Part shown: positions 1 through 64,000 of the stretch, one piece after another
Numbering within the stretch: position 1 is the stretch's first letter
How the letters are laid out: each line of letters starts with the position of its first letter
Source: Ordospora colligata OC4
Taxonomy: Eukaryota > Microsporidia > Ordosporidae
Reading direction: 5' to 3'
NCBI RefSeq assembly: GCF_000803265.1
Contig: NW_014575404.1
Location: 1 to 64,000 of the forward strand
DNA length: 64,000 nucleotides
Program-made: the position numbers and the translations under genes
The notes under the pieces: generated by a model
The model's database searches: none
What the model was told of the DNA's origin: nothing
Seen by the model: the letters and a program-made list of their open reading frames with translations, nothing else

Positions 1-517
1 CTGGTGTTTTACTAGGATCTCTTGCTTCTTTACAGAATTCTTCCTGCGATTCAAGTATAATTTTTATATATAAAACAACATCATCACTCAAATTAATATC
101 TTGGACCTTACGCAAAATATTAAGGTCATTTACCGCGTAATCAATGTACGCACGGGTTTGACTCTCAACTGATGAGTTGGGATTTGATAATACTGCAACT
201 AATTTTTTTACATAAAGATTCTGGTTTATAATCAAATTCCTTAGTTCTTTTAGCTCTTCTTTGCAATGGAAAAGTTTTCGATCACTTAATTTTTCGTCAA
301 CATCTTGAAGAAGTTTATGATATCTAATTGCATAATCTTTTTCAATGCACGCAGCAAAATTAGGAAACGTTCCTGGTATCTCTTCTAATGGATTTACTTT
401 TTCCTTCTCTTCCCCTTCAGTTGGATTAATAATAGGCATATCAGCAGCTTGTACCTTCTTAGCCAATGCTGACCCAAAAAACATCACACTTGTTACTACA
501 TATATCAATGACTTCAT
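1..517 (-). CDS. Secreted protein, partial (C-terminus beyond window edge)
   Basis: A minus-strand frame stays open from an ATG at 517 to the window edge (172 codons). The first ~20 residues form a clear signal peptide: MKSL, a hydrophobic stretch, then an ALA cleavage-type site before KK. The rest is charged, helical and cysteine-poor, and I do not recognise it. An in-frame ATG exists at 577, but 517 puts the hydrophobic segment at the very N-terminus and has GGG directly before the ATG, the local start signal. Secretion is inferred from the signal peptide. It could be a host-interface or spore-wall protein, but nothing in the sequence shows which. Confidence 0.65.
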   Translation of the reverse strand, partial: MKSLIYVVTSVMFFGSALAKKVQAADMPIINPTEGEEKEKVNPLEEIPGTFPNFAACIEKDYAIRYHKLLQDVDEKLSDRKLFHCKEELKELRNLIINQNLYVKKLVAVLSNPNSSVESQTRAYIDYAVNDLNILRKVQDINLSDDVVLYIKIILESQEEFCKEARDPSKTP

Positions 518-1051
518 CCCTTCCGCGCACTCAACTTCACTATTTATTCTTTTATTCAAATAACTCCTGTACTCCATATTGTCTCCAAGCCAATTAACTC
601 CTGACTTCAATTACTGAATATGCACATATCAATAACATCAATGGTTGCATATAATCAACTAATTCTATCAATTTGTGCATCTCCTATACTGTAGACTTAT
701 TCTCCTTATTCATTCAATATATTGAAGATTTTTGATGATTGGCTGTTACCTCATATCCACATTTGTATTCTACATTCATATGCATTATCTGTTTATCCAC
801 AAAACTCACATTCAAGTGCGTTTTCTTATACTTGTGGATCTACTTTATATTCACATCTATTGCTTTACATTAATGATTTACTTTATTCACATTCACTATT
901 TTACATTTATTACACTACCTTCTTCACATACTCTTCATTACATTATTTTAGTTACACACTTTATTTTAACTTACTCTATTCCACTATTTTACACTCTTCA
1001 TTACTCCACTTAGTTACTTACTCTCTTTTTACACAATAAACAATCCCCAGC
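518..1051. other. Intergenic region with G-depleted T/C/A tract
   Basis: No convincing gene. From about 840 to 1040 the plus strand is almost free of G and is built from degenerate TTCACA, TTTACAC and TTATT words. The frames that stay open through it (for example 732-1013) give only low-complexity Tyr/Leu/Ser/Phe/His strings, so they are not called. The tract ends just before the CCCC start signal of RPN3. Confidence 0.6.
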
Positions 1052-2185
1052 ATGCATGACAATGAATACGTGAATGAGCTCATTGAGGTTCTGAAGCTTC
1101 TTGGCACAAATAAAGAACAGGCTGTCGACCACTACTCAAGAAGAGTGTTTATATTCATCAAGAACATCTCTATACAGGAGCTGGATGCCATTGTATGCCA
1201 AGATGAGCTTGAGCAGATGGCTGTATATCCAATCATCCTCGGTGTACTTTTCAAGAATGGAGATGTGTGCAGGATCAGCAGGATCATTGATGAGGAGCTG
1301 CTTCCGTGCCTGATTGGAAACAAAAGGGTGCATGATTATTTTGTTGGATTGATAGTGAAGTTTTTCTATCTTGCAAGGAAGAGTCAAGGCATGGACTGTT
1401 CGGCACTGTTCAGTCTTCTTGTAACAAACAGGGAGCTTGGAAACGAGCACACAGTGTCTGTGATCACGAACTGTCTATTGGATATGCTTGTAAGCAACAA
1501 GATATTCCAGAGGATTCAGAGTAAGGTTTGCACAGCATCTGAACAAGCAAGATACAGCTATTACACAGGGATTATATCGATGGTTGAGGGAATGTATGAT
1601 GAGGCACTGAGGAATTTTCATACAAGTGTGGTGTTGTCATCTAGCAAAGGGCTTGTGGATGCAGCTGAGAAGCGCATTATTCTGTGCATGCTACTGAATA
1701 GCAATTATAGCATACCATACAAATATAAGCGTGGGCATAAAGCATATTTTGAGCTTGTATCTGCAGTTAAGAGAGCGGATCTGAAGACGTTTGAGGAAGT
1801 GCTTGAGAGGAATAAGCAAGAGTATGTTACACAAGGCGTGTACTTTGTTGCAAGGAGACTGATGCAGAATGTGATACAAGAGGGAATCAGGAAGATAAGT
1901 ATTGTGTACTCGAGGATCTCTTGTAATGACATAGCATGTCTACTGGGTATAGATGCTGAAGAAGTTGAGTATGTGGTGAAGAGAACAATGAGAAAAGGAT
2001 TAGTGAGAGGACAGGTTGTGGATGGAGTGTTCTACTCTATGAAGGAGACAAAAAATAGATGTGATATAGGAATCGGCATACAAGATTGTGTGCATCTTAC
2101 AAGATACATCCAGGAACACATGAGATACCCTGCAATCGAGCCTTTGTGCTATGAAAAGATCAAGAAGGCGGGAATGTCGGAATAA
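1052..2185 (+). CDS. RPN3: 26S proteasome regulatory (lid) subunit RPN3 / PSMD3
   Basis: This 377-residue protein is mostly helical repeats followed by a PCI-type winged-helix module in the C-terminal third (about residues 220-345), including the stretch around SRISCNDIACLLGIDAEEVE. That architecture matches the RPN3 lid subunit, which scaffolds the 19S particle. Fungal RPN3 is usually near 500 residues, so this copy lacks N-terminal sequence, as is common in microsporidia. The ATG at 1052 follows CCCC by 3 nt. Another PCI lid subunit is possible, but overall length and order fit RPN3 best. A second proteasome gene (alpha7) lies at 44.9 kb. Confidence 0.75.
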   Translation: MHDNEYVNELIEVLKLLGTNKEQAVDHYSRRVFIFIKNISIQELDAIVCQDELEQMAVYPIILGVLFKNGDVCRISRIIDEELLPCLIGNKRVHDYFVGLIVKFFYLARKSQGMDCSALFSLLVTNRELGNEHTVSVITNCLLDMLVSNKIFQRIQSKVCTASEQARYSYYTGIISMVEGMYDEALRNFHTSVVLSSSKGLVDAAEKRIILCMLLNSNYSIPYKYKRGHKAYFELVSAVKRADLKTFEEVLERNKQEYVTQGVYFVARRLMQNVIQEGIRKISIVYSRISCNDIACLLGIDAEEVEYVVKRTMRKGLVRGQVVDGVFYSMKETKNRCDIGIGIQDCVHLTRYIQEHMRYPAIEPLCYEKIKKAGMSE

Positions 2186-2761
2186 ATTTGTTGGATAACA
2201 TTTAATACTATTTGGTTTGATGTGTTTTTATTATCTATTATAAATACATTAGTATTTAAGCTTGCATCTAGTTTTTATATTGTATAAAGTATTTTTAGTT
2301 ATATTTGTATTATATAAATCAAAATGCATAAACAATTTCTTAGACATGTCGTAAGTAATATCTATTTGTTTTGATACGAGCTTACACGAAATAAAGGAGT
2401 ATGTGATATATTGGTGGAAATACTCCTTTAAAGCTATATATGAGCAATTGAGTGGTTATCTAACGATGTTTACAAAATCAATGATTGTAAAAGTACTTGC
2501 AGTATTTATGGTTGGAATAAAGTGTAGTAGCAACTTTGGCTGGACACCAAGCTCAAGTCCTGGTAGTGCCTTTGCAGAGAATAACAACCAAGATGAAGAC
2601 AGTAAGATAGAATAATTGCAGTCAAATTTTTACATGACATCATGAGGATGTCTATGAAGTTTGAATAAAAATAACTTCTATATATTTTTTGAAATAACTC
2701 AATTTGAATTATTAGTTAGATATTTATGATATAAATTTTATTATCATATCCTACCCATATT
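2186..2761. other. Intergenic region with one doubtful small ORF
   Basis: This 576-bp AT-rich stretch separates RPN3 from the membrane-protein gene. Its only candidate is a 49-codon frame at 2466-2615, listed separately. The rest shows no RNA gene or clear repeat. Confidence 0.5.
2466..2615 (+). CDS. Possible small secreted peptide (doubtful)
   Basis: An ATG at 2466 opens a 49-codon frame. Its N-terminus, MFTKSMIVKVLAVFMVGI, looks like a signal peptide and is followed by a Ser/Pro-rich and then acidic tail. The frame extends upstream only to a GTG. There is no CCC/GGG start signal, and the frame is short enough to occur by chance in AT-rich DNA. It lies in a region that also has a secreted and a membrane protein, so a lineage-specific secreted peptide is conceivable. 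Confidence 0.25.
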   Translation: MFTKSMIVKVLAVFMVGIKCSSNFGWTPSSSPGSAFAENNNQDEDSKIE

Positions 2762-3766
2762 ATGGTTATATCAGCATCTAATAACCAGAATAATACGACG
2801 AATGATGCTGCTGCTTTAGAAAATTCATTACCAGTTATCGAGACAAAGCTTGCAGATCTTATTGGATCTAAATCTTTTATATTGATTAAATTAAAAGAGG
2901 AGGGTGATTCAATAAAATCTAAAAGCTCTGCTGAAGACGTTGTATCAGCAGACCAAAAATATCATCCTACACATTTTGGCCGAGAGATGATTGAAATGGG
3001 TATTCTGGTAAGCTTGGTTTTACTTAGCATACTATTGAATTTTTTGGAAGTAGATAACAAAATATTTCGGATTGCTATGTCTGTTGCCGTATTATCATGT
3101 TTTGTATACTGTATAATAAGAACAACTATTTTGGCAACAATGGATAATATTCCTAACGATGCCATGGGAAGTTTTTTTTATTTCTCAACGTTACCATTTA
3201 CATTGGTTCCTATATGCATTATGTTGAAAGAATTACTTGGGGAAGATGGAAATACAGATTCGCTTTTGTATTCAAACGAAGGAGAGCGAATGTTACTTGG
3301 TAGGTATACACTTATGATTATAGGAGCATTTGTACTTATCCAGGCTTTGAATGTATTGCAGGCATGTAATGATCGTACCAAATCAAATTATGTCATACGA
3401 AGCTCGTTTATATGCGGATTTTCTGGATTGATTTTATTTTCTGGCGAGTCATTTGGATTGTCTAAATACCAAAGTATTTTTGCAATTACACTAATGGTGT
3501 GTCTTGCACTACTTACATCTGTTGACTTCATTAGGGAAAAAAAGAGGAAAACTTCAAATAAATCCGACCATAACAACAAGATACTTACACAAAGCAATAA
3601 CCCATACAGGTTGTTTTACATGGTTATATTTCTATCAGGATTAAACGTGATAAACATGTCTGTTGATCAAGGCTTGGATGTGGGTGGTATTGTTAAACTC
3701 CTGATCGATAAGATTTTCCCAGGATTGAAATTATTTGACAATCTTGTTTCAATGAACTCCAAATAA
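2762..3766 (+). CDS. Multi-pass membrane protein, unknown function
   Basis: The 334-residue product has a hydrophilic Asn/Ser-rich N-terminus (about 75 residues) and then about seven hydrophobic segments between residues 75 and 310, with short charged loops such as REKKRKTSNKSDHNN. I recognise no transporter or enzyme signature. The ATG at 2762 is 5 nt after a CCC run, which supports the start. It converges with GWT1, with 25 bp between stop codons. Microsporidian genomes carry many lineage-restricted membrane proteins and this may be one; its location (plasma or internal membrane) cannot be read from the sequence. Confidence 0.75.
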   Translation: MVISASNNQNNTTNDAAALENSLPVIETKLADLIGSKSFILIKLKEEGDSIKSKSSAEDVVSADQKYHPTHFGREMIEMGILVSLVLLSILLNFLEVDNKIFRIAMSVAVLSCFVYCIIRTTILATMDNIPNDAMGSFFYFSTLPFTLVPICIMLKELLGEDGNTDSLLYSNEGERMLLGRYTLMIIGAFVLIQALNVLQACNDRTKSNYVIRSSFICGFSGLILFSGESFGLSKYQSIFAITLMVCLALLTSVDFIREKKRKTSNKSDHNNKILTQSNNPYRLFYMVIFLSGLNVINMSVDQGLDVGGIVKLLIDKIFPGLKLFDNLVSMNSK

Positions 3767-3791
3767 ATTTATTTGGGTCTTATATGTTATA

Positions 3792-5045
3792 CTAAGACAT
3801 GATTTTGTGTTTTTTTGGCTTGCTTACCAATATACTTGGAATATAAAACACGAAGGCAAGATATATTATACATGTTGTATGGCCTATTATATCAGGTGCT
3901 TTATTGGATCCAATGAGTTTGTTAATTCCAGTAAGTATATTAGACCAAATCAAAATGAAAAGAAGATGTCTGCTTGTGAAGCGATGGAAGTGAAGACTTC
4001 GTATTTTGAACCATCTTCCTAATGCAGCAAATATTATCTTGTGAGTTGTATGCAGGATCATAATAGTCATGCAAAAACAAATATTGTGTATTCTACGGCA
4101 CGAAACTGAATATATGCGTGATATTCCCAAAGTTATGATAAACAATAGATTATGTGCTAGCATAGGCTTTATCTTACCATCCTCAAGCATAAACTTTGAT
4201 ATGTCGCTTGCCATCAGGAACATTCCCATCTGAGGCAAAATGAATATGATTCCCTCGAGATTTGCAGTAAAAATGTTTGACCTAGTGTTGTTGTAGATGA
4301 TCTCCTCAAGCCCAAAAAACTTCAGAAATGTCTCATGAAGAACACACATCACAAGCCCAACGATAGTATTGTTTTTTGTGTTTATAAACAGCGATAGTAT
4401 GTTCAAGATGCATAAAAGAAAAAAGAAGTTTAGATGAACACCAAATTCTGCATCATCGACTCCAAGTTTGAATATAACTTTTGATGCATGCCTTAATGCT
4501 CCAAAAGCAAATGATATAATTATGTTTTTGGCTTTCTTTTTTGAGTTAGATAGTGTAGAAAAAAAGCCTGCGTTGTATACGAATGACCCTACACCGATAT
4601 CCATGAGCTTCAATCCATAATCCATGCTTTTTCCAAGACGAGGATCATTGTAGAATGGAAAATCTGCTGCAAATATTGCAACTGCAACACATAGAATAAT
4701 TACAAGTCTGTTTCTATCTATAGCTGTGGACATATATTCCGAACCTGAAATATCGAACAGATTTGAATCAACTAAGGATGCATTTGGAGCCTCTTTTAAT
4801 AGAAACTTACTAGTTTTCTTTCTTTTGTAAAGTAGACTTACTATGAAGTAAACAACAAGTGGTACACAAAGTATCATATAAAATATATGCATTTGATTTA
4901 TGAACACAATTGCCACATATTGAGGAATAACTGTAAACAGAAACTCAAGAGCCATGCTTTTAGGAATCATGAGGTGATAAAACAGAACCGAAAGGTGTGT
5001 TATTCCAGTTGTTGCAAACAGTTCTATTTCATTCAAATAATTCAT
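3792..5045 (-). CDS. GWT1: GPI inositol acyltransferase GWT1 / PIG-W
   Basis: GWT1 acylates the inositol of glucosaminyl-phosphatidylinositol in the ER, an early step of GPI-anchor synthesis. This 417-residue multi-pass protein shows the family's landmarks: ADFP followed by LMDIGVGSF (about residues 127-156), the GVHLNFFF segment (about 202-209), and the NLEGI segment (about 262-266). The yeast enzyme is near 490 residues, so this is a shortened copy. Its presence implies GPI-anchored surface proteins. It runs tail-to-tail with the upstream membrane protein and is followed on the same strand by eIF5B's 3' end only 62 bp away. Confidence 0.9.
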   Translation of the reverse strand: MNYLNEIELFATTGITHLSVLFYHLMIPKSMALEFLFTVIPQYVAIVFINQMHIFYMILCVPLVVYFIVSLLYKRKKTSKFLLKEAPNASLVDSNLFDISGSEYMSTAIDRNRLVIILCVAVAIFAADFPFYNDPRLGKSMDYGLKLMDIGVGSFVYNAGFFSTLSNSKKKAKNIIISFAFGALRHASKVIFKLGVDDAEFGVHLNFFFLLCILNILSLFINTKNNTIVGLVMCVLHETFLKFFGLEEIIYNNTRSNIFTANLEGIIFILPQMGMFLMASDISKFMLEDGKIKPMLAHNLLFIITLGISRIYSVSCRRIHNICFCMTIMILHTTHKIIFAALGRWFKIRSLHFHRFTSRHLLFILIWSNILTGINKLIGSNKAPDIIGHTTCIIYLAFVFYIPSILVSKPKKHKIMS

Positions 5046-5107
5046 GGGACTGTTATTATTCGTGTATAAAAATAATTGAATGCTACCTGATTATTTGTAT
5101 ATATAAA

Positions 5108-7189
5108 TTAGAAAATACCAAATTTATTTTCCAATTTGACCAAAAGCTTCATTGAATCATCATCAAGTTCATCTGCAAAGTATTTCTTAACTGTAGAGAT
5201 TGAGTCTCTGCAAAGAACGGAATATAATGCATCATCCTGCTCGAAATGCCTTCCAAACATTCTTGGGCCGATGCTTGGCTTGGTTTCAATTTTAATTGCA
5301 ACCTTCTGCCCCTTGGTTGCTTTATTCACTACTTCCTTGTTGTTCTCAATAGATGTGACTGATCCAAGATGGACTGTTTCTCCATTCTTCAACACACAAA
5401 GAGGCGTTCGAATCTTCAAGACTCCTTCATCAACATGAACCCCAATAACTAGAGGACTTCTTGCATTGAAAATACATTTTGGAACAATTGAAAGCTTGAC
5501 AGGAAATACAGCTTGGTCCATGTGTATTTCTTTTACTTTATTTCGCTCGTCCTCAGCATGCTTCAGGTATAAATCAAGAAGATTGTATATTATTTTTGCC
5601 TCAAGAATCTTGATCCCCATCGAAATCGCCAGTTCTTTTGTTTCTTTATCAAGAATGACATCAAAACACAATATAGATGCATATTCCTTTCCTTTGCTTG
5701 CCATTGATGCAACAATAATCACATCTTTTTTCTTAACATATCCAATACTCACCCCTGAGACAAGAATCTTTGAATTTGATAAGAACGTTGTTAACGCTTC
5801 CAAGGACCCTAGTGTGCTTGAAACAACATGAACACCAGTCTTACTTAGCTTTATTGACGAAAATATTGATTTTATATCCGCATCAAGTATGCTTTTTACC
5901 TCTTCTTCATTATTTTTAACTGCTAATATCCTACTTCCTGCTATTGCCTTATCAAGATCATTCGCCAATATTTTTATTCCTATGCTGGCCCTTGCTGTTT
6001 TGACAGATGTGTATTGACTCTTCACACGGAGCTCTTTTAATGGCTGAGGCATAAGAAGTGCTTTGATAGACGTAATTATGACTCCGTTGAACCCGGATAA
6101 TGCAATTTTGTCTCCTTCTTTTAAACCCCCATTGCTTAGAATAGCATCAAGAGTCGTCCCGTATCCTTCAACATTCTTAACCTCGAGTATTGTGCATTCC
6201 AGCTCATCCTTGATCTTCATTTTCGACTCCATGTATTTTTCAGACAGTTCCAATATTAAGGACACAAGGTCCGGAATGCCCTCTCCAGATACTGCAGATG
6301 TGGGCACTAACGAAATAAACCTTCTTTTGTCATCATTCTTGGAAAATAGTCTTGCATTGAAGCCCAGCTCTGCAAATGCCAGGATTGTGTTTCCGACTCG
6401 TCTGTCGAAATCTTCAAATGTTCCCTTAGATTGTCTGGAAATTGCGCTCTCAAAGTCTGAAAAATCTGTGGATTTCCATCCGTACAGTCGATCTATCTTA
6501 TTAAGAGCAACTATAAACGGAGTCTTTCGTGCTTTCAGCAATTCGATGCTTTCTAGGGTTTGTGCTTCAATTCCATGAACTATGTCAACAACAAGTATTG
6601 CGAGATTGCATAGGGATGATCCTCTTGTCCTTAGGTTTGTAAATGACTCATGTCCGGGTGTATCTATTACAAGCAGACCTGGGAGCTTTGATGTGTTTTT
6701 TCCACACTTTTTAATAAGCTCAGATGCAGGAAAAAATGTAGCACCTATCTGCTGCGTTATTCCACCTGCCTCCTCACCCTGAACATTCGTTTGTCTCAAC
6801 TTGTCAAGAAGTTTGGTTTTGCCTGTATCTACATGCCCTAAAATGCAGCAAATCGGACTTTTGAAGCTAGAATCTATGTTTGGTTCATATGATTTATCTA
6901 CAGCACTTCCTGAAAAATTATTTGATTTGTTTTCAGATGGATCAGCATGCATACTATTATTTCCATCATCACACGCTATTTCTTTGTCGCTTGATTCATG
7001 GCCTTTGCCTTTCGTTACTGACTTCTCACCCTTTGTTTGAGATATAGTGAGAGAATCTAAAGCATGTTGTGCATCAATCAAATCATTTGGCTTGGTTCTG
7101 CTTTCTACAGCTTTATTTGCATTTGTAGAGCAAGCGTTCCCTACAAGTTCATTCAAGTAATCCTCATTTTTCTTATTTTTCTTACCCAT
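5108..7189 (-). CDS. FUN12: Translation initiation factor eIF5B
   Basis: eIF5B is the IF2-type GTPase that joins the 60S subunit to the initiation complex. The 693-residue protein has a lysine-rich, low-complexity N-terminus (1-110), then a G domain with GHVDTGKT (118-125), GGITQQIG (142-149), DTPGHE (176-181) and NKID (230-233). Domains II to IV follow, including the late IGPRMFGRHFE segment typical of eIF5B. Yeast eIF5B is about 1000 residues, and the difference is mostly the shortened N-terminal extension. The ATG at 7189 begins MGKKNKK. Confidence 0.95.
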   Translation of the reverse strand: MGKKNKKNEDYLNELVGNACSTNANKAVESRTKPNDLIDAQHALDSLTISQTKGEKSVTKGKGHESSDKEIACDDGNNSMHADPSENKSNNFSGSAVDKSYEPNIDSSFKSPICCILGHVDTGKTKLLDKLRQTNVQGEEAGGITQQIGATFFPASELIKKCGKNTSKLPGLLVIDTPGHESFTNLRTRGSSLCNLAILVVDIVHGIEAQTLESIELLKARKTPFIVALNKIDRLYGWKSTDFSDFESAISRQSKGTFEDFDRRVGNTILAFAELGFNARLFSKNDDKRRFISLVPTSAVSGEGIPDLVSLILELSEKYMESKMKIKDELECTILEVKNVEGYGTTLDAILSNGGLKEGDKIALSGFNGVIITSIKALLMPQPLKELRVKSQYTSVKTARASIGIKILANDLDKAIAGSRILAVKNNEEEVKSILDADIKSIFSSIKLSKTGVHVVSSTLGSLEALTTFLSNSKILVSGVSIGYVKKKDVIIVASMASKGKEYASILCFDVILDKETKELAISMGIKILEAKIIYNLLDLYLKHAEDERNKVKEIHMDQAVFPVKLSIVPKCIFNARSPLVIGVHVDEGVLKIRTPLCVLKNGETVHLGSVTSIENNKEVVNKATKGQKVAIKIETKPSIGPRMFGRHFEQDDALYSVLCRDSISTVKKYFADELDDDSMKLLVKLENKFGIF

Positions 7190-7349
7190 CGAAGGAATTA
7201 CATTTCATTTGTTTATACCACATACATTGTGTTATTAGATGGTACAATGTGCTTACAAATCATTCTATAAATCCAAACATCGGTTAAAACCAATTACTGC
7301 ATCTGTTCCGAAACCTCTGAATAATTAAGCATCATTGGAGTGTAAAAAG

Positions 7350-7769
7350 ATGAACAGCGATCTAATTGCGAAAGTTATTCCACGCCTAGACAAGCCATCT
7401 GTCAAATCGCTCTGTGTAATAATAAATGATTCTGAATATTACACACACACATTCATCAAATATAGGTATAGACAGAACATAATGTCTGTTGATAGAATCT
7501 GTACCATATTGCACAAGATGATCAATCTTGGAAATATTATCATGGCATTTGAGTTCCTTGCATCTATTCCAGCAGGTAAAATGATGAGAGTCATTCTAAA
7601 GCTCATAGAAAATCTAGATTTGCAGAGATCGTTCATTTCCATCCTCCAAAGTGCACTTATCCAATTGGACAAAGGATGTAGTAAAGAATTGATTAGATAC
7701 AAGATAATTGCAACTCATATACAGAGTATCATCACAAATATAAATGCACACACAAAATACTGTAAATAA
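7350..7769 (+). CDS. Hypothetical helical protein
   Basis: A 139-residue frame begins at ATG 7350; five more in-frame codons upstream lead only to a TTG. The product is predicted mostly helical, basic in its middle, and without transmembrane segments. I recognise no domain. It lies in a 630-bp gap between eIF5B and TAF2, starts divergent from eIF5B, and ends 51 bp from the TAF2 stop. The composition looks protein-like (balanced Ile/Lys/Arg/Ser), so I think it is real. Confidence 0.55.
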   Translation: MNSDLIAKVIPRLDKPSVKSLCVIINDSEYYTHTFIKYRYRQNIMSVDRICTILHKMINLGNIIMAFEFLASIPAGKMMRVILKLIENLDLQRSFISILQSALIQLDKGCSKELIRYKIIATHIQSIITNINAHTKYCK

Positions 7770-7820
7770 ATAACATTTAATTTCATATATGTTCATCAGT
7801 TAAAAACAATCATATGATTG

Positions 7821-10800
7821 TTATTCCTTAGGTATTTTAACCTTGATTTTTAAACCTGTAGGAATTTTTATCTTAATATTAGCGCCTGCCTCAACTATAT
7901 TTTCTAAGCTCTTGACTTCTGCACAACTATTCTTGTCATATCCATCTGAATACTTATTCACATCAACTGCTTCTGTGTTTTTGAATTGGATGTTCTTTTT
8001 GCTTCTTTTCGAACTTACATTTAATTCACTGCGTTTTTTCTGTTCTTTTTTGGTATGTATCTTTGCATCTACATCAATCTTCTCCTTTACAAATGGAAGC
8101 TTAATGATGTATTGCGTTTCTAATAGGATTCTCTTGATTTCATCCATATTATTCAATCTTATGCTTATATACCCTCTCTTCTTCTTTTCACTTTCTATAT
8201 CAACAGTAACCGTAGGAATCCCAATAGCCAATGTCTTCTCATAAAACTCTTTATAAAGCTCTTTATATCTCTCCTCACTCATATCCATGTCTTCTATAAT
8301 ATACACAAGACTGCATAGTTTTTCAATAACTTTTGTATTTCCATTGTTAATCTTAATCAGCTCAAATATCTGTTTTCTCTTCATTTTCAATATATTTTTC
8401 AATCCCATCCTTGAAGAAAGTCCAAAATTAACTAATAAATCCAGTAATGTGTTCTTAATCGTAAATGTTCCATTCCTGATATCCTCCAAAACCATTTCAA
8501 TCACATCTTGATCATCATGAAATAACGACACCAAAACTTCAAATGCTGCTATTCTAACTCCTATAAAGTTAGGATACTTGCAAAGATCCATTAAGGTTTC
8601 CTTCTTCAAACTTATCACTCCAAATACAGAAAGTCTGCCTAGAGCATATACACAGGCCTGTGTAACTAGATTGCAATGCGATGGAAACACCATGTCAAGA
8701 ATGCGGAATCTTTCTATTTCAGATATAGATGCTTTTAAATAATCTAAATCGTCCTTAGGATCAGAATTGCCAGAAACCTCTTCATCTCTAGACCTATTAT
8801 CAGCATTCCTCACAGTACCAGATAATTCTGTATGCTTATTACCATGTTTATTATTAAGGTTCAATGCATTACGGCCATGCTCAATTGCCTCGGAATCTTT
8901 ATTTTCGTTTACTTTATTCGAGCTCCTATTACTCTGTAATCTATTGGTCATCTCTGATTCTTGATTGTTTACTACAGACATTTCATCTAGAAACAGCTCG
9001 TTTATCTCATCCTTCATTTTGTTCCTTCTCTCTTTCCCCACCTTTTGTAATCCTGCATTATATCCTGCCCTCGAGTAAAATTCTTCATAGCTCATTGAGC
9101 AAAGCGAAAGACTCAGACCTTCAATTGCTGAAGAAATATACCAGCTATCGCTGTAGGAATTAAACGAGTTGTCGTTAAACTTCAGTATGTTAATTATAAA
9201 CGCACAGACAATGCTCGCTGATCCCACAGTCCTTCCTGAGTACTCTCGGAATACAAAAGGATCTGTTAGCGATAATGCATTCACAAGATGTTTCTGTACA
9301 AAATATGAAATAAACGAAAAATCATTTGGCTTGACTATCGTCGATGTCTGAACACAGTACTTCTTGACAAAATATTGTATAAGCCGTTGAAATCCATAAT
9401 GATCCCCAGATATCGTCCTACACAAGATATACAATATGTCAATCCTGACCTTGTAAAAAACATGCGTGTTCTCGAGAACCCTTTCCAGTATCTCGCATAT
9501 CTGCGTAGATGGCCTTACAGACAAGTTCTCAAGCGCTTCCATCTGTCCAATCACATTCTTGTCAAGAAGTTGTTCTATAAACATATAGTCAGGCTGCTCC
9601 ACAATCACTTTTGCCAGATGCTCTCCTTTTGGATCTGCTCGAATCCACAGAAGTGGCATGACTTCTTCTTCCTCCTCGGGTTTCTTCTTCTTCTTGGTTC
9701 GTGGATGATAGTAAAAGTGATTGTCCTTGTCCAATGTAAAAATATGCTCAAACACTCCCTCCATCTCATAGCTGCATATCATCATCGGTCCGCTAACACA
9801 CCTATTGCCATTCACCAAGATGCTTGTTGCTGCTTGCTCAACAGAAAAGTCAACCCTGTTGTTTTTCTTATTTACACTGAATCTAACCTTCACCTTCACT
9901 GCTCCAGGCCTAAACACATAAGCATCAAATAGAAACTTTAGATCCTTGCCCGTTACATCTTTTACAAGTTTCACAAATTCATGTGTGTATTCTGCATTAA
10001 CATCGTCTTTTTTCTTAAGAGTGTAGTTCAGGATCTTTTCCATAAATGCCTTGCTCAGATTCCCCTCCAAAAGATGGAAAAAGACCTTCGACTTGGTCTT
10101 GAAAAACTTATCTGTCATCGAAGTAAGCGTCCTTCTTTTGTCAAAAAGCGCATACTCAGAAATGTCATTTTCAAACACATAATCACGATCTTTCTTCAGC
10201 TCATAAATAAACTCGCTATTGCCAAGAAAGTGCCTTGCACAATAATCACTGAAATATCCCTTCATTCCCTCAGAAATCCAGAAATCAACCTTATCGACAA
10301 CAGAAAAATAGAAGTAGAATACCTGAGAGCTTATGATATCCCCAACTATCCTTTTGAGCATAAAAGCTGGTTCAATGTCGTTTGATGGTGTAAGACTCGA
10401 TATGCTCAGAAATGACGTACCTTGGCCATAGACCTTATTTGCATCTCCATATACAAAGGCAACTTCAAGTGCTCGGAAAGGATAATCTCTTTGTAAGAAA
10501 TACTCAGTGTATTTTATCAGACTCTCAAGATCCGCACAGAACTCCTTCACCGACTCTTTGTAGTTCGACATTCCCTTTGGAACATAAACCATCTTCTTAT
10601 CATCTCCAATTAGTATCTCATGAGAGCCAAACGTCCCAACACAAAAGTTCAAATGCCCACTGTGGGCCATATCAACTACATACGAATACAGATTGATTTC
10701 TGCCTCCTCACTCATGCTCCTGAAAGTACCTGGTGAAATAACCCTTACATCCTCATTCGTTGGAATAATATAAACAAGCTCCCATTTATATCTCAAAGAT

Positions 10801-11255
10801 GTTTGAACGGATGGAAATATTGAAGACGAATCAAACAGCCTATTTGTTGCAACAACCTCCATGTGCTTGTCATCAGCACATACAGGCTTGTAGAACTCAA
10901 TTGAGTCATTGTCGGCATCCATGCCATACGTGATCCTTACCACTATCTCTTCTTCTATCATCTCCTCAGGCACATCTACAGTAAAAGTGCATTCTGAGCA
11001 GACATCCCTCCACATACTTTTTGAAAACAGTGCCTCATGTTGATCTATTGCTTTGCATACGTTGTTTGTTTTATATGGCACATCCACATGCTTTGACCCT
11101 GCGATTATCTCTACGCTCTGTATACTCAACCTCCTTGATTTATAGACGATACTGTTTTCTCCACCATGTCTATTGATTGTAGTCTCCACAAATCCTCTGT
11201 ATATCCTCTTACTCAGGTCTATGAAGTACACGTTTTTCTGCTGGATCACCTTCAT
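7821..11255 (-). CDS. TAF2: TFIID subunit TAF2 (inactive M1-aminopeptidase-like)
   Basis: TAF2 binds initiator DNA within TFIID. This 1144-residue protein has an N-terminal beta domain and an M1-peptidase-like domain in which the zinc motif is gone: the HExxH position (about residues 304-316) reads DIISSQVFYFYF, while the ISEGMKGYFSDY helix (327-338) that follows it in the family remains. HEAT-like helices and a lysine-rich tail follow, with low-complexity K/E patches near 530 and a charged spacer near 760-830. Loss of catalysis together with M1 architecture is characteristic of TAF2. It is divergent from BRE1, with only 48 bp between start codons. Confidence 0.85.
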   Translation of the reverse strand: MKVIQQKNVYFIDLSKRIYRGFVETTINRHGGENSIVYKSRRLSIQSVEIIAGSKHVDVPYKTNNVCKAIDQHEALFSKSMWRDVCSECTFTVDVPEEMIEEEIVVRITYGMDADNDSIEFYKPVCADDKHMEVVATNRLFDSSSIFPSVQTSLRYKWELVYIIPTNEDVRVISPGTFRSMSEEAEINLYSYVVDMAHSGHLNFCVGTFGSHEILIGDDKKMVYVPKGMSNYKESVKEFCADLESLIKYTEYFLQRDYPFRALEVAFVYGDANKVYGQGTSFLSISSLTPSNDIEPAFMLKRIVGDIISSQVFYFYFSVVDKVDFWISEGMKGYFSDYCARHFLGNSEFIYELKKDRDYVFENDISEYALFDKRRTLTSMTDKFFKTKSKVFFHLLEGNLSKAFMEKILNYTLKKKDDVNAEYTHEFVKLVKDVTGKDLKFLFDAYVFRPGAVKVKVRFSVNKKNNRVDFSVEQAATSILVNGNRCVSGPMMICSYEMEGVFEHIFTLDKDNHFYYHPRTKKKKKPEEEEEVMPLLWIRADPKGEHLAKVIVEQPDYMFIEQLLDKNVIGQMEALENLSVRPSTQICEILERVLENTHVFYKVRIDILYILCRTISGDHYGFQRLIQYFVKKYCVQTSTIVKPNDFSFISYFVQKHLVNALSLTDPFVFREYSGRTVGSASIVCAFIINILKFNDNSFNSYSDSWYISSAIEGLSLSLCSMSYEEFYSRAGYNAGLQKVGKERRNKMKDEINELFLDEMSVVNNQESEMTNRLQSNRSSNKVNENKDSEAIEHGRNALNLNNKHGNKHTELSGTVRNADNRSRDEEVSGNSDPKDDLDYLKASISEIERFRILDMVFPSHCNLVTQACVYALGRLSVFGVISLKKETLMDLCKYPNFIGVRIAAFEVLVSLFHDDQDVIEMVLEDIRNGTFTIKNTLLDLLVNFGLSSRMGLKNILKMKRKQIFELIKINNGNTKVIEKLCSLVYIIEDMDMSEERYKELYKEFYEKTLAIGIPTVTVDIESEKKKRGYISIRLNNMDEIKRILLETQYIIKLPFVKEKIDVDAKIHTKKEQKKRSELNVSSKRSKKNIQFKNTEAVDVNKYSDGYDKNSCAEVKSLENIVEAGANIKIKIPTGLKIKVKIPKE

Positions 11256-11303
11256 TTCAGGGCAATTTTTGTATGTAACTTAAAATAGTATGGCAACCCC
11301 TAG

Positions 11304-12905
11304 ATGGACACAGATCCAGTCAGTAAGAGAGCGAAGTCGTGCAACGGCAATACAGCAAGTCCCAGAACGCTGTGGCAACTACAAGAGATGATTGACAAGG
11401 AGGGAATAGTTGCAAGGCAGAAGATTTCGATATATGTTGAGATGCTAGGATACATGAAGATGAATGAAGAGCTGGAGAGTAAAAACGAAGAACTAATTGA
11501 GGAGAATGCCAATTTGATAATGCAGCTAGAGAATCACAAAGAGAATGCAGAAAACGCTTGCAATAATGAAGAGAAACAGAGTGTAGATGGAGTGTCGAAG
11601 ATTATGATGCTGAACAATGAGATCAGAAGACTTGAATCTGTTGTATGTGAGATGGAAAAAAGACTTATTAAAAAGGACATTGATGAATGCGCACATGCAT
11701 CACATGAAGAGTCGAAGGATACCGGCAGCATACATACGAAACAACCTGAAGAGTTTCTGGTGTCTATTGCAACTGAAGACATGTACAGGTGCATTGTAAG
11801 TGAATGTTCTGAACTCAAATCGAAATTGGTGGATGTTGAAGCCAGATACAAAGAAGAGATATATGATAAGGAACTAGTGATAAGCAAACTATCTGTAGAG
11901 TTTAGTAATCTGAGTATATCACAAAAGGAAACAGAGAGGAAATGTGCAACTGTGTGTGCAGAGAATGAGAAGAACAAGGGAATAATTAATGCGAGTATAA
12001 GCAGTATAAGAAGATTGATAGATGAAGCTGCGATTTTAAATGTAGATATAGAAAAAATAGAAAGAGACGTGCTTTCAATTATTTGTGAGGTTGAGAAGAA
12101 TAGAAGTAAAATGCAGGATCTACTAGTAGAAAAAACAGCATTTAAAGCATTAGCTGAAGGGTATGAACAAAAGCAAGAAAAAATAAGAATTATTAATGCA
12201 AATGGAGAGAATGCACTAGAAGACGAGATTATAAATCTACTTGAAAGTCTAGACAAAGGTTTGGAAAGAAATAAGGAACTGGCTAAGAAAGTTGAACAAA
12301 ACCATCAACGTTGCAGAGGATTGGAGAATGAGATTGGCGTGCTTAAAATTACAAATTCGGACCTTGCTGCACACAATGCCAAACTCGAGATTGGCATGAA
12401 CTTTCAGAAAATAAATGTAAAAGCTTCTAGAGTAGACAATGACGAAGCAATTACCAAAACCAAGAAATTACAAGATTGCATTGAAGAGCTGAATCGTACT
12501 ATTGATGAATATAAAAGAAGATTGCATGGATTGTCTGTAGAAAAGAATGAGATAGAGAGGGTTCTTGAATGTGTAAAGAAGCAGTCTAGAGAGCTACGGA
12601 ATGAAGTTGTCAGGTTAACTAAAGCAAATAGCGAATCTGAATGCGAAACCAAAAAGCTTCATGGAGTGCTTAAGTCATTAAGATCTGGAGGTGATGATGT
12701 GGACTTGCTTACACAGATGGAAAGATACAGAGGTCTTCTTCGATGCACGCTCTGTGATTCTCGGTTTAAAAACACTGCAATAATTAAATGCATGCATTGT
12801 TTTTGCGAGGAGTGCATAAACTCAAGAATCAAGATGAGAGATAGAAAGTGTCCATCATGCAATGAACCTTTTAATACAAGCGATGTCAGAAAGATATACC
12901 TGTGA
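11304..12905 (+). CDS. BRE1: E3 ubiquitin ligase BRE1 (histone H2B)
   Basis: BRE1 with RAD6 monoubiquitinates histone H2B during transcription. The 533-residue product is almost entirely coiled coil (about 20-470) and ends in a C3HC4 RING: CTLC, then CMHCFCEEC, then CPSC, finishing within ten residues of the C-terminus. Coiled coil plus a terminal RING of this spacing is the BRE1/RNF20 layout. The family is usually 700-1000 residues. The ATG at 11304 comes 3 nt after CCCC. It shares a 48-bp promoter with TAF2. Confidence 0.85.
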   Translation: MDTDPVSKRAKSCNGNTASPRTLWQLQEMIDKEGIVARQKISIYVEMLGYMKMNEELESKNEELIEENANLIMQLENHKENAENACNNEEKQSVDGVSKIMMLNNEIRRLESVVCEMEKRLIKKDIDECAHASHEESKDTGSIHTKQPEEFLVSIATEDMYRCIVSECSELKSKLVDVEARYKEEIYDKELVISKLSVEFSNLSISQKETERKCATVCAENEKNKGIINASISSIRRLIDEAAILNVDIEKIERDVLSIICEVEKNRSKMQDLLVEKTAFKALAEGYEQKQEKIRIINANGENALEDEIINLLESLDKGLERNKELAKKVEQNHQRCRGLENEIGVLKITNSDLAAHNAKLEIGMNFQKINVKASRVDNDEAITKTKKLQDCIEELNRTIDEYKRRLHGLSVEKNEIERVLECVKKQSRELRNEVVRLTKANSESECETKKLHGVLKSLRSGGDDVDLLTQMERYRGLLRCTLCDSRFKNTAIIKCMHCFCEECINSRIKMRDRKCPSCNEPFNTSDVRKIYL

Positions 12906-13177
12906 TCATTCAAAGACATGTATACGCAAGTTAATGCTATTTGAATTTGTGAAATAGATTGTTGCATTATATTTATACATTAATACTGCAATAGTCTTAC
13001 TCGATAGACATCTAATAGAGAATCATAAATGTGTCTGTATTTTAAATAAAAAAGCAACACAACCTCTTAGAATAAATATTATTAGAATACTCTTCAAATT
13101 ATAATTTGGCCACAAGCAATGAAATTTTTCAGTATAATTAGCATGACGAATACTCTTGAATTATTTATTAGTGAGTG

Positions 13178-13687
13178 TTACAGAAGCTGCCTTCTTGAGG
13201 TATGCTTTGGACTTTCGTTTTTCAATAGCATAATTGAGGACCCAATTGCTCTCATGTCATCTAACAAAATCTTGAGTCTCTTGAATCCTTTTGTTTTTAC
13301 TACAATTCCATTCTCTTCAACCGATGTTATTGTTCCTACATGCTCTTCTTGATTTACAGAAACCTTGATGATGTTGCCCTTTACAAAGGTTCCTCCATCC
13401 ACAACCAACGTGCTGTTTTTAATGAACATCTTGTAGTTCTTTTCTCCACAGATCATATGCAAGTCATTTCTTGTCTCTTCAACCGATATGCTTAGTATAT
13501 CATCTATATCGAGCGTTACAGATCTCCTTCGTCTCTTTAATCCTTCCCCATTCCCAGCCTCGTCTTCTGCCAGCACCATATCTAGCTCATCTTCAAGATC
13601 ACACGCCATCTTCACAAACTTCTTGCTGAGTTCAGCTTCTCGTCTTCTTTGCTTGATGAACAATTCAAGCTCTTGGATATTCGCCAT
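13178..13687 (-). CDS. Hypothetical protein with coiled coil and probable small beta barrel
   Basis: This 169-residue protein starts with a charged helix (residues 1-45) and a basic KRRRR patch near 52. A beta-rich segment follows (about 95-150) with the GTITSVEENGIVV pattern typical of SH3, Tudor or KOW barrels. A chromatin or transcription adaptor would fit such an arrangement, but I cannot assign a family. The ATG at 13687 is preceded within 2 nt by GGGG, supporting the start. It is on the same strand as the next gene. Confidence 0.7.
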   Translation of the reverse strand: MANIQELELFIKQRRREAELSKKFVKMACDLEDELDMVLAEDEAGNGEGLKRRRRSVTLDIDDILSISVEETRNDLHMICGEKNYKMFIKNSTLVVDGGTFVKGNIIKVSVNQEEHVGTITSVEENGIVVKTKGFKRLKILLDDMRAIGSSIMLLKNESPKHTSRRQLL

Positions 13688-13724
13688 ACCCCTGCAGAGA
13701 TAAGGTTTCCTATCAACTAGATCT

Positions 13725-13768
13725 TTTGCGCATTAAATTAAAAAAACAATATAGTATCTATGCGCAAA
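13725..13768. repeat. Inverted repeat TTTGCGCAT / ATGCGCAAA
   Basis: Two perfect 9-bp arms at 13725-13733 and 13760-13768 lie in the 142-bp gap upstream of the 13687 start and downstream of the 13830 stop. The arms are separated by 26 bp of AT-rich sequence. It could be a paired protein-binding site or a hairpin; nothing distinguishes these. Confidence 0.5.
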
Positions 13769-13829
13769 TTCAACAAGTTTGTGTAAAAATGCATAATACT
13801 TATATTATAATACAAAATATCTTATGAAT

Positions 13830-14453
13830 TTATTGTTCTCTAAGGATCTCCTCTAACTCTTCAACAGTTTTGTACATATCACTTCTAAATGATTGCTTTA
13901 TCGTATTAAAAAACTCTTCAAAGTCATCGTTTGTGTCTTTACTTGCTTCACAAGCTTTTGTTCCAATTTCCTTCTTGTAGTAATAAAAATTGAGCAACAA
14001 TTGGTTTCCATTCGATCCAAACTTCTTGTTGGTAGAGACAAATATTGCACAAAACTCATCAAGAAGCTTCTTGTTGTACATCAATAATGCCTTCATCCCA
14101 AATTCCGACTCAAAATCAAATGTGTCTCTAGTATCTTCAACTATCTTCCTGATCCATCGTTCAGGCATGCCGACATCTTCGTAATCAACCGAGTAATCAT
14201 TATCTACAAGATCAAGAATCAACGCCCTTACTTGCAATATCTTGTGCGACAGAACTTCGTCTAGCAGCGCATCAGCATCATCCACAATAATAGAATACAG
14301 ATCTGTCACCACATCGAGCTTTGCTCTCTTTACTTCTCTGTCATCAAGCAGAACATCCCTTGAAACCAATATACAATGGCTCACAAGGCTATTCCTGTCA
14401 TCCCCTTCAAAATTATTGATTATTCTTTTTACTTTGTCTAGATAAACACTCAT
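13830..14453 (-). CDS. Hypothetical acidic helical protein
   Basis: The frame is open further upstream, but only to a TTG. The first usable ATG is at 14453 (MSVYLDKVKR), with a CCC run about 12 nt before it. The 207-residue product is acidic and helical with no membrane segment. It carries motif-like stretches (SVDYEDVGMPERWIRK, QLLLNFYYYKKE), none of which I recognise. It is divergent from SEC61, with about 150 bp between start codons. Confidence 0.65.
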   Translation of the reverse strand: MSVYLDKVKRIINNFEGDDRNSLVSHCILVSRDVLLDDREVKRAKLDVVTDLYSIIVDDADALLDEVLSHKILQVRALILDLVDNDYSVDYEDVGMPERWIRKIVEDTRDTFDFESEFGMKALLMYNKKLLDEFCAIFVSTNKKFGSNGNQLLLNFYYYKKEIGTKACEASKDTNDDFEEFFNTIKQSFRSDMYKTVEELEEILREQ

Positions 14454-14604
14454 ATTGTATTCCTGGGATACATTCTTCTTAAAATCAATATGATTGGAAT
14501 TACAAAATTCATGCAAACATATAAGCAAACCTGAAATTAATCAATGCATACTATATCTCATATTCGATTAAGTAGCCATAAAAAAAAATTCATTCCCACC
14601 CCCA

Positions 14605-16062
14605 ATGTCATGTAAGTGAATGTAAACATTGAAACTAATTTTAGACAACTTGCTACACGTTGTTAAGCCATTGATGCCGTACATTCCTGATGTGCTGTCG
14701 CCAGCAAGAACAATAACATTCCATGAAAGATTTATCTGGACCACACTGGCAGTTCTGATCTATCTTGTGTGTTCTCAGGTTCCGCTATTTGGAATAATAT
14801 CAAGTGATACAGCAGATCCATTGCAATGGATGAGAGCCATGATGGCCTCAAATAGGGGAACACTGATGGATCTTGGGACAAGCCCGGTAATAACATCGAG
14901 CCTGATTATGCAGTTTCTGACGATGTCGGAAATATTGAAAGTAGACTGGTCAATCAAGGAAGACAAGAACCTTCATAATGCAACACAAAGACTCATAGCA
15001 TTCATAATGACTATTGGGCAGGCATTTGTACAAGTTTACACTGGGTTCTATGGAAGTCCTCAAAGCTTGGGAACCACATATTGCTTGCTGCTTGTTGTTC
15101 AATTGATATTTTCAGGGATCATAATAATTCTTCTTGATGAGCTTCTACAGAAGGGATATGGACTAGGGAACGGAGTAAATCTGTTTATTGCAACGAATGT
15201 TTGCGAAAACATCGTTTGGAAGGCATTCAGTCCAAAGGTATTCTTTACAGGAAGGGGAATGGAGTTTGAAGGATCAGTGATTTCATTTTTCTATCTTCTG
15301 GTCGTAAGGAGAAATAAGTTTGCAGCACTGTACGAGGCCATGTTTAGGCAAAATCTTCCAAATCTGTTTTCATTGATATCAACCATTATTATGTTCATGA
15401 CTGTTATCTACTTGCAAAGTGTAAGGGTTGAACTTCCTACAGAGTCATCGCAAGTGAGGGGACGAATAGGAAAATTTCCCATCAAACTACTTTACACCTC
15501 TACAATGCCAATAATTTCACAGAATTACATTGTTGGGCATTTTTCATCAATATCATCATTCCTGTACAAAAGATGGCCACAATACTTGTTTGTAAGATTA
15601 CTAGGGACATGGAAGTCTTCTAAGAGTGGCAGGTTTGTTCCAGTAAGTGGAATTAGCTATTATCTCACGTCTCCAGAATCAATCATGGAAGGGCTAAAAC
15701 ATCCTTTACAGCTTGTGATTTACCTGTTTATCATGTTTACAACGTCTGCAATTCTTAGTGTATCATGGCTCGAGCTGAATGAGTCTTCACCTGAAAAGAC
15801 TGCACAGAAACTGAAGGAGTCCAAGATGAAGCTCAAAGGAGTAAGGGAGGGAAACACTGCAAGTGTTTTGAGCAAGTATATTCCCACGGCTGCGCTTTTG
15901 GGAGGGATTCTTACATCGATGGTTGTGATCATGTCCAATCTTTTCGACACGATCGGAAGTGGGACAAACATCTTTCTGGCAATATCAATTGTAAGTCAAT
16001 ATCTTGAAATGTTTGCTAAGGAGTCGATGCAGAAGAATGGTGAAATACGTTTTGTTGAATAA
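14605..16062 (+). CDS. SEC61: SEC61 alpha translocon subunit, with a 5' intron
   Basis: SEC61 alpha forms the protein-conducting channel of the ER. The main frame gives ten or so membrane segments and family landmarks such as FHERFIWT, SQVPLFGI and LQSVRVELP, ending near the usual length. Downstream of position 14644 the frame opens without an ATG (a TTG at 14629). An ATG at 14605 followed by TCAT and a GTAAGT donor at 14612 supplies the missing start. Splicing 14612-14644 gives join(14605..14611,14645..16062), 474 residues, beginning MSYNLLHVVKP. CCC runs lie directly before the ATG. Confidence 0.9.
14612..14644 (+). other. Spliceosomal micro-intron in SEC61 (33 nt)
   Basis: The donor GTAAGT lies 7 nt after the ATG. 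The acceptor is the end of ACTAATTTTAG, where the probable branch point abuts the 3' splice site. Removing it joins the only upstream ATG to the SEC61 frame and restores phase exactly (1425 nt in total). The same TAATTTTAG ending occurs in the eL39 intron at 50.8 kb. Confidence 0.85.
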
Positions 16063-16129
16063 ATTTATTTCATTGTTTTGCTCATATAAAAATATATCTA
16101 ATCATGCACAGCCAATGCCTTAGTCAGTG

Positions 16130-17125
16130 ATGATAGCAATGGGATTTGAAGGCAGTGCAAACAAGCTGGGAATAGGAATAATGAGAGACGATGAGATTTT
16201 GGCAAATGAACGACGCACATATATCTCTCCTGCTGGGGAAGGATTCATTCCTTCAAAAACAGCAGAGCATCATCGCATGAACATACTGGAACTTATACGT
16301 ATTGCACTTGAAAAAGCCAAAATACGTCTTGATGAGATTGATGTGTTTTGCTATACAAAGGGACCTGGGATGGGACAGCCATTAGCTGTTGTTGCAACAG
16401 TTGCCAGAACAATCAGTCTGTATTATAAGAAACCACTTATTCCAGTGAATCACTGTATAGGACATATTGAAATGGGCAGGTTTATAACAGGTGCAAAGAA
16501 TCCAGTTATTTTATATGTAAGTGGTGGAAACACACAGGTAATAGCATACTCCAGCAGGAAGTACAGAATATTCGGAGAAACACTCGACATAGCAATTGGG
16601 AACTGCATAGATAGGCTTGCAAGGGATTTAAAACTTCCAAACTACCCAGCACCTGGACTGAATGTAGAAAAGTATGCTAGGCTAGGAAAAAAATATATTG
16701 AACTTCCATATGTTGTCAAAGGTATGGATGTGTCGTTTTCTGGATTGCTATCTAAAGCAAAAATAGATTCGATCACTGATGAACAGTCAAAGTATGACTT
16801 GTGCTATTCTTTACAGGAGACTGCATTTGCAGCACTTGTAGAAGTTACTGAACGTGCAATGGCATTAAATGGCTCTAAGGAAGTCTTGGTTGTTGGAGGA
16901 GTTGGGTGTAATTTAAGGTTGCAAAACATGATGGCATCAATGGCCAGAGATCGAGGAGGATATGCTTATGCCACAGACGAGCGATTTTGCATAGATAACG
17001 GTCTTATGATCGCATATACGGGAATGATTATGGCTAAAAGTGGATTGACATTCTCCATTGATGAATGCACGGTTACCCAAAGATACAGAACAGATTCTGT
17101 TGATGTCGTATGGAGAGACGACTAA
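16130..17125 (+). CDS. KAE1: tRNA t6A synthesis protein KAE1 / OSGEP (KEOPS)
   Basis: KAE1 transfers threonylcarbamoyl to A37 of ANN-decoding tRNAs within the KEOPS complex. The 331-residue protein is full length for the family. It shows the ASKHA-type phosphate loops (GFEGSANK at the start, YVSGGNTQ about 125-132), the metal-binding [10 protein letters not shown] segment (His at about 106 and 110), the SFSGLL segment, and the late GGVGCN motif. In-frame codons before 16130 reach only a GTG, so the ATG at 16130 is used. It follows SEC61 on the same strand, 67 bp after its stop. Confidence 0.95.
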
Positions 17126-17222
17126 ACAAAATAAAGTCAATAATGGGATTTTATGTAATTATATTGCACTTGTGTATTAATCAAGCTAAATCTTGTGTAT
17201 AAAGCCTGTAATAATAGATGCT

Positions 17223-19583
17223 TTATACAATTGGCTTTCTGATCTTTCTTGGAAGTTCTATTTCATCACTTTCTTCTGATCCGCTCCATATTTCAAATCT
17301 ATCGTACAGATTTTCATTGATTCTTTGTATTAACAGTTGATTTTCAATCTGTTTAGAAACCTTAATCTCATTGTTCTTGGATACAAATGATTTTGGAGCT
17401 TCCAATTGCCTTTTCATGCTCTTTTGCTCTATGCCTGATCCATACCTGTCTCTATAATGTTTGCCTGCTTCTTCGAGAATAATCTGTGGATTAGCATTCA
17501 TACAGCAATGGATATATTCAGATTTAGTAATAAGATATTTATAGAACACAAGATACTGGCCATCTCTCACTATACACGATGGATGTACTTTGCATATTCT
17601 AAAATCACTCAAGCACACATATCGATTGCCTTTCTTTTTTGCAATTTTGTAATATAGAGATGATATAATACATCTTTTAACTGCATTCATATCTGAATGT
17701 TCTGAACTTGTGATATTTATGCTTCTTCTGTGGAAATACTCTTCCACCGTCTTATTTATCTTTTCTGCCTTTTCCAATGCCTTTCTGTCAACATTCATGA
17801 GTTTACACCAGGTTTGCTTGTCCTTCTGTAAACAAAATTCATTGAAAACATTCAGAAGTGTTATGAAGTCACACTCAGCATCACACAGAAAACATTCTTT
17901 GTTAAACTCTTTCCTTAATGGCCATTCAACACTAAGCATACTCACAATCCCAGCTATCTCTCTAATACATCTATATTTAGCAGATTCCAAAACCATCTTA
18001 GACAAACAAGGCTCTAATCTCAATTCGCCCATCTCTCTACCTACTTCAGTTACATTTCCATCATAATCTATTGCACCTAATCGATAGAGTATATGCATTC
18101 CTTTCTTAATCAAACACATGCTCGGGCAATCCACAAAATCAAACTTTGTCAGATCTTTAACTCCATATCTAAGAATCAAAAGAATCGCATCATACACACT
18201 TGCCCTTTGAATCTCAGGCACTGAACGCGCAAGCATATGCATTTCATATGTGTTATGCGTATACATTCTGTAGCATATGCCTGGCATAGTTCTTCCTGCT
18301 CTTCCTGCTCGTTGATCAGCCTTATCTCTGCTTATTGGAACAACCACCAGAGACTCTCCAGACTCATCATCATAAACACTCGTTTTATGAAGTCCTGAAT
18401 CTATTACATACCTTATATTTGGGATCGTTAAGGATGTCTCTGCAATGTTTGTTGAGACTATGCATTTTCTAGCATCCTTATCTTTTTTAAACACCTCAGC
18501 TTGTCTCTCAGGATCCAACTGACTGTAAAACGGAAGAGTTTTCAAACACTTGCCGCTTGTTCCTTCCTCTGTAGTATAATGATTTAGTATACTGACTATC
18601 CCATCAACATCCTCTTTTCCTGTCACAAAAACAAGGATATCGCCCTCTTCATCAGACTCATGTATATGCAATACTTTCTTCACTATCCATTCTGCATAAT
18701 CATCAACATTCACATTCAGATACTTAATATCCACAGGATAGCTCTTTCCATCAATCCTAAATACAGGACATCCAAAATACTTGCTAAATTTATCAACTTC
18801 CATAGTTGCACTCATGATTATCACCTTAAGATCACTTCTACTTTCAATAACCAACTTCAGAAGTCCCATAGACACATCAAGGTTTGTGCTTCGTTCATGA
18901 GCCTCATCTAAAACAACCACCGAGTACTTCCTAAGCATTCTATCGTACAGGAGCTCCTGAAGAAAAACACCTTCTGTCATGTACTTTATTTTCGTCTCTG
19001 CTGTGCATTTATCATCAAATCTAACACTATAGCCAATCAATGCACCGAGATCAGCTTTCAGGCCATTTGCTAAACTTATTGCTGCAACTCTTCTTGGCTG
19101 TGTACAGCATATAACACCCGCATTGCCATATCCCTCATGGTACAAGTACTGCGGTATTTGTGTGCTTTTTCCAGATCCTGTCTCTCCTACAACAAGCAAT
19201 ACTTGGTTGTTTTTCACTGCATCCATTAGCTCATGCCGAACACTACTAACCGGAGGCTTAGATGATTTCATATTCTGCTCAAAATCCTGTTCTATCAGCC
19301 ACTTCACATTCTTCTTTGGCTGTGCTTTCAGAAATACACTTTCTCGTTTTGCTATTTCTCCTATCTCAGTGCCAAGAGCTTCAATACTTCTATTGCTTTT
19401 TATATTGCATACTGACTCGGCATCTTTCAAAAAATGACATGGTTCTTCAGCATAAACCAAATCAAACACATCGAGATCATCATCCGAGTATGTCTCTTCA
19501 ACATCTATCCCTGCTGCTTTCATTTTCCGTCTTTCCCATCTTTTGTCTTCTCTCATATTGCCATTTCCATACCCCATCCACAT
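17223..19583 (-). CDS. DEAH-box RNA helicase, spliceosomal type (PRP16/PRP2/PRP22 group)
   Basis: The 786-residue protein has every DEAH-helicase motif: GETGSGKST, TQPRR, DEAH, SAT, TNIAETSLTI and QRAGRAGR. The ratchet (HA2) and OB-fold domains follow to about residue 720. Members of this group remodel the spliceosome. The pre-core segment LGTEIGEIAKRES and the overall pattern look most like PRP16, but PRP2 and PRP22 cannot be excluded; PRP43 is less similar. The frame extends up to a TTG at 19625. ATGs at 19583, 19577 and 19556 are all possible starts, with a GGGG between the second and third. It ends a same-strand series with SEC16 and YPT6. Confidence 0.9.
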   Translation of the reverse strand: MWMGYGNGNMREDKRWERRKMKAAGIDVEETYSDDDLDVFDLVYAEEPCHFLKDAESVCNIKSNRSIEALGTEIGEIAKRESVFLKAQPKKNVKWLIEQDFEQNMKSSKPPVSSVRHELMDAVKNNQVLLVVGETGSGKSTQIPQYLYHEGYGNAGVICCTQPRRVAAISLANGLKADLGALIGYSVRFDDKCTAETKIKYMTEGVFLQELLYDRMLRKYSVVVLDEAHERSTNLDVSMGLLKLVIESRSDLKVIIMSATMEVDKFSKYFGCPVFRIDGKSYPVDIKYLNVNVDDYAEWIVKKVLHIHESDEEGDILVFVTGKEDVDGIVSILNHYTTEEGTSGKCLKTLPFYSQLDPERQAEVFKKDKDARKCIVSTNIAETSLTIPNIRYVIDSGLHKTSVYDDESGESLVVVPISRDKADQRAGRAGRTMPGICYRMYTHNTYEMHMLARSVPEIQRASVYDAILLILRYGVKDLTKFDFVDCPSMCLIKKGMHILYRLGAIDYDGNVTEVGREMGELRLEPCLSKMVLESAKYRCIREIAGIVSMLSVEWPLRKEFNKECFLCDAECDFITLLNVFNEFCLQKDKQTWCKLMNVDRKALEKAEKINKTVEEYFHRRSINITSSEHSDMNAVKRCIISSLYYKIAKKKGNRYVCLSDFRICKVHPSCIVRDGQYLVFYKYLITKSEYIHCCMNANPQIILEEAGKHYRDRYGSGIEQKSMKRQLEAPKSFVSKNNEIKVSKQIENQLLIQRINENLYDRFEIWSGSEESDEIELPRKIRKPIV

Positions 19584-19655
19584 TATGCATAAAATCAATA
19601 AATTTAAACAACAATAACTTAACAATCACTAAATTTATCTTCACACTCTACAACA

Positions 19656-22475
19656 TCATCCATCAACATCTCTATTAAATGTCCCTGGAATTCCCTTCCC
19701 ATCCACTCTTCGTCTGTTAGCATAAGCAAATATTACACTTTCATCAGCCTTCTCTGTGGATTGTTCACTTGCTCCTCCAGAACTAGGCTTCGGTATCGAT
19801 CTTGATCTCATCACCGGTGTCTCTCCTCCATTTGTCTTCGTTGTTCCACCAACCCACTTCTTCTCGATTGGATCATACTTGAAATCATCATCAACATCAA
19901 TGTTAACCTTGTGAATAGATTCCTTCTTAAACATACTCAGAAACCCAAAAAATGAAGATCCTCCAGCCTTCTTCGGAGCCTTCTCTTCCTTTGTTTCTAC
20001 TGTATCCTCCTCAATTGCATACTTAGAAAGAAACGCTCCTGCATCTTTCAAATCTTCCGGACAAGCTGCATTCTGCTCGTCAAAAAAATCCGCAAAGCTT
20101 TTTGGACTCTCATCCACAAATAACTTATCTTTTTCGTTCTTACTTTCAATTTTACTTTGACTAGATACACAAGGCGTTTGTAATGGCACATTCTCGTTAT
20201 TACTAGTCAAGGCTGCAGGTCTCTTTGAACTCTCTTCTACTATTTTTTCATTGCTGCAAGTACTCTGTTCCGTTCCAATCAAGCCAACACTTTCTTGCTC
20301 ATCATATACATGTAAGGATTTCTCAATCTCTTTCAATGATAAAGAGTTTCCATTAAAGCAACTTTTAGCCATTGGCATTTGTAACCCTCCGTGCCTGATC
20401 GGTATCTCTGATGGACTCTCTTCAAAGCTATCCACATTAAGAATCTTTTTGATTCCAAAATCAAAGACACTCTTCAATCCAAAGCTCCACTTACTGTCAA
20501 GTTGAGGTCCAAAATTAGCTGCCAGCTCTTTCCTAAAACATTTTTTGTTTGCATTAAAATATTCCTCAGCTCTAACCTTGTCAAACTCCATTCCCACACA
20601 AACAAATTCATATTTTAAAATATCAAGATCCTGTATAGGCTTACCGACACCCTCGGCATAGCATAATGCTCCTATTGCATCAAAGTTCTTGCTAAACATC
20701 CACAGATATTTACTTGCATCAGCTATACCAACAATGTGGCATGCAAGCACCACAAACAATGCATCTGTTACTCCACAATTATACACTTCCATAATAAAGT
20801 TGTGGCAGACCTCACAGTTTTTGAGCTGCAGAACTTCCCTGATGTACTTCTTCCATTCTCCAGACACCTTCAAGCATGAATACGGTTCACCTATTGCAGC
20901 AGATACAAGCGGAATGCATGAAGGTTTCATCATTCTCTCAATAGCCTTCTTCTTCATCTCTTGCCCTCTGTTAGGCAGCATAATCCCAAAACCCCACATC
21001 TCCTTCTCCAAAGCATATTCAAACGCCTTGTCCTCGTCAACAAAACATAGTCTGAAAAACTCATTTATGCATTCTGCTTCCACTTTCCAACAAATATCAC
21101 TTTCACAATATACAGGTTTCATGCTCCACACAATATTTGCAATAGATTCTACACATGGGTTTTTGAGTCTCAAAAGACTATAAATATCTCTGTACTCTCT
21201 AACACTCTCTTCATTCATCCTAGCTTCAAACTCAGACCGCTTTATACCTCGTATAACATAATCAAGTCGATAACATTGAGAAACATTGATGCTTGTCATA
21301 ACAGCCTCTCCTTGCATGTTAAATCTCTTCTGCGATGATTTCCACACTGTAAAGACCGTCCCACAAATAAACTTCACTAACGGCTTAGGCATCATAATAT
21401 TCATTTTCTTGCATGAAGGCACAGTGCGGATACACTTATTATTGCTCGCATTCCAAATCTCATCATGCTTATTCAATACATCATCTTTAATTTCTGTTTG
21501 TATTGCATTTACTGTATCATGCTCATTATATTTATCATTTACTCCAACATCCTGATTTCCATGAATATCCTCATCACTTGCTTGTATTCCATTCTCTTCA
21601 TTGTTTATATCAAGCTCTACAACACTCTCTTCCTTAGCTTCATCGTGGTACATTTCGTCATTCTCATTCATTAATGCATTGTAAATCGGTTCTTCATGCA
21701 TACTCTCGCATACTTCGTTCATCATTTTGTATTTATCATTCGAATCAATTATATACTCATAATCTACTTCCATCTTCTGAGGCTCATTAATTACCTTATT
21801 CTGCTCAATAATCTTCATGCTATCCGTGCTTGCTCCAAAAACAAACTCTTCATCGTCATCCCAAATAAGACCCATGTCATCAACTGAACATGTCTTTTGG
21901 CTATCTTCAACATCTACATTCATCTTTTTAGTTACTTTTGTCCATGCCATATCAATTGCATCATTCTCCTCATATAAAGACTCAATGATAGTTTCTGTAT
22001 TCTTCTCCGCATCATCCAACCGCTCCAAACACACTTCAACGTTCATATCATCCATAGCTTCAATATCTACTTCTTCACTTATAATTTGTTTGATCGCAAA
22101 GTTTGTTTGTATTATCTCATTGGTTTCCATTTCTTCCATTATCTCACTTGCTTGATCTTCACTGGATATATCTTGCTCTTCGATTATCTCACTCGGTTGT
22201 TCTTCATTGCATATGTCTTGACTCTCCATCTCATCACTTACTTGCATTTGTTGCATTATTTCAGTTGCTTGGTCTTCCCTGCATGAATACTGATCTTCTA
22301 TCGCCTCGCTACTTTCCACTTCCCTGCATACATCTTGATCACTCTCAACAACCTTCTCTGACACTTTTGACTTAAATAGCACGCTGATCTCGTCTTCCTC
22401 AGACCCATCGCTTCCACTCAATATTCCCCAGAAATCATCCTCATCAGTGCTGACCTTCAACTTGTTGTTTTCCAT
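19656..22475 (-). CDS. SEC16: COPII coat scaffold SEC16
   Basis: SEC16 organises COPII assembly at ER exit sites. This 939-residue protein has a very acidic, disordered N-terminus (1-340) with four tandem 15-residue repeats at 47-115. A conserved helical central region follows (about 370-690), with segments such as LFVVLACHIVGIADASKYLW typical of the SEC16 ACE1 fold. The C-terminus has FKYDPIEKKWV, the conserved late SEC16/SEC31-interaction motif, and then a basic Ser/Pro-rich end. Yeast SEC16 is about 2200 residues, so this is a strongly reduced copy. A TTTTGGCGGG element lies 39 bp upstream. Confidence 0.8.
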   Translation of the reverse strand: MENNKLKVSTDEDDFWGILSGSDGSEEDEISVLFKSKVSEKVVESDQDVCREVESSEAIEDQYSCREDQATEIMQQMQVSDEMESQDICNEEQPSEIIEEQDISSEDQASEIMEEMETNEIIQTNFAIKQIISEEVDIEAMDDMNVEVCLERLDDAEKNTETIIESLYEENDAIDMAWTKVTKKMNVDVEDSQKTCSVDDMGLIWDDDEEFVFGASTDSMKIIEQNKVINEPQKMEVDYEYIIDSNDKYKMMNEVCESMHEEPIYNALMNENDEMYHDEAKEESVVELDINNEENGIQASDEDIHGNQDVGVNDKYNEHDTVNAIQTEIKDDVLNKHDEIWNASNNKCIRTVPSCKKMNIMMPKPLVKFICGTVFTVWKSSQKRFNMQGEAVMTSINVSQCYRLDYVIRGIKRSEFEARMNEESVREYRDIYSLLRLKNPCVESIANIVWSMKPVYCESDICWKVEAECINEFFRLCFVDEDKAFEYALEKEMWGFGIMLPNRGQEMKKKAIERMMKPSCIPLVSAAIGEPYSCLKVSGEWKKYIREVLQLKNCEVCHNFIMEVYNCGVTDALFVVLACHIVGIADASKYLWMFSKNFDAIGALCYAEGVGKPIQDLDILKYEFVCVGMEFDKVRAEEYFNANKKCFRKELAANFGPQLDSKWSFGLKSVFDFGIKKILNVDSFEESPSEIPIRHGGLQMPMAKSCFNGNSLSLKEIEKSLHVYDEQESVGLIGTEQSTCSNEKIVEESSKRPAALTSNNENVPLQTPCVSSQSKIESKNEKDKLFVDESPKSFADFFDEQNAACPEDLKDAGAFLSKYAIEEDTVETKEEKAPKKAGGSSFFGFLSMFKKESIHKVNIDVDDDFKYDPIEKKWVGGTTKTNGGETPVMRSRSIPKPSSGGASEQSTEKADESVIFAYANRRRVDGKGIPGTFNRDVDG
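22131..22337 (-). repeat. Tandem 45-bp coding repeat in SEC16 N-terminus
   Basis: Four 15-residue units (SEC16 residues 47-115) share the pattern QDxCxExxxSEIxEE. Examples are QDICNEEQPSEIIEE and QDISSEDQASEIMEE, the other two being more diverged, with a 9-residue insert after the second. All are acidic and probably disordered. Confidence 0.7.
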
Positions 22476-22513
22476 GGATTAAATTTTGCTCATATTCTAA
22501 ATAGCACTTACTA

Positions 22514-22525
22514 GGCCCGCCAAAA
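22514..22525 (-). promoter_or_regulatory. E2F-like element upstream of SEC16
   Basis: The minus strand reads TTTTGGCGGGCC 39-50 bp before the SEC16 start. The core TTTTGGCGGG is shared with the histone H4 promoter at 59.6 kb and matches the E2F consensus TTTSSCGC except for its last base. Its function here is inferred only. Confidence 0.35.
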
Positions 22526-22609
22526 CATCAAAACAAACATCCATCTGCACAGGGCAAAAGTTTAATCTAACACAGCATCATGCCAATAACTTAACCAAAC
22601 AGCAATCTC

Positions 22610-23203
22610 CTAGCAACATCCTTTCCTCAACCTTGGAAACCTCACAGACTCAGAATAAACCGCATCTTCCTCAGGACTCTTTAAATCCTCCTCAATAAGC
22701 CTGTCAACCGCGTTCACAAGCTCTTCAATCCCTTCGCGCCTCATTGCCGAAGTACACACATATTCTCCATCGTACTTCCTTGCTTTTTTAGCACCAATCT
22801 CTCTATATCGCTCAAGTGTTGCCTCATCAGCCATGTCTTTTTTGTTCCCCACTATTAAGACTTTGATTTTAGTACCTGATTCATCATTTGTCTTCACGAG
22901 AGTATTTATCCAATGGTCTATCTTCTCAAAGGACGACACATCCTTCACATCAAACACAATTATCGCAAGGAACGAGTTTCTCGTGTAGTTTGGAATGATG
23001 GAGTTGAATCTTTCCTGTCCAGCCGTGTCCCACAGCTGCAGTCGAACCTTATATCCTCCAACAACTATCGTTGTACTAACAAAATCCAGACCAATCGTGG
23101 GACCATACGATTTCTGGACCTCCTGATGCAGATACTGCGACATTAGAGTTGTCTTCCCCACATTTGAACTTCCTAGAAACACAACCTTGTAAGTAGATCT
23201 CAT
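22610..23203 (-). CDS. YPT6: Rab GTPase YPT6 / Rab6
   Basis: Rab6 controls retrograde traffic to and within the Golgi. The 197-residue protein has all G motifs: GSSNVGKTT (about 11-19), switch I with TIGLDF, WDTAGQERF, GNKKD and TSAM. It ends in the double-cysteine prenylation site GCC. The switch/interswitch segment (TIGLDFVS, VRLQLWDTAGQERF, IPNYTRNS) is diagnostic of Rab6 rather than Rab1 or Rab5. The ATG at 23203 follows a GGGG by 7 nt. It is divergent from the SCY1-type gene by 110 bp. Confidence 0.9.
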   Translation of the reverse strand: MRSTYKVVFLGSSNVGKTTLMSQYLHQEVQKSYGPTIGLDFVSTTIVVGGYKVRLQLWDTAGQERFNSIIPNYTRNSFLAIIVFDVKDVSSFEKIDHWINTLVKTNDESGTKIKVLIVGNKKDMADEATLERYREIGAKKARKYDGEYVCTSAMRREGIEELVNAVDRLIEEDLKSPEEDAVYSESVRFPRLRKGCC

Positions 23204-23313
23204 GCAAATCCCCGACCCTTTGTTTGTTTTTATACGTCACTTTCAAATCGAAAATCAAACATCAGGCGAATATAAAGCTCCTAAGTCACACAAGCCATCC
23301 CTAAACAACCTAG

Positions 23314-24798
23314 ATGTTTCTGAAAAAACTCCTGTCAATCAATGCAAAGACAGAAACACTGGCACACAAAACAAGCACATACTCAATGTACAACGTAGTA
23401 TTTGAAAACAAAAATGCCACAAAGATCGTATTCTTTCAGCCTTTGGAGCAATGCCTATTCCTGAAGAAAGTTAAACATGATGTAATCATCAACATATACA
23501 AGTTGAACCTCGACAAGAAATATATTGTCACAAAGCGCCTTCTTCCATTTGACTTTATATTCAAAAGAGAAACACTAGAATTTAACAAGTACATCTTCTT
23601 CAAGATCGCAGAAGCATTGGATTTTATTCATTCCAGGTGTGGCGTGATTCACAGAAACATTCAGAAAGAAAGCCTCTTCTTCACTGAAGAGGGTGGGATT
23701 GTTCTTGGAGGATTCGAAAGAAGTAAAGAAAGCAACGAGTTTGGAGAAGACTCCATTATGTTCAGCAGTCTTATAAGTAAGCTGCTTGGAATAAATGCAT
23801 CATTTGCAGATTTCATCATTAATAAGGGATTTGGCTCTGATATGTTTTTTGACATGGAAGTTGCGTTCTTTGGCTATCGAGCATACACCACTAATCAGAA
23901 GATGCAGTTCATGGAGAATGTAAGAAAAAACAAAGCGATGTTTGTTGGTATATACAAGCATAGAATAGCATGGATGGTTCTTGGGGACATCAACGAAAAG
24001 TGCTCAAAAGAGCTTAAGCTGCATGTTGTGGATTTTATACTGAATATGGATATGTGTGATATTGATAAGCTCTTAATTCCACTCTTTCAGATGCTTGATA
24101 CAAATGTCAGGTTCTCTCTACTAAGGAACTCTGGAAAATATATTACAGAAATATCAACGCTCGATCCGATTGCAAGTAGTTTATCTCTTGGGATAAAGTG
24201 CAAGGACAAGCTGCTTAGGGAGGAGACAATTGTGTTTATCAGAGACAATATCCAACTGCTGTCTCAAAAACAACAGATGGAGATTCTTGGCGTAATGCAT
24301 GATTATGTATCAGATGAGCGAGGAATGATGCATGTTATTGCATTTCTACAATCTTCAAAACATGTATTCAAAAAAACAGATGCAATATATAAGATCTTGT
24401 GCAAGTATTTGGTTCAGTCGAAGTACAAGAATGTGGTGATATCTGCAATAGAAAACTTCTATGAGAGTTTTGACAACTTCAGAATGACTACGGAGTTGCT
24501 GCCACTTCTATGTGGGCATCTTTCTGATAGACAAGTACAGACAGATGTCTTTTTATTGATAGAAAAGATACTTCGACATCTTAAGGAGCATAAGAGTGAA
24601 ATAATCAGCCATGAGTGGAAGATCGCAAATATAACCAATATGTTCAAGCAAAAGACTATTGACGAAAAACTCTTGGCCGCAAGCTTAAGCCAGACAGTTC
24701 TAAATGGCCCTAGCTCATTAAATAATGATTCTAACGATGCAGCCATCAATATAATAGACAAAGAAGCTCCGCTATCAGATTGGGATGATCCTTGGTGA
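23314..24798 (+). CDS. SCY1-type pseudokinase (CEX1/SCYL1)
   Basis: SCYL1/CEX1 proteins are pseudokinases linked to Golgi-ER traffic and tRNA export. The 494-residue product has a degenerate kinase lobe (about 1-230): the catalytic loop reads VIHRNIQKESLFF (Asp of HRD is lost) and the DFG position reads LGGF. HEAT-like helices follow (about 230-460). The protein ends DWDDPW, like the short tryptophan-containing acidic tail of SCYL1, a coat-binding motif. SCYL proteins are usually 700-800 residues. The neighbours YPT6 and SEC16 suit a vesicle-traffic role. Confidence 0.8.
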   Translation: MFLKKLLSINAKTETLAHKTSTYSMYNVVFENKNATKIVFFQPLEQCLFLKKVKHDVIINIYKLNLDKKYIVTKRLLPFDFIFKRETLEFNKYIFFKIAEALDFIHSRCGVIHRNIQKESLFFTEEGGIVLGGFERSKESNEFGEDSIMFSSLISKLLGINASFADFIINKGFGSDMFFDMEVAFFGYRAYTTNQKMQFMENVRKNKAMFVGIYKHRIAWMVLGDINEKCSKELKLHVVDFILNMDMCDIDKLLIPLFQMLDTNVRFSLLRNSGKYITEISTLDPIASSLSLGIKCKDKLLREETIVFIRDNIQLLSQKQQMEILGVMHDYVSDERGMMHVIAFLQSSKHVFKKTDAIYKILCKYLVQSKYKNVVISAIENFYESFDNFRMTTELLPLLCGHLSDRQVQTDVFLLIEKILRHLKEHKSEIISHEWKIANITNMFKQKTIDEKLLAASLSQTVLNGPSSLNNDSNDAAINIIDKEAPLSDWDDPW

Positions 24799-24830
24799 TC
24801 GGTTATATCTGTGCCTTGATAACCGATTTT
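24798..24830 (+). other. Perfect hairpin immediately after the SCY1 stop
   Basis: Arms ATCGGTTAT (24798-24806) and ATAACCGAT (24819-24827) enclose a 12-nt loop. They overlap the last base of the TGA stop and are followed by TTTT. The RNA could fold into a 9-bp stem-loop in the 3' UTR, or the DNA could be a dyad binding site. Confidence 0.55.
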
Positions 24831-24939
24831 AAAGCTCATCATGAATAGAACAGCTATAATAAATAAATAGATTTATATACAATATGCAGCGCGATTGGAT
24901 TAGAATACGGCTCAGAATATAATTAATTTGTATCCCTAG

Positions 24940-26226
24940 CTATTCAATGATATCTTCTTGCCTATGCTCATTGTATCTCGAAAGACAGATAAGAGGCATC
25001 GTACTTGAGCCTATGCTATTCAGGCCTTGCTCAAGCACACTCGTCTGCTCTATACTATATCCAAATGTATTAAACAGCTCGCTTACGAACGGCATGTTTT
25101 CTTTTATCAATTTCTCTGGATATGTTCTCAAAGACCCAAGGAATAAAGCTGCAATTCTATCTTCATGTTTGCTATAATGTCTTGAGCAGATCTTGTATAC
25201 AACAGGAATTCTTTCAGAGTCAAACATCTGCATGCTTCTATGCAGATAGTATTGCTCAAAGAATGGTCCTCCACAGAACGAGCACTCTTGTACTGATAAA
25301 AGATACCTTGCCAATGGCCCATTAATATCTCTATAAACGTTCAGATTGTTTCTTATCAGATGTCTGGAGCATGTTTCTTTGAGAGTGGGTTGTCCAACAC
25401 ATTCAACTGCATCTCTGGTATCAAAGTCACACGAATTGGTCATCAGTTCTATTAAAAACGGAAGCTTCAGGATTTCAAGTGGGATGCTTTGAATCCTGTT
25501 GTTGGATACATTCAAATACTTCAGTCCATGAAGCCTTCCAATCACTATTGGTAAAGCAGTAAACATGTTATTGTCTATATGAAGCGCATTCAGTATTTTG
25601 AGAGAAGAAGTCCCTCTTGGAAGATCAGATAGCATGTTTTGAGATAGATTGAGTTCTTTCAGGCTCTTTAGGAGGCCAATGTCTTCTGGAAGACTTCGGA
25701 TTCTATTTTTAGAGAGAACAAGAACCTTGAGATTGACAAGAGATCCGATTTGCCTGGGAATCCTTGTTAGATAGTTGCAGCATGCCTGTAGAATCCGAAG
25801 ATCCTTTGCATCTGCTATTTCTTCAGTCAACTCAACCACAAACTGCCTACACATGTACATCTGATTGCCATCCTCCACTGGATTATAATGCAGTGGCATT
25901 GTTTGGTCGCTCTTTGCCAGAATATCGTCAACAATGCTATCTCTGTTTATAATGTTGTAGTATATGTCCATCTCCCTGCTTGTGATCTCTTCCAGCCTTG
26001 GTGAAAGCAAGAGATGCTTTGAAAGTAGCTTTTCGGACTCATTGATCTTTGTTGCCAGGTGGATGCTTGGATAAACTTCTGTTCCATGGGAAGCTTTGTA
26101 TGGAAATATATGATCTCCCAGGTTGTATAATCTCAACACTCCTGGAGCACTTGAGTTTGACCTGGCAACTATAGGGTTTTTACTGATGTTGCTGCTCACA
26201 TTCCCCATCTGTGGCGCATATGCCAT
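24940..26226 (-). CDS. Leucine-rich repeat protein with cysteine-containing C-terminal domain (paralogue A)
   Basis: In the 428-residue protein, about six leucine-rich repeats lie in the middle (about 155-275), with the consensus LxxLxLSxNxIxxLPxxIxxL. The N-terminal 150 residues are unlike any family I know. The C-terminal domain has CSFCGGPFF followed about 30 residues later by a CS pair, a layout resembling the cysteine module after the repeats in LRRC58-like proteins (from memory). The frame reaches upstream only to a TTG; ATGs at 26226 and 26208 are both possible. It is divergent from paralogue B. Cytosolic protein-binding is likely, the partner unknown. Confidence 0.8.
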   Translation of the reverse strand: MAYAPQMGNVSSNISKNPIVARSNSSAPGVLRLYNLGDHIFPYKASHGTEVYPSIHLATKINESEKLLSKHLLLSPRLEEITSREMDIYYNIINRDSIVDDILAKSDQTMPLHYNPVEDGNQMYMCRQFVVELTEEIADAKDLRILQACCNYLTRIPRQIGSLVNLKVLVLSKNRIRSLPEDIGLLKSLKELNLSQNMLSDLPRGTSSLKILNALHIDNNMFTALPIVIGRLHGLKYLNVSNNRIQSIPLEILKLPFLIELMTNSCDFDTRDAVECVGQPTLKETCSRHLIRNNLNVYRDINGPLARYLLSVQECSFCGGPFFEQYYLHRSMQMFDSERIPVVYKICSRHYSKHEDRIAALFLGSLRTYPEKLIKENMPFVSELFNTFGYSIEQTSVLEQGLNSIGSSTMPLICLSRYNEHRQEDIIE

Positions 26227-26429
26227 CAAATGCTTATATTTTTGAGCATCTTGACACAATAAGGTTTCTCAACTCTCAAATGCGCATAAACTGAGAGAAA
26301 CATGTTTCACCTTGCATAAGATTGGCTTTATTAAAGCCATCAGGAGCGTTTAAGGATCGTTGAATTACAGCATTATTTATAGCATTCTGAAACAAGCGTT
26401 GATCAGCAAAAATAAAAGAAATTGGAAAC

Positions 26430-27647
26430 ATGCAAATAATGGCAGAAGTTACAAGTGCAGACTACTCGAAACAAGGATACCATGAGATTCCAAAGGCTGC
26501 ATATGCTGCATCCATTAATTGGCTGATTCTGTCCGACAACAAAATAAGAAGAATTCCAGAGACAATACGAGAGCTTAAGACGCTAAGTAGACTTGCACTA
26601 AACGATAACAGGATCGAAGAAATACATCCAGAACTGGGATCTCTATCTGGACTGACATGGATCGACCTTACAAGAAATAGGTTAAAAACACTTCCGGACG
26701 AGCTGGCAAATCTGAGAAAGGTCTCTGGCCTGGGACTCAGTGAAAACAATTTTTCGGAAATTCCCAGGTGCATATTTAAAATGACAAATCTAAGGAAGTT
26801 TGGTTTTTTTTCAAACAAGATCCGGGATATTCCCAAGGATATTAGATTGCTGATAAATTTAATCAAGATAGATTTGTCAAACAACGAAATTTCTGTGCTT
26901 CCTGAAGAGTTCTGCGAGCTAAGAAACCTGAACTGGCTAAACCTGTCGAATAACAAGCTTCAAAAACTCCCTGACCGAATAAATAACCTATTGCAGTTAG
27001 AAGAGCTCGGCCTGGGATCCAACTGCCTCACTGAACTTCCAGATATCAGCAATCTTAAGAGGCTCAGGATACTGCCTGTGTTCAAAAACAAACTGGAAAT
27101 CATCAACCAAAGCATATCGCATCTGTGCAGCATAGAAAAGTTGGACTTTAGTGATAACTGCATCTCTGAATTCCCAAGCCATATAATAACCATCCCCACA
27201 CTCAGGTACCTCAATCTCAAATCAAACAAAATCAAAAAGATCGAGCCAAACCAGTTTAGAAATCACGTTTCATCTATTTCAATAATAGATGTAAGCGACA
27301 ATCTGCTTTCATGCATTCCTTTGAAGTTCTTCAAGACATTCCCAAATATCACAGTCATCAGAGTCGGCGATAATCCGTTTATTTATCACGAAAACAAGCT
27401 TGCATCAAATCCTCGATTGCTTGAGGTGTGCTACAGCAAATGTCTAAATATGAAGTACAGATGCGATCCCTGGATATCACGGAGGTATCCAGATATTAAA
27501 ACATGTGATGTGTGTAACCAGTTGTTTACAATGCAACCATATCTTGGCTATAATATCAGTTCAATAGGCGATGGAAATACATTCGTGATTGAAAAAATGT
27601 TGTGTTCATTCAACTGCTATAACAAAGAATACAATAAACGTTGTTAA
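26430..27647 (+). CDS. Leucine-rich repeat protein with cysteine-containing C-terminal domain (paralogue B)
   Basis: The 405-residue protein consists of about 12 leucine-rich repeats from residue 20 to 300 (for example LNWLNLSNNKLQKLPDRI). The C-terminal domain has CDVCNQLF and a later CSFNC, aligning with CSFCGGPFF and its following cysteine in the divergent neighbour. The two therefore share both repeat type and C-terminal module. There is no signal peptide or membrane segment. The second in-frame ATG (MAEV) is three codons downstream. Confidence 0.85.
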   Translation: MQIMAEVTSADYSKQGYHEIPKAAYAASINWLILSDNKIRRIPETIRELKTLSRLALNDNRIEEIHPELGSLSGLTWIDLTRNRLKTLPDELANLRKVSGLGLSENNFSEIPRCIFKMTNLRKFGFFSNKIRDIPKDIRLLINLIKIDLSNNEISVLPEEFCELRNLNWLNLSNNKLQKLPDRINNLLQLEELGLGSNCLTELPDISNLKRLRILPVFKNKLEIINQSISHLCSIEKLDFSDNCISEFPSHIITIPTLRYLNLKSNKIKKIEPNQFRNHVSSISIIDVSDNLLSCIPLKFFKTFPNITVIRVGDNPFIYHENKLASNPRLLEVCYSKCLNMKYRCDPWISRRYPDIKTCDVCNQLFTMQPYLGYNISSIGDGNTFVIEKMLCSFNCYNKEYNKRC

Positions 27648-27657
27648 ATCTCATATA

Positions 27658-29775
27658 CTATATGGATCCAGCGCTTTCGTAGAACATATGCAAATCAGCA
27701 TGTACTTCAACAATCTCGCCTGCTCGTACTGATATAATTGTATTGCATATCAGCTGTAGCATCTGCTGGCTACTGCTTGTAAGCAAGTCTTTTTCTGCAT
27801 AATCACTATCAGCATATCGTGGTGACATATTCTTTAACTTTGAGCATACAGTATAAAACTTATTGAATGTTTCTATATCCACTTTCATGACATAAGTTTC
27901 GTATATTTCCCTAGCTTTAGATGCATTGTTACAATCCATGCAAATAAGATAAATAGACCAGACAAAAAACTCCATATTCCTTATTGCAACTTGCCCAGTA
28001 TTCACAAAATATATCATGGATCCAACAAAGCTTCTACTACTCAACAATCTCCTTTTCAGACTCTCACTTAGTTTTGAATTCATGAAATATCCTATGCGCT
28101 CTTTTAACATTCTTCTATCGTTATATGCCAATTGTATTTCCACATGCTCCTCGCAGCTACCCTTATAATTTAGCACTAGCGGTCCAAGAACATCAATAGG
28201 TAGTTTCATACAAGATAAGAAATATAGCATTGCAAATGAAACTTCCTGTTGCTGAACATAATCAATGTATTGAGTGACATACTTTGAGTGTGCATAAATT
28301 AAAAGCTCTGTATCTGACCTTGGCGCTAAATGCCATTTCTTCTCATATAAATATGGTTTCAAATCATCAATCATTACAATCACATCGCTGCTTCTGTTTC
28401 TATATGTAATTAGCTTTGATATTAAAATATCTGCATATTCATGTATATTTCTGTATTTCAAGTATTCCAGCGCAGATAAAACATCAACCTCTATTAGCTT
28501 CATGATCTCACAGTCAGGTACCGATCCACAAAAGAAATATTTGATATAAAACCTTCTTTCTTCTGTATTGATTGGAAAGTCTTCATTATTAGTCTTAAGT
28601 TTTCCATTTGATAACTCAAGAAATTCATGCAATCCCTTGAAGGCACACAATTGGAAATAAACCTTCCATGGCAGTTCTGCTCTGATCATTACATTAACAT
28701 ATTCCTGCTTTCTTCCCGTGAACATTCCTTTCAATATAAACTCTACAAATCTTAATAAACATTTTGAATTTCCATCAATATCTTCTAACTCAGGCTTTCG
28801 CTTACAATCACAAATAGAATTTATCAAACACTCTTTGTATTTACAAACTCCTTCGTTAAATACCTCAAAAACTCGGCTTCTAACACAGTCACTCAAATCA
28901 AGTACTCGCTCATGCATCTCCAAGCCATTCAAAGCAATATCATCAAACGTTATCTTTTCCAACAGTTTGATTCTTACATTCTCATCATTATTGTTTATCA
29001 TTCTATTAAATGCATCTCTATTGATATAACTACAGTTATCAGCAAGTAGCATAATTACCTCTTTACTTCTATCTGCTCCATAAATACTAAACAGCTTTTC
29101 AAAATTCTGCCCACACACTGCAGACTTCAAGTACTTAACTTTGTTGCATCCTCTTATATTTCTTATACACAGGCTTTTATTCAATGTAAGACTCGAATAT
29201 ATATCAACATATTTCTTATCATCAAATCCTTCCATCAATATTTCAACAATAGGCATCGATGCTTCTTTGGTAGCTTCAATCACACTATTTATGCTTTCAT
29301 CTCTCGCAATATGTCCAAGAAGTATTTTGATTATTTCCTTCACTATGCTTTCAGGCTTTTCCTCTATTAACACAATAATCATCTCCTTCAAGTATTGCTT
29401 TGCTGCCCCAGAAACACATCCTATTAACCTAACAAGCTTCATAATCAATCCTTTGTCTGTGAGTAGACTTGACATCCTGTATTCAATGAAATTCTCTAAG
29501 TTTATCTTTTCACTAGGAAGAATTTTTATCAGCAATCCAAAGAATCTGTTCATTTCGTCCTTGCTTAGAAAGCACTTGGGTGCACTTATTCTTAGTATCT
29601 CTATGATTCCAAGTAATGTATCTACTACTTCTCCCTCGCTATTTAATTTCTTTGCAAAATATGTATGTATGTCGTCTTCAATAATGACACCCTGTGGCAT
29701 CTTTTTAAGTCTCAGGTACATTCCGAATCCTTTGCTACGAGCCTCCATCTCCCTTTCATTTTTTGTAACTTCCAT
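27658..29775 (-). CDS. PDS5: Sister-chromatid cohesion factor PDS5
   Basis: PDS5 regulates cohesin on chromosomes. The 705-residue protein is an all-helical HEAT solenoid. Near the N-terminus the segment VVDTLLGIIEILRISAPKCFLSKDEMN lines up, in my reading, with the conserved PDS5 repeat ACCLADILRIYAPEAPYT. Further on, DENVRIKLLEKI and later CVRSRVFEVF follow the PDS5 HEAT pattern. PDS5 is usually 1200-1400 residues. A condensin HEAT subunit is the main alternative. The ATG at 29775 has CCC 4 nt before it. It is divergent from the ORC1/CDC6 gene by 51 bp. Confidence 0.65.
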   Translation of the reverse strand: MEVTKNEREMEARSKGFGMYLRLKKMPQGVIIEDDIHTYFAKKLNSEGEVVDTLLGIIEILRISAPKCFLSKDEMNRFFGLLIKILPSEKINLENFIEYRMSSLLTDKGLIMKLVRLIGCVSGAAKQYLKEMIIVLIEEKPESIVKEIIKILLGHIARDESINSVIEATKEASMPIVEILMEGFDDKKYVDIYSSLTLNKSLCIRNIRGCNKVKYLKSAVCGQNFEKLFSIYGADRSKEVIMLLADNCSYINRDAFNRMINNNDENVRIKLLEKITFDDIALNGLEMHERVLDLSDCVRSRVFEVFNEGVCKYKECLINSICDCKRKPELEDIDGNSKCLLRFVEFILKGMFTGRKQEYVNVMIRAELPWKVYFQLCAFKGLHEFLELSNGKLKTNNEDFPINTEERRFYIKYFFCGSVPDCEIMKLIEVDVLSALEYLKYRNIHEYADILISKLITYRNRSSDVIVMIDDLKPYLYEKKWHLAPRSDTELLIYAHSKYVTQYIDYVQQQEVSFAMLYFLSCMKLPIDVLGPLVLNYKGSCEEHVEIQLAYNDRRMLKERIGYFMNSKLSESLKRRLLSSRSFVGSMIYFVNTGQVAIRNMEFFVWSIYLICMDCNNASKAREIYETYVMKVDIETFNKFYTVCSKLKNMSPRYADSDYAEKDLLTSSSQQMLQLICNTIISVRAGEIVEVHADLHMFYESAGSI

Positions 29776-29826
29776 TGCAGGGCGTCTGATGCTACATTTG
29801 ATACTTAATTATGCCCTAATCCAAGA

Positions 29827-30681
29827 ATGGCGATAGAAAATCTTAGAAGACTATATAACTCGTTTGCAAGACACACTAACCAAATATACTTGAGAATTGA
29901 GGAGATGTGTGCAATAAATTCATTTGTTAAGTCCGAAAAGCTTGTTCTTCACATATGTGGAAATCCAGGAACAGGAAAGACACACGTTACTACAAATACT
30001 CTAAAGTGTGAGTTTATGTACATAAATTATTATACTGAGAAGAACATTTTTGAGATTATAAAGAAAAGCACAAGCTTAGTTGTGGTTATTGATGAGTTTG
30101 ATAAATATTATCACGAAAGAAATAATGAGTGTTTACAAATGATGGCATATCTAAGAAAGAAAAACAGAAAGATAATAACGCTATCGAACAATTTGAGAAT
30201 GCCTTCTGAGGCATTGTTCTTCAAGCCATACACTTCACTAGACATGGAGTTAATTTTGAAGCAAAAAGTAACTGAACAGTATACCGAGGAGATTCTAAAC
30301 AACACCTTAATCAAAATGATTTCAAGAAGGTTTGGGCCTTCGGGTGACCTTAGGTCGTTATTCAAGCATATACAGGATGTTATAGCTGAAAAGATTTTGA
30401 TTGCTGAATCACAAATTTTAGGCAATCCATCAACCATTGACAGTTCAATAAAAACCTGCAATCATACAAATATTGCACTTCAGGACATTCAGATAGATAA
30501 AAACGGATTCTCAGATCAGCCAGGCAATTTTCATCATGAAACCATTCGGTCTCTGATATCAAACAGCAAAAAGCTTTCCAAAATAGAGATATATTCCAAA
30601 TACCTGAATGAATGCCATGAAATGAAAATACCTTCTTATGACAGAGTTGATTTTAATATTATCTATGATATGTACAATTGA
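29827..30681 (+). CDS. ORC1/CDC6-family AAA+ ATPase (replication origin licensing)
   Basis: The 284-residue protein has Walker A GNPGTGKT (about 44-51), Walker B VVVIDEFD (about 82-89), a sensor-1 LSNN, and a sensor-2 region FGPSGDLRSL. A small C-terminal helical (winged-helix-like) segment follows. ORC1 and CDC6 share this core. The absence of a BAH domain and the short length fit CDC6 or a stripped ORC1, which I cannot separate. It acts in MCM loading. The ATG at 29827 follows CCC by 9 nt, and the gene shares a 51-bp promoter with PDS5. Confidence 0.8.
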   Translation: MAIENLRRLYNSFARHTNQIYLRIEEMCAINSFVKSEKLVLHICGNPGTGKTHVTTNTLKCEFMYINYYTEKNIFEIIKKSTSLVVVIDEFDKYYHERNNECLQMMAYLRKKNRKIITLSNNLRMPSEALFFKPYTSLDMELILKQKVTEQYTEEILNNTLIKMISRRFGPSGDLRSLFKHIQDVIAEKILIAESQILGNPSTIDSSIKTCNHTNIALQDIQIDKNGFSDQPGNFHHETIRSLISNSKKLSKIEIYSKYLNECHEMKIPSYDRVDFNIIYDMYN

Positions 30682-30727
30682 GTACTCAATTACTGGTAAT
30701 TATTGAAGTAACATTGTTACGATTGTA

Positions 30728-31528
30728 TTATACATAGTACTCATGAAATGATGGATGTCTGGGTGATGTCTCGGGAAATATCATTCCGTTTTCAAACGGT
30801 CCTATCAAGAACAGTGTACGTACAGGTCCCAATACATCCATAAGATTACCAAGCACTCCTCTATCGTACGGAGATTTGGATGAACTGATGCCTTGAAATC
30901 TACTTAGATCATTCTGCTTAAGCTCTTCAATAAATGTAATGTTCAGAATAGCCAACCTCATCTGCAAATACAGGAAAATACTGGTTATTACAGTCAGAAC
31001 CATAGAAGACATTCCACAAAGTATCAGGATGTAATAATCTTTCTTTGACTCCAAGGAGATCCCATATACAAGGATCTGAACACACTTTGCAGCTGCAGAA
31101 AGAAAAACAACAAAGTTGGCTAATGCAGAAAACAATAAGAATCTGATAAAGTGTCCTTGGTTATCGTAGTTCACACAATTATTTATCCAGAAGCAATGAT
31201 GATCCATTTTCTTAATACAGTGACCGCATGAAGAGCAATGATGTGCCCGTTCTGGCCTGTAGTTTATACATTTCTTGCAGAACTTCTTGTTCTGGCACTC
31301 TTCTATCAACTTAATTGTTTGTGTGTCATAGATCACGTGTCCTCTATATGCGATTGAGAGGATGAGATATAGAACTGAAAGCATAGACAGCACAAGCATT
31401 GAATATGTGTAAACAGATCTAATATCGGAATCAGTTGGAGACACATATTTTGCAAATGAGGACACATATGTAAATGCAAGCAGCAGTATAAGAAAGCTTA
31501 ATCGGAAATTCAGCTTTATTTTGCCCAT
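30728..31528 (-). CDS. DHHC-type protein S-palmitoyltransferase
   Basis: DHHC enzymes attach palmitate to cysteines of membrane-associated proteins. The 266-residue protein has two membrane segments, then the cysteine-rich domain with CKKC, HHCSSCGHC and the catalytic DHHC followed by FWINNCV (about residues 85-130), then two more membrane segments. The four-segment layout and length are normal for small family members. The ATG at 31528 has CCC about 3 nt before it. The family member (PFA3/PFA4 type) cannot be decided. Confidence 0.9.
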   Translation of the reverse strand: MGKIKLNFRLSFLILLLAFTYVSSFAKYVSPTDSDIRSVYTYSMLVLSMLSVLYLILSIAYRGHVIYDTQTIKLIEECQNKKFCKKCINYRPERAHHCSSCGHCIKKMDHHCFWINNCVNYDNQGHFIRFLLFSALANFVVFLSAAAKCVQILVYGISLESKKDYYILILCGMSSMVLTVITSIFLYLQMRLAILNITFIEELKQNDLSRFQGISSSKSPYDRGVLGNLMDVLGPVRTLFLIGPFENGMIFPETSPRHPSFHEYYV

Positions 31529-31589
31529 CAGGGTTTGTTTATTTTGTGTTTAAAGCTCTTGGGAGGTTAAGAATGAATTGAAACGAGCA

Positions 31590-32423
31590 TCAAAGCTGTT
31601 TTGCATGTGCACTGTTATTGGAATATCTCAGTAGAGCTGAGTAATCATCTGCCCATAACGGACCAATAAGCTCGTATGAGTGCAGAGTTCTTGAGTCTTC
31701 CTTAACTATGCATCTGTTGTGTAATCTTATAGAAAACAGAATCCCATTATCGAATTGGCCTTCAGAAAGAATAAAAGGAATTATAAATGACGATGAGACG
31801 GGTGCATTGATTATACAGTCAAAAACTAGGCACATATCTATTTCTTTGACAATTAAATAGTCGTTATGCTCATTGAAGTCTATTTCGTTTTTGCTCAGTT
31901 CATGCTTCATTCCTGTAGTGATTCTTAAATCGTCTCCAAACATTAAAAAGTCATTTTTGATCTTCATGTAAAACGGTAGCCTGGTTCTTTTGTACATCTT
32001 GAATACTGACTTCAGTGCTATAAGATACTCTAGATACATCTTCTTGAAAAGCAAGGATCCATCGTTCCGTGTCTCCATATCAAATGGGAATTTGTACATC
32101 TTCTTTTCCTGAAAGTTTATGCTTTCTTCAGTGAGAAGCATGGCTGATGCAAGTATTGCATGTTTATGTTTCTTTTCCGCATGATTTATGTTGGTTTTGC
32201 TCTTTATTAGCATTGATTCAAAGACAGAGTCTTCTATCTCTGTGCGTGTGTGAAGGCTACTCTCAGGCATTTTGATTTGCTGTTTGTATATTGAGTTGGA
32301 GAGTATATCGAATGGATCGTCACTTACTCTAGTTGTCCAATCCATCCTATTTGGAAGACCGGTGGATGATTTGATGACATCTGGCGCATCTTTATCTTTT
32401 TGATGTACCATGTGATTTTTCAT
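31590..32423 (-). CDS. Candidate DONSON homologue (replisome assembly factor)
   Basis: DONSON helps assemble the CMG replicative helicase in animals. The 277-residue protein shares several spaced segments with DONSON as I know it: MDWTTR near the N-terminus (DWSLKTR-like), the FKKMYLEYLIALKS / LPFYMKIKNDFLMFG stretch, TTGMKHELSKNEIDF (TRGLREAMRNEGIEF-like), and HSYELIGPLWADD near the end (SLEITGPIMPHS-like). Order and spacing agree. Human DONSON is 566 residues, so this is a reduced copy. Codons above 32423 lead only to a TTG. The identification rests on visual comparison from memory and needs a profile search. Confidence 0.5.
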   Translation of the reverse strand: MKNHMVHQKDKDAPDVIKSSTGLPNRMDWTTRVSDDPFDILSNSIYKQQIKMPESSLHTRTEIEDSVFESMLIKSKTNINHAEKKHKHAILASAMLLTEESINFQEKKMYKFPFDMETRNDGSLLFKKMYLEYLIALKSVFKMYKRTRLPFYMKIKNDFLMFGDDLRITTGMKHELSKNEIDFNEHNDYLIVKEIDMCLVFDCIINAPVSSSFIIPFILSEGQFDNGILFSIRLHNRCIVKEDSRTLHSYELIGPLWADDYSALLRYSNNSAHAKQL

Positions 32424-32589
32424 GCAGATATCCAGGCCAGAGTTTTGCTTGATTTGATATCTAATGATATCCAATGAAGTGTGATAATTGCATTTTATGC
32501 ATTGTTCAGATTGTTGTGTATGCTTGTTGAGCTGCAATGTGTATGCTCAATTGATATTGTGATTGAAAAACTTTGCTGTGCTCGAAGGC

Positions 32590-33825
32590 ATGCCAAAGCT
32601 TGTAGACGAGCTATTAGCAGATTACGGAACGATTCCACAGAAAATAGGCAACTTCCTGATGAAAAAAAATGAAAGCACGAGTAAGAGCATATCATCAAAC
32701 ACATCTTTGTCTAATAATCAAGTGATAAATGGCCTTTCCTTCTTGATTCAGCGACGATTTGTGAGATACTTCGTGTATGAAAAGGAAGTGTACTATTCCT
32801 TGGCTAAAGAAATGATCTATCGTAGATTGCTATACTCTACTTACTACTGTGCCGTAGAAGACATGTTTGGACCAGATATTACAAATCGGTTCGTTGAAAT
32901 ACTTATTGCTGGGTTTGTTGAAATAGAATGCAATACAGCAGCGCAAGATGCGATCCAGAGCCTTGTGGATGAGGGCATTGTATGTATGCTGGGTAAAAAG
33001 GAAGCCAGTTTGTTTTCAATGGGATCGAGATGTATTGTTAAGAATGCCTCGAAGTGTACTGATGATGAAAATGATGTTAGTGTAAGCAAAAAGAATAAGG
33101 TACTGAATGGCAAAGTATTTGTGATGGTTGACTTTGATGTTCTTGATAGCATAGTTGCAAGAAATAAGATGCAGAGGTTTATTCAGAGGAAGTATTTGAG
33201 AAAATCAAAGGATATATATGCATCTATCTTGAAATGCAATCTTGTAACGATTGATGCAGTAATGGGCAATCTTGATCAAAGCATTTGTTTTGACATAAGT
33301 AGAAGCGATGTCATTTCTTGCATAAAATACTTCTGTAACAGTGGATTATTGAAAAAGAGCATGGATGGCTCCGATATGTATTTCAGAGATGTTGATGAGG
33401 AGCGAAAGATTCTGATTATAGACTGTTTCTGCAGAATACTGACAAACACCAACAAGCATGCTCTAAGACTGTTCAACATGATGATTCATCACAAAGAGCT
33501 GGAAGACAAGGATATTGCGCTTAAATCTCTCATATGTGCTAGATCGGTTAAGAAAGCGCTTATGATGCTGCATTCTAATGGATTTGTGAATCTGAAGCAT
33601 TTATCATCAAGCGAATCCAGGCCTGTGCTGCAATGGCAAGTTGATATTGGCCGGTCATCAAAAATTGTAGGAGAGAAGATAAGGAAGGTTCTTGGAGAGA
33701 TTCTATCTTCAATTAATATCAAATGGCACGTAATGAGGCCGGACGATGAAGCAAATGCAGATGAGGTTATGCAGCTTAAGAGCTTGCACAATCTGTCTGC
33801 TGATCTATTTGTTATTGGGCTCTAG
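32590..33825 (+). CDS. RPC82: RNA polymerase III subunit RPC82 (RPC3 / C82)
   Basis: RPC82 is part of the RPC82-RPC34-RPC31 initiation subcomplex of RNA polymerase III and contains extended winged helices. The 411-residue protein shows four such helix-turn-helix units, for example SNNQVINGLSFLIQRRFV near the start and SRSDVISCIKYFCNSGLLKK near residue 240, and ends with a coiled segment. Typical length is 530-650. The frame reaches upstream to a TTG, and the first ATG is at 32590. The pol III 5S rRNA gene lies 20 kb away. Confidence 0.8.
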   Translation: MPKLVDELLADYGTIPQKIGNFLMKKNESTSKSISSNTSLSNNQVINGLSFLIQRRFVRYFVYEKEVYYSLAKEMIYRRLLYSTYYCAVEDMFGPDITNRFVEILIAGFVEIECNTAAQDAIQSLVDEGIVCMLGKKEASLFSMGSRCIVKNASKCTDDENDVSVSKKNKVLNGKVFVMVDFDVLDSIVARNKMQRFIQRKYLRKSKDIYASILKCNLVTIDAVMGNLDQSICFDISRSDVISCIKYFCNSGLLKKSMDGSDMYFRDVDEERKILIIDCFCRILTNTNKHALRLFNMMIHHKELEDKDIALKSLICARSVKKALMMLHSNGFVNLKHLSSSESRPVLQWQVDIGRSSKIVGEKIRKVLGEILSSINIKWHVMRPDDEANADEVMQLKSLHNLSADLFVIGL

Positions 33826-33871
33826 ACGTGTATATGAGAAGATGATTTTGCTAGGGCTTGTAGCCTAAGAA

Positions 33872-35074
33872 ATGATTGAGAATCTGAAGCAAGCGCTTGA
33901 AAGAATAGCTGAGCTTGAAAGAAAGATTGAAAGCCAAGAGATAGTGATCAGTGCACTTGTTGCTGAAGTAAAAAAAGTCAAAGAAACAGAAGATTCTAGT
34001 AAACAGCAGGAGCGTTCAGAATGCAAAAATATTATTTCAGAATGCTTGGAAAAAAATGAGTACTACTGCGAAAGCAAAGCTGAAAATGAGTACATAAAGA
34101 AAATGGACGATAGGAATGTGTCTTTTGAGGAAGATGTTGAAGGCATATTCAAATCAAAAAAAGCACAAAAACCTTTTAAAGAAGCATTTACGGTTGATTC
34201 ATTCATAGCATATTGCAGAGATATGCATTCTTTTGGATTGATTAGTAGATCAGATGGGAAGTCAAAGAAAATGTTTCGCTGCTGCATCAAGCAGTATGTT
34301 GAAAAGGTTACTAGACATCTGATGGTGAACCTAAACGTGTATGATCTGAACACTCTATGTTCGGCATTTAATCTTCTTTGCGCAGAGATGGAATACAACC
34401 ACAAGCTTGTTATTGCACATGATATCATTTTGCTGGTTGACGATTTTTCAAGGATGCCTTTTATTGTTTCTGCGGTGTTTAACAACCAAGGGATTCATAG
34501 CGATGTACTTGGAGAAACGGTGTCGAACATTGTGATGCATCAATGTGACATTGATAGTGAGATGTATTCAGACAGTCCGAATCTCGTCAGATACTATGCC
34601 AGGATATCTGCAAATTTCGGCAATCATACAGATGTAAAGCCTCTAGGAGATATATGTAGCGATTTGATTGGTGATATACATGCATTTGAAGATGGCGAGA
34701 TCAATGAAGCGATATTTCCGCGGATGTATTCTATTAGAGCTTTGTGTCACTATATGGACTGGGATTACTCTTACAATGAGTTTGTGTGTGGAGTATTATA
34801 TCCCAGGCTAGTGGAGAGGCAGGAGGCATTATGTGCTGTTTATATGTTTTCAGTGGTGTTTAATGCATTAAGGGTATTCGGAGAAGTTGAAAGCGTGAAG
34901 ATGTCGCTCGAGAAATTGAAGGGGATGATACATGATGACTCTGAGCTTTCTGCAGTTTGTTATATGTTTGTTAAGCAAATTGATCCTGACTGTGCGGAGC
35001 AGTGGTTTAGAATGCATGGAGATAGAGTAAAAAGCGTAAGTGCCAAGTATTTAAAGGATGTACTGATATATTGA
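33872..35074 (+). CDS. Hypothetical protein, coiled coil plus helical repeat domain
   Basis: The 400-residue product starts with a coiled coil (about 1-45), then a charged linker, then an all-helical domain (about 105-395) that looks like an alpha-solenoid. One conspicuous stretch is IRALCHYMDWDYSYNEFVCG near residue 290. There is no membrane segment or catalytic motif, and I do not recognise the family. It lies 46 bp after RPC82 and upstream of TAF4 on the same strand, and the ATG at 33872 has GGG about 16 nt before it. Confidence 0.75.
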   Translation: MIENLKQALERIAELERKIESQEIVISALVAEVKKVKETEDSSKQQERSECKNIISECLEKNEYYCESKAENEYIKKMDDRNVSFEEDVEGIFKSKKAQKPFKEAFTVDSFIAYCRDMHSFGLISRSDGKSKKMFRCCIKQYVEKVTRHLMVNLNVYDLNTLCSAFNLLCAEMEYNHKLVIAHDIILLVDDFSRMPFIVSAVFNNQGIHSDVLGETVSNIVMHQCDIDSEMYSDSPNLVRYYARISANFGNHTDVKPLGDICSDLIGDIHAFEDGEINEAIFPRMYSIRALCHYMDWDYSYNEFVCGVLYPRLVERQEALCAVYMFSVVFNALRVFGEVESVKMSLEKLKGMIHDDSELSAVCYMFVKQIDPDCAEQWFRMHGDRVKSVSAKYLKDVLIY

Positions 35075-35075
35075 G

Positions 35076-35127
35076 CATGATTGGAATAAAGTGATTGAAT
35101 ACAACATGATTGGAATAAAGCGATTGA
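35076..35127 (+). repeat. Tandem duplication (period 29 bp)
   Basis: A 23-bp unit beginning CATGATTGGAATAAAG occurs at 35076-35098 and again at 35105-35127 with one T/C difference. It starts right after the stop codon of the preceding gene and lies in the TAF4 leader. Confidence 0.8.
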
Positions 35128-35182
35128 CTAGAATGCGATTTATGCATGGATCATGAGAACCGGTGTTTTTTGTACCCTTAGG

Positions 35183-36118
35183 ATGAACAAGGAGGCGTTT
35201 GATAAACTTCCTCTTGATAAGAAGAAGATTATAGAGGCAGCGTATTTCAGTACTGTTCGCAAGGAAATATGTGCGTCTCAGTTTTTTGGGGTGTGTAGGG
35301 GAGCACTGAGCAAAGATCAATTTGAAAGCCTGTTTTCAAACAATGCTAGCGCTGGAGCTGGAGCTGGACCAAGCAAGGAGCAAGAGGAAATAAAGACGGA
35401 ACACCTACAGGATATCATTCAGTACTCTGGAGTTGATCTTAAGGAGGAAGCAGACCAAATAGTAAGAGATGCGGAAACGAATGTGAACTTTGGAGAGTAC
35501 GATGATGAGGATATAAACGGCCAGATGAACACTTTACTGAATGTGCAATTATTTAGGGAATTTGTGATGAGAGCAGGAAGCTCGAGGAAGGTGATGATTG
35601 GGGAAGAGTCATTGCTACTGCTTTTCCAGGTGATCAAGCGAAAGATGATTGATTTTATTGAGAAGATGGAAAGGGCAAGCAGGAACAGGGTGGAGTATAA
35701 TTTGTCTGAGTTTATTATCAGGATAAACAATGATTTGAGTAGGCAGCTTTGGTGTCTTGAGCAAATTGAGAAGGCGGAGATGGAGAAGTTTATGATTAAG
35801 AAAGGAGAAGAAGAAGGAAAGAAGAAGGTGAAGAGGACGATTCAGGAGAGAGAGGATCTGGTGATTAAAAAACGAATGAGCAATACAGTTGCATTGGCAG
35901 CGCTAGGAATACAGCAGAAGTCATGGATGAGTGCTGAGGATGTTAGAATGAATGAAGAGAACACGTCATTCAATTCTATATATTCGCCATTTGATGAAAA
36001 AGCATTGGATCGAAAGGTTCATAACAGGACTATTACGATGAAAGACTTTTTGTATGTTCTTGAGAGGGATCGAAGATATAACAAATCGATTTTTACGATT
36101 CAGCATTATTTTAGATGA
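35183..36118 (+). CDS. TAF4: TFIID subunit TAF4
   Basis: TAF4 is a structural TFIID subunit that pairs with TAF12 by a histone fold. The 311-residue protein matches the conserved C-terminal TAF4 region: a histone-fold-like segment early on, a long charged helix (about 185-245), then ALAALGIQQKSW and a final TMKDFLYVLERDRRY segment like the VNLRDLIFCLE end of TAF4. A small Gly/Ala/Pro patch sits near residue 55. An upstream in-frame ATG exists at 35153, but 35183 has CCC six nt before it and is preferred. TAF2 is at 7.8 kb. Confidence 0.75.
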   Translation: MNKEAFDKLPLDKKKIIEAAYFSTVRKEICASQFFGVCRGALSKDQFESLFSNNASAGAGAGPSKEQEEIKTEHLQDIIQYSGVDLKEEADQIVRDAETNVNFGEYDDEDINGQMNTLLNVQLFREFVMRAGSSRKVMIGEESLLLLFQVIKRKMIDFIEKMERASRNRVEYNLSEFIIRINNDLSRQLWCLEQIEKAEMEKFMIKKGEEEGKKKVKRTIQEREDLVIKKRMSNTVALAALGIQQKSWMSAEDVRMNEENTSFNSIYSPFDEKALDRKVHNRTITMKDFLYVLERDRRYNKSIFTIQHYFR

Positions 36119-36213
36119 TATGAGACCTGAAAAGATTGAAGAAGTGTTGAGATGAACGATCTAAATTTGGAATGTTTTATGAGTTGAATTAATCGAGTGG
36201 CCTAGGTGGGATA

Positions 36214-36522
36214 ATGGAGGAGATTAAGGAAAAGTTCAAGATACAGGTGGAGATGCTTTCTGACAAAGACATAAAGAATGTTGTCAAGAAGCTTGATAAA
36301 GAAGAGCTCGATATGTTTATAGATACAATGGAGGGGAGGAATGCTGAGCTTCGGGAGAAGCTTGTGAGCTTGAAGCAAGAAGTTGTGAGGAGAATGGATA
36401 ACCATGAACTTCTGATGGAAGCAGTTGGTGAAGAGATCCCAAGAAAAGCCTTTTTATTTTTGAAGGAGTGCCTGGCTGAAGTAAAAGGAATAGCAGAAGA
36501 AGTAGTGGGTGGAGATAAATAA
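36214..36522 (+). CDS. Small coiled-coil protein, unknown
   Basis: The 102-residue protein is charged and helical throughout, with a likely coiled coil at residues 5-65. It has no cysteines and no membrane segment. A GGG run ends 4 nt before the ATG, supporting the start. Prefoldin-like or kinetochore-type small coiled-coil proteins have this appearance, but no family signature is visible. It lies between TAF4 and EDC3 on the same strand. Confidence 0.7.
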   Translation: MEEIKEKFKIQVEMLSDKDIKNVVKKLDKEELDMFIDTMEGRNAELREKLVSLKQEVVRRMDNHELLMEAVGEEIPRKAFLFLKECLAEVKGIAEEVVGGDK

Positions 36523-36602
36523 ACGATGTTTATTGAACAATAGTTTGGTTTAAGTAAGGAAAATGAACGAGCCTGATATTATTTATTGAATGCAAACCCT
36601 GA

Positions 36603-37640
36603 ATGGATGAATATATTGGCACACAGCTATTATTTGAGACATCGAAAGGGATTGTGAGTGGAATATTGAAGACTGTGGATGAGGATACAGGAAAGCTAGT
36701 GGTTGATGGAGGAGGAGATGTGAGGGAGGTTTTTATTGAGGATGTTCTAAAGCTTGAGATTGTTAAAGAAGGACACTATAAGCCAAGGAGAGATAGCAAG
36801 ACGGAGGATAAACGTGGAATGGAGGATGTGTTTCTAGCACTGCCTGAACAAGTAGCGGTGGCCAGCAGAAGTGTTTCTGAATCATGCAGTGTGAGCCGAG
36901 GAGGATCTGACGTGGATTCAGAAAGAGAGCAAGGGATTAAGAGTCTACACAAGAAGGCTGAAGATGGATGCATAGAGAATGAAGATAACTGTAGTGCCTC
37001 AGAAAAGATTGGAATAAATGGAAAGGATGGAAGATATGCGCCAGAAACAACAGAAAGCATCTATTACGGAATGATGAGCCGAGCATTTTCACACTTTGGG
37101 CCACTTGAAGAAGAGTTCTCGTCAATTGCAGCAAGACAGGCATATCGTGTGTTTTCGACATACTTCGGAAGTTCTACTGAGAAGGTTGAAATATTTATTG
37201 CAGGAGATGATGTTTTTTCATGTGTAGGATACATTCTTGCAAGACTACTGCTACATTCTGGAAAGAAGCCTTTAGTTATTTGTAACCAGCAATATATAAG
37301 AAATTCGAAATACAGACAGTCATATATAAACTCTGGAGGAGCCATATGCACATCCTCTCAGGATCAGGCATGCGTATATGTATTTGCATGTAATAAAGCA
37401 TTGATACATGTACAGGAGTATAACAATAAGGATGCAAAAGGATTTATCTACTTAGATGTTCCAGATACCTCAACCAAAGAAGGAGGCGTAAAAATCGGGC
37501 TGTGTTTTGGCTCCATTCCTGCATATTACAAACGATTCAATGGCATCATATACTTCATTGATATTGAATATCCAACTGCTCTTTACAATGAGTTTGGAAT
37601 GGAAAGGCCAGTAAGGAGTAAAATACACAAGATAAAATAA
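36603..37640 (+). CDS. EDC3: mRNA decapping enhancer EDC3
   Basis: EDC3 stimulates DCP2 and bridges P-body components. The 345-residue protein has an N-terminal divergent Lsm domain (about 1-60: GTQLLFETSKGIVSGIL, then DVLKLEI). A disordered acidic linker (60-155) follows, then a YjeF_N-type Rossmann domain (about 165-340) with VEIFIAGDDVFSCVGYILA at its start. Lsm plus YjeF_N is specific to EDC3. The FDF motif normally in the linker is not obvious. The ATG at 36603 follows CCC by 3 nt. It ends 17 bp from the convergent alpha-actinin gene. Confidence 0.85.
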   Translation: MDEYIGTQLLFETSKGIVSGILKTVDEDTGKLVVDGGGDVREVFIEDVLKLEIVKEGHYKPRRDSKTEDKRGMEDVFLALPEQVAVASRSVSESCSVSRGGSDVDSEREQGIKSLHKKAEDGCIENEDNCSASEKIGINGKDGRYAPETTESIYYGMMSRAFSHFGPLEEEFSSIAARQAYRVFSTYFGSSTEKVEIFIAGDDVFSCVGYILARLLLHSGKKPLVICNQQYIRNSKYRQSYINSGGAICTSSQDQACVYVFACNKALIHVQEYNNKDAKGFIYLDVPDTSTKEGGVKIGLCFGSIPAYYKRFNGIIYFIDIEYPTALYNEFGMERPVRSKIHKIK

Positions 37641-37657
37641 AGTTGATCAAACTCAAT

Positions 37658-39400
37658 TTAATTTTCAATGAACTTCTCAAAGAACTCATTAACATCAAGG
37701 TTTCGCTCGTTTCTGTTGATATGGTAAATGTTCTTGAGGTTGTTTGCATCAACCCCAAGCATCGTAAGATCAAGTATGCCATTTTTACTAAACACATTGA
37801 AGGCCTTCTTTAGCTCTATCAAGTCAAACGAGCTGTTATATGTCTCATTCACTATCAATAGATAATCATCTAGACATATCTTGCCTTCAGGATTTCCAAA
37901 CGGAATCATGCTCTCATCCACAGAAAGTCCCATTTGGTTCATGCACCAGCACATGCCCGATATGCTTATTCCATACTCATCATTTCCAAGAGTCTTTGTA
38001 AAAAGTTCCTTTGCTTTCCCGAGCATCTTTATTCGCTCCATACTTCTGTCATCCACTTTCTTCAGAACCTCAATCTTCTTCTCAACCACGTCCTTTAGCT
38101 TATCGTGATGATCATTTGTAGCTTGATGTATGCATTTCATTTCATCCAGTGCATTCTTTAGCTCAATGGCATTCTCCATCTGCTTTTGTACTCCTTTATC
38201 CTCTGAAAATCCTTCCTTAAACTTATCAAGCATATCATTCAATCCGTCCATCTCATTCTGCAGTGAATTATCAAATATCTTCTTCATCCCAATGCTATCT
38301 GCAATCTTGCGTAGCTCAAGCCTTGGGAATTCCAATCTCTCAGGCTTCACCTCATCTGGAGGAATATACTTCTTCATCATATAAGCTTCATGAATCACAC
38401 TCAGACTTCCAAGTAGAGATCTAAGCCCTGCTGCTTCTTGTATTGCATTTGTGTTCATCTCCAATAACCTTGAGAACGATTCATCAAGCTTTCTAATCAT
38501 TGAACAAACCTCATTCCTCTGTAAAACTAATTCCTTTATCAATCCCTGCAATCCTTTTGCTTTGATTTCATACAAATTCCTTGATTGAATCGACCAGTCA
38601 GTCATGCTCAACACCTTCATCATCTTATTAAAAAAACGCTTCTCTTGCTCATACTCCTTAAACCTTTCATAATATCCTGCAACATATGTCATCACACTCC
38701 TCTCATCAGGAATAGCAACATCTGCCACATCCTCAACATCAAGCAGTCGCTTTATCCCTAGGTGCTGTTCAGCAACCTTAAATGCCTGCTGTAAATTATA
38801 CACACTCCCAAGCCCTTCAAGCTCTTCAAAATTACAGATAAGATCCGGTCTGAATTTATGAATTATTGCATTAAATGCAATCCCGTCCTGCCAGCTTCGC
38901 GAAAAGTCGTTTATTCTCACGCCTTTGTATCCACTCGTCACCTCCTTACACCATCTCAATAGCTCACTTCGTATCGAAAGATCCCCAGTCAGTGCTATGT
39001 CTGCAATTGCCATCCTCGATATCAAAGACCAAATAAGCCCAAGTATAAGCTTCGGATTCCCGTCAACAATGTCTTCAGGCCCAATGTTAATAAGTTTCAC
39101 ATTCTTCCTCTTAATAAACATAAGAATCCTTTCCACATTCTCCATCTTCTGTATCCTAGTGTAAGGTTCAGAATTGTACTCTACACTCTCTTCCTGAAGT
39201 GCCATTAACAATCGTGCTAGCTTCACTCCATCACACAGATCCTTAAATATATTCTCTATTCCTTTGTTTCCGCTCTTAATCAGCTTATCATTCACCCACT
39301 TCGTAAATGTCTTCTCCTGTACCTTCTCCCACTCTTTCTCTTCCTGCGTCATCTGGGCCAAAAATGTGTTTGTTTTTTCAGTAAATACAACATCACACAT
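37658..39400 (-). CDS. Alpha-actinin-like actin crosslinker
   Basis: The 580-residue protein has two calponin-homology domains forming an actin-binding module (about 24-130 and 138-245). Signatures are WVNDKL, LCDGVKLARLL, DIVDGNPKLILGLIWSLI and FSRSWQDGIAFNAIIHKFRPDL. A helical rod of roughly one or two spectrin-like repeats follows (about 250-470), and a C-terminal calmodulin-like domain (about 490-580) whose calcium loops look degenerate. Animal alpha-actinin has four repeats and about 890 residues. Fimbrin is excluded because it has four CH domains. It probably dimerises to bundle actin filaments. Confidence 0.85.
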   Translation of the reverse strand: MCDVVFTEKTNTFLAQMTQEEKEWEKVQEKTFTKWVNDKLIKSGNKGIENIFKDLCDGVKLARLLMALQEESVEYNSEPYTRIQKMENVERILMFIKRKNVKLINIGPEDIVDGNPKLILGLIWSLISRMAIADIALTGDLSIRSELLRWCKEVTSGYKGVRINDFSRSWQDGIAFNAIIHKFRPDLICNFEELEGLGSVYNLQQAFKVAEQHLGIKRLLDVEDVADVAIPDERSVMTYVAGYYERFKEYEQEKRFFNKMMKVLSMTDWSIQSRNLYEIKAKGLQGLIKELVLQRNEVCSMIRKLDESFSRLLEMNTNAIQEAAGLRSLLGSLSVIHEAYMMKKYIPPDEVKPERLEFPRLELRKIADSIGMKKIFDNSLQNEMDGLNDMLDKFKEGFSEDKGVQKQMENAIELKNALDEMKCIHQATNDHHDKLKDVVEKKIEVLKKVDDRSMERIKMLGKAKELFTKTLGNDEYGISISGMCWCMNQMGLSVDESMIPFGNPEGKICLDDYLLIVNETYNSSFDLIELKKAFNVFSKNGILDLTMLGVDANNLKNIYHINRNERNLDVNEFFEKFIEN

Positions 39401-39458
39401 GCTTTACAAAGAAAGAAATAAATCACATCTTTTTAGTACGGCAATTTGTAACTCAACT

Positions 39459-40493
39459 CTACACAAAAACTAGTTCATGCACAACCACAGCCTGAGGCAA
39501 ACCCCCAAAGTCCAGGTTGTACAGCTCTTTGGTAATCATCTGTACATATTCAAGATCGTCCAGCGTCGTAAATGCAGCCTGCGGATGCAACACAAGACTA
39601 AACAGTCCCAGAAGTGAGTCAATCGACATCTCTGTCTGCTCAAAATTATCGCTCACCTTCTTAAGCAATCCAAATAACGCCATTAAAAGACTTCGTTCAA
39701 CATCACAAAAAACAAAAGGAATATAAGAAAAAAGTGCCTCTCTAGTGTATCTGTCGTTCATACGAATGCAGCCCTTGATCTTCTCAAAAACTTCAATCGG
39801 TACAAGCCCGTCAAGGTGCTCCCTGATATAATTCTTCAATGCATTTGCAAGTACAAACACATCCACTCTATTGGCATCAATGCTTCTATTCTCATGAAGG
39901 CTATTTGCTATCTTAATTGCGCCACTTTTGTCAGGTTCGTACCTGAATATAAACCTTGTATTCGTGGCCCGCTCCTCTAATGACTTAATAATATCAAACA
40001 CTTTGTAGTTGATTGTCTTTCCCCCACCAACTCTGCCCTTACTCTGGAAACATCCTACCCAGTTAAACAGAACATTCGAGCGCTTCTTACTAAATGCTTT
40101 CCAACAGAACCTGCTTAGCTCGAGTTTTTGTGATGCAGAAAGTGCTTCATATCTAAAAGCATCCCTATCAGCGCCTCTACATGACTGTAGTTGATTGTTT
40201 TTAGTGCAGTCCTTTTGGATTCTTGATCCTATCGACTCAAATCCAGAATTAATATAGCTTTCGTCTCCAACTCCATTCAAGAAGCTTTCCTTGCATTTTA
40301 GAATCTTATCTGCCAGGTGCTCACTCTCGGATATTTGCTGGAATGCATAATTCAAATCTGCATCATACGTGAATGCCACCGACGAGTCGCTTTGTTCAGA
40401 GCATCCCACATCAAGTCTGGCCTTAAGATCCTCAAACTCCTTCATCTCTGATATTCTAAAAATCTTCCTCTTCCTGGGGAAATTCTTCAACAT
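39459..40493 (-). CDS. RhoGAP-domain-like protein
   Basis: RhoGAPs stimulate GTP hydrolysis by Rho GTPases. In this 344-residue protein the C-terminal half (about 175-335) resembles a RhoGAP fold: FIFRYEPDKSGAIKI holds a candidate arginine finger, VFVLANALKNYIREHLDGLVP matches the conserved KxYLREL/P segment, and ALFGLLKKVS and LFSLVLHP follow in order. The N-terminal half is unassigned. An ATG at 40511 is also in frame, but CCC lies between the two and 40493 is preferred. It is divergent from telomerase. Confidence 0.6.
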   Translation of the reverse strand: MLKNFPRKRKIFRISEMKEFEDLKARLDVGCSEQSDSSVAFTYDADLNYAFQQISESEHLADKILKCKESFLNGVGDESYINSGFESIGSRIQKDCTKNNQLQSCRGADRDAFRYEALSASQKLELSRFCWKAFSKKRSNVLFNWVGCFQSKGRVGGGKTINYKVFDIIKSLEERATNTRFIFRYEPDKSGAIKIANSLHENRSIDANRVDVFVLANALKNYIREHLDGLVPIEVFEKIKGCIRMNDRYTREALFSYIPFVFCDVERSLLMALFGLLKKVSDNFEQTEMSIDSLLGLFSLVLHPQAAFTTLDDLEYVQMITKELYNLDFGGLPQAVVVHELVFV

Positions 40494-40551
40494 TCTAGGG
40501 CTTGTTTGCATTACTCATAATAATACACACAATAGCATCATGTTTTGAGTC

Positions 40552-40559
40552 TTCCCGCC
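40552..40559 (-). promoter_or_regulatory. E2F-like element between RhoGAP and TERT genes
   Basis: TTCCCGCC (minus strand GGCGGGAA) matches the E2F core. It lies 59 bp from the RhoGAP start and 100 bp from the TERT start. Regulation by E2F is inferred only. Confidence 0.35.
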
Positions 40560-40658
40560 ATCATCTAGACAATTGATGCTCAATATGCGTCTGTTGCAAA
40601 TTTATTCAGGTATGTCTGCATATATCTTGTGAAATGTTGGATTTGCATGTCCCATGTA

Positions 40659-43109
40659 ATGTTAAATTTGCTCAAAAGCCTTCATTTTCAGACGCTTAGA
40701 TCGTTCCTATCAGAATACATCACTGAGCATCTTCCAGACGTAGTAGATACGATATATGTCAAGTCCTCATGTGTGCCAAATATTACATCGTTTGAATGCA
40801 CACAAAGCTGCGTTAGTTTAATTTCAAAAGCAGTGAGATGTCTTGTTGATAGAGGAATGAGCAATCAATTGTGTTCTGGATACATTCTATCTACAGATGA
40901 GGCAGATCCAGGTAAGATTCTCTGTACTTCACCATTTGTGTCTTCTAATATGCTCAAGTCGCATGAATGGACATGCGTTATAAATGCAATTGGAGATCAA
41001 TTGGCAGTGCATTTACTTACAGAATGCACACTTGTTCAGAAAGCCAACAACGTTTATGTTCTTCTTGCAGGTGACTTTAGTAGCTTGTATAAGATGTATC
41101 AAAAACCTGTGAATATGCGCATTAACAGAGATACGATATTCCATAAGCACATAAGAGTTGTGAGTTTTGTGGCTGTAAAGGCATTTGAATATATTTTTCA
41201 AGAGCATAACTTGCATAAATACAAGACCATGCAGACAGATGTGATGCATGTTCTTCAGAAAATCGAGAGAAGTGTAGCGCATCTACCTTTATCGCCGATG
41301 TTTAAATCATACTTCCATTGTGAGATAAATATTGAAAACAAAACAGGCATTATGGAATGCAGTATCAAGTATTCAAAGCTTGTTGATTTTTTATTTCTTA
41401 TATCAAAGAAGTTATTTGCAAATGTATTTGATTTTGAGTCGTTCAGGATACTCAAGTCAAGGATATCTCTACTCGTTCATAGAAATAGGTACGAAAATAT
41501 ATCAAATACAGAAATGATGAAATATTTCAAAATATCCCGCTTCAAGTTCTTCAGAAGCGTTAAATGTACAAGACATGAGTTCTGTGTTCGATCCAGGATT
41601 GTGAATAGATTCCTGACATATATCACAGAAAACATATTTGTGGCAGTTATGTCGAAGTATTTTTATTCGACCGAAACATCATTTTCGAAGTTCAAGGTAT
41701 ACTATTTTCCAAGGAGCAGCTGGAGATACTTTTCAAGTATGCATATAAGCAGCTTTCTGGACAGGTTTGAGACTATAGAGCCATGCAAACCATACCTGTA
41801 TTCTGAACTAAGATGTATTCCAAAAGCTAATGGTATGCGTGTAGTGTGTAACATGTCAAAGGCTAGAGATGGGAAGCAATCGATTAACAGCCGTGTTTAT
41901 CCGGAGTTTTGTATTCTTAGGAATGAATGTTATGGAAACCTAGGGAATTCAGTTATTAATCAAGCTGGAATGTATGAAAAGCTTGCGCCGTATCTATCTA
42001 GTGTGAGAGGAGAGGCATATATTCTGAAGGTTGATGTCTCAGGATGCTTTGACAGCATTCCTCAAGAACATGTTATGAGGATTGTAAAGGACACAATCAA
42101 TAAAAGCACGTATTATATAAGTAATATATCGGCGCTTGAAGCAGCTGGCATAGAAGTACGATGCAGACAAATTTACAAGGCGTCTAATAACATAATGACT
42201 GCTAATACACTTGTAGAAGATGCTTGTGGAGTAAAACTCAGAAACAAATTGGTGAAGGAGAATGCAGGACAGCGAGTGTTAAGGAAGGAGGAGGTGTGTA
42301 ATGCAATTGCTAAGGTTATAAACAAGAATGTAATAAGATATCATGGAAAGCACTTTGTTCAGAGAACAGGGATTCCACAAGGATCAATTGCGTCTACATT
42401 ACTTTGCAGTCTGTATTACAATAAGATTGATGAGTTGTATTTCAATGCGATTCTGAAGGATGGGATGCTAGTTAGGTATGTCGATGACTTTCTTGTGATT
42501 TCCCCATCTCTTGACGAGATCCTGCGCTTTCTTCAGGTATTCCAATCAATATCTCATCTTGGAATGAATCTCAGCAGCCAGAAGATTGAGTCGAACTTTG
42601 GAATTGAGAAGTATATGAAACATTCAGATTGGATAACAGATGCAATTATGCATAAAAGCGATCTGAGAATAATAGATAAACCTGTAATATGGTGTGGCAT
42701 GAAGATATATGCGAATGGATTCTGTGTAAAACCCTGTGTTGCGGATCCTTATATGATGTTTTCTATTACACATGCTGTACATCATCCTGGACAAGGCGTT
42801 GCTATGAAGATTGGCAATATGCTTCGGAACAGAATGTCCAAGATGTACATTGACCGCACCAACCTGAAGACATATGAGAATATCTACGACATATTTCTGC
42901 TCTGTGGGAAAAAGCTTGTGCTACATCTCAAGAGGATGGACTTCATAAACCAGAAGTTTGTTGCTAATGTGCTTGAGAACTCAAAGATGTTTATCATTAA
43001 GACATGTAGAGAACGAGGTGTGAGCATATCCAAACGCATGATTGAGTCGATGTCATCAAAAGCCTTCGAAAAAAGCGGGTTATACAAAATTATGCAGATC
43101 CGAGAATAG
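40659..43109 (+). CDS. TERT: Telomerase reverse transcriptase TERT
   Basis: TERT copies the telomerase RNA template onto chromosome ends. The 816-residue protein has the reverse transcriptase motifs in order: RCIPKANGMRVVCN (motif 2, about 385-398), KVDVSGCFDSI (motif A, catalytic Asp about 459), GIPQGS (motif B', about 571-576), YVDD (motif C, about 607-610) and WCGMKI (motif E). FYSTETSF with YYFPRSSW is the T-motif/motif 1 region. Only about 335 residues precede it, fewer than in yeast or human, so the N-terminal TEN region is small or absent. The ATG at 40659 has CCC five nt before it; upstream codons reach a GTG. Confidence 0.95.
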   Translation: MLNLLKSLHFQTLRSFLSEYITEHLPDVVDTIYVKSSCVPNITSFECTQSCVSLISKAVRCLVDRGMSNQLCSGYILSTDEADPGKILCTSPFVSSNMLKSHEWTCVINAIGDQLAVHLLTECTLVQKANNVYVLLAGDFSSLYKMYQKPVNMRINRDTIFHKHIRVVSFVAVKAFEYIFQEHNLHKYKTMQTDVMHVLQKIERSVAHLPLSPMFKSYFHCEINIENKTGIMECSIKYSKLVDFLFLISKKLFANVFDFESFRILKSRISLLVHRNRYENISNTEMMKYFKISRFKFFRSVKCTRHEFCVRSRIVNRFLTYITENIFVAVMSKYFYSTETSFSKFKVYYFPRSSWRYFSSMHISSFLDRFETIEPCKPYLYSELRCIPKANGMRVVCNMSKARDGKQSINSRVYPEFCILRNECYGNLGNSVINQAGMYEKLAPYLSSVRGEAYILKVDVSGCFDSIPQEHVMRIVKDTINKSTYYISNISALEAAGIEVRCRQIYKASNNIMTANTLVEDACGVKLRNKLVKENAGQRVLRKEEVCNAIAKVINKNVIRYHGKHFVQRTGIPQGSIASTLLCSLYYNKIDELYFNAILKDGMLVRYVDDFLVISPSLDEILRFLQVFQSISHLGMNLSSQKIESNFGIEKYMKHSDWITDAIMHKSDLRIIDKPVIWCGMKIYANGFCVKPCVADPYMMFSITHAVHHPGQGVAMKIGNMLRNRMSKMYIDRTNLKTYENIYDIFLLCGKKLVLHLKRMDFINQKFVANVLENSKMFIIKTCRERGVSISKRMIESMSSKAFEKSGLYKIMQIRE

Positions 43110-43199
43110 TAAATGCACATAGCTACTGTTTTATACTTAACAATATTTTGGTTTATTTGAATAATTTAATGTGTTTGCCGTGTATCTTAATGAGTTGGT

Positions 43200-44450
43200 C
43201 TAATTGAATTCGAGCTTTCGCTTACTCTTGAGCTTTTCTATTCTATGGTTTATTCCACTGCTAAGTCTTTTGCTGAGTGGAGAATACATTGGACTTTGCG
43301 TATGCTCAGAGTTCTTTTTATCTTTTATGAACTCCATGGTGATTTTACTGGATGCCATTTCTATTGGTCTTCCGAGCACCTGTAGACTCTTTTTGGGAAT
43401 CTTGGAGAGCATTATGTACCTGGGCATTAGCATTGAAAAATAAGGCAAATACAGCCAGCTATATATGTAATCCATAGACACGCCCAGTGCATTTGCTTTA
43501 TACTTCATGTTCAACTTTACTTTGCATGTCATCATCAATGTATTCATTGGAATAAGATCTCCACACACCGACCTGACCGTGCATACAAATAGATCGTTTG
43601 GACCCAAAAACTTCACTACGTCTGCACACTTCTTTGCTGACAGAAAAACAGTCAATGTACAGAAAATGTTTTTGAGCGATACATTGTCAAGGTCAAATAT
43701 ATCGAATAGCAAATACAGTGCATTGATCATTGTCTTGATTCTTGTGTATCTATTAAACTCTGGTGTTTTGCTTCCTATTAATTTTTCTTTGCACGCATGC
43801 ACTTCAGATATCATTCTCTCAAGCTCATTGCCTATGAGCATCTCGATGTACTTGTTTCCGTGGTATATCGATACAGCAAACACATGGAATGATAGAAACA
43901 ATCTCATACCACCAGATATTTGTTGGAGCAGAAATACCATCCTTAGCATTCTTTCACTCTCCAGTCCTGATCTTTGTATTGCTGTGCTCTTCATGGGCCT
44001 GAAGAGATTGATCGCGTTCTCAAGACTTCCAAACATGCAGAAGCTGTCAATGAGAAACTCAACAAACACAACTGTGCTTACACGACCAATCTCAACTTTT
44101 AACATTTCTGCAAAGGCCTCCAATTCCTTCAAAAAATCGTGAAAATCCAAAATAAACTGATGGTTGCTTTTGAAAACTCCGTGATTGATTCTCACTGCCT
44201 TTTCCACTCCATTGATGCATATTACAAGTGTGTTTTCGATGTCAAGGCTTTGTCTCAGAGAATGTGGCCTTTCAATCTCTTCAAAAAAGTGCTTTTCTGC
44301 ATCATCGCTCAGTTCCGACATCATCTCGTGCGGAAATGATTCGTTTATAGATTGCATGATGCATTTAGATATCCTCCTGTATACATGTGCCACCATTTCT
44401 CCCTTACAAATATCTTCACTGGATTCTATCTTCAAGTACTTTGTATTCAT
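43200..44450 (-). CDS. Hypothetical helical protein
   Basis: The 416-residue protein is alpha-helical and hydrophobic in places (for example MRLFLSFHVFAVSIYHGNKYIEMLIG) without a convincing membrane topology. It ends in a basic Ser-rich tail containing SPMYSPLSKRLSSG, which looks disordered with possible phosphorylation sites. I do not recognise it. It is convergent with TERT (90 bp), and the ATG at 44450 is the first in the frame. Confidence 0.7.
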   Translation of the reverse strand: MNTKYLKIESSEDICKGEMVAHVYRRISKCIMQSINESFPHEMMSELSDDAEKHFFEEIERPHSLRQSLDIENTLVICINGVEKAVRINHGVFKSNHQFILDFHDFLKELEAFAEMLKVEIGRVSTVVFVEFLIDSFCMFGSLENAINLFRPMKSTAIQRSGLESERMLRMVFLLQQISGGMRLFLSFHVFAVSIYHGNKYIEMLIGNELERMISEVHACKEKLIGSKTPEFNRYTRIKTMINALYLLFDIFDLDNVSLKNIFCTLTVFLSAKKCADVVKFLGPNDLFVCTVRSVCGDLIPMNTLMMTCKVKLNMKYKANALGVSMDYIYSWLYLPYFSMLMPRYIMLSKIPKKSLQVLGRPIEMASSKITMEFIKDKKNSEHTQSPMYSPLSKRLSSGINHRIEKLKSKRKLEFN

Positions 44451-44918
44451 TTATTCAATTATGGCATATCTAAAATATTTTTGCTATAAACTATGCATGC
44501 ACTGCATACTATTGACACGCTGCTTTGCATATCTCTGCTACATTAAAAAGACACCAAATGAAAATGCAAATGAAAAGACAGTATTAAGATTATATATGAG
44601 ATGTCATTTAGTAACTGTGTTCAGTATGTCTGGAAGTGGATATAATATTGGCATAGAGTGTATAAGTAATGCTTATATGGAATGAATGAGTAATCTATGC
44701 ATAGTATTAACATAGAGTGCATGAGCAACAAACAATCAGCCTATAATCCAGATCTTATGATTATTTGAATGTTAGAGTATAAGTGTAGAATGTAAAAGAT
44801 ATGCTGTGTGATTTGAATTTTAGAATGTAGCAATATGCATGCGAATTATCAAGAAGCGCTATTAATCTAAATGTGTGAATCTTGCATCTACAATAAAAAC
44901 AATCAAGGTTACCCTAGG
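44451..44918. other. Intergenic region with decayed short repeats
   Basis: This 468-bp gap is AT-rich. Degenerate copies of CATAGAGTG and TAGAATGTA words recur between 44650 and 44850. A 74-codon frame at 44461-44685 has no start signal or recognisable product and is not called. No RNA gene is seen. Confidence 0.5.
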
Positions 44919-45647
44919 ATGTCTAGTCTGGATTTCTGCACGATATACACACCAACAGGACAGATCAGTCAACTATCATATGCACAAAAGGCTGCTGATG
45001 CAGGAGATACATGCATTGGAATTAAAAATGCGAATGGGATTGTGTTTGTAGTGGAAAAGCCAAAGGTATCTGCTTTGTATGTGTTGGAGTCAGATGAGAG
45101 AATAAATAAAGTAAGCGATTCTGTGATGATGGTGTGCAGCGGAGTGATGTCTGATATGTTCTATGTACCTCATGCCATAAAAGGCGATGTATTTAGGCAT
45201 AAGGATGATGTTGGAGAAGTGCCATCAGCAGGATTTATGAAGATGTATCTTAATCGACTATTCCACTACTTCACAAGAAACATTAACCTGCGAGTTCTTG
45301 GAGTGAATGCATTATGCAGTGTGTACAAAGAAGGAAAATTTTCGCTTTTGCATACAGACTGTACGGGAAGGACTGTTTCATACAAGGCATCATGCTTAGG
45401 AAAGGGAACAAGGAGAATCAAGACAGAGCTTGAAAAGCTCGATATTGATGGAATGAGCATTGAACAGATGGTGGAGACAGGTATCAAGATGCTTTACATT
45501 GCACATGATCCGTCTAAGGACAAAGCGTTTGACATTGAGGTTGGAGTAATGTCTTTACAAACAGAAGGAAATCTGAAAAGGCTCGAGATGCACGACATTC
45601 AACACTTTGTTGATAAGTATAAAGACATTTCAGCCGATGAAGATTAA
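44919..45647 (+). CDS. PRE10: 20S proteasome subunit alpha7 (PRE10 / PSMA3)
   Basis: Alpha subunits form the outer rings of the 20S core. The 242-residue protein has the alpha signature YTPTGQISQLSYAQKA, a divergent form of FSPDGRxxQVEYAxKA. IKTELEKLD and YIAHDPSKDKAFDIE are diagnostic of alpha7, and the end is acidic. A longer frame starts at ATG 44871, but the ATG at 44919 lies just after CCC and puts the signature at the normal distance from the N-terminus. It is followed on the same strand by MPE1, 61 bp after its stop. Confidence 0.9.
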   Translation: MSSLDFCTIYTPTGQISQLSYAQKAADAGDTCIGIKNANGIVFVVEKPKVSALYVLESDERINKVSDSVMMVCSGVMSDMFYVPHAIKGDVFRHKDDVGEVPSAGFMKMYLNRLFHYFTRNINLRVLGVNALCSVYKEGKFSLLHTDCTGRTVSYKASCLGKGTRRIKTELEKLDIDGMSIEQMVETGIKMLYIAHDPSKDKAFDIEVGVMSLQTEGNLKRLEMHDIQHFVDKYKDISADED

Positions 45648-45708
45648 TGAATGAAGAAGAATAAAACCTGTCTATATGATGTTTATAATTAAGTGCTCTA
45701 AATCCCCT

Positions 45709-46491
45709 ATGACTTCGGTGATAAATTACAGATTCCGGTCAAATAAGAACTTTTCAAGAATATCCTTTCAAGGCACAGGGCTTCCGCTATGGGAGCTGAA
45801 GTATGAGATAATTAATCAGAGGAAGATGGTATCCAAAGATTTTGATCTTTTGTTTTTTGATTGTGATACTTGTGAGGAGGTAAATGACGAGTATCATGTG
45901 ATTACAATGAACAGCCATGTGATAGTTGACAGGATTCCATTATGGATGTCTAAAGGAGGCTATAATGTCAAAGAAAAGAGAACTGAGCCACAGGGGCAGC
46001 ATCATAATGTGCACAAATACAATAAGGCTATTCCAGAAAGTTATGTGTGTTTCAGGTGTGGGCAGAAGGGGCATTACATCCAGAATTGTCATACAAATCA
46101 AGACAAGGCATTTGATATCCTGAGGATACGCAAGCCCTCTGGGATTCCAAAGGATTTTCTTGTGCCAGTGTCTGGAGAAGGAGCTTCATCAAATACAGCA
46201 ATGCTGGTAACTTCTGAGGGGGGGTATGTTAAGGCACAGCCACAGACACAAGAGTGGAAGAAATATAAACAGCACACAAAGCCTATGGTTGGTATTCCAG
46301 AGAGATTGAAGTGCCCATCTTGCCACTGTCTTCTAACAAATCCAATGAAAACCAATTGTGGGCATGTTCTGTGTGATCAATGCGTGATTGTGGATAGAAG
46401 ATGTTATGTTTGTGGCCAGCAAGTCAAGAACTTTTCACTGGATGCACATGTAAAGGCTGAGGTAGAAAGAGCCATGAATCAAAGGTTTTGA
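45709..46491 (+). CDS. MPE1: MPE1 / RBBP6-like cleavage and polyadenylation factor
   Basis: MPE1 is a subunit of the pre-mRNA cleavage and polyadenylation factor. The 260-residue protein has an N-terminal ubiquitin-like DWNN domain (about 1-75: INYRFRSNKNFSRISFQGTG). A CCHC zinc knuckle CFRCGQKGHYIQNC follows (about 117-130), then a RING-like domain with CPSC, CGHVLCDQC and CYVC near 205-245. The order DWNN, knuckle, RING is unique to this family. Upstream ATGs at 45676/45679 are in frame, but the DWNN domain begins at 45709, right after CCCC. Confidence 0.95.
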   Translation: MTSVINYRFRSNKNFSRISFQGTGLPLWELKYEIINQRKMVSKDFDLLFFDCDTCEEVNDEYHVITMNSHVIVDRIPLWMSKGGYNVKEKRTEPQGQHHNVHKYNKAIPESYVCFRCGQKGHYIQNCHTNQDKAFDILRIRKPSGIPKDFLVPVSGEGASSNTAMLVTSEGGYVKAQPQTQEWKKYKQHTKPMVGIPERLKCPSCHCLLTNPMKTNCGHVLCDQCVIVDRRCYVCGQQVKNFSLDAHVKAEVERAMNQRF

Positions 46492-46733
46492 GCAAGTTTA
46501 TGCATTACGAGTCATGCACTTGGTTTTATAGATAATAAATGCTAATATAACATGTCCTTAGTTTATTGATTCTAATTAGATATTGATTTCTGGTGATTTC
46601 AATGGATTGGATAAGCCAATTTTATGTACTACACGTAGTTTGAATACCATAAATCTGTAAGTTTTATAATCTGTTTATTTGATTTATTATCAGCGATCTA
46701 TGTATCGTCATGCAATAGCCATAAATCGCACAA

Positions 46734-48077
46734 TCATATTATCTGCTTTAAAAGGAAGTGCTCAAAGAACGGAGCTTCAGGAACATAGTCGACCTTTGTG
46801 CACTCAGGATCAACATCTCTAACTAATGAGCTGCTCGCTTCTGAAAACTCAAAGTCATAGACTATGGAAATTTCCTTAGCCAGTTTTCCTAGTTCAGGTG
46901 CGAATCTAGCACATCCGTACAGCATAAGCCTTCGTGCAAAAACTCGTGCTCTGTGAGAAGGTTGTTTTTTGTGCACAAATAAAAGCCTGACTGCCTTCAC
47001 AACCTCAGGAATGCAGATTGCTTCCATATTCATCGGGTATATCACCCTATACATTGCATTAACAAGTTTTTCAAAGTCATATCCTTCAGAGCCATAAAGA
47101 ATCATCACGCACTTCACTGCCTGAATCGTTGAATCTGAACACAGCTTGTCCAGATTGTTACACAGCAGAAAATAAAGTCCTTCCATAAACTCCGGACGAA
47201 TAATGTTCTTGTATTTTGTAAGCCCTAAAAATATGCTTTTGTAGCAATCGTACCTGTTGCTTTTAAGAACAGTAAAATAAACCCTGAGAATTGCATCATG
47301 TATCTTTTTGCAATTGTTTATCTCCTCAATTCTGCCTTCAATGTCCTCTTCATCTCTTGCTTCTGACTGTGCGATTAATCTTTCCTTTTCTACTTTCCTT
47401 AGCTTTTTGTCAAACACCCGCTTCCTAACAAAGATAGTTTCTTTCTCGCTTCTTTTAGATGCAGGTCTGTTCTCTCTCCAATAGTCAGAGGCTCTTTGCT
47501 TGTCAGACTTCAGTGATTTCTCCACAAGTGGGACGTTTAAAAGATACTCCAGAACAACAGGATTGTAGTCATAATCGAGCATTTGGTTGATTATCACAAT
47601 TATCAGCTCTCCGGTCCAATCATCTTGTAGCTTCAATCTGATTGTTTCACAGCACATCTCAGGCACTGGCCCAGTTCCCATAGATCCCTCAAGAATCCTC
47701 GATACAATCTTATCTGTGCAGTTGAAGTGATCAAAATGCTTCAAAAGCTCACACAGGGAAACGTAGCTCGCATCAGACTTATCTCCCATCAGTATCTTGA
47801 CATAATCTGTGTACCATTTAAGAAGCGCTTTATCATGCTCTTTCAGGTGCATGCTTTCTCTTTTATCCTTGACAACATCCTTTAGAGTTCGTACCTTGTA
47901 CAATGGAATAATGGCCTTGAATACTTTCAACACAGATAAATACACAAGTCCCCTTGTCTCATCAGATGTGTCTTTATTTGCTTCTACAAGAACCTCGCCT
48001 ATCTTCCTCAGGCAGTTGTCTGGATCCTTTATGATTTCCATGCACAAAGATGCAATATGCAAGACTTTCTGGTTCAT
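46734..48077 (-). CDS. NOC3: Ribosome biogenesis factor NOC3
   Basis: NOC3 works with NOC2 in 60S assembly and has also been linked to replication licensing in yeast. The 447-residue helical protein shows the NOC3 N-terminal pattern: KDPDNCLRKIGEVL, then VFKAIIPLYKVRTL, and a long CBF/MAK21-type helical domain in the second half. Yeast NOC3 is about 660 residues. The frame reaches a TTG at 48089; the first ATG is at 48077. This is one of the few genes here lacking a nearby CCC/GGG run, so the start is less certain. Confidence 0.8.
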   Translation of the reverse strand: MNQKVLHIASLCMEIIKDPDNCLRKIGEVLVEANKDTSDETRGLVYLSVLKVFKAIIPLYKVRTLKDVVKDKRESMHLKEHDKALLKWYTDYVKILMGDKSDASYVSLCELLKHFDHFNCTDKIVSRILEGSMGTGPVPEMCCETIRLKLQDDWTGELIIVIINQMLDYDYNPVVLEYLLNVPLVEKSLKSDKQRASDYWRENRPASKRSEKETIFVRKRVFDKKLRKVEKERLIAQSEARDEEDIEGRIEEINNCKKIHDAILRVYFTVLKSNRYDCYKSIFLGLTKYKNIIRPEFMEGLYFLLCNNLDKLCSDSTIQAVKCVMILYGSEGYDFEKLVNAMYRVIYPMNMEAICIPEVVKAVRLLFVHKKQPSHRARVFARRLMLYGCARFAPELGKLAKEISIVYDFEFSEASSSLVRDVDPECTKVDYVPEAPFFEHFLLKQII

Positions 48078-48367
48078 GCAAGCTTGCAACGGTTTCTATG
48101 AAAACTTTTATCTGATCGATTATGAAATCCCAAATATGGTATGAAATACTTAAACCACTTCATTGCGTTTTCACATGCACCACTCATTCCAGTTTGTATA
48201 ATCTTAAATTGATGCAAATCATCACATTTATTAGAACAAATACGCAAGCATTACAAAACGAACTGATTTATGAATTATAATGTTGTTGGAATCGAACTTA
48301 TAATATGCTACAATGATACTGAGGCTTTTGATGCAATGTAATTTTGTATAACAAAAAGTTACCCAGC

Positions 48368-49027
48368 ATGCTTGCTGTTATAGACACAGGATACATATTG
48401 GAAAGGCATATACCGATTGAAAAAATAACCAAAGGATACATCACAAGCTCAGTGAAGACAGAGCTCAAGAATGCACAATCAAGAATGTATATTGATTTAT
48501 TTTCTTTCATGATTGAAACACGAGATCCTTCTGATGAGTATATAGCGAAGGTCAATGAGTATCTCAAAAGCACAGTCTCAAATCTAAGCGCAACGGATGT
48601 GGATGTGGTTGCATTGACTCTAGAGCTGATGGATGAGATGTCTTCGCAATGGCTAGGTCCAGGTAGTTTGAATAGTATCGATGTGTGCTGCTTGACTCAT
48701 GACAATGGAATCAAAAATGCACTTGCACACTATGGATCTTATGAAGACCGTGATTTTTCTAGAAGAACATATAAAACCAGATGTTATGCATGCTACAGTG
48801 TTTTTAGTGAATGTATGGATTTCTGTAAAAATTGTGGACATTCCACTCTTACAAAAGTAAGTGTTGGAAATGCAAATGGAAAGGAAGTTCTGTACTTCAA
48901 GAAGGATTACAAGTACAAGCCTAAGGTGATTAGAGACAACAATGGAATAGAACTCCGTAGTATTGATCAAAGGGAGTATATCCACCATCAGAAGATGATG
49001 AAGAGAAAGAATAACAAGGGGATTTAA
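48368..49027 (+). CDS. NOB1: NOB1 endonuclease (18S rRNA 3' end maturation)
   Basis: NOB1 cuts 20S pre-rRNA at site D. The 219-residue protein has an N-terminal PIN domain (about 1-100) with AVIDTGYIL carrying the first metal-binding Asp and ATDVDVVALTLEL carrying later ones. A four-cysteine zinc ribbon follows (CYAC then CKNC, about 140-165), then a basic tail. Yeast NOB1 is 459 residues, the insert between PIN and zinc ribbon being lost here. The frame extends up to a TTG, but the ATG at 48368 follows CCC by 3 nt. Confidence 0.9.
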   Translation: MLAVIDTGYILERHIPIEKITKGYITSSVKTELKNAQSRMYIDLFSFMIETRDPSDEYIAKVNEYLKSTVSNLSATDVDVVALTLELMDEMSSQWLGPGSLNSIDVCCLTHDNGIKNALAHYGSYEDRDFSRRTYKTRCYACYSVFSECMDFCKNCGHSTLTKVSVGNANGKEVLYFKKDYKYKPKVIRDNNGIELRSIDQREYIHHQKMMKRKNNKGI

Positions 49028-49050
49028 AGAAACTGATAATTTAGAACTAA

Positions 49051-49377
49051 TTAATCATGCTGTTTATTTGATAATGCTTCAACATCAGATAGAAAAAATA
49101 AACTTTCTGAGATGATTGTTTCTTTTATGTCGTTTGCAGAAACTGTTTTTCCACCTCTGAGGTTGCATATTTGCTTCGCCTTGTGTAGTACAAACTCAGA
49201 AACAAAGTTTATGTATTTGGTAACGATGTCTGTTTTACTGTTGCTTCTAGAAAGATCTATCAGGTCAATTATGTCCTTCATGTTTCTTTTGTTCACAGCA
49301 TTGCGGTTTTGATGCGACATGCATTCGATTTTTGCCTTTTTATTGCATTCCTCAATATCTTGTGCCTGTTTAGTCAT
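49051..49377 (-). CDS. Small histone-fold protein
   Basis: The 108-residue protein has a histone-fold-like pattern in its second half: TDIVTKYINFVSEFVLHKAKQICN as the long central helix, then GGKTVSANDIKETI as the loop and last helix. This suits TAF-type, NC2-beta-type or CENP-S/X-type proteins; I cannot choose between them. The N-terminal third is charged. It is convergent with NOB1 (23 bp). If it is a TFIID histone-fold TAF, it would be the third TFIID gene in the window. Confidence 0.6.
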   Translation of the reverse strand: MTKQAQDIEECNKKAKIECMSHQNRNAVNKRNMKDIIDLIDLSRSNSKTDIVTKYINFVSEFVLHKAKQICNLRGGKTVSANDIKETIISESLFFLSDVEALSNKQHD

Positions 49378-49653
49378 GCTGTGGATAACATTTTTGCATG
49401 ATTCTTAGGTAAATGTTTATTGATGCAATTGATATGATTTGTTATTACATACCAATGCATATGTCAGTTGATATCACAGTATGAATGTATCTTTACATAT
49501 ACACAGTATGTGGATGAATGTGTAACAAAACTGTTGATTGTTGGCATAACTGAATATGCTCGCACTATGTAGATTGAAAGCAGATATCCAAATAGTAAGT
49601 ATATGCTAAACTGTTAAGTCTGTGTATTTATTGCAAACAAAAAACAACAGTAT

Positions 49654-50595
49654 ATGGGGAAGACGAATTCACTGAAGGACAAGGAAGAAAAGAATGGAAG
49701 TAACACTATAGAGAGAGGGGTGCAGAAAAGGATTGCATGTCTAGAGATGAACTGGAAGATATTGAGTGTTAAAAACATTTTTTATGCGTTTAGTTCATTT
49801 CTACATCATTCATCACCGGTGTGTGTTAAGTTATGCAAGACTGAGCTTGGAAGGAATGTACTTGGAGATGACGATGTGTATACAAACGGTGATAATACTG
49901 ATATTAGAAAATATTATTTTGCAATTATTGAGTTTAAAGACGTTCAGGATGCGATTTGTGTGTATAAAGCATGCGATGGCATTGAGTATGAAAATTCTGG
50001 GACATTTTTTGATTTGAGATTCATTTCTGAAAAGTTTGTGGTTAGGAATGTCTGTGATGAATTTCCAAGTACTGGCACTGGTGGATGTGCAAAAAGAAGA
50101 CTGAATGCGGTATACACAGCAAATGGAATGGAATGCGATTATTTAGACAGCGAATCTACTGAAGAGATGAAGATGCTATTTGAAGACAATGAGATAGACT
50201 ATGAAAAGGTATCTATGCTTATAGAGATGTCAGAGGATGAAGAGGATGAGATAAAACGAGACAACTATATACAAAAGGAAGAGTCTAATGATGATGAACT
50301 ACTTGAAGATGAAGACGACTTCAACAGTATTTACACCAAATCAAAGTCAAAAAAGAAAAAGATCTCTGTTGCAAAGGAACCTGGAAAGAAGCAGGTTCTG
50401 ATTCCCAAGGCTAATCAAGACGATGAATGTACTGGATTTGTGTTTGATCCTTTAGACGAGAGGTTTGAAGCATTATTCAAAGACGACAACTTTTCCATAG
50501 ATCCTACGCATCCTGAATATAAAAAGAAAGGCGGCTTAAAGGAGATAGTAAATGAAAAACGTAAAAGATATGAAGCAACAATGAGTGATGACTAA
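49654..50595 (+). CDS. ESF1: ESF1-like nucleolar pre-rRNA processing protein
   Basis: ESF1 is needed for early 18S rRNA processing. The 313-residue protein has the ESF1 core: RIACLEMNWKILSVKNIFYAFSSF, a central YYFAIIEFKDVQDA segment leading to CDGIEYENSGTFFDLRFI, an acidic stretch, and the C-terminal RFEALFKDDNFSIDPTHPEYKKK block characteristic of the family. Yeast ESF1 is 628 residues. The gene lies between a histone-fold gene and eL39 in a ribosome-related neighbourhood. Confidence 0.85.
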   Translation: MGKTNSLKDKEEKNGSNTIERGVQKRIACLEMNWKILSVKNIFYAFSSFLHHSSPVCVKLCKTELGRNVLGDDDVYTNGDNTDIRKYYFAIIEFKDVQDAICVYKACDGIEYENSGTFFDLRFISEKFVVRNVCDEFPSTGTGGCAKRRLNAVYTANGMECDYLDSESTEEMKMLFEDNEIDYEKVSMLIEMSEDEEDEIKRDNYIQKEESNDDELLEDEDDFNSIYTKSKSKKKKISVAKEPGKKQVLIPKANQDDECTGFVFDPLDERFEALFKDDNFSIDPTHPEYKKKGGLKEIVNEKRKRYEATMSDD

Positions 50596-50678
50596 TTCTC
50601 TTTCAGATTTACATATTGTCATGATCGATTAAAACTCATGTTACACAAATATAAGTGTGTTAGAAATCAAGTTTATTC

Positions 50679-50867
50679 TCAATAAATTTTGAGTTTTCCG
50701 GATTTCCAGTGTCTTCTGGACCTGTTGAATTCTCCACGGTGCTCAGGCATGGATCGTTTCCATGCTGGCATTTCTCTGTTCCTCTTGAGTGCTCTCATGA
50801 GTCGTGTCTTGATTAAAGCTGTTTTTCTTGATCCCTAAAATTACCAAAGCGATTGATCACCTACCAT
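50679..50867 (-). CDS. RPL39: Ribosomal protein eL39, with an intron after the ATG
   Basis: Ribosomal protein eL39 lines the exit tunnel of the large subunit. On the minus strand an ATG at 50867-50865 is followed at once by a GTAGGT donor. Removing 50835-50864 (30 nt) gives complement(join(50679..50834,50865..50867)), 52 residues. The product starts MGSRKTALIKT and contains ALKRNREMPAWKR and NRSRRHWKSGKLK, matching eL39's QNRPxPxWxR and KRRHWRRTK signatures at the right spacing and full length. CCCC lies 9 nt before the ATG. It is too short to stand out among reading frames and lacks its ATG without splicing. Confidence 0.9.
50835..50864 (-). other. Spliceosomal micro-intron in eL39 (30 nt)
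   Basis: The donor GTAGGT directly follows the start codon and the acceptor is the end of GGTAATTTTAG. The 3' nine bases TAATTTTAG equal those of the SEC61 intron. Splicing places ATG in frame with the eL39 body. Confidence 0.85.
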
Positions 50868-51021
50868 TTGTGTGGCGGGGCAATTTTTTTAGACATATGA
50901 ACCTCTCGTGGAGTGCAAAGATATATACAATAGTGTTGTTTGTAAGATACACTGCAAATTTGTAATATACAAGTATGCTGCAAATCAGACTTAATTGAGC
51001 AGAATAATATAACATTCAGCA

Positions 51022-52122
51022 TCAGGCAACAGTACGATGTCCTTGTATCTCTCTTGCCTTGCTATTTTCACGCATAGGAGTATAGAATGAAGATAGTTTT
51101 TCAATGCTAAGATCGTCTTTAAGACTTTCTAAGATATTACAGACCACTTTTATGTTGTTTGGGGAGTCTTTATCAAGTCTTGTTTTGTACAGTTTCCACC
51201 CGCCTTTCCTTAGAACAAGTTCATCGAAATCCCAATAGTATCCGTCAGCATCATATAAAAACTCACCAATCACTCCATCCAAGTTAGACTCATGAATGTT
51301 AGTGCTTAAGAACTGATCAAACACCATTTCCTTGCCACGTTTTCCTATACAAATCAGATCATAGATGTTACTGTCTTTGCTGTGCCTTACCATCTTGAAA
51401 TCCATTGTATTTAACGAAGCAGGCTTCCACTTAAGTATTTCACCTCGCTTTCCTACACAATAAGCCTCATTAACCGGTGTGAAAATAAGTCCGTCGTTTC
51501 CATGCTTGAGTTCAGGAATCTTCTTGTATATTTCCCAGAAGCCATATCCCTTGAGCATCTGCTTGACATAGAAGCAAATTGGAGGAGACTCATTTGTGAT
51601 CTGAATATGTACTCGTTTTCTATCATCATCTTTCGGAACGCTCTTGGATGTTTCGTATTCTTTATACATGGCCTCAAGAAACATCTGTGCGTATCCCAGT
51701 CTTTTGTATAAGTTCTTAGAGATTTGTGAGACGCCTTCGTATATCAAGCAATCGAATATTGCATATGTGTTGATTGTGTTTGATTCAAGAAAGACCTCAC
51801 CATCAATAAGAACGGTTGAATTGAATGGAATGCGAATATCAAGCTCATAGAAATCATTTTTCCTGTCATATAGATATGCTCTGTTCTTATCCATGTAATT
51901 GATGATCAGCAACAATGCTCTGACACCATCAGACTTCTCACATACAAGGAAATCCTCAGTAAGCAGAAGATTGATGTTTTCAAGTGTCAGCGTTATTGGG
52001 TGACTTCCAACGAATTTTTCTCTATGCTTAGCTCTATGTTCGTTGAGCTGATCGTAGATCATGTGCCTGAGAGCACTAGCTGTTTCTGGAGAAGCCTTAG
52101 AGCCAAGACAGGACAGCTCCAT
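51022..52122 (-). CDS. CEG1: mRNA capping enzyme guanylyltransferase
   Basis: The enzyme transfers GMP to the 5' end of nascent mRNA through a lysyl-GMP intermediate. The 366-residue protein has the nucleotidyltransferase motifs: EKSDGVRALL with the active-site lysine (about residue 62), LIDGEVF (motif III), HGNDGLIFTP (motif IV) and ILKWKPASL (motif V). An OB-fold C-terminal domain follows. The length is typical of fungal-type monofunctional enzymes. The ATG at 52122 follows CCC directly. It lies upstream of eL39 on the same strand. Confidence 0.95.
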   Translation of the reverse strand: MELSCLGSKASPETASALRHMIYDQLNEHRAKHREKFVGSHPITLTLENINLLLTEDFLVCEKSDGVRALLLIINYMDKNRAYLYDRKNDFYELDIRIPFNSTVLIDGEVFLESNTINTYAIFDCLIYEGVSQISKNLYKRLGYAQMFLEAMYKEYETSKSVPKDDDRKRVHIQITNESPPICFYVKQMLKGYGFWEIYKKIPELKHGNDGLIFTPVNEAYCVGKRGEILKWKPASLNTMDFKMVRHSKDSNIYDLICIGKRGKEMVFDQFLSTNIHESNLDGVIGEFLYDADGYYWDFDELVLRKGGWKLYKTRLDKDSPNNIKVVCNILESLKDDLSIEKLSSFYTPMRENSKAREIQGHRTVA

Positions 52123-52334
52123 GGGCTATATGCACAGCAACAATGTGTATGCTCAGAAACTTTATTACATACACCGACATGATGAACAGGATATGAAGTA
52201 AGAGTAAATAGAATACAAATATCCAGTCGATGCCTAATACATATTTCGATTAATGAGCTAGATTGCATTATAAGCACAATGAATAGGATTATGTAGCACA
52301 TGCGTTATACAAAATAAAACAAAAAATGACAAAA

Positions 52335-52452
52335 GATTACGGCACCCAGGATTCCCGAGTGGTCTCCCAACTCAGTACTAACCAGGCTCGCACAGGCTTA
52401 ACTTCGGAGATCTGACGAGTTCCGGTGCATTTCAGTGGATATGGCCGTAACC
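52335..52452 (-). rRNA. 5S ribosomal RNA
   Basis: On the minus strand the 118-nt segment starts GGTTACGGCCATATC and ends GGGTGCCGTAATC. These ends pair over nine positions as the 5S helix I. Internal matches include the box A/C region around AGTTAAGCCTG and GCGAGCCTGGTTAGTACT, and the TGGGAGACC loop. A TTTT terminator follows, suited to RNA polymerase III. It is a dispersed single copy, not part of an rDNA unit in this window. Confidence 0.95.
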
Positions 52453-52598
52453 ATTCACAAACACATCCTGGTATTTATACCGTCACACACTATGATCTAT
52501 ACATCATTCAATTCATACTTCCTATTGATATTCATCTATACTAATCTATTAACAATCTAATTTACTTTATTACTTAGCAACCGATCATCATCATCCGG

Positions 52599-54710
52599 TC
52601 ATCTCATGGCTTCCTCTCTCAAACGGATGTACTCAAGCATTTCACTTCCACTCAAAACACTCTTGCTATTCAAAACCTTCATCCGTAGAAACAGCTCTTC
52701 GTCCTTGTCCCGCACTCCCTTTAATACACCCTCCTCTTCACCCTCTTCTCCATGCTCCTCATGTGCCTTTATCTCAACAACCTCATCTGTGCCATCAAAG
52801 CTAAACAAATCATCAATGCACGACTTATTGAAGAACCTGCTTAGTCTTGGATCACTCAACACCTTCTTTCCAAGCATATCCTTGAATATCTGCTTCTGAT
52901 ACACCTTCTCCTCAATAGTGTCTTTGCATACAAACCTATATATCTCCACGTCTTTCTTCTGTCCATACCTCCATGCCCTTTCCTTTGCTTGTGTATCTGT
53001 TGATGGATTCCAATCCGGATCATATATCACAACCCTTGATGCTCCAGTAAGGTTCAGTCCAAGACCTCCCACTCGCGTTGTCAACAGAAATATAAAAACA
53101 TTCTCATCATTGTTGAATTGCTCAACAAGACTCCGTCTGTCTTGCGTTGATGTTGACCCATCCATCCTCATGTACATATATCCATCAATACATTTCTCTA
53201 TAATATCCAACATCCGTATCGTCTGTGAAAAGATCAATACCTTGTTTCCACTCTTCTTCCACTTCTTCAAAAAATCCATCAGAATCTTCATCTTACATGC
53301 CGACTCAACCAACGCATATCCATTAGACTTTCCATTACAAGCGTTTACATCCAACGACTCATCCTGATAATCATAATCAAGCTCAAATTGCTCTATTTTA
53401 TGTTTACTTGGATCTTGATCATGCATTCCATCATGTCTTGTATTGTCATCAGTAAAAAGCAGCCTAGGATGATTACACACTTTGCGTAGTAACGTAATTC
53501 CACTCAAAAGATTCGCCTTTCCTGTTAGAACATTCATTATATGCTTTGATCTAAGCACCTTCTTGTACAAATCAGTCTGTAAAGATGTCAATGAACAGAA
53601 CACAATCTTATCCTGTTTTGAAGGTAGTCGATGAGACACTTGTGCCTTTGTTCTTCGTAATATGTAAGGCTCAATAAGTGACCTTAGCATCAAACTGTGT
53701 TTGTATGCTCTTTCAACCTGAATATTACTTGCATTCTTGTATCCTCCCTTGCTTATCACCTCTTCAAATTCTTCATTGAATGCACTGTGCGATCCAAGAA
53801 GCCCCGGATTCACAAAATCAAACATCGACCACAGCTCCCTTAGATTGTTTTGTATTGGCGTTCCAGAAAGAATCAACCTACATACAGACTTCATCCTCTT
53901 CGCTGCAAGACTCACCTGTGCATTCTTATTCTTTATTCTATGCCCTTCATCCAGAACTAACACATCACATTCCTCACTCCCTGCAATCATTTTGAACTTC
54001 TCGTATGACATCACATGCACTCCATTCTTCTCACTATCCACTCCTCCAGTAAAAATTCGCATAAATGGATAGAACTTTTTCCACTCGCTCACCCACTGTA
54101 AAACAATTGTGGCTGGGCATACAATTAATGCCTTTCCAGCTGCTTCATTCCTAAACAGCGCCGTTAAAAAAACTATTAGCTGAAATGTCTTTCCTAGGCC
54201 CATATCATCAGCAAGAATCCCTCCCTTCTTAGCTTTGTAAAGATTTAACATCCACTTCACTCCTTCCTGCTGATATACAAACAGACTTTCCCAGAGAAAG
54301 CTTGGCACAGCAAAACCTTCGTGCTCTTCAGAATGTTTTTGAATATACTTATCAAATACGTCATTAGATAGTCCATGTTTCTTGCAGAATACTTCTATTG
54401 CATTCTTACACTTCTCCTCAAACAATTTGATGTCTGAATCATCAGAACAACCTTTCCACTCAAAATCAAACACTTCTTTTGCTTCCAAACTTTCCTGTTT
54501 GCTTTCTCTGCATGTCAGTGCCTGCTTTTCTGCCACTAAGCTTCGCTTAATCTGCTCAAGCTCTTCCTCACACAGATTCATTTTTTCCAAATCTCCGCTA
54601 TCCTTGTATCTCTTCGCCTTCTCCTCAATCTCATTCATTCTTGAGTTTGCTGCCTTCTCAAGATACTTCTCAACAAGTGTCTTTTCATATTCCTCAGCAT
54701 TGTAATCCAT
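52599..54710 (-). CDS. RAD26: SNF2-family ATPase RAD26 / CSB (transcription-coupled repair)
   Basis: RAD26/CSB moves or rescues stalled RNA polymerase II. The 703-residue protein has a coiled-coil N-terminus (1-80) and then the SNF2 core: FVYQQEGVKWML, DDMGLGKT (motif I), VLDEGHRIKN (motif II with the DEGH variant typical of CSB), LSGTPIQNN, YILRRTKAQV, and the C-lobe RVGGLGLNL and RAWRYGQKKDV. VPSFLWESLFVYQ before the core is also CSB-like. Human CSB is about 1490 residues, and here both extensions are trimmed. INO80 and SWI2 types fit less well. Confidence 0.85.
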   Translation of the reverse strand: MDYNAEEYEKTLVEKYLEKAANSRMNEIEEKAKRYKDSGDLEKMNLCEEELEQIKRSLVAEKQALTCRESKQESLEAKEVFDFEWKGCSDDSDIKLFEEKCKNAIEVFCKKHGLSNDVFDKYIQKHSEEHEGFAVPSFLWESLFVYQQEGVKWMLNLYKAKKGGILADDMGLGKTFQLIVFLTALFRNEAAGKALIVCPATIVLQWVSEWKKFYPFMRIFTGGVDSEKNGVHVMSYEKFKMIAGSEECDVLVLDEGHRIKNKNAQVSLAAKRMKSVCRLILSGTPIQNNLRELWSMFDFVNPGLLGSHSAFNEEFEEVISKGGYKNASNIQVERAYKHSLMLRSLIEPYILRRTKAQVSHRLPSKQDKIVFCSLTSLQTDLYKKVLRSKHIMNVLTGKANLLSGITLLRKVCNHPRLLFTDDNTRHDGMHDQDPSKHKIEQFELDYDYQDESLDVNACNGKSNGYALVESACKMKILMDFLKKWKKSGNKVLIFSQTIRMLDIIEKCIDGYMYMRMDGSTSTQDRRSLVEQFNNDENVFIFLLTTRVGGLGLNLTGASRVVIYDPDWNPSTDTQAKERAWRYGQKKDVEIYRFVCKDTIEEKVYQKQIFKDMLGKKVLSDPRLSRFFNKSCIDDLFSFDGTDEVVEIKAHEEHGEEGEEEGVLKGVRDKDEELFLRMKVLNSKSVLSGSEMLEYIRLREEAMR

Positions 54711-54906
54711 TCAAAACACAAAGGGACAGTTTATGCAACACATTAACTCATATAGAACATCTAAAGTTCTACAACATTACAATTATTCAGATTACATCTT
54801 TATTCATATAATCATTCATATCAGATCTTTATTCATACATTTATTTATGTAACTATTCATATTACACTTTTATTTATATGCTTACTTATTAATCCTTCTG
54901 CACATC
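54711..54906. repeat. Degenerate ATTCATA-type repeats
   Basis: Between 54780 and 54890 variants of TTTATTCATA recur every 20-30 bp with spacer changes, for example CTTTATTCATATAATCATTC. This is low-complexity intergenic DNA between two minus-strand genes. Confidence 0.5.
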
Positions 54907-55713
54907 TCATTCTTCTGCATTATCCAAAATCTTTTTTATTGTCTTAATTATCTCCTCATCAAGTCCGATCCCAGATGCTCTTATTAACCTGTCAATATCT
55001 TCCTTAATATCAACACCCATGGTTATGCTTCGCTTGACTATCTTTTTAATTAGATACTCCACATCTTCCGCCGTATACATATCAGTGTTTTTACCTACAA
55101 TAACTTCAAGGCTCATCAATAAATATCTAATCTCCATCTCTCTGTACAATTCAATTACCTCAGGCTTGTAATTACTGATAACTTTCATCTCGTTCAGCCA
55201 TCTATCGACTTTTGCAGGCATATCCAACAATCGAATATCCATGTAAGCTGCTATCTCCACGTCAATCTTCTGCTTGATATACTTGCTTATCACCATTCCA
55301 TCACACATGTCGTACTTGTTGAGCTTCTCAAACACTTCAATATTTGCACAAACGTTCCTTTCTACAATCTTCGAACACAAATCATCAAGATGCTCAATAA
55401 GTGCATGCCTTAAACTTTCTCTCAAGTCTTCTTGACCAAACCCAACTATTACAAAACATTCAATTATTGAACTGACTCTGTCTGGGTTATTGAGCCGAAT
55501 GGCTCTTCTAAATTCACGGCAGAGAAATTCTTGTAGGTCTTCACATTTATCTGCATCGCTCTTCAGCAAATCAAGAAGCATCTCTATGTTTCTTGTTGCT
55601 TTGATCTCTTTGATCATTTTTACAACCTTCTCTTTACGCCTGTTGTATACAAGAGCCGCATGCTGTTCTTTCAAAATGTGCCATTTGTTAAGTTTGTGCA
55701 GCAGCTCATCCAT
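54907..55713 (-). CDS. Hypothetical helical protein (possibly a vesicle-tethering subunit)
   Basis: The frame extends upstream to 55992, but the extra 93 codons encode an implausible Cys/Tyr/Ile-rich stretch. The ATG at 55713 (MDELLHKLNK) follows CCC by 4 nt and gives a uniform 268-residue charged helical protein. The first 60 residues look coiled-coil, followed by helices such as DLRESLRHALIEHLDDL. COG- or exocyst-type tethering subunits look like this, but I see no decisive motif, so that suggestion is weak. Confidence 0.65.
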   Translation of the reverse strand: MDELLHKLNKWHILKEQHAALVYNRRKEKVVKMIKEIKATRNIEMLLDLLKSDADKCEDLQEFLCREFRRAIRLNNPDRVSSIIECFVIVGFGQEDLRESLRHALIEHLDDLCSKIVERNVCANIEVFEKLNKYDMCDGMVISKYIKQKIDVEIAAYMDIRLLDMPAKVDRWLNEMKVISNYKPEVIELYREMEIRYLLMSLEVIVGKNTDMYTAEDVEYLIKKIVKRSITMGVDIKEDIDRLIRASGIGLDEEIIKTIKKILDNAEE

Positions 55714-56171
55714 GGGTATGCAAGTGTGTTTAGGATCGATATGAATGTATATCGAGTAGGTTACACAGATACATTTGTAGTAGCTTGCCCTGCAATTATG
55801 TGTGCATTCGATGGAGTACGCAATACAGGCAGCATGAATGAATATGGATATATAAATATAGTAAGTAAAGCAATCCATGAGGGAAATGAGAATCAACAAA
55901 CATGCATAAAGAAGCAATATGCTCCAAACTATGCGCTGAATAAACTCAAGCTGAATATTGAAAGCATGTTTGAGGGAGACAGGAAATTTCATGAGTCAAA
56001 GTAATGCAGAATACATGTAATGCCACTGCATGATTAATGCAAACATTAAAGATTTAGTATAAATCAGAGTTGAATAATCACGATTTTGAATGATTATGCA
56101 AATCGAAAATGCATCTTTTTTATGATGCTGCGCATGATGAAGTGAAATAAATTAGATTTTGGATTCCCTGA
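55714..56171. other. Intergenic region with one possible small ORF
   Basis: The 458-bp gap separates two divergent genes. The plus strand has an 87-codon frame at 55741-56004, listed separately. No RNA gene is seen. Confidence 0.5.
55741..56004 (+). CDS. Possible small protein, 87 residues (doubtful)
   Basis: An ATG at 55741 opens an 87-codon frame with balanced composition (MNVYRVGYTDTFVVAC at the start, a charged MFEGDRKFHESK end). It fills an otherwise unusually long gap. There is no nearby CCC/GGG signal and no recognised domain. The antisense strand is also open here, which raises the chance that the frame is fortuitous. Confidence 0.25.
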   Translation: MNVYRVGYTDTFVVACPAIMCAFDGVRNTGSMNEYGYINIVSKAIHEGNENQQTCIKKQYAPNYALNKLKLNIESMFEGDRKFHESK

Positions 56172-59093
56172 ATGACAGAGAACTTGATTGTTTTTCAAAC
56201 ACACGTGGAGTTTTACATGGATGACACAGGACTGAGCTATGCGCATCCGGTGTTTATTGTATTCGGATCTACAGCTACAGGTGAGCCAGCGCAAGTACTT
56301 ATCAGGAACTTCTATCCGTATATATATATTGAGAGTGCTAACGGAAAGGAGTACAAAGAGAATGACATAATGAATTCAATCAAGAAGCTTGACATAAAAG
56401 GAATGATCTTAGAAGTTGAGGCTGTGTTTAAACAAAGTATCCTTGGATATTCAGACACGAAATCACGCTTCTACAAGCTGACGTTCAATACACCTCATAT
56501 ATTTACAAGTGTTAAGACAGTGCTTGAGCAAGGGATAATTGTGAACAAAGAAAGAGTTGTGTTCAGAATGTATGAAAGCAACATTCCATTTGTGATGAGG
56601 TTTATGTGTGATCTTGGAATGGTGGGAATGAGTTATATCAAAATAAGGCAGTATGAAGTAGTAGATGCAAAGCCATTGACAGTAGCGGCATCATATGAAT
56701 CAATAGAATGTCTTGCGCCAGAAGGCAGTTACGTGAAGCTTCCTCCACTCAAGATCCTAAGCATTGATATTGAGTGTGTAGGCAGTAATGGGTTTCCTTC
56801 GTCTAAGGTTGATCCAATTATACAAATTGGAAACACTGTGAGTCTGTATGGAAGTAAAGATCAGATGACACAAGATATCTTCTGTCTGAAAGAGACGACT
56901 GGAATTCCAGGCGCAAACGTACATTGGTATGATACAGAGAAAGAGCTTCTTGAAGGATGGAAAAAGTACTTTATGGAGGCTGATCCTGATATAATTACTG
57001 GATACAACATCAAGGGATTTGATATTCCATACATCCTAGATAGAGGAGAGGCAGTGGGTATAGAAGGATTTTCATTTATTGGGAGACTTGGTAAGAAGGC
57101 CAAGATAAGAGATACAACGATGTCTGGCAATATGTTTGGATCGATCATGACGACTGAGGTTGACATTGGAGGGCGATTGGTAATTGATATGATGCTTGTG
57201 ATACGAAGAGACTTCAAGCTGAGAAGCTATTCGTTAAACTCTGTCAGCATACACTTTCTAAAAGAGCAGAAGGAAGATGTGCCGTACTCTTCTATTGGAG
57301 TACTGCAAGCAGGAGACAAGGACAGTAGACGGAGAATAGCATCATATTGTTTGAGAGACACCCTACTAACACTTCGCTTGTTCAACAAGCTGAGTGTCTT
57401 AGTGAACTACACAGAGCTCTCGAGAGTCACTGGTGTTCCGATTGAATATTTCTTTAGCCGTGGAATATCTATCAAGATGTTTTCATTGATATACAGGATG
57501 GCAAGCAAGGAAGGATATGTTGTTCCTGTTATTGAATCATTTGAGCAGAATCGAGGATTTGAGGGAGGGTTTGTGATGGATCCTATCCGAGGTTTTTACG
57601 ACAAGCCAGTGTCTGTGATGGACTTTAGTTCGTTGTATCCATCTATAATGATCAGTAAGAACCTGTGTTACACGACCTTGCTAACGAAGGAGCAATATGG
57701 AAAGGTTGGGGGAGTTGAGACGCCCACGGGAGATTACTTTTGTAACACAGAAACAAAGAAAGGACTACTGCCCAGGATTCTGGCAGATCTGCTAGCATCT
57801 AGAAGAACAATAAGAAAGGCAATGGAGGAAGAGAAGGATGAGGAAATAAAAGTGTGTCTGAATGGCAGACAGTTAGCAATGAAGTTGTGTGCAAACTCGA
57901 TATATGGATTTACAGGGGCTAGCACAGGAAAGCTGCCATGCTTTGAGATATCACAGAGTGTAACTGGACTGGGCAGAGAGATGATAACGTATGTGAAGAA
58001 ACTGATTGAGCAGACGTTTTGTAAAGCGAGTGGATACAGCCATGACAGTGTGGTAATATATGGAGACACCGATTCTGTGATGATTAGCTTCAATGAACCT
58101 GACATGAAGAAGGTTTTTGAGATGAGTAAGGAAATAAGTGAAATGGTCTCGAGTAAGTTTGTGAAGCCGGTGTGTTTGGAATTTGAGAAGGTGTATTGTC
58201 CGTATCTACTGATTAACAAGAAGAGATATGCAGGACTAATGTATTCGAGTCCTGACAGTCCGAGCAAAATTGACACAAGAGGGATTGAAACAGTAAGAAG
58301 AGACAACTGTGAGCTTGTAAGAGACGTTGTAGAGTCAGTACTTGAGAAGATTTTGTACCTAAGAGATGTAGAAGCAGCAAAGGTGCTGGTGAAGAATGTG
58401 ATAAGAGATTTGCATCAAGGAAGAGTGGATCTGAGCCTGCTTGTGATTTCGAAGTCGCTTACCAAAACAGGAGATAAGTATGAAACGAAGCAAGCGCATG
58501 TAGAACTTGCAAAGAAACTGAAAGAAAGGGACGAGAGTACTGCACCGGTGCTTGGAGATCGGGTGCCATATGTGATAGTTAGGAAGGGGAAGAAGATGGC
58601 GGCATATGAGAAGAGCGAGGATCCTGTATATGTGCTTGAGAATGACCTTCCGATTGATACCGAATATTATATTGATCAACAACTATCGAAACCTTTGAGC
58701 AGAATATTTGAGCCGATTATGGATAATGTTTCTGAGCTTTTTAAGGGAGACCACACATTGGCAATCTCATCAGTTTCTGTGCATGGCCCGATGAATGCAT
58801 TTGTGAAAGCAGCAACGACATGTGTTGGATGCAAATCTACAGGCAAGGTGTTGTGCGAAGGATGTGTTGATGACTTTCATGTGCACTTGCAGAGGATGCA
58901 GAATGAGGTTGAGGAGAAGAAGGAAAGACTGAATAGTTGTTGGGTAGAATGTCAAAGGTGCCAGGGAAGTATTCATGGACAAGTTCTATGTGTTAATAGG
59001 GACTGTCCCATCTTCTACATGCGAACCAAGGTGAAGAAAGAATTGATTCCTCTTAGTGAGAGACTTGAGAATCTAAGGATGTTTAATTGGTAG
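56172..59093 (+). CDS. POL3: DNA polymerase delta catalytic subunit
   Basis: Pol delta synthesises the lagging strand and proofreads. The 973-residue family-B polymerase has exonuclease motifs SIDIE (about 199-203), NIKGFDIPYIL and YCLRD. Polymerase motifs are DFSSLYPSIM (motif A), NSIYGFTGA (motif B) and YGDTDSVM (motif C). The C-terminus has CysA (CVGC ... CEGC) and CysB (CQRCQGS ... CVNRDC), the latter being the Fe-S/B-subunit site. The CysB sequence with PIFYMR is pol-delta specific. Yeast POL3 is 1097 residues. The ATG at 56172 has CCC three nt before it. Confidence 0.97.
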   Translation: MTENLIVFQTHVEFYMDDTGLSYAHPVFIVFGSTATGEPAQVLIRNFYPYIYIESANGKEYKENDIMNSIKKLDIKGMILEVEAVFKQSILGYSDTKSRFYKLTFNTPHIFTSVKTVLEQGIIVNKERVVFRMYESNIPFVMRFMCDLGMVGMSYIKIRQYEVVDAKPLTVAASYESIECLAPEGSYVKLPPLKILSIDIECVGSNGFPSSKVDPIIQIGNTVSLYGSKDQMTQDIFCLKETTGIPGANVHWYDTEKELLEGWKKYFMEADPDIITGYNIKGFDIPYILDRGEAVGIEGFSFIGRLGKKAKIRDTTMSGNMFGSIMTTEVDIGGRLVIDMMLVIRRDFKLRSYSLNSVSIHFLKEQKEDVPYSSIGVLQAGDKDSRRRIASYCLRDTLLTLRLFNKLSVLVNYTELSRVTGVPIEYFFSRGISIKMFSLIYRMASKEGYVVPVIESFEQNRGFEGGFVMDPIRGFYDKPVSVMDFSSLYPSIMISKNLCYTTLLTKEQYGKVGGVETPTGDYFCNTETKKGLLPRILADLLASRRTIRKAMEEEKDEEIKVCLNGRQLAMKLCANSIYGFTGASTGKLPCFEISQSVTGLGREMITYVKKLIEQTFCKASGYSHDSVVIYGDTDSVMISFNEPDMKKVFEMSKEISEMVSSKFVKPVCLEFEKVYCPYLLINKKRYAGLMYSSPDSPSKIDTRGIETVRRDNCELVRDVVESVLEKILYLRDVEAAKVLVKNVIRDLHQGRVDLSLLVISKSLTKTGDKYETKQAHVELAKKLKERDESTAPVLGDRVPYVIVRKGKKMAAYEKSEDPVYVLENDLPIDTEYYIDQQLSKPLSRIFEPIMDNVSELFKGDHTLAISSVSVHGPMNAFVKAATTCVGCKSTGKVLCEGCVDDFHVHLQRMQNEVEEKKERLNSCWVECQRCQGSIHGQVLCVNRDCPIFYMRTKVKKELIPLSERLENLRMFNW

Positions 59094-59255
59094 CTGGATT
59101 GAATTAAAGCAGTAGTCTTAGGTTTCAAAGATTGAGGTTGAATATTTGTTGCAGAAGCAAATAAATCTAAGTGTTGTAATGTGTTATGTAAAGAGGTAGA
59201 TAGATATGAATGAACTGGTTAAGAGTGATTGACAGCATCAGGTTTATTAAGACAA

Positions 59256-59567
59256 TTAGTATCCCATGTACTTGACACCCATTCGTTTAAGAGAATAAAG
59301 AATATCTGCACATGTGATTGTCTTTCTTTTTGCATGTGTAGCATAAACAAATGCAATGGAGAGGACGTCCTTGATGTATGCTCTGCCAGCATTGTTTATT
59401 TCCTTGAAGCAGCCGCCTCCGACTCTCTTTACACCTGCACGCCTGGCGATTCTTCTTATTGCTGGCTTTGAGATGCTGTCTGCAGCAGATGCCTGTTTTC
59501 TGTGTCTCTTTGCAATTCCCTTTGCAGCCTTACTCTTTCCCTTTGCAGATATGCTTTGCGAATTCAT
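59256..59567 (-). CDS. Histone H4
   Basis: The 103-residue protein keeps the H4 landmarks AKRHRK (basic patch bound by nucleosome-interacting factors), SKPAIRRIARRAGVKR and HAKRKTIT. The helix-2 region (GGGCFKEINNAGRAYIKDVLSIAFVY) is clearly diverged from the canonical sequence, and the N-terminal tail lacks the usual GRGKGGKGLGKGG spacing, reading SAKGKSKAAKG. The ATG at 59567 has CCCC four nt before it. It is divergent from histone H3. Confidence 0.95.
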   Translation of the reverse strand: MNSQSISAKGKSKAAKGIAKRHRKQASAADSISKPAIRRIARRAGVKRVGGGCFKEINNAGRAYIKDVLSIAFVYATHAKRKTITCADILYSLKRMGVKYMGY

Positions 59568-59603
59568 TGGAGGGGATTGTGTTTGTCATTATATAGCTTT
59601 ATT

Positions 59604-59613
59604 TTTGGCGGGA
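59604..59613 (+). promoter_or_regulatory. E2F-like site, H4 side
   Basis: TTTGGCGGGA within TTTTTGGCGGGAC matches the E2F/DP consensus closely. It sits 36-46 bp upstream of the H4 start. Confidence 0.5.
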
Positions 59614-59835
59614 CTTTAAGACCTATGTAAAGATATGTGTGATTTCCAGGTTATTTTGAAAGTGAAGCCTGAATTATGGGTTTTGATGCATTATATTGAA
59701 TTATCTGGAGAGTGATTGATTTGGAGAAGAAACATGCTTGAATAGCGCGTATTAATAGTCTATGTAGAATGTTTAGCGATGGTATTTATGCTTATGATCT
59801 GAACAGCCATGCAACAACAGATTATGTTGAACAGA

Positions 59836-59848
59836 TTTGGCGCGGAAA
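59836..59848 (+). promoter_or_regulatory. E2F-like site, H3 side
   Basis: TTTGGCGCGGAAA is one base off the palindromic E2F site TTTSGCGCSAAA (an extra G). It sits 47-60 bp upstream of the H3 start. Confidence 0.5.
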
Positions 59849-59895
59849 TCTCCCGGTAAATAAAATTATAAATAGATTTGGCAGACAAGGATTTG

Positions 59896-60318
59896 ATGTC
59901 TAGGACAAAACAAACTGCTTCGAAAGCTCTTGGAGGTAAAGCACCCAGGAAGGGACTTGCAATGAAATCTGTGCCTTCATCATCTGGCCAAGCTGTGGTG
60001 CCCCGAAGGTCAAGGTTTAAGGCTGGTGCACTTGCATTGAAGGAGATCAGAAAGTACCAGAAGAGCACGGATCTTTTGATTAGGAAGAGGCCGTTCCAAA
60101 GGATGATGAGAGAGCTATGCAAGGGGAATGAGGGCATGAGATTCCAGGGATCTGCAGTTGTTGCGTTTCAGGAGGCAGTAGAGAATTTTCTGACCAATCT
60201 GGTGGAGGATGCTTATAGATGTGTTTTACATGCGAAGAGAGTTACCTTGATGCCAAAGGACATTTGCCTTGTGTATAAGATAAAGTATGCGAATGTGCTT
60301 TATGCAGCTCTTGATTGA
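59896..60318 (+). CDS. Histone H3, divergent tail
   Basis: The 140-residue H3 starts MSRTKQTASKALGGKAPRKG, keeping K4, K9, K14, K18 and K23 equivalents. Residue 8 is Ser, 10 is Ala, and the segment normally carrying ARKS around K27 reads SVPSSSGQ; the K36 position is also not lysine. The fold core is conserved: KEIRKYQKSTDLLIRK, PFQRMMREL, then HAKRVTLMPKDICL. The loop-1/helix-2 region NEGMRFQGSAVV is typical of canonical H3, not CENP-A. A TTG six codons upstream is not used. Confidence 0.95.
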   Translation: MSRTKQTASKALGGKAPRKGLAMKSVPSSSGQAVVPRRSRFKAGALALKEIRKYQKSTDLLIRKRPFQRMMRELCKGNEGMRFQGSAVVAFQEAVENFLTNLVEDAYRCVLHAKRVTLMPKDICLVYKIKYANVLYAALD

Positions 60319-60384
60319 ATAAACTGGTTTGAGAAAATATTTTTGAGTGTGAGGAGCGTAAATGAACGGGATTCAGCCCTTAGG

Positions 60385-61038
60385 ATGGACGAGAAGATGT
60401 ATATTGTGCATAGACAGATAGAGAAGATTCCCGAGATATCTGGATGTGTTAAGGTTGTGGATCTACACAGGAACAAGATATCTGAGATGGCATTAAATCG
60501 TGTGGAGTCGATGGAGTATCTTGATCTTTCTGATAATAGGATAGCAGAGATAAATGATCTTGAGAATGTTCCTAATCTAAAGATTCTAGATCTAAGCTAT
60601 AACCTAATTTCGACGGTAAATATACCTATTATGAATCTTGAGGAGTTGTATCTGATTTCTAATGATATACCTATGATACATGGGATAGAGCTGCCGATGC
60701 TTCGAAAGCTTGACATGGCAGCTAACGAGATATGCAGGATTGAGAATCTTGATGGCTGCAAGAATCTTGTTGAGCTTTATCTTGGGAGTAACCAGATAAG
60801 AGAAGTGGAGGGACTGGATGAACTGTGTTTGCTGAAGACTCTTGATCTACAGAACAATGATATCTTAAGTGTTGACTGCTTGAAGATACCCAGAAGTGTA
60901 GAGGTTTTACTTCTTGGGGAGAATGTGAATCTTGAGCAGATAGAAAATATAGAAGCGTTATGTAACTTGAGAATTTTGGGAATAGAAAAGACACGTGTAT
61001 TGGAAGTGTATGAAGGTAAGTTTGAGGTGTGGAGATAA
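60385..61038 (+). CDS. SDS22: SDS22-type leucine-rich repeat regulator of protein phosphatase 1
   Basis: SDS22 binds PP1 and controls its maturation and mitotic targeting. The 217-residue protein is nearly all 22-residue SDS22-type repeats of the form LxxLxLxxNxIxxIxxLxxL, about eight of them, for example NLVELYLGSNQIREVEGLDEL. A capping segment ends the array. SDS22 usually has about 340 residues and 11-12 repeats. The frame extends up to a TTG, but the ATG at 60385 follows CCC by 5 nt. It lies 67 bp after H3 on the same strand. Confidence 0.8.
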   Translation: MDEKMYIVHRQIEKIPEISGCVKVVDLHRNKISEMALNRVESMEYLDLSDNRIAEINDLENVPNLKILDLSYNLISTVNIPIMNLEELYLISNDIPMIHGIELPMLRKLDMAANEICRIENLDGCKNLVELYLGSNQIREVEGLDELCLLKTLDLQNNDILSVDCLKIPRSVEVLLLGENVNLEQIENIEALCNLRILGIEKTRVLEVYEGKFEVWR

Positions 61039-61071
61039 TGCAATATGAAGTATTATGTGTATAGAATACCC

Positions 61072-61263
61072 ATGCAACAAATCTTAAGTGATTGTGTTGA
61101 AAGTGATGAGACAAATTCTGGCTATGAAATGAATGAAACGAGAAAAAATGAAGCAGACAATAAAGATGCACTGCAAAGTATTGAGAATATAATGAAAATG
61201 GTTGATGCATTTTGGGATGAGGATGATAAACAGGAGTTTAAAATAGATTTATTGTATGAATAA
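61072..61263 (+). CDS. Small acidic protein, possible
   Basis: The 63-residue frame begins at an ATG immediately preceded by CCC; an earlier in-frame ATG is at 61045. The product is acidic, with a short amphipathic stretch (LQSIENIMKMVDAFWDED) and no known domain. The start signal favours a real gene over a chance frame, but size and composition leave doubt. Confidence 0.4.
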   Translation: MQQILSDCVESDETNSGYEMNETRKNEADNKDALQSIENIMKMVDAFWDEDDKQEFKIDLLYE

Positions 61264-61373
61264 TAAGCAAGAGTATAAGAATAATAATAAGTCCATTTCT
61301 ATAGAATATTAGATCCGGTTTGATAAAAGTTATGATTGATGATTTAATTTGTGTGTAAAGTGTGTCCCATCAG

Positions 61374-61700
61374 ATGATAAAAAGTTTTATTCTTGGCTTT
61401 CCGTTTCCTAGGTTTGGTAAAAATAAGTCTTGTGAAGTGGTTCCAAAGCTTGCATTCACGATGGCGATGCTTAGGCCACTGAGCGTTATTGCTCCAAAGG
61501 TCTTGACAGACGACCTCTATAAGGGTGCAATCGCATTTGCAACATGCCCTTTTGGAGTTGGAGATAAAATCAAAATTGATAAGTATGATGGAGTTGTGAA
61601 GGATATGTCATTCTGGTACCTGGTGCTTGAAAGGCCTAAAGGATATGTCTATATTCCTACCTCACATGTTTATAGCACAGCTATTGAACTTTTTAAATGA
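61374..61700 (+). CDS. Short MscS-like mechanosensitive channel domain protein
   Basis: MscS channels open under membrane tension. The 108-residue protein has a hydrophobic stretch (about 42-62) matching the pore-lining TM3 end. The MscS beta domain follows: CPFGVGDKIKIDKYDGVV aligns with the family's PFxxGDxIxI..xxGxV, then FWYLVLERPKG and YIPTSHV (IPNS-like). Only TM3 and the beta domain remain; the bacterial TM1-TM2 and the C-terminal cage are absent. Microsporidia are known to have bacterial-type MscS genes. The ATG at 61374 has CCC five nt before it. Confidence 0.7.
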   Translation: MIKSFILGFPFPRFGKNKSCEVVPKLAFTMAMLRPLSVIAPKVLTDDLYKGAIAFATCPFGVGDKIKIDKYDGVVKDMSFWYLVLERPKGYVYIPTSHVYSTAIELFK

Positions 61701-61994
61701 CCTGAATTTGGTTTGAACAATTATGATAGTAAGTTATCAAATAAATGATTATCAGTTATGATAGTAAATGTATTAAGTAGAGAATCATCAGTTATCAAGC
61801 AAGGTATTCATCAGTTATCAAGTGTGTTGTTAATCAGATAATTATCAAGTAAAATATCAACCACCAAGTAAAGTAGTAATTATTAATCACTAAAGTAAAG
61901 TAGCAATCAGATAATTATAAAATAAAGCAAGGTATCAATTATCAACCACTAAAGTAAAATATCAATTATCAACTGAGTTTAAAATAAATACGTT
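61701..61994. repeat. Degenerate TATCAA-rich repeat region
   Basis: Words such as AGTTATCAAG, AATTATCAACCACTAAAG and AAGTAAAGTA recur between 61725 and 61980 with changes in order and spacing. It is AT-rich, non-coding in all frames, and lies between the convergent MscS-like and CCT2 genes. Confidence 0.65.
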
Positions 61995-63521
61995 TTATTC
62001 TCTTGTTCTTTCTCTAGGCTTACGCTTTGCAATACCATCACACTTCACTATCATCTGTGCTACCTCAGATGCAGCCATTATGATTCTCTTCTTAATCCGA
62101 AAGCTGTCAATTATACCAATCTCTTTCATGCAGCAAACACTCCCATCTTTCACATTAACGCCATAGCTTGAGTTTCCCGAGTTATGCTCAGCTCTTAGAC
62201 TCGCCTTCGTCTCTTCTCCATCATGTCCTCCATTTTCAGAAAGTATCTTTGGAATCTGTTGCAGAGCATTCGAGAACGAAATGATTGCATCGCTTTCAGC
62301 GCCTGCTACCTCCATGGCATACTTGTTCAGTCCAACCGCCATTGACATCTCACTGGCTCCTCCCCCATACACAGCTCTTGGATTTTCGTTAATCTTCATC
62401 AACACACATAATGCATCGTGTATACTTCTTTCTGCCTCATCCAGCATCTCCTTCGATGATCCAAACAGGACTATTGTACTTGCTCCATTACTCACTCCTT
62501 CAAACCTTACTGCCCGTTCTCCCCCAATCTCCACATTCTTGACACTTTTACATGTTCCGTAGCACGACTCATCCATCGACTCAAATGTGCTCAATATCTT
62601 TCCTCCAAGCACATTGCTCAATCTCTCCACTCCATCAAAGTCCGCATGCTCTATTGGCTGTATTCCCTTCATTCTCAGTAGTTGATCCGGATAGTCGTAT
62701 ATCAATTGCCTGTTGATAAACACATCCGCCTTGCTCCTCGATATCCTATCAACCTTATCTCTAATCTTTGCCTTCTCTGCATTCTCCAGCTCCTCCAGTT
62801 CGCTCACAGAGCTCACGTTAATCTTTGCACCAAAAACCTTGATCTTATCATGATCCATGCTTGTGTTTGCAATCAAAATCCGAGGATTGCTCACCTCTTC
62901 TACCATTACATCCTTCTTCAGAATAAATCCATCATCAAGATATGAATCCTCAAGCTTCCCTGCACATTTGATAATCTGAATCAGTCCCAGATCGTTCCTT
63001 CCCTCAAGTCTCTCAACGGCATTCACACACATGCTACAAAACTTCTCAATGTCGTACTTCACAACCTTAGAACACAACGTGGTCCAAACAATTTTCATCA
63101 AGTCATCCCTTGTTGGTTCAAAACTCATTCCCTGTAATATGTTTTCACACTTCTCCTGTGCCATTCGGTATCCTCGAAGAATTCGTGTGGGATGCACACT
63201 CAACTTACTTGCCTCTTTAACAAGCAAACTTGCAAGAATTGCCACTGATGTTGTTCCATCTCCCTCCTCCCAGTCTTGTCCAACACTACAATCAACCAAT
63301 ATTCTTGCAGATGCACTGTCAATCATAAGATTCTTCAGAATAAAAGCTCCATCATTTGTAACACTTACATTCTGCCCCTTCAGCATTTTCAGCATCCCCT
63401 TTGGCCCAAGGGTTGTTTTCAGGATCTCTGCTATCATGTCTGTTCCTGCAAGAATCGTTCGTTTGGCATCGTCGCCTTTTTCTTCAGTAGCCCCAAGGTC
63501 AATATGGCTGAAGATGCTCAT
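61995..63521 (-). CDS. CCT2: Chaperonin CCT subunit beta (CCT2)
   Basis: CCT folds actin, tubulin and other proteins in the cytosol. The 508-residue subunit has the group II chaperonin ATP motifs LGPKGMLKML, VTNDGAFILKN and GDGTTS. CCT2-specific segments are ILIANTSMDHDKIKVFGAKI, FINRQLIYDYPDQLL, IEHADFDGVERL and DEAERSIHDALCVL. Length is close to the family norm of about 530. The frame runs up to 63650, but the ATG at 63521 (MSIFSHIDLGATEEKGDDA) follows CCCC by 3 nt and places the N-terminus where other CCT2 proteins begin. Confidence 0.95.
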   Translation of the reverse strand: MSIFSHIDLGATEEKGDDAKRTILAGTDMIAEILKTTLGPKGMLKMLKGQNVSVTNDGAFILKNLMIDSASARILVDCSVGQDWEEGDGTTSVAILASLLVKEASKLSVHPTRILRGYRMAQEKCENILQGMSFEPTRDDLMKIVWTTLCSKVVKYDIEKFCSMCVNAVERLEGRNDLGLIQIIKCAGKLEDSYLDDGFILKKDVMVEEVSNPRILIANTSMDHDKIKVFGAKINVSSVSELEELENAEKAKIRDKVDRISRSKADVFINRQLIYDYPDQLLRMKGIQPIEHADFDGVERLSNVLGGKILSTFESMDESCYGTCKSVKNVEIGGERAVRFEGVSNGASTIVLFGSSKEMLDEAERSIHDALCVLMKINENPRAVYGGGASEMSMAVGLNKYAMEVAGAESDAIISFSNALQQIPKILSENGGHDGEETKASLRAEHNSGNSSYGVNVKDGSVCCMKEIGIIDSFRIKKRIIMAASEVAQMIVKCDGIAKRKPRERTRE

Positions 63522-63554
63522 GTGGGGTGAAATTTTTGCCGTACTTGTAAGCCC

Positions 63555-64000
63555 ATGGACAACGAATGCCTGAATGCTCCTCTTGTGATAAAACCCACAA
63601 GGATATACAGCTACACACAGTTGATAGCATGTCTGAAAAAGAAGCAACAAAAGCTTGCCAAGTACAAAGTAACGGCAGAACCCACTGCGTTCAGGAATGT
63701 TTTAAAGCCTAAACAACAACAATTTGATGTGAATGATGTTGTAAATGGAGTTTTGCATGAAAAGTTAAAATTGAAGCAAAAGGAGCATGAAAAAATGGCC
63801 ACAAAAGCATTTATAAAGGATGTTGAACGACGCATTAATCAGATAAAAAAGGAAAACGACCTTTTTGTGGTTGGGCAAGGCAAGATTGCAGGAAAAGTAG
63901 GTGACTTGGAGCTAGTGTTTGATAAGGATCCTGCAGATGCTGATGAACAACTTTCCCATGGAATTACCGGTAAAGACAGGTACTTTGAGGATCCAATGCT
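63555..64000 (+). CDS. Hypothetical protein, partial at window end
   Basis: An ATG directly after CCC at 63555 opens a plus-strand frame that runs off the window (148 codons seen). It begins MDNECLNAPLVIKPTRIYSY, then has a lysine/glutamine-rich helix, a second charged helix (KAFIKDVERRINQIKKEN), and near the edge GKDRYFEDPM. A nuclear RNA-binding or assembly factor is possible from composition only. It is divergent from CCT2 by 33 bp. Confidence 0.65.
   Translation, partial: MDNECLNAPLVIKPTRIYSYTQLIACLKKKQQKLAKYKVTAEPTAFRNVLKPKQQQFDVNDVVNGVLHEKLKLKQKEHEKMATKAFIKDVERRINQIKKENDLFVVGQGKIAGKVGDLELVFDKDPADADEQLSHGITGKDRYFEDPM

What the first reader, a model, noticed from the sequence alone, without database searches (positions are those of the whole stretch)
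31590..32423. Candidate DONSON homologue in a microsporidian
Four segments match DONSON in order, the best being TTGMKHELSKNEIDF against TRGLREAMRNEGIEF. DONSON is a CMG-helicase assembly factor known from animals and plants and missing from the budding and fission yeast models. A copy in a highly reduced fungal relative would mean it is ancestral and kept when much else was lost, and would supply a minimal form (about 277 residues) of the protein.
Basis: inference. Interest (0 to 1): 0.75.

Follow-up and report, generated by a model that had tools for sequence, protein, structure and literature searches.

The report
Stripped-down DONSON in a microsporidian parasite
An uncharacterised gene of a microsporidian (a highly reduced fungal relative) encodes what looks like the folded core of DONSON, a protein that helps animals assemble the helicase that starts DNA replication; yeast lacks DONSON, and this copy lacks the loop with which the animal protein grips the helicase.

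The parts
31590..32423 (-). Whole gene: 277-aa DUF5095 / DONSON-core protein (P0001)
   Evidence: Intact ORF; Pfam PF17016 E 3.3e-65; 22 homologues; start shared with O. pajunii
31629..32168 (-). Globular DONSON-like domain, about residues 86-265
32310..32318 (-). Position of the NPF motif (residues 36-38); reads D-P-F here, N-P-F in 20 of 23 members
   Evidence: Alignment A3, counts; animal NPF binds POLE2 (PMC10801813; PMC12808100)
31875..31919 (-).
   Evidence: aligned by hhalign to TTRGLREAMRNEGIEF of DONSON
31854..31874 (-). Short connector (residues 184-190) where animal DONSON carries the D3 loop with the MCM3-binding helix (Xenopus 345-395)
   Evidence: hhalign gap; connector at most two residues longer in any of the 23 rows of A3; D3 loop from PMC7616792 (passage)
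31818..31820 (-). Asp202, aligned with Xenopus Asn430, the residue needed for TOPBP1 binding; Asp in 23 of 23 microsporidian rows, Asn in 27 of 27 animal rows
   Evidence: N430A effect from PMC10801813
31806..31808 (-). Asn206, aligned with Xenopus Asn434 (Asn in 23 of 23 and in 25 of 27)

Best explanation
The gene encodes a divergent, reduced homologue of DONSON / C. elegans DNSN-1. Shown by computation: an intact, conserved gene; a predicted DONSON fold; the same order of matching segments; absence of the D3 loop; an NPF motif in most relatives. Inferred: as in animals, it acts at replication initiation as a carrier that holds GINS, uses its globular face to bind a TopBP1/Dpb11-like BRCT protein (a 5-BRCT candidate is in the genome), loosely tethers DNA polymerase epsilon through an N-terminal NPF-type motif, and brings GINS to MCM to build the CMG helicase. 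Because the MCM3-binding loop is missing, docking on MCM must rely on other contacts (the second DONSON contact on the MCM3 A-domain, the BRCT protein, or GINS itself).
Against: Sequence evidence is weak until the loop is removed, and the boundaries 336-411 were chosen after seeing the gap; the permutations were run for that cut only. In Foldseek only the worm chains passed E 0.001; Xenopus DONSON did not and appears only on realignment of the top 1000 chains. Foldseek TM-scores are modest (0.48/0.42). PF27662 is precomputed on 1 of 23 members, not on the window's own protein, and could not be rerun (absent from the local Pfam). The D3 loop, which matters in frog and worm, is absent in 23 of 23. 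The window's own motif is DPF, not NPF. The N-terminal GINS-binding peptide is not recognisable in the Ordospora/Encephalitozoon proteins, and Trp234 of the animal dimer interface falls in a gap of the alignment. Cdc45, Sld3 and Sld2 models found nothing in this genome, which is inconclusive. No functional data.
Confidence: 0.85

Rival explanations
1. Homologous to DONSON by descent, but repurposed: without the MCM3-binding loop it no longer delivers GINS and serves only as a tether of polymerase epsilon or another nuclear scaffold.
For: D3 loop absent in 23 of 23; GINS N-terminal peptide not recognisable in the Ordospora/Encephalitozoon group (by eye); Asn430 replaced by Asp in 23 of 23; the NPF-type motif, the Pol epsilon tether in animals, is the better kept tail element (20 of 23).
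Against: Core positions, including those aligned with the TOPBP1-binding site, stay invariant; kept as a single match in a very small eukaryotic genome; GINS, MCM, Pol epsilon and a TopBP1/Dpb11-like candidate are present.
Confidence: 0.1
2. Same fold reached independently; no common ancestry with DONSON.
For: Low identity (13-17% in the structural alignments); modest TM-scores; profile scores near noise with the loop kept.
Confidence: 0.03
3. Another protein family explains the same residues better (for example the weakly similar fold of the RNase P subunit RPP40).
Confidence: 0.02

Closest known systems
DONSON / DNSN-1 / humpty dumpty (Xenopus 8q6o, C. elegans 8ouw; Pfam PF27662)
   Same: Predicted globular fold, order of matching segments, six identical fully conserved residues in the aligned core, an NPF-type motif in a disordered tail before the domain
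   Different: 277 aa in the window's protein against 579 aa in the Xenopus chain; no D3 loop with MCM3-binding Trp helix; Asp for Asn430; DPF in this species; unrecognisable N-terminus; by eye a much shorter region before residue 112; Trp234 of the dimer interface unmatched
Pfam DUF5095 (PF17016)
   Same: This is the family the protein belongs to by Pfam score
   Different: The Pfam family has no function assigned; no paper of the open-licence library holds the word DUF5095, and the only one holding both DONSON and microsporidia is an unrelated plant-virus review. Supplements and subscription journals were not searched.
Yeast Sld2 and Dpb11 (GINS delivery without DONSON)
   Same: Same proposed step, GINS delivery to MCM
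   Different: PMC10801813 says DONSON and Sld2 share neither sequence nor structural homology (passage); PMC13421386 suggests that Dpb11 carries DONSON's GINS-recruitment function in yeast (passage). No comparison of my own was made.

Membership tests
DUF5095 (PF17016) | Score above Pfam's curated cut-off over the full profile | tested here: met
   220.4 bits against cut-off 27, profile 1-229 of 229
DONSON family (homologous core) | DONSON globular fold | tested here: met
DONSON family (homologous core) | Significant profile-profile match along the core | tested here: met
   Score 33.9 against at most 20.65 in 200 permutations with animal residues 336-411 removed; weak (20.8 over 60 columns) with the loop kept
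DONSON family (homologous core) | Hit by Pfam PF27662 | tested here: inconclusive
   Precomputed on P0005 only, 1 of 23 members; model absent from the local Pfam copy
Functional interfaces of animal DONSON (not family-defining) | D3 loop with MCM3-binding helix (Asp374, Glu377, Trp381 in Xenopus) | tested here: not met
   About 7-9 residues in place of the loop in 23 of 23 rows
Functional interfaces of animal DONSON (not family-defining) | NPF motif that binds POLE2 | tested here: inconclusive
   NPF in 20 of 23, NPL in 2, DPF in the window's protein
Functional interfaces of animal DONSON (not family-defining) | Asn430, needed for TOPBP1 BRCT3 binding | tested here: inconclusive
   Aligned position is Asp in 23 of 23; whether Asp serves is unknown
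Functional interfaces of animal DONSON (not family-defining) | N-terminal peptide (residues 6-22, Tyr8) that binds Sld5 | tested here: inconclusive
   Short basic N-termini of similar make-up in several members outside the Ordospora/Encephalitozoon group, nothing recognisable in this window (by eye)
Functional interfaces of animal DONSON (not family-defining) | Homodimerisation | not testable with these tools
   No complex prediction available; the Met463 position is Val, Leu or Ile in 22 of 23
DONSON function | Required for GINS loading and CMG assembly | not testable with these tools
   Needs experiment

The most novel reading that the evidence does not exclude
Microsporidia keep a loop-less DONSON that delivers GINS without its own MCM3 grip, the docking being done by a Dpb11/TopBP1-like protein: a living intermediate between the animal DONSON mechanism and the yeast mechanism in which Dpb11 is proposed to have taken over.
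Probability: 0.35. Interest if true: 0.75.

Novelty: new variant of a known kind. Interest (0 to 1): 0.55.

Why it matters
Whether yeast and animals open origins by different mechanisms is put as an open question in a recent review, because DONSON is missing from yeast (PMC12203968, passages), and a 2026 structure paper asks which yeast factor does DONSON's job (PMC13421386, passages). A DONSON core kept in a very small eukaryotic genome suggests that the animal-type factor was there when microsporidia branched from the fungal line and is worth keeping under extreme reduction. It also offers a natural experiment: a DONSON without the MCM3-binding loop whose contacts matter for CMG assembly in frog extract and for fertility in worm. 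And it gives a testable function to a Pfam family of unknown function found in several microsporidia.

Tried and rejected
phmmer of the protein and hmmsearch of the 7-row profile against PDB sequences: no DONSON. AF2 with 7 rows: mean pLDDT 38, useless, and its Foldseek search meaningless; 23 rows solved this. HMMER of a mostly mammalian DONSON profile against 7 DUF5095 proteins, and of the 23-row profile against DONSON: noise. Search of viral contigs for DUF5095 relatives: 45 pattern matches, none confirmed; viral structure library: none at E <= 0.001. Sld3, Sld2 and Cdc45 Pfam searches of the genome: nothing; for Sld3 and Sld2 no control rang, for Cdc45 one control rang below the cut-off, so absence is not shown. 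The POLE2 candidate L005 had no phmmer match in PDB; I call it POLE2-like only because it has the DNA_pol_E_B domain and its C-terminus aligns at 31% to the last 53 residues of human POLE2. I considered that the MCM3-binding helix might have moved into the tail (conserved stretch at residues 64-72); not testable here. Widening the DONSON set to plants and fungi failed: the DONSON search listed 120 of 906 hits, those with a name all mammals, and no protein search was left, so the DONSON profile is 25 mammal-type rows, one frog, one worm. The second DUF5095 search scored only the 7997 candidates sharing most words, so the family may be wider than 23. No tree was built and horizontal transfer was not tested. 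The literature searches are limited: one search listed 8 of 442 papers (none of the 8 held the word DONSON), searches gave 2 papers each. PMC10759460 (a structure-based microsporidian annotation) was checked by term search only: no DONSON or DUF5095 in its main text. I saw only passages or search listings of the papers cited, never a whole text; of PMC10801813 one of ten stretches as well.

Full report
What is there. The finding's coordinates hold one intact open frame on the minus strand, 32423 down to 31590, 277 codons and a stop; the plus-strand frame translated over the same bases is full of stops. The window lies in a 2.28 Mb genome of 13 contigs. Neighbours are a DHHC palmitoyltransferase (30728-31528, minus), a small Cdc6/ORC-like ATPase (29827-30681, plus), the RNA polymerase III subunit RPC82 (32590-33825, plus) and a DUF5087 protein (33872-35074, plus).

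Family. The protein is a full-length member of Pfam DUF5095 (220 bits). Two searches of 5.8 billion proteins gave 23 members in all: the window's own, O. pajunii, Encephalitozoon hellem, cuniculi and intestinalis, Vittaforma corneae, and 17 from unnamed sources. It has one match in its genome. No paper in the open-licence library holds the word DUF5095, and the only paper with both DONSON and microsporidia is an unrelated plant-virus review.

Sequence. Unaided, sequence methods are weak. phmmer and hmmsearch against PDB miss DONSON; hhalign of the raw profiles gives single-template E 0.04 with 7 rows, over 137 columns in order, and 0.12 with 23 rows, reaching only to residue 184 and doubtful before the domain. 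The likely reason: the DONSON profile is shallow (25 mammal-type rows, frog, worm) and animal DONSON carries a long loop. On trimmed cores, removing Xenopus residues 336-411 gives score 33.9 over 135 columns in order; 200 column permutations reach at most 20.65 and the reversed alignment 12.8. The cut was chosen after seeing the gap; with 340-400 removed the score is 28.8 and with exactly the published D3 loop (345-395, PMC7616792, passage) 26.5, while eight cuts of 76 residues elsewhere, two of which overlap the loop in part, give 18.8-21.1 (the permutations were not repeated for these). With the loop kept the core comparison gives 20.8 over 60 columns. Worm alone scores 23.0, frog alone 25.9, the mammal-type rows alone 22.7; the 7 Ordospora/Encephalitozoon-type rows alone score 35.2 and the other 16 score 21.8. 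Six positions inside this alignment hold one identical residue in all 23 microsporidian and all 27 animal rows: F151, F162, P216, F224, G254, P255; a seventh, P113, comes from the forced extension of the alignment and is not to be relied on.

Independent annotation. In the protein database the precomputed Pfam model PF27662 is attached to all 120 listed hits of the DONSON search (906 found) and to the E. cuniculi DUF5095 protein P0005, though to none of the other 22 members. The local Pfam copy does not report PF27662 on DONSON itself, so this could not be rerun.

Interfaces. In frog, DONSON uses Tyr8 in its N-terminus for GINS, Asn67 of an NPF motif for POLE2, Asn430 for TOPBP1, and a helix in the D3 loop for MCM3 (PMC10801813, one stretch read; PMC7616792, passages). 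In the microsporidian family the D3 loop is reduced to a short connector in 23 of 23. The NPF motif lies in the tail before the domain, as in animals, and is intact in 20 of 23; two read NPL and the window's own reads DPF. The position aligned with Asn430 is Asp in 23 of 23 and that of Asn434 is Asn in 23 of 23. The dimer-interface Met463 corresponds to Val, Leu or Ile in 22 of 23, and Trp234 falls in a gap. The GINS-binding N-terminal peptide cannot be recognised in the window's protein; N-termini of several Vittaforma-type members are short, basic and somewhat alike to it by eye.

Partners in the same genome. One GINS-family match, three polymerase B-subunits, of which L005 resembles the POLE2 C-terminus (31% over the last 53 residues of human POLE2), a partial match to a Pol epsilon domain, eight MCM-model matches and a 553-aa protein with five BRCT stretches, a TopBP1/Dpb11 candidate. 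Sld3, Sld2 and Cdc45 models found nothing, which is inconclusive.

Reading. The best-supported account is a divergent, core-only DONSON. Its place in GINS delivery is inferred from homology and from the presence of possible partners. Without the MCM3-binding loop it cannot work exactly as in frog or worm. A recent yeast structure paper suggests that Dpb11 does DONSON's job in yeast (PMC13421386, passages); a microsporidian with both a loop-less DONSON and a BRCT protein could sit between the two arrangements. That is the bold reading; it is not excluded and not shown.

Novelty. [quoted passage not shown] So a copy in an early branch of the fungal line is compatible with what is known; its identity with DUF5095 and its reduced form were not found in print (add little, their lists being short or capped). 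I rate it a new variant of a known kind.

Noticed in passing
P0007, P0129-P0138, P0142, P0143 (tails before the NPF; relatives of the window's protein): 13 of the 16 members outside the Ordospora/Encephalitozoon group carry an [ST]-P-x-S motif before the NPF (for example LVQTPVS, FLETPSS, YIDSPVS), a possible CDK site; 0 of 7 in the Ordospora/Encephalitozoon group. No chance level was computed; P0140, one of the three without it, begins at the NPF. Animal DONSON binding to TOPBP1 is said not to be CDK-dependent (PMC10801813), so a regulated version would differ.
   Followed up: partly
window 32208-32234 (residues 64-72): A second conserved stretch between NPF and domain (EDSVFESML here, TDEFILSGL in others), with a short helix at low confidence in the model; by eye it faces a stretch with acidic, aliphatic and Trp residues in the animal DONSON tail. 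Function unknown.
   Followed up: partly
window 29827-30681: 284-aa Cdc6/ORC-like AAA ATPase (Cdc6-ORC lid just under the Pfam cut-off, AAA over it), near the DONSON homologue: a very small candidate replication initiator.
   Followed up: no
window 33872-35074: 400-aa protein of Pfam DUF5087 (E 9.5e-88), function unassigned.
   Followed up: no
window 27658-29775: 705-aa ORF without a significant Pfam match.
   Followed up: no
whole genome G000: The Pfam Cdc45 model finds nothing although GINS, MCM and Pol epsilon models match; either a very divergent Cdc45 or a real absence.
   Followed up: no
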